23,842 bases of DNA from a virus, in the IMG/VR virus record IMGVR_UViG_3300006753_000078, positions 1 to 23,842 of that record, one strand, 5' to 3'. This document shows, in pieces, positions 1 through 23,842 of this stretch. The position numbers and the translations under genes were made by a program. The notes under the pieces are model-generated. The model saw only the letters and a list, made by a program, of their open reading frames with translations. It was not told the DNA's origin and did not search any database. Each line of letters starts with the position of its first letter. Position 1 is the first letter of the stretch.

Positions 1-2
1 AA

Positions 3-32
3 GGGGTGGGGGGGGGCCGACGGCTGGGGGGG
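3..32 (+). other. G-rich tract at window start
   Basis: Three long G runs lie within 30 bases: four Gs, then nine Gs after a single T, then seven Gs. The tract could in principle form a G-quadruplex, because the nine-G run can supply two of the four G stacks. It precedes the first small ORF. A TATACT hexamer lies at 42-47 with no convincing -35 partner, so I do not call a promoter. A long homopolymer at the extreme end could also be a sequencing or assembly edge effect. Bases 33-99 hold nothing else except a weak 5-bp hairpin at 56-69. Confidence 0.3.
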
Positions 33-99
33 TAACGATGTTATACTAACCCCGGTCAGATTTTTCTGAGATATTTTAGGCTGTTAAAATGGGGACACC

Positions 100-255
100 A
101 TGTTTAAGAAGGATAGGGATGCAATAACTGCACTCAGCAGGGAGTTAAGTGGGCTCAAGCATGACATTGGGATGAATCTTGTGGATGCTCAGGCGGTTGA
201 GGATCAGAATATACAAAGTGATGATGCGGAGCTTCTTAGACCTTTACGGTGTTGA
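100..255 (+). CDS. Small hypothetical protein, 51 aa
   Basis: This ORF runs from ATG to TGA and encodes a charged protein that begins MFKKDRDAITAL and ends with Cys. It is mostly polar and is predicted by eye to be helical, with an acidic second half containing QSDDAELL. A weak GGGGAC sits at 91-96 just before the start. I recognise no family. It shares strand and size class with the other small ORFs before 900, which are typical of the non-essential small genes that lie ahead of phage terminase. It could be spurious, since it is short and its ribosome binding site is poor. Confidence 0.4.
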   Translation: MFKKDRDAITALSRELSGLKHDIGMNLVDAQAVEDQNIQSDDAELLRPLRC

Positions 256-349
256 GTGCCGAGTTGCTCTCAAGGTGTGAAAAAAGTAACAGAAGCTCGC
301 AAACAGTTACCTGTAAAGGGTTTGCATCGCTTTTGGCGTTAGATGTCTT

Positions 350-430
350 ATGAGTAATGGAAGGAAGGTAGAACCAGACACCAGAGAGCAGGCTTTTGCA
401 CCTTTTGTACCTATTACACCCATTTTCTGA
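350..430 (+). CDS. Possible 26-aa leader ORF
   Basis: This very short ORF begins MSNGRKVEP and ends in TGA at 428-430. The stop overlaps the ATG of the next ORF (TGATG), an arrangement used for translational coupling. There is no clear ribosome binding site. The alternative is that the ORF is meaningless and the TGATG is coincidental, or that this and the next ORF are frameshifted pieces of one older gene. Bases 256-349 hold no other ORF that I can support. Confidence 0.2.
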   Translation: MSNGRKVEPDTREQAFAPFVPITPIF

Positions 431-603
431 TGTATGCCCGGCAATTCGGCCTAACGCCGGTGGCGCGGCTGGTCGAGGTACAGACCAAACTCAATAAAGT
501 GGGAATCTACACCACCACAGTCAAGATTGATAAAAACGGCAAAGAGACTGAGACAGTCAAGGCGCACCCGTTACTGGCACAGGAAAAGACACTTTGCACA
601 TAG
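430..603 (+). CDS. Small protein with weak P27 small-terminase resemblance, 57 aa
   Basis: The ORF starts at the ATG overlapping the stop of the 26-aa ORF and ends in TAG. It reads MYARQFGLTPVARLVEV near the start, and KAHPLLAQEKTL near the end. Both segments resemble pieces of P27-family small terminases, which typically carry a G....HP element in the middle and an FGLTP..R element at the C-terminus. Here the order is reversed and the protein is far shorter than the usual 100-170 residues. The large terminase gene lies about 1.4 kb downstream, which fits the neighbourhood. It may be a broken or rearranged remnant, or an unrelated small protein. The reading frame is open upstream to a TAA at 355-357. 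Confidence 0.4.
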   Translation: MYARQFGLTPVARLVEVQTKLNKVGIYTTTVKIDKNGKETETVKAHPLLAQEKTLCT

Positions 604-610
604 GGGTGGA

Positions 611-706
611 ATGGTGAGAACAGATAATGTCCTGCACAAATGCGTTGGGTGTAGGTATTCAATAACCGGGGAAGAGCATAACATTGCCATAAAGGAGGGG
701 AGATAA
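611..706 (+). CDS. Small CxxC protein, 31 aa
   Basis: A short ORF begins MVRTDNVLHK and carries a single CVGC motif at residues 11-14, then ITGEEHN. A GGGGTGGA stretch at 603-610 abuts the ATG and could serve as a close ribosome binding site. The stop TAA overlaps the ATG of the next ORF (TAATG), suggesting coupled translation. One CxxC is only half of a zinc site, so a metal role would need a dimer. No family is recognised. Confidence 0.4.
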   Translation: MVRTDNVLHKCVGCRYSITGEEHNIAIKEGR

Positions 707-852
707 TGGATGAGAAAGAGGTAGAAGAGTTTACTTCAAGGGTATGGCCGGAGGATAAGCCCAAGAAAGCATTTGACTTCAAGAAGGTATTGGGGGATGA
801 TGTACCGAAGAGTAAGCCGGGTAAAAAAAAACGAAGGACGCAGAAGGGTTAG
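706..852 (+). CDS. Small charged hypothetical protein, 48 aa
   Basis: The start is well supported: AAGGAGGGG at 691-699 lies 6 bases upstream of the ATG, and the ATG overlaps the previous stop. The protein begins MDEKEVEEFTSRVWPEDKP, which is acidic, and ends in a highly basic tail (GKKKRRTQKG). Such a split charge is common in small phage DNA- or protein-binding factors, but no function can be assigned. It is the best supported of the small genes before the sugar nucleotide gene. Confidence 0.6.
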   Translation: MDEKEVEEFTSRVWPEDKPKKAFDFKKVLGDDVPKSKPGKKKRRTQKG

Positions 853-870
853 TAAGGGAGATGGGTAAGG

Positions 871-894
871 GGCCGGTTTACGGCCATTTCTTTT
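871..894 (+). terminator. Weak intrinsic terminator-like hairpin
   Basis: GGCCG at 871-875 pairs perfectly with CGGCC at 881-885 around a 5-base loop, followed by a T-rich ATTTCTTTT. The stem is only 5 bp, so this may be a partial terminator or attenuator separating the small early ORFs from the sugar nucleotide gene. Confidence 0.35.
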
Positions 895-912
895 AACTGA
901 AGGGGGGATTCC

Positions 913-1638
913 ATGATTATAGGCATTATACCAGCACGTTGGGACTCTACCCGGTTCCCGGGAAAGCCTATGGCTGAGATCCTTGGCAAACCCATGATTA
1001 GATGGGTGTATGATGCTGCTGTTAAGTCTGTGTGTGATTATGTCTCCGTTGTTACCGATAGCTGGGAGGTGTATGAATATACTGCGGCCCATGGCATAAT
1101 AACCCTTATGACGGGGAAGCATGGATCCGGTACGGATAGGTGTCGTGCTGCAATGAAGGGTACGATGGCGAAGGACAGCGACATTATCATCAACATCCAA
1201 GGTGATGAGCCCTGCATAACCCCGGGGGCAATTAACCAGGTTGCTGACGCGATGCGTTACCATGACGTAGCAACCCTATGCTATCCGATCAGTGCCGACG
1301 AGGCTCTAAACCCGGATGTGCCCAAGGTTGTGCTTGATAGCAAGGGATATGCCCTGTACTTCAGCAGATGCCCAATCCCCATAAATGGCCCATTCCGGGC
1401 TCATGTGGGTATTTATGGATACAAGTATGAAGTGTTGAAGGAATTTGTAGAGATGGGGGGTTCCAAGTTAGAGGCTTGTGAGGATCTGGAGCAATTACGG
1501 TTCCTTGAGGCCGGAATTGGTATTAAGGTAATCGAGACAGGCTATCGCGGAGTGGGTGTGGATAGACCTGCTGATATACCCATAGCCGAAGCATGTTTAG
1601 CGGGGCGTAATGCCCCTTCGGAGGAGTCCCCCTCCTAG
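913..1638 (+). CDS. CMP-KDO synthetase-like cytidylyltransferase (KdsB family)
   Basis: This 241-aa protein matches the KdsB family (usually about 250 aa), which joins CMP from CTP to 3-deoxy-manno-octulosonate in the cytoplasm. Visible motifs in order are the nucleotide-binding loop IIPAR..STRFPGKP (5-19), H..SGTDR (70-76), NIQGDEP (94-100), YFSR.PIP (149-156), the E..EQLR segment (190-196) and GVDRPAD (215-221) with its aspartates. All the expected signature blocks are present, so the enzyme looks active. GGGGGG just upstream of the ATG supplies the ribosome binding site. It sits directly ahead of the packaging genes and on the same strand. The true sugar could be KDO or another acidic sugar; CMP-sialate or CMP-pseudaminate synthetases are related in fold, but the motif set is closest to KdsB. 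Confidence 0.9.
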   Translation: MIIGIIPARWDSTRFPGKPMAEILGKPMIRWVYDAAVKSVCDYVSVVTDSWEVYEYTAAHGIITLMTGKHGSGTDRCRAAMKGTMAKDSDIIINIQGDEPCITPGAINQVADAMRYHDVATLCYPISADEALNPDVPKVVLDSKGYALYFSRCPIPINGPFRAHVGIYGYKYEVLKEFVEMGGSKLEACEDLEQLRFLEAGIGIKVIETGYRGVGVDRPADIPIAEACLAGRNAPSEESPS

Positions 1639-1680
1639 ACGATTGGGACGCTGGGAGAGCCTTTCAGCGTTCCTCTCGTC
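1602..1680 (+). other. Cluster of hairpins at and after the KdsB-like gene end
   Basis: Three inverted repeats follow one another. GGGGC (1602-1606) pairs with GCCCC (1612-1616). GGAGG (1620-1624) pairs with CCTCC (1631-1635). A compound hairpin pairs GACGA (1638-1642) with TCGTC (1676-1680) and ACGCTG (1648-1653) with CAGCGT (1665-1670). The first two lie inside the last codons. None is followed by a T tract, so these look more like mRNA-processing or stability elements than an intrinsic terminator. Confidence 0.4.
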
Positions 1681-1697
1681 AAAATAAAGGAAGGATT

Positions 1698-1952
1698 ATG
1701 CCGCCTGGAAAAAGAAAGAGCAAATTCAATCCGGAAGGGCGTGGGTATGATTTTGACGGTGCTCATAAGGCCGGATTAAAGCCTGACAAGACCGGACATT
1801 GGCCATCAAGAGATCCTGAAAGCGGGAAGCTCTTGAAAGGGAAAAGTCACCCTACCTGGAATAAGACTGTTGCGGCAGAGAAGAGGTATGGATACAAGAT
1901 ATACAAACGCAACGGCAGGTACTATTCCAAGAAGACCAACAAGGGCAAATAA
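1698..1952 (+). CDS. Small basic conserved phage protein, 84 aa
   Basis: The gene starts at an ATG preceded by AAGGAAGG. The product is strongly basic and begins MPPGKRKSKFNPEGRGYDFD; later segments include KTGHWPSRDP, LLKGKSHPTW and a C-terminal YKIYKRNGRYYSKK. From memory, proteins with this FNPEG.GYD / GHWPSR / HPTW pattern occur in many phages next to packaging or structural genes, without an assigned role. The aromatic and basic makeup would fit nucleic acid binding, but that is inference. It lies 11 bases upstream of the large terminase, so a packaging-related role is possible. Confidence 0.75.
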   Translation: MPPGKRKSKFNPEGRGYDFDGAHKAGLKPDKTGHWPSRDPESGKLLKGKSHPTWNKTVAAEKRYGYKIYKRNGRYYSKKTNKGK

Positions 1953-1963
1953 GACCGGGTTTG

Positions 1964-3529
1964 ATGGCAAAAGCATCCGACATAAACGTAGACTTACCCA
2001 GAGATTGGCTACCCCTTCTGGAATGGGATAGGAAATGGCACTATTCCAAGCAGAGAGAGTTTGTCAATGCGATTGCAGACTACTGGGAGGTGCTGTTCGT
2101 GGCCGGGAACGGGTCCGGGAAGAGTCATATCTTCTACCATACCTTGATATCCATGGCCTTGGGTGTCTTGCCCCAGTTTCCGATATCCCCACCCCTGTCG
2201 ATCAAGGTGCTGATCCACGATTTTGAGCATGGTTATGGTAAGATATTCACCGAAACGTGCTTGGAGAGCCAATATCTGATTGACGGGTCCATGATAGGTC
2301 GAATGCTGCCCAAAAGTATGGTTCAGCGTCTTCCCAGTAGGGACGATCGGACGTTATATCTGACCAATGGCAGTAAAATGTTCTTTCAGACCTCAGAACA
2401 GAAGAAACGCCTACATAGTGGTACAAACTTTGACATTTTGGGGTGTGACGAGGAGCCGGAGTATCAGATATATGACGAATCTAAGCGTGGACTTAGAACG
2501 GCTAAGGGTGGAGGAAGAATTCTACACGCCTTCACGCCACCCTTTGATGAAGAGAGCAAGAATAAAGGCCCGACTTGGACGAAGTTCCAGTTGGTGGACC
2601 CGGCTAAAGAAGGTCTTGACAAAGACACATACGTAGTTCATGCTGCAATGGCTGACAATCCGGCCATAACATCGGAGTTTATAAGGAAATTCAGCAAGGG
2701 CAAGACCGAGGATCAGCTTCAGGTGCAGTTATACGGGAAATACCCCACCTGGGGTAAGCTGATCTTCCCCAAATTTCAGGATTATATGTGGGATAAGGTC
2801 ACAAAGAGGGGGAATCTACTGCCGCACGACTTTCCGGTGCCCTGGAGGGACGATGACATCAAGTTTGAAATGGCGGTGGACTGGCACGGGAGCAAACCTC
2901 CGGCCATTCTCTGGACGTATGAGGTCAGATGTGGGTACTTTGAGGGGCTTGAGAAGGGGGATGTGGTTGTATTTGACGAGTTATCGCCCCTTGCGGGTAA
3001 GGATATGACCATCATGCAGACGGTTGATGCCTGTAACGAGGTTGAGGGTCATAGAAGGCGTAGAATCACCCGTTTTGCCGATCCGAAGATGAAAGACAAG
3101 AACAATGCTCTCGTTACCGGATTTAGCCCGTGGGACGAGTTCAGGCATTGTGGGATGCGGTTTACCGATGGGTGGAACCGGGACCCGTATGTGGGTTATT
3201 CCATTATAAACGATTTCTTGCAGGGGAAAAGCAGGGAGAACCAGAACCATCCCCGGCTTTACGTAATGGAGAATTGCAAGACCTTACGGCATAACATGAG
3301 TAATCACTACAATGTGCCGAAAGCTAACGGTACGGGGGATCCGGATCCGAAGTTCAGCGACTATTGTGTGAGCCTGAAATACATTATGAACGGCAAGAGT
3401 CGGAAGATTAAGAAAAGGATGAGCTCAAAGAAGTCCCAGTTTGGACTGACCAGCTATGCCGATGATCCACACTTTTCACCGTATCTGGATAGAAGGATAG
3501 AGCGTAACAATTATGTGAGCTACGAATAG
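1964..3529 (+). CDS. Terminase large subunit
   Basis: The DNA-packaging motor and headful or site-specific nuclease, acting at the portal of the prohead. From the ATG at 1964 the protein has 521 residues. A TTG at 1961 is an alternative start, and neither has a strong ribosome binding site. The ATPase domain shows a Walker A loop GNGSGKS (48-54) and a Walker B FDILGCDEE (156-164) with the Asp-Glu pair. The C-terminal nuclease domain shows an acidic motif MAVDWHG (Asp near 306), a second acidic stretch VVVFDE, a third at RFADPK, and SDY with Asp near 466. Length and domain order are normal. The small subunit that should accompany it is not evident; see the 430-603 ORF. Confidence 0.95.
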   Translation: MAKASDINVDLPRDWLPLLEWDRKWHYSKQREFVNAIADYWEVLFVAGNGSGKSHIFYHTLISMALGVLPQFPISPPLSIKVLIHDFEHGYGKIFTETCLESQYLIDGSMIGRMLPKSMVQRLPSRDDRTLYLTNGSKMFFQTSEQKKRLHSGTNFDILGCDEEPEYQIYDESKRGLRTAKGGGRILHAFTPPFDEESKNKGPTWTKFQLVDPAKEGLDKDTYVVHAAMADNPAITSEFIRKFSKGKTEDQLQVQLYGKYPTWGKLIFPKFQDYMWDKVTKRGNLLPHDFPVPWRDDDIKFEMAVDWHGSKPPAILWTYEVRCGYFEGLEKGDVVVFDELSPLAGKDMTIMQTVDACNEVEGHRRRRITRFADPKMKDKNNALVTGFSPWDEFRHCGMRFTDGWNRDPYVGYSIINDFLQGKSRENQNHPRLYVMENCKTLRHNMSNHYNVPKANGTGDPDPKFSDYCVSLKYIMNGKSRKIKKRMSSKKSQFGLTSYADDPHFSPYLDRRIERNNYVSYE

Positions 3530-3538
3530 GGGGGACTC

Positions 3539-3799
3539 ATGGAGATCAACTTTCCAGAGCACGATGCGGGGTTGTACATCTCTCACAATGACCACAAGGC
3601 ATCCTATATGGGAGTAGAGGATGCAATAGGGGTTATATATGACGATGATGATTGGATCTCGCAAGAAGAGAAGGAAAAGGCAATAAGGACAGACTCGGTG
3701 TGGTCAATCCAATGGTATCCGGATACACCGAATCATGCTCCGTTTGGGTCCTGTATAAGGCTATCATCTACGTTCGAAGGACTTTTTGAGGGGGATTGA
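3539..3799 (+). CDS. Small acidic conserved phage protein, 86 aa
   Basis: The gene begins just after the terminase stop, with a G-rich ribosome binding site (TAGGGGGGAC) before the ATG. The protein is acidic and includes HNDHKASYMGVED, a DDDDWIS segment, and SIQWYPDTPNHAPFG followed by SSTFEGLFEG. I recall similar proteins in phages, with a pattern of N.H...Y, W.S.EE...AI and WYP.TP. None has a known role as far as I can say. Its place between terminase and portal suggests a virion or packaging accessory. Confidence 0.75.
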   Translation: MEINFPEHDAGLYISHNDHKASYMGVEDAIGVIYDDDDWISQEEKEKAIRTDSVWSIQWYPDTPNHAPFGSCIRLSSTFEGLFEGD

Positions 3800-3800
3800 T

Positions 3801-4160
3801 ATGGAAAGAACACACGGCACCTGGGGGGATAGAACCCGGGTATTCAGGAACGATTCTTGCTTGGTTACGGTATTGGAGCTTGAACCCCATCAGCGGTGCT
3901 CCTGGCATGGTCATAATACTGCCTATAACCAATTCTTTGTGATTAAGGGCAGCCTGGGGGTCAAGACCGATAAGGGTTATACGACCACCCTGTATCCCGG
4001 ACAGGCATTCACTGTTGAGCCCGGGGTGTACCATGATTTCCATACATATACGTCACATACCACGATCGTAGAGGTGGCATACGTGCAATACACAGAACAC
4101 GATATTGACAGAAAAGAGCTAGGTGGAGCCATCAATGAAGATGACCAAAAAGCAGGTTGA
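3801..4160 (+). CDS. Cupin-fold protein
   Basis: A single-domain cupin of 119 aa. The ATG at 3801 is preferred because GAGGGGGAT sits just upstream; a TTG at 3786 is also in frame but is less likely. Motif 1 is seen at residues 35-54 (WHGHN....NQFFVIKGSLGV) and motif 2 near 66-81 (PGQAFTVEPGVYHDFH). Expected metal ligands are His36, His38 and His78, while the usual Glu is Gln44. Small cupins of this type include sugar isomerases, sugar-nucleotide epimerases and mannose-6-phosphate isomerase-like proteins, and the C-terminal EVAYVQ..EHDIDR resembles those. It overlaps the portal start by 26 bases. The substrate cannot be read from sequence; a sugar role would fit the KdsB-like gene upstream. 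Confidence 0.85.
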   Translation: MERTHGTWGDRTRVFRNDSCLVTVLELEPHQRCSWHGHNTAYNQFFVIKGSLGVKTDKGYTTTLYPGQAFTVEPGVYHDFHTYTSHTTIVEVAYVQYTEHDIDRKELGGAINEDDQKAG

Positions 4161-6054
4161 AGCCTACGGGTACTTTAACGAGTCATTTCAGCGGCTTAAA
4201 GATCTGAACCAACCATACAGAGCCAAGTTTGACGAATATGACGAGTTTTACCGTGGGTATAGGGATGACGAGGATTACCCGTTTGCGTACAATTATAGCT
4301 ACCACAAGATCATCCCGGTCATTTACACCGTCCTTTCCCGGGTCATGTCCCATCTCTACCGAACTCCGGATATTGCGCTAGTCAAGCCCCGACATGCAAA
4401 GGACATAGATCGGGCAGACATCATCTCCGGAGTGCTCAATTACCAACTTGCCAACCTGAACAACGTAGACTTTCAGGGTGGCTCGTATATGGTGTTTTTT
4501 CAGTGGTTTCTGAGTGCCTTGATACATGGCAAGGGTATTGTGCATGCCTACTGGCGTAAGGAAGAGCGCACCATGCCGACAAGGAAGGAGATCCCAATCC
4601 CCACCATCGGGCCGGATGGCAATATCGGTCAGGAGGAGCTTGTTGAAGTATGGTCAGAAGAACCCACAATCATTTATGATGCCCCCTACATCGAGAATGT
4701 CCCCGTAAGACAGTTTATGCCGGATCCGGAATACAGATCCATTCAGCAGATGCCTGTGATTGCCCACATCCATAAGAAGTCCATCAATTGGATGAAACGG
4801 ATGCACGAAATTGGGGAATATAACAAGAGTGCTCTTGACGTTGGTAAAATCGCTTCTGAGTACCGGGGTAAGTCCCAGGCCCGGACGGGTCATGGCCAGA
4901 GCATTGAATGGGAAGAGTATCAGCAAGTATTCCGGGACATTGAGGATGCCTTTACAATTCAGGAGATTGAGAACGATCGGCACAAGGGCAACAACATTGA
5001 CATTGTTGATTGCTACGGAAAGTACCGGTTGGGTGAGGGAAAAACGGTCTTAGGCCAGGGTCTGACGTATGCCGCTCCGGAAGAGGAAGTGGTATGCACG
5101 ATCGCAAACTACGAGAACGTGGTGCGGCTTGAGCCGGTCAAATACGGCATGAAACCGTTCTTTGATGTTGGTGCCCACATAAATCCCCATAGATATTGGG
5201 ATATTGGGATGATCGAGCTAACCAAAGACGTTCTTGAGATGTATGATAACATCGCAAACCTTCGGGCTCACAACTCCATGATGAAGGTCAATACGATGAT
5301 AAAGGTCATATCCGATTCAGACATTGATCCCCGAAGTCTGGTATGGAAGCCTTTTGGGATTATCCCGGTTGAGCAGATGTCCGATATTGAGGTGATGGAC
5401 ACACCTGACTATACTGGCCATACGTTCACCGAGCAGATTGCCTTCTTTGAGTCTGTCATACAGGATGTGACCGGCATATACGATTATGCGAAGGGTGTTA
5501 CCCCCAGCAGACACGAAGCGGTTGGAACGGTGAGTTCCCTACAGGGTGTTGCCGAAAACCGTATCAAGCTGCTTATTCTTACCATGGATTACATGGGGAT
5601 ACGCCCTTTATTGAAATACATGATGATGCTAAACACGCACCATCTTCCCAGCGGGTTTGAGTTCCGGATAAACGATGCCGTTGGTGGTGACCAGTTCAAG
5701 CGGGTATGGGGTCCAGATCTTCACGTTGACTATGACTTTGAAGCCCGGTATGCTGCCATGGAGCCAGCAATGGCCAAAGAGGGCCGCATTAACACCCTCA
5801 TGCAGTATTCCCAGACATGGGCCGATGACCCGTATGTAAATCAGTACGAGTTCAAGAAGGCCATACTGGAGCTCATGGACATGATTAATCCCGATCGGTT
5901 CCTCAAGGACGAACAAGAGGTTCAGAAGATGATGCAGCAACAGCAACAGGCTGCACAGGAAGCCAAACTTGGTCCGGTTCGGATGCAAACAGAAGCGAAC
6001 ATTAAACAGGCCACTGAAAAGAACATAGTGGACATGGTGAAGGCGATAACATGA
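4135..6054 (+). CDS. Portal protein
   Basis: The dodecameric head-tail connector through which DNA is packaged. The ATG at 4135 has AGGTGGAG six bases ahead, so it is preferred over the in-frame GTG at 4123; the product has 639 residues. Portal-like features are the position between terminase and capsid, the N-terminal segment with SRVMSHLYRTPD, a central helix region around NLRAHNSMMKV, and near 445 the sequence VTGIYDYAKG followed by AVGTVSSLQGVAENR, typical of the portal stem and wing region. The C-terminus (about 595-639) is rich in Gln and helical, with a run of five Gln, as is common in podovirus portal barrels. The stop overlaps the next start (ATGA). Confidence 0.88.
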   Translation: MKMTKKQVEAYGYFNESFQRLKDLNQPYRAKFDEYDEFYRGYRDDEDYPFAYNYSYHKIIPVIYTVLSRVMSHLYRTPDIALVKPRHAKDIDRADIISGVLNYQLANLNNVDFQGGSYMVFFQWFLSALIHGKGIVHAYWRKEERTMPTRKEIPIPTIGPDGNIGQEELVEVWSEEPTIIYDAPYIENVPVRQFMPDPEYRSIQQMPVIAHIHKKSINWMKRMHEIGEYNKSALDVGKIASEYRGKSQARTGHGQSIEWEEYQQVFRDIEDAFTIQEIENDRHKGNNIDIVDCYGKYRLGEGKTVLGQGLTYAAPEEEVVCTIANYENVVRLEPVKYGMKPFFDVGAHINPHRYWDIGMIELTKDVLEMYDNIANLRAHNSMMKVNTMIKVISDSDIDPRSLVWKPFGIIPVEQMSDIEVMDTPDYTGHTFTEQIAFFESVIQDVTGIYDYAKGVTPSRHEAVGTVSSLQGVAENRIKLLILTMDYMGIRPLLKYMMMLNTHHLPSGFEFRINDAVGGDQFKRVWGPDLHVDYDFEARYAAMEPAMAKEGRINTLMQYSQTWADDPYVNQYEFKKAILELMDMINPDRFLKDEQEVQKMMQQQQQAAQEAKLGPVRMQTEANIKQATEKNIVDMVKAIT

Positions 6055-6392
6055 CAGAAAATGGGGGGGATCCCAAGGTAACACGCAAGAGAACGAAATT
6101 ACCCGAGGAAGAGATTGACAAGCGAATCGAGGCACTTGTGAGCCTTATGAACAACTGGGCATGGCCGATGTTCGCGGAAATGGTTCAATACATGCAAGCG
6201 GGGTTACAAACAGAAGTCTTCTCAAAGGATTTCTTGAAACTTGACCCCGTTGCTAAGGATAAACGCCACGCTTCCATTGTGGAGGCGTTAAGGCAGTTAG
6301 ATCGGGTGCTTCAGTTACCAGACTGGCTTTCCAAAAAGAAGCCTAGTCGGTGGACAGAAGTAACTAACTATGCAATAAGAAAGGACAAGTAA
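6051..6392 (+). CDS. Hypothetical head-region protein, 113 aa
   Basis: The ATG overlaps the portal stop (ATGA), so translation is probably coupled to the portal. The product is basic at both ends, with RKRTKLPEEEIDKRIEAL near the start and KKPSRWTEVTNYAIRKDK at the end, and the middle looks helical and amphipathic (NNWAWPMFAEMVQYMQAG). I do not recognise the family. Position between portal and scaffold suggests a head assembly or packaging accessory. No metal-binding, transmembrane or enzymatic motif is visible. Confidence 0.75.
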   Translation: MTENGGDPKVTRKRTKLPEEEIDKRIEALVSLMNNWAWPMFAEMVQYMQAGLQTEVFSKDFLKLDPVAKDKRHASIVEALRQLDRVLQLPDWLSKKKPSRWTEVTNYAIRKDK

Positions 6393-6393
6393 A

Positions 6394-7173
6394 ATGGCAG
6401 AAGAACAGAATGCAGTTGAAGGGACACCAGATGCTGTTGAGGGTTCGGCCCCGGCTACTGAGCCACAGATGCCGGAAGCAGTACAGGAACTCCAACGAGT
6501 TTTGGAAAATCACCAATTGACAAATGCCGAGGATGTTGAGGGGTTAGTAAGTGACCTTAATCAATTCAAAAAGGGATACGGTGACAGCCAGAACGAGGTG
6601 GGAGATTTGAGACGGCAAGTGTTGCAACTTTCGCAACAAATTCAGCAGCAGGCACAAGATCACCAGCAGGCAATGGAGCAAGACCCTTACACAGAGCCCA
6701 AACCCATTGATGTGAGGAAGGAAGTGTATGCCGCGATTGGTGATTATGTCGGCCAATTGCAGCAAGCTACGACCGCTGGTCAACAACGGTACGCCCAGGA
6801 AAGGGCAAAGTTGCAGACAATGCCAAATTGGGGGAAATTACAACCCCAGTTTGATACTGCCCTGCAAAGACCGGAGGTTCAGCAAGCTATCCAGACCGGA
6901 CAGACCGACATGGAGAAGCTGTATTTGTACCTGAACCAGAGTTACCTGCTGAATGTTGCCAAGGGAGCACAAGACGCGATACAATCCATACCGGGGAACG
7001 CAAGGAGAACCCTGGAACAGGCACCGCCCGTACAGGGTGATGGTAGGGTGGCCCAACCTCCGTCCGATGAGGCACAGAGGCAGGAGGCCATCGCCAAAGC
7101 CCGGGATGCCGGTGATGCTCAGACTGTTTTACAAAACATTCTGCCAGATGGTGACCCATTACTCCGGTATTAA
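6394..7173 (+). CDS. Putative scaffolding protein, Gln-rich
   Basis: A 259-aa acidic protein lying directly upstream of the major capsid gene, the usual place for a scaffold. The N-terminus is acidic and Pro/Glu rich. Residues about 60-95 form a predicted coiled coil with runs such as QLSQQIQQQAQDHQQ. The middle is helical, and the C-terminus has Pro-rich and acidic segments ending in DPLLRY. Scaffolds are poorly conserved in sequence, so this call rests on position, composition and length. No Ser/His/Asp protease motif typical of a capsid maturation protease is seen. The ATG follows the previous stop by one base, with AAAGGA as ribosome binding site. Confidence 0.7.
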   Translation: MAEEQNAVEGTPDAVEGSAPATEPQMPEAVQELQRVLENHQLTNAEDVEGLVSDLNQFKKGYGDSQNEVGDLRRQVLQLSQQIQQQAQDHQQAMEQDPYTEPKPIDVRKEVYAAIGDYVGQLQQATTAGQQRYAQERAKLQTMPNWGKLQPQFDTALQRPEVQQAIQTGQTDMEKLYLYLNQSYLLNVAKGAQDAIQSIPGNARRTLEQAPPVQGDGRVAQPPSDEAQRQEAIAKARDAGDAQTVLQNILPDGDPLLRY

Positions 7174-7191
7174 CATAAGGAGTAAAATAAA

Positions 7192-8376
7192 ATGGCTGCT
7201 TCATGGGCATTGACTCCCCCGGCAGGGGTTGAGTCTACTTTTGATATTACGGCGAATTCCGATGTCAGGGATGTGAGTGATGTACTGGATGCTGTGTACG
7301 TTGCCGACACACCTTTCATCAATAAGATCGGTTGGGGCGAAGCTGCTCACAACAAAATCATTGAGTGGGTAAGTGACTCGATCGGCTATGGCTATCTGAT
7401 TCTTTCCAACGGTGGTACGGTTGCCTCCGATGCGTCCAGCTTTGTTGTTGGTACGTCCGGTACGGGAGCCCAGAGCACCGCTATCCGTCAGATTCACACC
7501 GGATCCATCCTGAAGCACAATGCTTCCCCGACCCTTGGCTATATGATTGTCGAGGATCTCAGTACGGGTGGTGGGTCTATTACGTTTGCCTACATGAGCG
7601 ATACCACGCAGACCACGGCTCTGACCGATGGCGCGACATTGTTCATTATCGGTAATGCGGTTCCAGAAGGGTCTTCACCGCGAGACGATACCACGCGGCC
7701 CAGAGCCATTCTGTCTAACAAAACCCAGATATTCCGCAAGGATGTTCGTATCACGGGTACTCGTCAGGCAACCGATATGTATGCTGTGGGCAACGAGCTC
7801 CGGCACCAGATTGATCTGCGAACCAAGGAGTATAAGCGAGAGCTTGAAACAACCGCTATCTTGGGTCGTAAGGAAGCCGGTTCCACCGTAGAAACCCAGA
7901 CCATGGGTGGTCTTTTTGATTACCTGAGAGGTCAGTCTGGAACCCACATTGACACTTCTTCAACGTCTCTCACAGAGAGTCTACTGAACACCATCGTCAG
8001 GGGTGTTATGGAGAAAGGCGGTGTCCCCGATTGTGTGCTTGTTGGGTTTGAACGTCAACAGGACATCTCTTCGTGGGATGTTGCCAAGAAACGTACCACA
8101 CCGGATTCAAGACAGGCTGGGTATTACACAACCCAGTATCTGTCTGACCTTGGTGCGGTCCTTGATGTTGTTGTCTCAAGATGGGTTCCAGCGAACCTTG
8201 CTTTCATCTTGAGTTCCAGCATGATTAAATTGTGTCCTCTCCGGGGTCGTAAGTTCATCCTGGAAAAGTTGGGGAAAGTTGGTGATTACGTTGAGTATCA
8301 GCTTCTCTCAGAAGTATCCATGCAGTTCAATGGATATAACCTTGGTCAACACGGTATGCTTACCGCTTTGACATAA
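7192..8376 (+). CDS. Major capsid protein, SU10 family
   Basis: A 394-aa HK97-fold major head protein. The N-terminal part contains DVSDVLDAVYVADTPFIN and then EWVSDSIG, the pattern of SU10-type capsid proteins, in which a D....I....TP....I element is followed by a W..D segment. The spine and P-domain region follows, with VRITGTRQATD and a long helix (ELRHQIDLRTKEYKRELE), then the A-domain with Gly-rich turns and a C-terminal beta region. AAGGAG sits ahead of the start. The preceding gene is a scaffold candidate and a strong hairpin follows the stop. Length is normal for the family. Confidence 0.88.
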   Translation: MAASWALTPPAGVESTFDITANSDVRDVSDVLDAVYVADTPFINKIGWGEAAHNKIIEWVSDSIGYGYLILSNGGTVASDASSFVVGTSGTGAQSTAIRQIHTGSILKHNASPTLGYMIVEDLSTGGGSITFAYMSDTTQTTALTDGATLFIIGNAVPEGSSPRDDTTRPRAILSNKTQIFRKDVRITGTRQATDMYAVGNELRHQIDLRTKEYKRELETTAILGRKEAGSTVETQTMGGLFDYLRGQSGTHIDTSSTSLTESLLNTIVRGVMEKGGVPDCVLVGFERQQDISSWDVAKKRTTPDSRQAGYYTTQYLSDLGAVLDVVVSRWVPANLAFILSSSMIKLCPLRGRKFILEKLGKVGDYVEYQLLSEVSMQFNGYNLGQHGMLTALT

Positions 8377-8390
8377 TCTACCTCCTTAAC

Positions 8391-8415
8391 GCGGGGGGCC
8401 TAGACAGCCCCTCGC
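8391..8415 (+). terminator. Strong hairpin after the capsid gene
   Basis: Bases 8391-8399 pair with 8407-8415 as a 9-bp stem (GCGGGGGGC with GCCCCTCGC, one G-U pair) around a 7-base loop. It lies in the only notable gap of this stretch, 15 bases after the capsid stop. No T tract follows; instead the AGAAAGG ribosome binding site of the next gene begins at once. It could be a leaky terminator or an mRNA 3' stabiliser that lowers expression of downstream genes relative to the capsid. Confidence 0.6.
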
Positions 8416-8427
8416 AGAAAGGTCACT

Positions 8428-9642
8428 ATGTCGTTAGACGTTGATTACGAGAAGCTGATTGAGATGCACCCGAAGGTATCTGCTGTTTTACCTCCGCAGG
8501 TACTGGACTATATGAAGAGTGCAGACCAGAAGACCTTTGACCACCTGACTGACTCTTGGAAGTATAACATCAAGCGTAATGCTCAGAAGTACATACCCAA
8601 GTATGGTTGGCTCAATACCGGTTTCAAGGATTTCGGTAGGAATAAGGCTGTAATTGCAATAGGTTCAGGACCAAGCCTCAAGAAGAATCAAGACGAACTG
8701 AGGATGTTGAGTCTGATAGACGGTAAGATGAAAATGGAGGATCAATCATTCATTACGATGGCTACCAATCATCAGATTAAGCCGTGCCTGGAAGCAGGTA
8801 TATATCCGCACTTTGCGATGGTGGCAGACGGATCCGAGAACCTTGTAGACCAGTTCGATGTGGGTGAGGACGGGAAACATACCATCCTGATAGCCGCTGT
8901 AACTGCCCATCCGAAGGTGATTGAAAAGTGGCCCGGGCCGGTTAAGTTTGTGTCACAGCAAAACGAGGTCGTAAGGGGGTTCCTGAGAGACGAGGGCATT
9001 GACATGCCAAAGCAGAATTGCGTGGTCGAGGGTGGGAACATCCTTAACCTTTCATTCTCCATCTCGATCGGTCTGTTTGGAATTTCAGCCTGGATGTGTG
9101 TTGGTAACGATCTGTCTTTTCCTGCCAAAAGCAATGTGGATGACAGGCGCGAAGAGTATTATGCAGACGGTATCTATGAAACGAACATAAAGAGCAGACG
9201 GGACGAGGCACGTAACCACTTTGCGTGGGCGGGTTTATCGTTTCACGAAGGCCCATTTGAGCCCTTGCGGGATTATGTAAATCTCGATATAATGTACACA
9301 AGTCCACAGTTGTTCATCTACAAGACCTGGCTTGAGTCCAATGCTTTGATCTTGTGGGATGCCAAGATGAAGTTCAAGATATACAACTGTACCGAGGGTG
9401 GCATTCTTGGCGTGAACGTCAGGGAGGGTGTTGAGGGGTATGACGAGAAGTTTGACGGTGACAACTGGGTGCTCATGGACGAGATTGCCAGCAGGAAATG
9501 GAGGACTCGCAGGTTTTCCGATGCTGTTGAGGAGTTTCACCAAGCCCGTGAGACGCTTAGAAAGGAAAGATTATGGCTACCAGGGGGAATAAGGTTAGGT
9601 GTCCCAAGTGTGGGGGATTCGGATCACCGCATCATCCACTGA
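8428..9642 (+). CDS. Maf/DUF115 (MptE-like) family protein
   Basis: A 404-aa protein whose central part matches the family that includes flagellin-modifying Maf proteins and archaeal MptE-like proteins. Visible blocks are AVIAIGSGPSL (74-84), the TMATNHQIKPCLEAGIYPHF segment (110-129) followed by MVADGS (131-136), a VEGGN turn (200-204) and VGNDLSFP (225-232). Maf proteins are linked to transfer of nonulosonic acids (pseudaminic, legionaminic) from CMP donors to Ser/Thr of flagellin; MptE catalyses pyrophosphorylation of a pterin. In a phage head cluster, protein or glycan modification is more plausible than pterin synthesis, but this is inference. The last 70 bases overlap the next gene in another frame. 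Confidence 0.8.
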   Translation: MSLDVDYEKLIEMHPKVSAVLPPQVLDYMKSADQKTFDHLTDSWKYNIKRNAQKYIPKYGWLNTGFKDFGRNKAVIAIGSGPSLKKNQDELRMLSLIDGKMKMEDQSFITMATNHQIKPCLEAGIYPHFAMVADGSENLVDQFDVGEDGKHTILIAAVTAHPKVIEKWPGPVKFVSQQNEVVRGFLRDEGIDMPKQNCVVEGGNILNLSFSISIGLFGISAWMCVGNDLSFPAKSNVDDRREEYYADGIYETNIKSRRDEARNHFAWAGLSFHEGPFEPLRDYVNLDIMYTSPQLFIYKTWLESNALILWDAKMKFKIYNCTEGGILGVNVREGVEGYDEKFDGDNWVLMDEIASRKWRTRRFSDAVEEFHQARETLRKERLWLPGGIRLGVPSVGDSDHRIIH

Positions 9643-9872
9643 AGCATTGCAAGAGGTGTGAGGGTGGTACGATCAGGTGTATCCTTGAGAAATGTCATGA
9701 GCCTGTAGTGTGGGTGGGTAAAACCCCGGCACGTTATTGTTTTGTACACAGGAATCGGTTGGAGCCAAGTCCGTTCAGGGACAGTTTTGAGACGGATTTT
9801 AACGAGAAACGGCATGGCTGGAGACAGGATGTAGCCAAGGACAAGTTTCCAGCGGAAGAGGGGGGATTCTAA
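9573..9872 (+). CDS. Small zinc-ribbon protein, 99 aa
   Basis: The ATG is preceded by AAAGGAAAGA, and the gene overlaps the 3' end of the Maf-like gene by 70 bases. The N-terminal half has paired cysteines: CPKC (10-13) with CKRC (26-29), and then Cys36, Cys41, Cys56 and His59, enough for two zinc sites. The C-terminal half is charged and includes RDSFETDFNEKRHGW. A structural zinc ribbon that binds nucleic acid or protein is likely, but no function is assignable. It sits one base ahead of a second zinc-ribbon gene, which suggests related roles. Confidence 0.78.
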   Translation: MATRGNKVRCPKCGGFGSPHHPLKHCKRCEGGTIRCILEKCHEPVVWVGKTPARYCFVHRNRLEPSPFRDSFETDFNEKRHGWRQDVAKDKFPAEEGGF

Positions 9873-10058
9873 ATGCCACAGATTAACAGTTCAGTGGAAC
9901 GTACAGTATGTGCAAAGTGTGGTAACATTCTGTTGCATGGTCCACCGGGTGCAAGACCATATCCGGATTTTTGTTCCAATTGTGAGCGACAGATACTGAA
10001 CTCTTTGTCCAAGCGTGAGAGGGGGAGAAGATTTTTAAAGGAGAAGCTGAAGAAATAG
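9873..10058 (+). CDS. Small zinc-ribbon protein, 61 aa
   Basis: A compact protein with CAKC (13-16) and CSNC (34-37), the four-cysteine pattern of a treble-clef or zinc ribbon, followed by a basic helical tail (SKRERGRRFLKEKLKK). GAGGGGGGAT upstream is a good ribosome binding site. It begins immediately after the preceding zinc protein. The basic tail suggests nucleic acid contact. The role is unknown; it could be a transcription or translation modulator or a partner of the following radical SAM enzyme. Confidence 0.78.
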   Translation: MPQINSSVERTVCAKCGNILLHGPPGARPYPDFCSNCERQILNSLSKRERGRRFLKEKLKK

Positions 10059-10091
10059 AGTATAGTATGGTTGTAAAGACATTGAAAGAGT

Positions 10092-11027
10092 ATGTGGCAA
10101 AGCATGAGGCTGATTAATCCGGAGGTCCGGATAGAGACTACAAATTTATGCAATGCCCAATGTTCAATTTGCCCAAGGGAGAAAATGACCCGTGATCTCA
10201 GTAACATGGACAGGAATCACTTTTGCCATCTCCTAGACCAAGTTGCTGAAATGGGGGCCGAAGAGGTATCACCGTTCGGGTATGGTGAGCCTCTCATAGA
10301 CAAGGGCATTACAGAAAAGATCAGGTGCATATCCGAAAGGGGCATGAAGAGTTTCATTACGACCAATGCAAGCCTCTTGACGATAACCAAGTGCTTTGAT
10401 CTGATTGATGTCGGGTTGTCTCACATACGATTTTCTGTCCATGGGGTTGGCAAAGAGTACGAAGAGGTTCACAGGAACCTCAAGTGGAACAAAACGAGGG
10501 GGAACATCCTAACATTCCTGAAGGCTAACGCCAAGAAGGGTTACCCGGTAAAGGTTGACCTATCGTTTATCCCCATGGGGTTGTATACCCAGAATGATAT
10601 AGATAAGGTCGTGAACGGCTGGGAACATGCAGGGATAAATGATATCGAGGTCTGGAGGCCCCACAACTGGACAACCGGGCGGGATTACAGGTTGCGTGAG
10701 GGGAAGCTAAAGACCTGCGGCAGACCCCAAAGGGGTCCGATCCAGATCAATGCTGATGGCAAGATGATCGTTTGTTGCTTTGACTTTGACGGAAAGATAG
10801 AGGTAGGGGATACCCACAAGAATACAATACTGGAGATTCTTAGGGGGGATGCGTTTCGGAGGATTAGGGAAAAGCATGACAAGGGGGATTTGTCTGGTCT
10901 GATCTGCGAAACGTGCGATCAGTTAAACGAGGGGGACAGTCCACTACTGTACTCCACTATCGACAATGAGCTTGGGGTTGGTAAAACGTCAAGTTCAAAA
11001 TTTTCATTGATACAACCACGTCAATGA
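10092..11027 (+). CDS. Radical SAM enzyme with SPASM domain
   Basis: A 311-aa radical SAM protein. The [4Fe-4S] cluster motif CxxxCxxC is at Cys20, Cys24 and Cys27, preceded by RIETTNL. The GEP motif that binds SAM is at 65-67. A C-terminal SPASM region carries Cys209, the pair Cys228-Cys229 and Cys272/Cys275, spaced as in SPASM domains that hold auxiliary clusters. SPASM enzymes commonly modify peptides (sactipeptides, PQQ, anaerobic sulfatase maturation), though some act on sugars. No RiPP precursor is evident. The start is uncertain: GAAAGAG lies too close to the ATG at 10092 and rather far from an in-frame ATG at 10104. It sits within structural genes, followed by two small beta-rich proteins. 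Confidence 0.88.
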   Translation: MWQSMRLINPEVRIETTNLCNAQCSICPREKMTRDLSNMDRNHFCHLLDQVAEMGAEEVSPFGYGEPLIDKGITEKIRCISERGMKSFITTNASLLTITKCFDLIDVGLSHIRFSVHGVGKEYEEVHRNLKWNKTRGNILTFLKANAKKGYPVKVDLSFIPMGLYTQNDIDKVVNGWEHAGINDIEVWRPHNWTTGRDYRLREGKLKTCGRPQRGPIQINADGKMIVCCFDFDGKIEVGDTHKNTILEILRGDAFRRIREKHDKGDLSGLICETCDQLNEGDSPLLYSTIDNELGVGKTSSSKFSLIQPRQ

Positions 11028-11048
11028 GCAAACCACAAGGAGAGAACA

Positions 11049-11462
11049 ATGGTTTACACAGCAAGTAAGACCAACAGTTTGCCGGTTCCAACAGAACCAG
11101 GTGTTTTGAGCATTAGGGCAACACGAACCACGGCGGAACTTAATATGCCGGTTTTTGTTCCCTGGAAAAACTGTAAACTCGTTTATGCCTATGCCATCAC
11201 CAGTACTGTTGTTGCTACTGCCGATCTTGAACTTGATCTCGAACTCAACGCCGCCAGTGGTACGGAAATTATGACAATTACCGTGCCGACAGCCAGTTCA
11301 GCGGTTGGAGACATTACAGAAGCAACCTTTACCGACGCTACGGCTGGAGAAAACCTTGACCGTGATGATACGGCAAGGGATGCCGTTAATATCGAAATCG
11401 GGGCGCACGCATCTGGAGCGGGTGCTGCTGATGTGTTCATGTATTTCGAGATTGATTCTTAG
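11049..11462 (+). CDS. Small beta-rich virion protein candidate, 137 aa
   Basis: AAGGAGAG precedes the ATG. The protein is rich in Thr, Ala and Val, with alternating hydrophobic stretches (LVYAYAITSTVVATADLELD) that suggest a beta sandwich, and has no signal peptide. It lies between the radical SAM gene and the neck genes. Such proteins are often head decoration or minor capsid proteins. The family is not recognised. The abundance of Thr and Ser would make it a possible substrate for glycosylation, which is speculation. Confidence 0.75.
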   Translation: MVYTASKTNSLPVPTEPGVLSIRATRTTAELNMPVFVPWKNCKLVYAYAITSTVVATADLELDLELNAASGTEIMTITVPTASSAVGDITEATFTDATAGENLDRDDTARDAVNIEIGAHASGAGAADVFMYFEIDS

Positions 11463-11472
11463 GAGGTGAGGT

Positions 11473-11775
11473 ATGGCTAACAGTCTAACCGGTAATCCTC
11501 TTACCTTCGACACGGCTGCGGCACATGCAAAGCAGATTAAAATAAAAGAGATATTGTGGGTGAACGATGCCGCCGATATCATTGATGGCGACGACCTGAG
11601 CATTGTCATCAACGGTGCCACGATAACCGTTAAGGTGGATAAAACCACAGATGTCGGGTATCTGGATTCTGTTGTGTTCCGCATGGGCCCATATAACCCC
11701 CCGCTACCAACCGATGGAACCGGTATAAATGTGACCGTGATAGACCGTGGGGTATTGGTTGTAGTTCTTCAATAG
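11473..11775 (+). CDS. Small beta-rich virion protein candidate, 100 aa
   Basis: A perfect AGGAGGTGAGGT lies before the ATG, the best ribosome binding site in the region, suggesting high expression. The product alternates polar and hydrophobic residues (SIVINGATITVKVD, GINVTVIDRGVLVVVL), typical of a small all-beta protein. Gene order and expression signals fit a decoration or head-completion protein. No family is recognised. It is close in character to the previous gene but shows no obvious sequence repeat with it. Confidence 0.75.
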   Translation: MANSLTGNPLTFDTAAAHAKQIKIKEILWVNDAADIIDGDDLSIVINGATITVKVDKTTDVGYLDSVVFRMGPYNPPLPTDGTGINVTVIDRGVLVVVLQ

Positions 11776-11784
11776 GAGGGTATC

Positions 11785-12516
11785 ATGGCACTGACAACGA
11801 CCTGGACCCAGCAATCCGTTGTTGATTTTACTGCCGGTACGCTCGGTACTATATCAGACTGCGTAACTCATGTCGAAAGTAAGCTGCAAAGGGGTACGTT
11901 GAGCACTTCAACTACCCCTTCGACAACGGAAGTGCGGAACGAGCTTATTCGTGCAAAGGAAGAATTGTGCGAAGTATTCGGCTTTACTTGGCAACGTAAA
12001 TACTCATACGCAGATACTGCTGCCAGTACGTACAGACTCGCAATGCCAGCGGATTATGGTGGTGGAGAGGTACGTCTGCGTGACATGACCAATAACAGGT
12101 TTCTTGAATGGATAGACCCCTATCGGTTTGACATCAAGTTCCCTGATCCTTCCGAAGAAAGCAATAACAAACTCCAAGCGTTTACAATCAAGGATAGAGA
12201 GCTTTGGGTGATCCCGCCCCCGACTGGGGTGATTCGTCTTGAGCTTGAGTATGGTCGTACCGGTGAGGACAGTACCGCTACAGATGTTAGCTTCCTGCCC
12301 GAATTGATGCGCTTCAAGATATGTGACTATGCTATCTATCAATGTTTTCTGTTGCTCCATGAGTACGAGAAGGCATCTCTGTTCAAGGGGGAGTGGATGG
12401 AGGGGATAAAAAAGTCCAAGCGTCAGAGTGGCAAGCAGAAGTGGGCTATGAGCGGTTTTCAGGCATTAAGCTGGCAGCAGCAGTATTCTGCCAGGTATTA
12501 CCAGGCGGGAAGGTAG
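11785..12516 (+). CDS. Head-tail adaptor-like protein
   Basis: A 243-aa protein at the position of the podovirus adaptor (T7 gp11-like), which docks on the portal and carries the nozzle. The pattern fits: after a Thr-rich start comes a helical segment (EVRNELIRAKEELCEVFGF), then YRLAMPADYGGGEVRL, a WIDPYRFD segment, and RELWVIPPPTG followed by beta strands ending in LEYGR, then a C-terminal helical bundle. These features recur in adaptor proteins, but sequence conservation is low. GGAGGG upstream gives a good ribosome binding site. The next start is 4 bases after the stop. Confidence 0.65.
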   Translation: MALTTTWTQQSVVDFTAGTLGTISDCVTHVESKLQRGTLSTSTTPSTTEVRNELIRAKEELCEVFGFTWQRKYSYADTAASTYRLAMPADYGGGEVRLRDMTNNRFLEWIDPYRFDIKFPDPSEESNNKLQAFTIKDRELWVIPPPTGVIRLELEYGRTGEDSTATDVSFLPELMRFKICDYAIYQCFLLLHEYEKASLFKGEWMEGIKKSKRQSGKQKWAMSGFQALSWQQQYSARYYQAGR

Positions 12517-12519
12517 CGT

Positions 12520-14124
12520 ATGCCCGACTTAGAGCTAAAACTATTTCCCCACTTGGGGAGAAAGACGGATGTTCCGGCAAATAACCCGTCACTTTTACAG
12601 CAGAATGCCAACGGGTTTCTGTCCCATGATGTGGGTGGTCTGAATTTTGACATTGAGCGTAAGACAATGGCATGCTCAAAGTCCTTCGGGTATCAGAAGT
12701 GGAGTAACTCTGTCAATGCACAGGCAACCAAGTGCTTGGGATTGTTTAATCTTTACGACGGTACTAACCGCAACCATTTCATGTTCGATAACGGGAAGCT
12801 GTACAAGTTTGATTCCAGTTTCGACCCAGCAGATCTTAACTTTGCGTCCCCTGTAACTTTTGCAACAGACGATGCCGACCTCTATACCGCTATCCGGATA
12901 GGGGATTATATGGTCTTCACCGATCGTGGTGAGACTGATATGGCCAAATGGAAACAGGGGGATGCCAATCTGTCCAAGGTCATAGCATCCGGGACTGATT
13001 ATCTGTTTCGGTTTATTGTGTCGTTTCAACGAAGGTTGATAGGGCTTTATTCCGACCAAACGGATGGTAACATTGACATTCGCTGGTCTACGGCATGGCC
13101 AGCCACGGCAATTACCTCACTGAATTACCCTGCCGCCAACCAGCTATATGTTCCGAATGATGACCCCATTACGGGTGGGGCAACAATGGGGCAGGATCGT
13201 TGTTTTATCTACAGTGAGAATTCAATCAACCAACTTGTCTATTATCCAGACTATGAGTTGCCATTCAGGTTGTTTACCGTTGTTCCGGATCAAGGGGCGG
13301 TGAACCACCACAGCATTGTTGCTGTTGGTAACTCCCATTACCTGTTCAACGCATCCTATGGGTTCTGTAGGTATGATGGTGGTAATGTTTTCCCTGCTGG
13401 CGGTAAACCTATATCAGATGACATCGAGACCGATATCCAAGGAATCAATACTGCATTCTACGACCTCATAGTGGGCACGTACATCCCCATTGACCGGGAA
13501 GTATGCTGGACAGTACCATGGGGCGGTGAGTCTGCCCCTAACAGGTTGTTTTTCTACAATGTTGATACAGGTCAATGGAGATTTGAAGATAAGTCCATGC
13601 GGTTTGTAGATACATGGACAATGTTTACAAGCTATACCTGGAACGACCTTATCAACGATCTTGGTGGATCCGGAGCTACCTGGGGTCTTTCTAACAACGA
13701 AACATGGGCATATTACACATCCAACAGACAGAGACTGTCCTATGGCAATACCGATGGTCATTTGTATTACCAAGGTGGTAACTCCGTCGATGGCTCTGCC
13801 CTGGACGGACATAGGGTTGAGCCCGTTCTGGACTTTGGTAAGCCGAGAGTCAATACCCTAGTCAAAGAAGTATGGTTTGACATGGGGATTACCGGTGACT
13901 ACAGCCTTGATTTGTACCATCGTGGGGGGAATACTCTGGGGGAACTCCTTGGCCAATCATGGACATCTATGGGCTCATTGTCGCTAGATAGCGCAGCTAG
14001 GCCGGTGATTCATGTAATGCAGAACGCAAGGCTGCACCAGTTCAAGTGGGGCACAGATGGTGCTGCTGAAGACTTTGAGGTACATTCCCTGACGTTCAAG
14101 TACGACCAGAGGGAAGATGTATGA
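12520..14124 (+). CDS. Tail nozzle / tubular protein B-like protein
   Basis: A 534-aa protein, mostly beta, that follows the adaptor candidate. Its N-terminal third has the layout of podovirus nozzle or stabilisation proteins: an early NNPSLLQQNANGFLSHDVG segment, CLGLFNLYDGTNRNHFMFDN, then LYKFD, followed by blade-like repeats such as GDYMVFTDRG and a RFIVSFQRRLIGLYSD segment. A propeller-like body is plausible. The C-terminus includes PVLDFGKPRVNTLVKEVWFD and repeated beta strands. The stop overlaps the next start (ATGA). The assignment rests on gene order and general pattern rather than a clear signature. Confidence 0.68.
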   Translation: MPDLELKLFPHLGRKTDVPANNPSLLQQNANGFLSHDVGGLNFDIERKTMACSKSFGYQKWSNSVNAQATKCLGLFNLYDGTNRNHFMFDNGKLYKFDSSFDPADLNFASPVTFATDDADLYTAIRIGDYMVFTDRGETDMAKWKQGDANLSKVIASGTDYLFRFIVSFQRRLIGLYSDQTDGNIDIRWSTAWPATAITSLNYPAANQLYVPNDDPITGGATMGQDRCFIYSENSINQLVYYPDYELPFRLFTVVPDQGAVNHHSIVAVGNSHYLFNASYGFCRYDGGNVFPAGGKPISDDIETDIQGINTAFYDLIVGTYIPIDREVCWTVPWGGESAPNRLFFYNVDTGQWRFEDKSMRFVDTWTMFTSYTWNDLINDLGGSGATWGLSNNETWAYYTSNRQRLSYGNTDGHLYYQGGNSVDGSALDGHRVEPVLDFGKPRVNTLVKEVWFDMGITGDYSLDLYHRGGNTLGELLGQSWTSMGSLSLDSAARPVIHVMQNARLHQFKWGTDGAAEDFEVHSLTFKYDQREDV

Positions 14125-14963
14125 ACCTCAAGCCACCTCTTAGGTTCTCCAGCATTGAGGACTTACAGCCATGGCTTGAGGATTTGTACAATCATCTCAA
14201 GTCGATCGCTGTCCATACCTTGAAGTTTGTCGGAAGGTCTGCCGCACCCGATAGCGAAGCCGGGAAGATGTATTATGACACTGACGACAATGCCCTGCTA
14301 GTGTACGATGGTACGGCTTGGCGTTACTTGTTAGGCAACGATGACATTGGTGGGACTGCCAACGAAATAAACGTGACCGATAATGGTGATGGTACGCTAA
14401 CGATAGGCATTGTGGATCCCCTTATCGTAGCCAAGGGCGGCACCGGGTTAGCAACTCTTACGGACGGTGCTTTTCAAATCGGTGCCGGTACAGGTACGAT
14501 TGAGCAGCTTGGCCCGGGAGCAAATGGTACGCTTCCAATAGGATCTACGGGGGCAACGCCCACCATTGCAACGATAACGGGTACTGCCGGTCAAATAACA
14601 ATAACAAATGGTGCTGGATCAATAACAATAAGCATCACCGATCCGCTGGCGATTGGGGGGTTAACCACGACCGGCGCAAGAATTGTCAAAACAACTAGAA
14701 TAGATGATGGTGATTCTCCCTACACCGTCCTTTCAACAGACCACAACATATTTTGCGACACGGACGGTGGGGTGATTACTGCAAATCTTCCTGCCGGTGT
14801 AAATGGAACATATTACAGAATTATCAACGTAGGGACTTCAAGCAATAACTTAACTCTTGCTCCTAACGGTGCTGAACTTTTATTGGGAGTTAATTCAAAC
14901 TCTGTTCTTACGGATGGGGAGAGTTTGATTGTAGTGTACGAAACAACAGAGGGATGGTACTAA
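14121..14963 (+). CDS. Tail fibre-like protein
   Basis: A 280-aa protein whose start overlaps the nozzle candidate stop. The N-terminal 30 residues form a helix (LQPWLEDLYNHLKS), as in fibre anchoring ends. The next part has GKMYYDTDDNALLVYDGTAW, common in phage fibres. A Gly/Thr-rich region with KGGTGLATLTDG and GSITISI repeats follows. The last ~85 residues form a beta module that ends in GWY, and related modules occur in the gene at 22816. It is likely part of the host-contact apparatus, but the receptor is unknown. No S74 chaperone or enzymatic motif is present. Confidence 0.75.
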   Translation: MNLKPPLRFSSIEDLQPWLEDLYNHLKSIAVHTLKFVGRSAAPDSEAGKMYYDTDDNALLVYDGTAWRYLLGNDDIGGTANEINVTDNGDGTLTIGIVDPLIVAKGGTGLATLTDGAFQIGAGTGTIEQLGPGANGTLPIGSTGATPTIATITGTAGQITITNGAGSITISITDPLAIGGLTTTGARIVKTTRIDDGDSPYTVLSTDHNIFCDTDGGVITANLPAGVNGTYYRIINVGTSSNNLTLAPNGAELLLGVNSNSVLTDGESLIVVYETTEGWY

Positions 14964-14991
14964 TTAAGAATACATACAGATGGGGGACTCA

Positions 14992-15474
14992 ATGGAAGCG
15001 GTAAAGATCAAGAACGCTCTTTGGTTGGAAGAGATTGGGCCGAACATTAAGGATTTCATAACCAATTTAAATATACCGGGCATAACGTATGAAAGCCTGT
15101 TCACCTATTACCAGCAGAGCATTCAGTTTGGCGGTGAGGCCCTAGAGTTCTGGGTGGTGTTTGACGGGCACAAGCCGGTTAGTTTTGCACACTTCATGGT
15201 GAGGGGGCTTCCGGCAGTAGGGAAGGTTTATCTCGATGCGATACATAGTTGGGTTAAGGATCCAGAACCCGTCAAGTTACTTTTGGGAGAGTTTTACAAG
15301 TTTGGTGTAAGAAGCAATGCCTTGATATACGAGGCTGATGCAATTGATGAGCGGGTGTTCAGATTGTTTAGAAAATACGGGAAGCAGTATGGGATTAATG
15401 TAGAGAAAACCGGCAGGATTCATGGTATTGGGAAGCTCTTGTCGCAGGAGGAAAGAAATGAAGATTTACAATGA
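14992..15474 (+). CDS. Possible GNAT-like acetyltransferase
   Basis: The ATG at 14992 (five bases after GGGGG) is preferred over one at 14980; the product has 160 residues. The fold pattern looks like a small GNAT protein: an N-terminal helix pair, a beta region with EFWVVFDGHKPVSFAHFMV, VYLDAIHSWV, then a helix and ALIYEADAI followed by FRKYGKQYGINV and a C-terminal strand. The canonical acetyl-CoA loop is not obvious, so the call is tentative. Small GNAT-like proteins occur in this position in several podoviruses by my recollection. It overlaps the next gene by 17 bases. Confidence 0.5.
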   Translation: MEAVKIKNALWLEEIGPNIKDFITNLNIPGITYESLFTYYQQSIQFGGEALEFWVVFDGHKPVSFAHFMVRGLPAVGKVYLDAIHSWVKDPEPVKLLLGEFYKFGVRSNALIYEADAIDERVFRLFRKYGKQYGINVEKTGRIHGIGKLLSQEERNEDLQ

Positions 15475-15844
15475 AGTAAGGATGGATCTTGACGGCAATG
15501 TGGTGTATGAGGACTCGTTTTGGCATGAAGGCGAAGTGGCAATGTGTATGGGTGGTGGTGAGGCCCCCTCGGTGTCGTACACCCAGAGCCCTGAGCAGCG
15601 CCAGATGTATGCACTGTTAGCGCCCATGATGAGAGCCATGTCAAGAAGGGCCATGAACCCAATGCAGATGTATCCTGGTGCTGGTGCCCAATCGTCCGCA
15701 GGCGGTGTTCCCGGCATGGGAACCCAGATGGGCGGTATGGGCGGCCCACCCCTGATTAGATCCCCACAACAGCAGGGCCAAAACCCCATGGGGCAAATCG
15801 ACCCGATACAAATGATTATGCAGATGCTTATGAGGCAGGGCTAG
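15458..15844 (+). CDS. Met/Gly-rich small protein, 128 aa
   Basis: AGGAGGAAAGAA precedes the ATG at 15458, which is clearly a better start than the in-frame ATG at 15422. The N-terminal 40 residues are ordered (MKIYNEVRMDLDGNVVYED) and contain a WHEGEVAMCMGGG segment. The rest is low complexity, rich in Met, Gly, Gln and Pro, with motifs such as PGMGTQMGGMGG and QMIMQMLMRQG at the end. It is likely partly disordered and may be a minor virion component. The function is unknown. Similar N-terminal patterns occur in other phage gene neighbourhoods from memory only. Confidence 0.7.
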   Translation: MKIYNEVRMDLDGNVVYEDSFWHEGEVAMCMGGGEAPSVSYTQSPEQRQMYALLAPMMRAMSRRAMNPMQMYPGAGAQSSAGGVPGMGTQMGGMGGPPLIRSPQQQGQNPMGQIDPIQMIMQMLMRQG

Positions 15845-15856
15845 TAGGAGGTGAAG

Positions 15857-18800
15857 ATGCCAACATTCAATCCTTACAATTTCACAGGTGTAGACCCATC
15901 GTTGATACAACAGTACCAACAACCAACTTCAAGCCCACAGTACGTTGCGCCCCAGCAAGCCAACCCGGTGTTTGGCATACCCTCGCTGTATCCCGAGCAG
16001 CCGTATAATAATGCCATACCAAATGCTGGACCCACACCGTATGTACAACTACCAGGGGGTTACACGCCCAATTTCGGGGGTTATAATCCCGCTATCAATA
16101 CACCTGCGCCCAATTGGAATATGAATAACCAATTTACCATGCCGGAGATGGCTTTCAACCCAACTTTCAATATGCCCAGTTCTCCTCAGGCGGCACCATC
16201 ATATTCCAACGCTTACTCCAATGCCTACACCAACACCTATGCCGCTCCGGATATTAACATCTCAACACCGGGTTACACAGGGCCAACCCAGAGCGACATA
16301 CAACAGATGATAACCGCGTCTAACCAGGGCAGGCTTACCGAGGATCAGGTGAGAAGTATATTTGCAGAACAGCAAGCGGCAACAAGGGATACGAGAACGG
16401 CGGATAGGGATGCAGGAACGGCAGATGAAGAGTCCACGTTCCTGGATAACCCAACTATCAGACCGGAAGAATTCCCATCATGGATTCATTGGCCGGGGGA
16501 TGCACAACAAGTGCCAGAGGGCGAAACGAGTCGACCGGAATCGCCTATTGGGAAAACACAACCCCTATGGCAATTACCGGGTGATATTCCCACACCGATA
16601 GCGCCCTCCATGGTAGATCAAGCCACCATCGCCGGTGTGCCACAGCAACAGTACACACCATATAGTATATATCAACCCAGCATCAGGGGGTACGATACCC
16701 CGGGCGCTTTCCAGGGAGATCAAAGACTTGCAACGGAAATACTCAACAGATCAGTAGCCGGTGACGAATTTACACCGGAAGAGATCGGTAGATGGGACCT
16801 CAACGGTGATGGTACTGTTGACTCCGGTGATGCTATCCTTGCGGGGCAGGGTGGACAACCCGGGCGCTACGGTATAGGTCAATACCAAACCAAAGGCTAC
16901 GACGTACCCCCATCATGGCAAGTACCCGGCATGGACCTTCCAGGGCAAATACAACCGGGTGGCTATAACATTCCCGGTTATGACACATCAGGCGCAGGGT
17001 ATGACGTGGGTGGGTATCAAACCCCCACTTATGGCTTAACTGATTATCAATCCACTGGGTATGCTCGACCTGAAGGCTATGGCTTAACCGATTATAACCT
17101 ACCAGGCGCACCACAAGTACCTGGATATGAGACACTCCGCACCCAACCCACACAGGGTTATCAAATCCCGGGCGCGCAATGGGGAGGCCAATACCAACTC
17201 CCGGGACAGATTAACCGTCCCTCGTTTGGTCTAACGGACTATGATGTGCCCCAACTAGATCCAACCCAATACGACCTACCCGATATGCCAACCGTACCGG
17301 AAATAGGCGAGGTGGGTTATGATGTACCCGATGCCGCAGGCATGATGCCTACCGAAGATTGGATGCAGAATTTCTCACCCGAGATCATGGCAGGTCTGAA
17401 TGCTCCATACGACAAAGCCAGAGCTCAGATGCTGGAGGAAATGGGTGCATCCGGTCAGGCAGGATCGGCTGGTGCTGGCCTATCTGGGGCCGCAGGAGCG
17501 GCTCTGGGTGAGTTTGAAGCCAACCGTGCCAACCAGATCGGCCTACAAGCATGGAACATGCTGCAACCGGCCATGGCGCAAGAATGGTCAGCCCAGCTAG
17601 GTGCAAATCAATTCGGCGCACAAGCCATGAAGGAAGCCGAACAATGGAAGGCGGCAGCGGGTCTTGGCACTCAACAACGAGGGTTTGAAGCAGGTGTTGA
17701 GCAAGCCAAGTACGGTGCAAGCCAGCAGGCAGAAGCCAACCGTTGGAACGCAACTGCCGAGGCTGCCCGGGCAGAACGCTTTGCCGATATAGGCATGACC
17801 CAGGGCCAGTGGGAAGCTAACACCGAGCTTGCTTTAAGCAAGTGGGAATCCGAGAATGAACTTGACCGCAGTAAGCGTCTATCAGACATCGGCGTATCCC
17901 AGGAGCAATGGAAGGGCATGAGTCAGCTTGAGCAGAACAGGTTCATTGCCACCTCCGAACTCCAAAACCAACAACGCTACTCAGATGTTGAGAACGCTCG
18001 TCGGCAGTGGCAGGCAGGCGCGCAACTTGGAGTCAATGAGTTCATGGCTGCGGCTGAATTAGCAAAGAACGAACGATTTGCCGATATTGGTCTATCCCAG
18101 AACCAATGGATGGCGTACGAGGAACTTGCATCTAACAAGTACGATGCTGAAAATGCCAATGATAGAGCCAAGCGCCTTGCTGAAATAGGTCTTGAAAAGA
18201 GCCAGTATGATGCTGCTACCGAGACAGAGCAGAACCGATGGTTGGCAGCGTCCGAACTCCAACGGGACCAGATAAAGTCAGCCGAAGAGATGGGTCTTGA
18301 AAAATGGAAAGCCCAGGGCACGCTAGAGCGAGATCAATGGCAAACCCAGGCCCAACTCGCCATTGACAACAAATGGGCCGACATGGAGATGACCCAGGAG
18401 ATGTGGACCGCGCAGGAACAAGCCGCATCCAACCGCTGGGAAACCATGAGCGAGCTTGATCAGGTAAAGCGGCTTGCCGACATCGGACTTGAAAAGAACA
18501 AGTTTGACGCAATGAACGAAAATGATAGAAGCAAGTATGTTACCGCCGCGTCCCTTGCAGAGCAAACCCGGGTGGCCGAGCAGCAAACCCAGCAAAACCA
18601 GTTGGTTGCACAAACGGTTAATCAAATGCGCCAACAGTATGCCATGCAGGAAAACCAGCGTAGGCAGATGGAAGCAGATTATGCCAACATGCAGGCCCAG
18701 CAGTTCCGAGGCGAGCAGCAACAAGAGCGCCAACAAGACTATCAGAATATACTCGCCCAACAAGACAGACAGTACGGTTTCGACTCAGCCAAGTGGCAAG

Positions 18801-19168
18801 CAGGGCTTGAAGAAGCCAGATTCCCATGGGTGTCACTCCCCGGCATGCTGGGTGGTACATATTCAAGCCCGGTGATTAATCCCGGCTCCCAAGGACTGGG
18901 ACAGCAACTGCTAAGTACAGGCGCGAATGCGGGCGCGTTGCTAGGCCTTGCGAAACTCTTTAGCCTCGCAAGTTCAAGGCGGTACAAAAAGAACATAACC
19001 CATTTGGGCTACATTAACGGTCAACGCTTGGTATCGTTTGAATATAAGTCCGCCCCGGGTAAGCGAGTGGGATTTATCGCTGAAGAAGTGGCAGTAACCA
19101 GGCCGGACGCGGTGAAATTCGATAAGTACGGTAGGCCAGATGCGGTCTATTACGGACTTTTGTTATAG
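15857..19168 (+). CDS. Giant repeat virion protein with S74-type C-terminus
   Basis: A 1,103-aa protein. AGGAGG at 15846-15851 favours the ATG at 15857 over a GTG at 15851. Domains in order are: a Pro/Asn/Gln/Tyr-rich region (1-165); an acidic linker; one dockerin- or EF-hand-like calcium loop at 314-325 (D.N.D.T....D); Tyr/Gly/Pro-rich repeats (about 338-497); a Gly/Ala-rich stretch near 530-555; ten tandem 33-residue helical repeats (575-904); a Gln-rich helical stretch; and a short S74-like domain from 1039. The S74 domain has the Ser1039/Lys1044 pair (S-S-R-R-Y-K) and a GFIAEEV motif, and ends at YGLLL without the usual long C-terminal helix. S74 domains trimerise fibres and then cleave themselves off. 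This is probably a long fibre or shaft, but a DNA-ejection role cannot be excluded. Confidence 0.82.
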   Translation: MPTFNPYNFTGVDPSLIQQYQQPTSSPQYVAPQQANPVFGIPSLYPEQPYNNAIPNAGPTPYVQLPGGYTPNFGGYNPAINTPAPNWNMNNQFTMPEMAFNPTFNMPSSPQAAPSYSNAYSNAYTNTYAAPDINISTPGYTGPTQSDIQQMITASNQGRLTEDQVRSIFAEQQAATRDTRTADRDAGTADEESTFLDNPTIRPEEFPSWIHWPGDAQQVPEGETSRPESPIGKTQPLWQLPGDIPTPIAPSMVDQATIAGVPQQQYTPYSIYQPSIRGYDTPGAFQGDQRLATEILNRSVAGDEFTPEEIGRWDLNGDGTVDSGDAILAGQGGQPGRYGIGQYQTKGYDVPPSWQVPGMDLPGQIQPGGYNIPGYDTSGAGYDVGGYQTPTYGLTDYQSTGYARPEGYGLTDYNLPGAPQVPGYETLRTQPTQGYQIPGAQWGGQYQLPGQINRPSFGLTDYDVPQLDPTQYDLPDMPTVPEIGEVGYDVPDAAGMMPTEDWMQNFSPEIMAGLNAPYDKARAQMLEEMGASGQAGSAGAGLSGAAGAALGEFEANRANQIGLQAWNMLQPAMAQEWSAQLGANQFGAQAMKEAEQWKAAAGLGTQQRGFEAGVEQAKYGASQQAEANRWNATAEAARAERFADIGMTQGQWEANTELALSKWESENELDRSKRLSDIGVSQEQWKGMSQLEQNRFIATSELQNQQRYSDVENARRQWQAGAQLGVNEFMAAAELAKNERFADIGLSQNQWMAYEELASNKYDAENANDRAKRLAEIGLEKSQYDAATETEQNRWLAASELQRDQIKSAEEMGLEKWKAQGTLERDQWQTQAQLAIDNKWADMEMTQEMWTAQEQAASNRWETMSELDQVKRLADIGLEKNKFDAMNENDRSKYVTAASLAEQTRVAEQQTQQNQLVAQTVNQMRQQYAMQENQRRQMEADYANMQAQQFRGEQQQERQQDYQNILAQQDRQYGFDSAKWQAGLEEARFPWVSLPGMLGGTYSSPVINPGSQGLGQQLLSTGANAGALLGLAKLFSLASSRRYKKNITHLGYINGQRLVSFEYKSAPGKRVGFIAEEVAVTRPDAVKFDKYGRPDAVYYGLLL
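16868..17350 (+). repeat. Tyr/Gly/Pro-rich coding repeats
   Basis: Within the giant gene this stretch encodes irregular 7-15 residue units built on GY(D/N/Q)(V/I/T)P and YGLTDY. GLTDY occurs three times, the first two as a near-identical stretch of DNA near 17030 and 17078. The protein here is probably extended or disordered, with no predicted helix. Confidence 0.7.
17407..17430 (+). repeat. Exact 24-base repeat, copy 1
   Basis: This stretch, coding for YDKARAQ in the giant gene, recurs without mismatch at 19603-19626 in the next gene, in the same reading frame relative to codons. The flanking bases differ on both sides. Confidence 0.9.
17579..18568 (+). repeat. Ten tandem 99-base coding repeats (33 residues)
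   Basis: Successive units begin at 17579, 17678, 17777, 17876, 17975, 18074, 18173, 18272, 18371 and 18470, with an exact spacing of 99 bases and no insertions. Each unit has a basic residue then an aromatic or Leu at 1-2, (A/S)(D/E)IG in many copies at 3-6, QW or an aromatic at 11-12, and (N/S)(R/K)(W/Y/F) at 21-23. Aromatics fall about 11 residues apart, so 33 equals three 11-residue turns. The first two units are weaker and a degenerate eleventh may follow to 18667. Confidence 0.88.
19107..19133 (+). repeat. Exact 27-base repeat, copy 1
   Basis: This stretch, coding for AVKFDKYG near the end of the S74-like domain, recurs without mismatch at 19548-19574 in the next gene. With one mismatch the match extends five more bases at its right end. 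Confidence 0.9.
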
Positions 19169-19177
19169 GAGGCGATA

Positions 19178-20026
19178 ATGCCAGCACCAATATACTTACC
19201 ACAGCAGCAACAGTCCAACCCGATGTTACAGATCCTCATGCAGATGGCAATGCAGAAGATGCAGTTTAATATGCAGAAGGAGACTGCCAAGACCGTTTTG
19301 GCAGCAAAGGAATCTGCGAATAAGGCTGAGTGGGATCGCCAGAAGCTGGAAACGGAGAAATACCAAATACGGGGTGAGAAACGTGCTGCCGAGGCAGCAT
19401 TTAATAGGGCTCTTGCCTTGAAACAGGCCGACTCAAAGATAAGAATGGACGAAGACAAGGTCGAAGCATGGCGGAATGCTAAGAAAGCGGAGGATGCGGA
19501 GATCCGTGAATATAATATGATGGGTGGCATGTACAGCAGAGTTCAAAACGCGGTGAAATTCGATAAGTACGGTATGCCAGCACTTCGTCAGCCAGCATCT
19601 GAATACGACAAAGCCAGAGCTCAGATACCAAGGGTGTCTTCTGCTGGTTATAGTAAATTGCTTGGGACACTCAAACCAAATCCAGATTGGGAACCCGAAA
19701 AGGATAGCGATTCAGAGATCCGGCAGCGAATTAATGGCCTAGTAAAAAGATACGGGCCTGGTACGGGTCTAATGGGTGCGTTAGAGGTGCTTGAGCCACG
19801 ACAATCGAAGGGCAAGTTTATGGGTTGGCTCAAAGCTCGTAGTATAGAAAAAAAGCGCGGTATGAAGGATCTGGACCTTCGTGCAGCAGAGCAAGGTATT
19901 ATGTCTAGCCTGAAACTTCCATTTGCTTTGCAGCAAACTATCTCCATGTCTAGGTTGAAGGGAGCCACAGATACACAGTTGATTAAAAAAATACGGGAAT
20001 ACTCTGAGGATAACTGGACACAATAA
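19178..20026 (+). CDS. Coiled-coil virion protein candidate, 282 aa
   Basis: TAGGAGGC precedes the ATG. The N-terminus is Gln/Met rich (QQQQSNPMLQILMQMAMQ). Residues about 30-115 form a charged coiled coil. A short central stretch contains AVKFDKYG and then YDKARAQ, both copied exactly at DNA level from the preceding gene. The C-terminal half is basic and helical (GPGTGLMGALEVLEP, then a Lys-rich segment). No enzymatic motif is seen. By position between a giant virion protein and a large internal-type protein it could be an ejection or internal core protein. The stop overlaps the next start (TAATG). Confidence 0.72.
   Translation: MPAPIYLPQQQQSNPMLQILMQMAMQKMQFNMQKETAKTVLAAKESANKAEWDRQKLETEKYQIRGEKRAAEAAFNRALALKQADSKIRMDEDKVEAWRNAKKAEDAEIREYNMMGGMYSRVQNAVKFDKYGMPALRQPASEYDKARAQIPRVSSAGYSKLLGTLKPNPDWEPEKDSDSEIRQRINGLVKRYGPGTGLMGALEVLEPRQSKGKFMGWLKARSIEKKRGMKDLDLRAAEQGIMSSLKLPFALQQTISMSRLKGATDTQLIKKIREYSEDNWTQ
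19548..19626 (+). repeat. Copies 2 of the 27-base and 24-base repeats
   Basis: The 27-base repeat (19548-19574) and the 24-base repeat (19603-19626) lie only 28 bases apart here, whereas in the upstream gene they are about 1.7 kb apart and in the opposite order. The codons are used in the same frame in both genes, so the encoded peptides are the same. Confidence 0.9.
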
Positions 20027-22806
20027 TGCCCATATCAGACAAACAACTTGATTCGTTCTGGGACAACTCTCTGAAAGAGCATGGATTTCCCGAATTTGTA
20101 AAGATGAATCCAATGGTTGAATATGCAAAGCATCCTGATTACGCACAACAGGGCGGGGAAACTTTGTTGGGTAAAATTATGGATGGTCTGTCCCGTGGGG
20201 AATATGCGTCTGCTGCTGTTATGGACGATTGGCTTAAGGGAAAACCGTTTGATCCTAAAAGTGCATGGTCTGGTGCTAAGGGAGAAAATAAGATCACGTA
20301 TGATGATATTGTGGAGAAGGTTTTTCCGGATTGGGGGAAATGGCAACGGAAGGCCCTTGGGTTTACCCTGTCCATTGTTATGGATCCAACCTCTTATCGT
20401 CTACCCTTTATCCCTGCCGGTGCCCTGACTAAGTCAATCAAGGCCGGAACACGGGCGGCACGTAAGATACCTATAGTTGAAAAGGGCGTTCAGGCATTAG
20501 ACAAATCATTGCTGAGTCGCTCTTTCAGACCGAGCGGTGGTATTCCGTCAGACTATTACGATTCAAAGTATTATGCCAAGAAGAATCTGGAGTTTGAAAA
20601 CCAGAAGATTATAGCCGATGTAGAGCAACTTCGGAGTGGTTTGTCCTCCAAGGAAATGGAGGAGCTCTCGTATCTCCGTGAGCATCCAGATGAAAGCCAT
20701 CTGATAAGTGTAAAGCTGAAGCTCAAGCTAGAGAACATAGGTAAGAGATACGATGATCTGCTTCAGGAATCAGTAGACAAGGGTGTGGTATCTCCCAAGG
20801 CTGCTGCTAAATGGAAAGAGAACCCAGTACCATATGTGCCCCATTATTATCCTGAAAGGGGAACACGTTTAGCACAGGGAGAGATACCACCCTCATTGTT
20901 TGAGAAAGCAAAGAAACCATCGTTTCTTAAGCAACGGAAATTTGAGACACTTGACGATGCTATTGGATTGTCTGGTCAGTTTGATGACATTGCAAAGGCA
21001 AAAACTATCGGAGAAGCAAGGAAGCGTATTGAGGCTTATGGCCTAGAAGATGCCTTCGGTAAAGGACAGGTGCAAAACTTCCAAGACCTGAAAAGTACTG
21101 CCAGCAACTATTCTAAAATCTACATGCCGGACAAGAACATAATACGTGGCTATGGTAAACGTGCAACGGAGCAAGCTGCATACATAGCACGGAAGACTTT
21201 TGTAGATGATACAATGGTCAAGTTTGGCAAGAAGGTTGATCCGGGAACCAAGGTAGTCCCTGAAGGATATGGTCTATACTTGCCCAAAGGCTCACTCAAG
21301 TTTTTCTCAAAGGATGTGGTTTCAGAGGATGCTATAGCCAGGCTATACAACGAGCACGGGGAACTAATACCCGCAGAATTTCTCCTGGAAACCATGCAGA
21401 AAATGCCTGGCGTGAGTTCTCAGGTTTCCACATACATGGTTCCAAAAGAGATAGCCAAGGATCTTAACACAACTGGAAAGTTCTTTGTTGGAGATCCAAC
21501 GACATCTAAAATGCTAAAACTTTTTGATAAGGGCCAGAACGCATGGAAGAAAATGGCAACGGTTGTAAGATTACCGTTTCATTTAAGGAACATGTATTCT
21601 AACTGGTGGCAAGCATACTTGTCTGGTGTTAAGAACCCACGTCGCTTTATCCAAGCTGCTGAATTTAGAGCCGGAACTATTGATGAGATAGAGCTTGGCG
21701 GAAAGATGTTTAACGTTGAGAAGCTCACCGAGGAGATGGGGAGACTGGGTGTTCATGGTAAGGGGTGGGTTGGTTCGGATATTCAGAAGGCTCAGTTGGA
21801 TGAGATTGAAAGCATTATTAAATATGGTAAGGTGCGAAAGCTGACTCCCGGTAAGATCGGTATGGCTTTCGGTTCTGCCATTGAAGATAATGCTCGGGTT
21901 GCCGTATTCTTGGATCAAATAGCCAAGGGTACCGATCTAAAGACTGCATCCAAAACTGTAAGAAAGTACATGTTTGATTATGGTGAGTTGACAGACTTTG
22001 AACGCAACATCATGAAACGTGCGATTCCGTTTTATACATGGAGCAGGAAAAACATACCCTTACAGGTAGAGAGTCTGCTGAAGAATCCTCGTAAATATCA
22101 AGCATATACCAAGGGTGTCCGGGCATTCTCAGATAAGGAAACCAAGGAAGAGGCTAGGATAAGGCCAGAGTATTTCAATGAGTTAATGTACGTTAAGTCC
22201 CCATTTAAGACGGATAAGGGCAAGCCCATATACATGTCCCTTGACCTCCCACCTGGTGAATTCAATAAGATGTCCTCTATAAAGCATTGGATCAGTTCTC
22301 TTACTCCATTTAAGGTTATTGCGGAATTGGGTGCATCCGAGATGGGGATTAAAACCTTTCCCGAATTATCGGAGATCAAACGCTATGAGTATGATATGGC
22401 ACGGGCACCATTCTGGACTCCGTATCTCCCAGAAAAAATGCTAGAAACGTTCAAGTCTAAGAAGATAATTGGTCAGATACAAAACAAAAAGACTGGTAAG
22501 ATGGAACTTGGTATGGATAAGAAATGGATACATGGGATCCAGACTGCCTTCCCATTTATGAACGAGATAAATCGAATATATTCCCAGCCTGTGAACCTCG
22601 ACGATGAGTCTCCGATGATGAAATTCAGATCGTATGTAACTGGGATTGGGCAAAAGGGGTTGGATTTGAACAGCCAACGTGTCAGTGAGTACTATGATAT
22701 GAAAGAGGACATTAAGAAATTCGAGATGTTTATTTCTCAGCATGGGAGAGCCCCAGATGCAGATGAACGAGAAGAAATGTTTCAGATTGATGCGTTAAGA
22801 AAATAG
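20026..22806 (+). CDS. Large virion-associated (internal/ejection-type) protein
   Basis: A 926-aa, mostly helical and basic protein with its ATG overlapping the previous stop and no good ribosome binding site of its own, so it depends on coupling. The N-terminal part has a helical region and a GFTLSIVMDPTSYRLPFIPAG segment, which resembles a structured or membrane-proximal stretch. The C-terminal half carries a pattern seen in large phage virion proteins: LRNMYSNWWQAYLSGVKNP, then TVRKYMFDYGELTDFERN, KRAIPFYTWSRKN and a helix with LKNPRKYQ. Such proteins are often annotated as large polyvalent or internal virion proteins involved in DNA ejection. No lysozyme or protease catalytic motif is evident. 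The final role is inferred. Confidence 0.7.
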   Translation: MPISDKQLDSFWDNSLKEHGFPEFVKMNPMVEYAKHPDYAQQGGETLLGKIMDGLSRGEYASAAVMDDWLKGKPFDPKSAWSGAKGENKITYDDIVEKVFPDWGKWQRKALGFTLSIVMDPTSYRLPFIPAGALTKSIKAGTRAARKIPIVEKGVQALDKSLLSRSFRPSGGIPSDYYDSKYYAKKNLEFENQKIIADVEQLRSGLSSKEMEELSYLREHPDESHLISVKLKLKLENIGKRYDDLLQESVDKGVVSPKAAAKWKENPVPYVPHYYPERGTRLAQGEIPPSLFEKAKKPSFLKQRKFETLDDAIGLSGQFDDIAKAKTIGEARKRIEAYGLEDAFGKGQVQNFQDLKSTASNYSKIYMPDKNIIRGYGKRATEQAAYIARKTFVDDTMVKFGKKVDPGTKVVPEGYGLYLPKGSLKFFSKDVVSEDAIARLYNEHGELIPAEFLLETMQKMPGVSSQVSTYMVPKEIAKDLNTTGKFFVGDPTTSKMLKLFDKGQNAWKKMATVVRLPFHLRNMYSNWWQAYLSGVKNPRRFIQAAEFRAGTIDEIELGGKMFNVEKLTEEMGRLGVHGKGWVGSDIQKAQLDEIESIIKYGKVRKLTPGKIGMAFGSAIEDNARVAVFLDQIAKGTDLKTASKTVRKYMFDYGELTDFERNIMKRAIPFYTWSRKNIPLQVESLLKNPRKYQAYTKGVRAFSDKETKEEARIRPEYFNELMYVKSPFKTDKGKPIYMSLDLPPGEFNKMSSIKHWISSLTPFKVIAELGASEMGIKTFPELSEIKRYEYDMARAPFWTPYLPEKMLETFKSKKIIGQIQNKKTGKMELGMDKKWIHGIQTAFPFMNEINRIYSQPVNLDDESPMMKFRSYVTGIGQKGLDLNSQRVSEYYDMKEDIKKFEMFISQHGRAPDADEREEMFQIDALRK

Positions 22807-22815
22807 GAGATAACC

Positions 22816-23583
22816 ATGGCAGCACAATATAATTCGGGAATTCCAATCCTTACTAATCAGATCGCCAATGATATCCCTGACATACAGGAAACGCTGGAGT
22901 TCTTCAAAGACCTTTTCACCAACTTTGGCAACACCTGGTCCAATACCGTATCCACGGGTTTCTTTCCCAAGGAGATAGCCAGGGTTGCAAAGACCGGGGA
23001 TTACACTGTAACCGGTGCAGACACGTACATTTCTGCCTCCGGGAACGGATCCACAGTAACCATTACCCTTGAGGCTTCAGCAACCGCTACTGCTGGCAGA
23101 ATTGTGATTGTAAAGGCCACAGACATTACCAACCAGGTGGACATTGACGGGGATGGGGCTGAAACCATTGACGGTGCAACAACCTTTACTTTCAGCGCGG
23201 CCAACGAGGTCATAGCTCTGATTTCCGATGCCAGTAACTGGGAAGTCTTGTACCATGATGTACCCGTTACCCTGGATGCCACAGAAAAGACCATCAGTAC
23301 CGGTGCCATTACCATTACCCAACCCGGGTATTACACGGTAGACACCGAATCAGATGCTGCCAGTGACGATCTGGATAGTATCGGGAGTTTACCCATCGGG
23401 GCAGAAGTAACGCTAAGACCTGCCAATACAGCCAGGACCGTGGTGGTAAAGAACGATGGGGACAACCTGGTGCTGGCCAGTAGCATAGATTTCACCATGA
23501 ACAATCAGTATGATTGCATTACGCTTGTTGGCTATGCCACGGGCAAGGCTTTTGAAAAGAGCCGAAGCAATAACGGAAGCTAG
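22816..23583 (+). CDS. Fibre-like protein with two beta modules
   Basis: AGGAGATAACC precedes the ATG. The 255-aa protein has an N-terminal helix (IPDIQETLEFFKDLF) like those that anchor fibres, then two copies of a beta module. Module 1 (about 60-148) includes GDYTVTGADTYI, GRIVIVKA, a DGDGAETIDGATTF turn and ALISDASNWEVL. Module 2 (about 150-250) includes GYYTVDTES, GAEVTLRPA, VVVKNDGDN and ITLVGYATGK. The modules resemble the C-terminal part of the protein at 14121. It probably forms a fibre or baseplate-like tip, perhaps trimeric. The receptor is unknown. Confidence 0.72.
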   Translation: MAAQYNSGIPILTNQIANDIPDIQETLEFFKDLFTNFGNTWSNTVSTGFFPKEIARVAKTGDYTVTGADTYISASGNGSTVTITLEASATATAGRIVIVKATDITNQVDIDGDGAETIDGATTFTFSAANEVIALISDASNWEVLYHDVPVTLDATEKTISTGAITITQPGYYTVDTESDAASDDLDSIGSLPIGAEVTLRPANTARTVVVKNDGDNLVLASSIDFTMNNQYDCITLVGYATGKAFEKSRSNNGS

Positions 23584-23592
23584 GAGGAATAG

Positions 23593-23842
23593 ATGAAACA
23601 CCTTAAATACGTTCTATTGACATTGTTACTGCTTAACCCGGTTACGGCCTTTGGTGCAGACGGGGATATTGTCATTGAGGGGGCTGAAGCAACGACCGTT
23701 GATGCGGCTACCGTTGATGTGTCGTCTAATGTTCAGACCGGGGCCGATCCTGCCGACCAGGGGGCTCTCAGGCTGTCTAATGGGGAGATTATAGCGTGGG
23801 AGGATGCTACAGAGACAACCATAACCCATGTGGACGATAATG
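23593..23842 (+). CDS. Fibre-like protein with signal peptide (5' part)
   Basis: The gene begins at an ATG after TAGGAGGAATAG and runs off the window, so only 83 codons are seen. The first ~21 residues form a classic Sec signal peptide: MKHLK, a Leu-rich core (VLLTLLLLNPV), and a likely cleavage site after TAFGA. The mature start is acidic (DGDIVIEGAEATTVD), and then QGALRLSNGEIIAWEDA resembles a motif in phage fibre and adhesin proteins. A signal peptide is unusual in a virion component, so the protein may be exported to the host envelope, or it may be a moron-like factor. Confidence 0.7.
   Translation, partial: MKHLKYVLLTLLLLNPVTAFGADGDIVIEGAEATTVDAATVDVSSNVQTGADPADQGALRLSNGEIIAWEDATETTITHVDDN

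Follow-up and report, generated by a model that had tools for sequence, protein, structure and literature searches.

Why would a phage carry a gene for a CMP-sugar synthetase beside its terminase gene and a gene for a Maf-like protein behind its capsid gene? The window analysed here, 23,842 bases long, is an entire IMG/VR record and probably a genome fragment (Table 1). The preliminary description of this DNA held that the two genes lie around the capsid gene and that their products, a donor-making enzyme and a transferase-like protein, could serve to glycosylate the phage's own virion proteins. Our analysis suggests that the phage probably does decorate its own particles with sugar, because a likely transferase is kept after the capsid gene in all relatives and the window also encodes a Kdo-activating enzyme.

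Table 1. Features of the window that bear on the proposed glycosylation, in order of position.
Feature	Position	Strand	Basis
KdsB-type CMP-Kdo synthetase, 241 aa	913..1638	+	Pfam, NCBIfam, solved KdsB relatives
Large terminase subunit (TerL)	1961..3529	+	Weak terminase Pfam matches; 37-63% identity to relatives' TerL
Sugar-isomerase-like cupin, 119 aa	3801..4160	+	Cupin_2 E 2.3e-8
SU10-type portal	4123..6054	+	PF23899 E 1.6e-28
SU10-type major capsid protein (MCP)	7192..8376	+	PF17236 E 5.8e-57
Maf-type (MptE-like, PF01973) putative glycosyltransferase, 404 aa	8428..9642	+	PF01973 E 9.8e-15, above cut-off
Small Cys-rich zinc-ribbon-like protein	9573..9872	+	Seven Cys in CxxC-type pairs
Second small zinc-ribbon-like protein	9873..10058	+	Weak zinc-ribbon Pfam matches
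Radical-SAM/SPASM enzyme, 311 aa	10092..11027	+	Radical_SAM E 6.8e-14, SPASM E 6.1e-10
Ser/Thr-rich small protein, 137 aa	11049..11462	+	19.7% Ser+Thr; after radical-SAM gene
GNAT-fold acetyltransferase-like protein	14980..15474 (start 14980/14992)	+	AlphaFold model, Foldseek

The arrangement around the capsid gene was confirmed. The KdsB gene lies just upstream of TerL with one small ORF in between, and the SU10-type portal and MCP genes are flanked by the KdsB-side genes and the Maf-like gene. Ser and Thr make up 19.5% of the MCP, which we infer to be a candidate glycan acceptor; by its position, the Ser/Thr-rich small protein encoded after the radical-SAM gene may be a decoration protein or another acceptor. 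The first of the two zinc-ribbon-like ORFs overlaps the Maf-like gene with its own first 70 bases, and comparable overlapping ORFs occur in several relatives, as do small Cys-rich ORFs resembling the second one at the equivalent place.

Turning to the synthetase, the KdsB-like gene had been said to carry all the signature motifs for CMP activation of an acidic sugar, and it does. Alignments show IPAR...GKP, NxQGD, YFSR, HxGIY, LEQLR and VD all intact, and Pfam (CTP_transf_3, E 8.8e-45), the curated NCBIfam models (NF003952 at 246.7 bits against a cut-off of 193; TIGR00466 (kdsB) at 179.9 against 155.2) and solved KdsB-type enzymes (best E 6.7e-46) agree on the family, the protein falling under the cut-offs of the remaining KdsB sub-models. 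A role as a nonulosonic-acid CMP synthetase was ruled out, the PseF model giving 27.8 bits against a cut-off of 205.7. By sequence, therefore, this appears to be an intact CMP-Kdo synthetase, predicted to make CMP-Kdo from CTP and Kdo, Kdo and 8-amino-Kdo not being separable at this level. The link to nonulosonic acids that had been drawn from bacterial Maf proteins thus does not extend to the donor, which is predicted to be octulosonic. Compared with bacterial KdsB, the window's copy is phage-borne, sits beside a terminase gene and has no KdsA in the sequenced part; a DAHP_synth_1/KdsA search found no KdsA in the window or in four of the related contigs described below (G003, G008, G009 and G011). 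Identity reaches 46% to bacterial KdsB in the set compared and is 41% to the only other KdsB of the group, that of G009. Kinship is read here from pairwise identities, the tree being unresolved, and on these the two phage enzymes appear no nearer each other than to bacterial KdsB.

The protein encoded after the capsid gene does carry the MptE-like domain (PF01973) that Maf proteins have in common, as had been proposed, and the domain is present in all ten aligned members of its family. We modelled it with AlphaFold on ten phage homologues (pLDDT 82, pTM 0.85). Foldseek placed the Magnetospirillum Maf 5MU5 at the top and an archaeal 6-hydroxymethylpterin pyrophosphokinase (HPPK) next, and VIA-align gave the same order, with Z 22.2 for 5MU5 (rmsd 3.0, 244 residues, 15% identity) and Z 14.5 for the HPPK 8SD5. 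GT29 sialyltransferases scored Z 7-8.5, a level that is no evidence by itself. The structural comparison of Maf with pterin pyrophosphokinase that had been proposed as a check thus came out on the side of Maf, with one domain missing. Maf proteins are described as three-domain proteins whose N-terminal part is a degenerate Rossmann-like domain (PMC11339370). The match to 5MU5 is limited to residues 238-517, and the phage protein therefore lacks this N-terminal domain; indeed, residues 1-73 of the model are helical, with no strand of three or more residues. What it has is the central MptE-like/Maf_flag10 domain and the start of the C-terminal helical part, in 404 residues as against 632 in 5MU5, and its gene adjoins a capsid gene and not that of flagellin. 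Judging from the model, the protein would work like a canonical flagellar Maf without being one.

The invariant residues G79/G81, N87, N114-H115, D134, G203-N204, N207, G226 and D228 lie at or just past the C-terminal strand ends of the Rossmann-like sheet in the model. This cluster is consistent with a functional nucleotide-sugar pocket, a reading that follows from the topology, as it is here that this fold class binds nucleotide donors. The protein could instead be a pyrophosphokinase of the pterin type (MptE/HPPK), or belong to the head or neck and have no catalytic activity. Its Pfam domain is indeed named MptE-like and is shared with 8SD5, the second structural match, which was also the sole match in a profile search of the PDB, at a non-significant E of 0.31. 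However, the fold match to Maf is clearly the higher, the strand-end motifs are kept among Maf-like proteins only 30-37% identical to the window's copy, and the phage context is glycan-related: sugar-handling genes recur beside the Maf-like gene, and none for pterin or folate was recognised. We regard a pterin kinase or a dead structural protein as very improbable. Phage-borne members of the family are already in databases, the nearest proteins in a viral model library being MptE-like proteins of uncultured Caudovirales; the window's protein falls in no PHROGs family, and tblastn with two Maf-like proteins of the group gave no match in sequenced phages.

To place these genes in context, we collected relatives by scans with TerL, the radical-SAM protein and an alignment of the Maf-like proteins. 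Ten were found, namely nine uncultured phage contigs (the near-identical G010 and G011 counted once) and one MAG scaffold, L023. Viral contigs scanned with the Maf-like protein, KdsB or the portal as a single sequence yielded no relatives. Two weak capsid relatives, L002 and L003, lack both an MptE-like and a CTP_transf_3 gene and were kept outside the group. The Maf-like gene lies 3' of the MCP gene, within about 0.8 kb, in the window and in all ten relatives; the two are usually adjacent, with a small ORF between them in G003 and one ORF in G004. Its most regular partner is the radical-SAM/SPASM gene, which the preliminary description had not mentioned. Homologues 44-54% identical stand downstream of the Maf-like gene in nine of the ten testable contigs, the window included, the exception being G009. 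The cupin gene is found in eight of the ten contigs in which its region is covered (missing in G004 and G009), and GNAT homologues occur in five other contigs of the group.

KdsB is distributed quite differently. The window and G009 alone have a KdsB-family gene, which lies beside TerL in both, and no CTP_transf_3 gene was found in nine of the ten other virus records of the group (G003-G012), including G003 and G011 at about 50 kb each, although some records may be incomplete. The relatives without KdsB carry other sugar genes. G008 encodes a GDP-mannose 4,6-dehydratase, a C-methyltransferase, two GT2 enzymes and a hexapeptide acyltransferase; G011 an NAD-dependent epimerase (GDP-fucose-synthase-like in our own reading), methyltransferases and a weakly matching sulfotransferase; G003 and G004 sulfotransferases; G007 a 934-aa GT2 protein; and L023 a GT2 enzyme and a methyltransferase. 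In most relatives, sugar, sulfo- or methyl-transferase genes lie in the TerL-portal and Maf-radical-SAM intervals, and no gene of this kind is annotated near the MCP in four phages with SU10-type capsids from outside the group. With KdsB in one relative only and different sugar genes in the others, the conserved unit is therefore a module tied to the capsid gene and centred on the Maf-like gene, in which the sugar enzymes can be exchanged, and not a KdsB-Maf pair. The glycosylation link first proposed for this locus is borne out by the fixed Maf-like gene, the recurring sugar genes and the Maf-type fold; its choice of KdsB as the conserved partner is not. The preliminary description itself had named the absence of one partner from most close relatives as grounds for giving up the pair, and on that measure the pair falls.

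This distribution raises the question of whether KdsB makes the donor at all. The Maf module might decorate the virion with a donor that is host-made or made in some other way, while KdsB works for a different transferase or for the LPS of the host. Such a division of labour would suit a Maf-like gene that does without KdsB in most of the group and, in the window, lies about 6.8 kb from it, KdsB being at the terminase end. Against it, two divergent members have KdsB next to TerL within the same block of late genes, the use of CMP-Kdo by Maf enzymes has been reported (PMC11339370), and no other transferase was recognised in the window's 23.8 kb. We consider a separate role for KdsB somewhat unlikely.

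The accessory enzymes fit a sugar-handling setting to different degrees. The cupin noted at 3801 is indeed one, with a weak sugar-isomerase resemblance: besides Cupin_2 it gives weaker matches to Lyx_isomer (24.4 against a cut-off of 20.8, over a partial stretch) and MannoseP_isomer (21.0 against 23.6), the latter matched at E<=0.01 by all six aligned cupin members. The radical-SAM protein has the CxxxCxxC motif and a SPASM domain, with C20, C24, C27 and a C-terminal Cys invariant. Among sequenced phages only C48C1 matches it, at 27% identity, and there the matching gene lies near a glycosyltransferase and a Nol-like carbamoyltransferase. The GNAT-like protein noted at 14992 has no Pfam match, and its identity was upheld by structure, the AlphaFold model (pLDDT 79) having GNAT topology and Foldseek returning GNAT acetyltransferases (1tiq, E 3.5e-6). 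The parts that these three proteins would play in making or editing a glycan are suggested by family and neighbourhood.

In phages at large, KdsB has a different company. In IMG/VR, 132 loci match the KdsB query, and among the best 80 of these kdsA is also present in 29, a cupin of the window's family (by profile) in 10, mostly adjoining kdsA or kdsB, and the window's Maf family on G009's own contig only. Among sequenced phage records, 7 of 50,697 match KdsB, at least one of them bacterial DNA; the KdsB of 'Acinetobacter phage MD-2021a' was discarded, as it sits among bacterial chromosomal genes (lpxK, holB, type II secretion). At the rate of these matches, the chance that one or more of about ten relatives would carry KdsB comes to roughly 1 in 700, a rough guide from collections that are not comparable. 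Kdo cassettes of the KdsA-KdsB type, for example in cyanophage S-SCSM2R and many IMG/VR contigs, share a phage-borne KdsB with the window, whereas the window has KdsB without KdsA.

Such cassettes bring up another explanation, in which the genes leave the virion as it is and act on the host surface (LPS, capsule or flagellin), for example as a way of keeping out rival phages. A report places kdsB among LPS-related viral metabolic genes (PMC9529941), kdsA accompanies it in 29 of the best 80 viral loci, and Maf is known to act on flagellin (PMC4065374, PMC11339370). However, in every relative the Maf-like gene lies between the capsid and the neck and tail genes, a zone of late virion genes, and no flagellar or LPS-assembly gene was recognised near it. 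We therefore judge modification of the host surface distinctly unlikely.

Returning to decoration of the virion, we propose a late-gene glycan module with a fixed core and a variable sugar part. The core would be the Maf-type glycosyltransferase encoded after the MCP, usually with the radical-SAM/SPASM enzyme and the sugar-isomerase-like cupin, and the variable part would supply or alter the sugar. In the window's phage the variable part would be KdsB. Kdo would presumably be drawn from the LPS pathway of a Gram-negative host, and KdsB would activate it to CMP-Kdo. The Maf-type enzyme would then move the sugar to Ser/Thr of a virion protein, either the capsid protein or a small decoration protein; this would happen in the cytoplasm, before or during assembly. 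Known Maf members transfer nonulosonic acids, and some of them Kdo, to Ser/Thr; those of Clostridium and Geobacillus accept CMP-Kdo (PMC11339370). In bacteria, the cytoplasm is where Maf enzymes glycosylate flagellin (PMC4065374). Since bacterial Maf is reported to move Kdo from CMP-Kdo onto protein (PMC11339370), it is plausible that a virion protein is decorated with Kdo; for the module as a whole, with CMP-Kdo as the donor, we put the chance at a little under even. Counted against the module in this form were the lack of KdsB in most relatives, of KdsA in the window and of the Maf N-terminal domain, and the identities that put the two phage KdsBs no nearer each other than to bacterial ones.

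Phage virion glycosylation as such is already known. In mycobacteriophages Che8, Corndog and Myrna, phage-encoded transferases have been shown experimentally to modify capsid and tail proteins, according to the excerpt consulted (Freeman et al. 2023, cited in PMC12363180), an excerpt that makes no mention of a Maf-type enzyme or of Kdo; the window's phage is uncultured. What is new here is the enzyme family, its fixed position and the exchangeable sugar genes, and in the part of the literature that our search covered we found no description of a capsid-linked, Maf-centred module in phages. If the proposal is true, it would add a route through the Maf/sialyltransferase fold to phage particle glycosylation, with a donor (CMP-Kdo) and an acceptor (a capsid or decoration protein) that can be put to the test. 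A transferase locked to the capsid gene, with sugar genes that vary from phage to phage, would be a natural system for coat variation, and the locus suggests a glycosylation role for a phage protein family that goes under a pterin-kinase name.

The wider set of KdsB loci also bears on the cupin. In three of them (L135, L136 and L138) a kdsC-like gene, the cupin, a kdsA-like and a kdsB-like gene form one run, with the cupin where kdsD would be expected. Guilt by association of this kind suggests that the cupin helps to supply a Kdo precursor, and it may do so as an arabinose-5-phosphate isomerase; its role in the Maf group may be broader, since it is also present in relatives without KdsB. A full version of the scheme can be drawn from this. 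In it, the Maf-type enzyme would attach Kdo, a sugar of LPS, by O-glycosylation to a capsid or decoration protein, and the cupin family would supply a non-orthologous arabinose-5-phosphate isomerase; the radical-SAM protein would further edit the glycan, and members of the clade would alter their virion coats by exchanging sugar cassettes while the transferase stays fixed. We think this full version quite improbable. Finally, and in favour of the main proposal, the genes for the cupin, KdsB and a GT29 sialyltransferase-like protein overlap one another in an unrelated phage (L090), where an enzyme that makes CMP-Kdo has, judging from sequence, been paired independently with one of the sialyltransferase type.

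In one phage contig (L135), kdsC-like, cupin, kdsA-like and kdsB-like genes form a single run, the cupin being of the window's family, and two further phage contigs (L136 and L138) carry the same kind of run. Since the cupin occupies the expected place of kdsD in all three, this arrangement hints that the family may represent an arabinose-5-phosphate isomerase of the cupin type. On a phage contig unrelated to the window (L090), genes for a cupin, KdsB and a GT29 sialyltransferase-like protein mutually overlap. Elsewhere among viral loci, the KdsB-like ORF of L091 (425 aa) has an additional C-terminal part, which by eye appears methyltransferase-like, and KdsB likewise lies within long ORFs in L064-L066. 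In L044 (CAKLQH020000011.1), filed as 'Acinetobacter phage MD-2021a', kdsB is surrounded by bacterial chromosomal genes.

The 3' end of the window's Maf-like gene contains the start of a Cys-rich ORF. Similar overlapping starts recur in five related virus records (G005, G006, G007, G008 and G011), which suggests that the two are translationally coupled. In relatives G009 and G004, the second protein that bears a GKGPGWDLAP-type motif is possibly, as judged by eye, another GT42/MptE-like fold.

Upstream of KdsB, the window holds short ORFs only, without a long intact one; by eye, one of these may be a small-terminase remnant. The end of the repeat-bearing 1105-aa protein resembles, again by eye, an S74-type chaperone domain.

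A phage of the window's group, with portal, capsid, Maf-like and radical-SAM genes, was found as a scaffold (L023, MELM01000008.1) in a Candidatus Solincola sediminis MAG, a possible host link or else misbinning.

Coordinates of features in the window and other viral loci
Feature	Location	Basis
Short ORFs upstream of KdsB	window 1-900	
Possible small-terminase remnant	window 430-603	by eye
Maf-like gene/Cys-rich ORF overlap	window 9573-9642	
Repeat-bearing protein (1105 aa; units resembling 'ENELDRSKRLSDIGVSQ')	window 15851-19168	by eye
Second protein with GKGPGWDLAP-type motif	L027:12872-13807 (G009)	by eye; no Pfam match
Second protein with GKGPGWDLAP-type motif	L012:10469-11449 (G004)	by eye
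Run with cupin	L135:8451-10621	
Overlapping genes	L090:9577-11276	
KdsB-like ORF	L091:3852-5129
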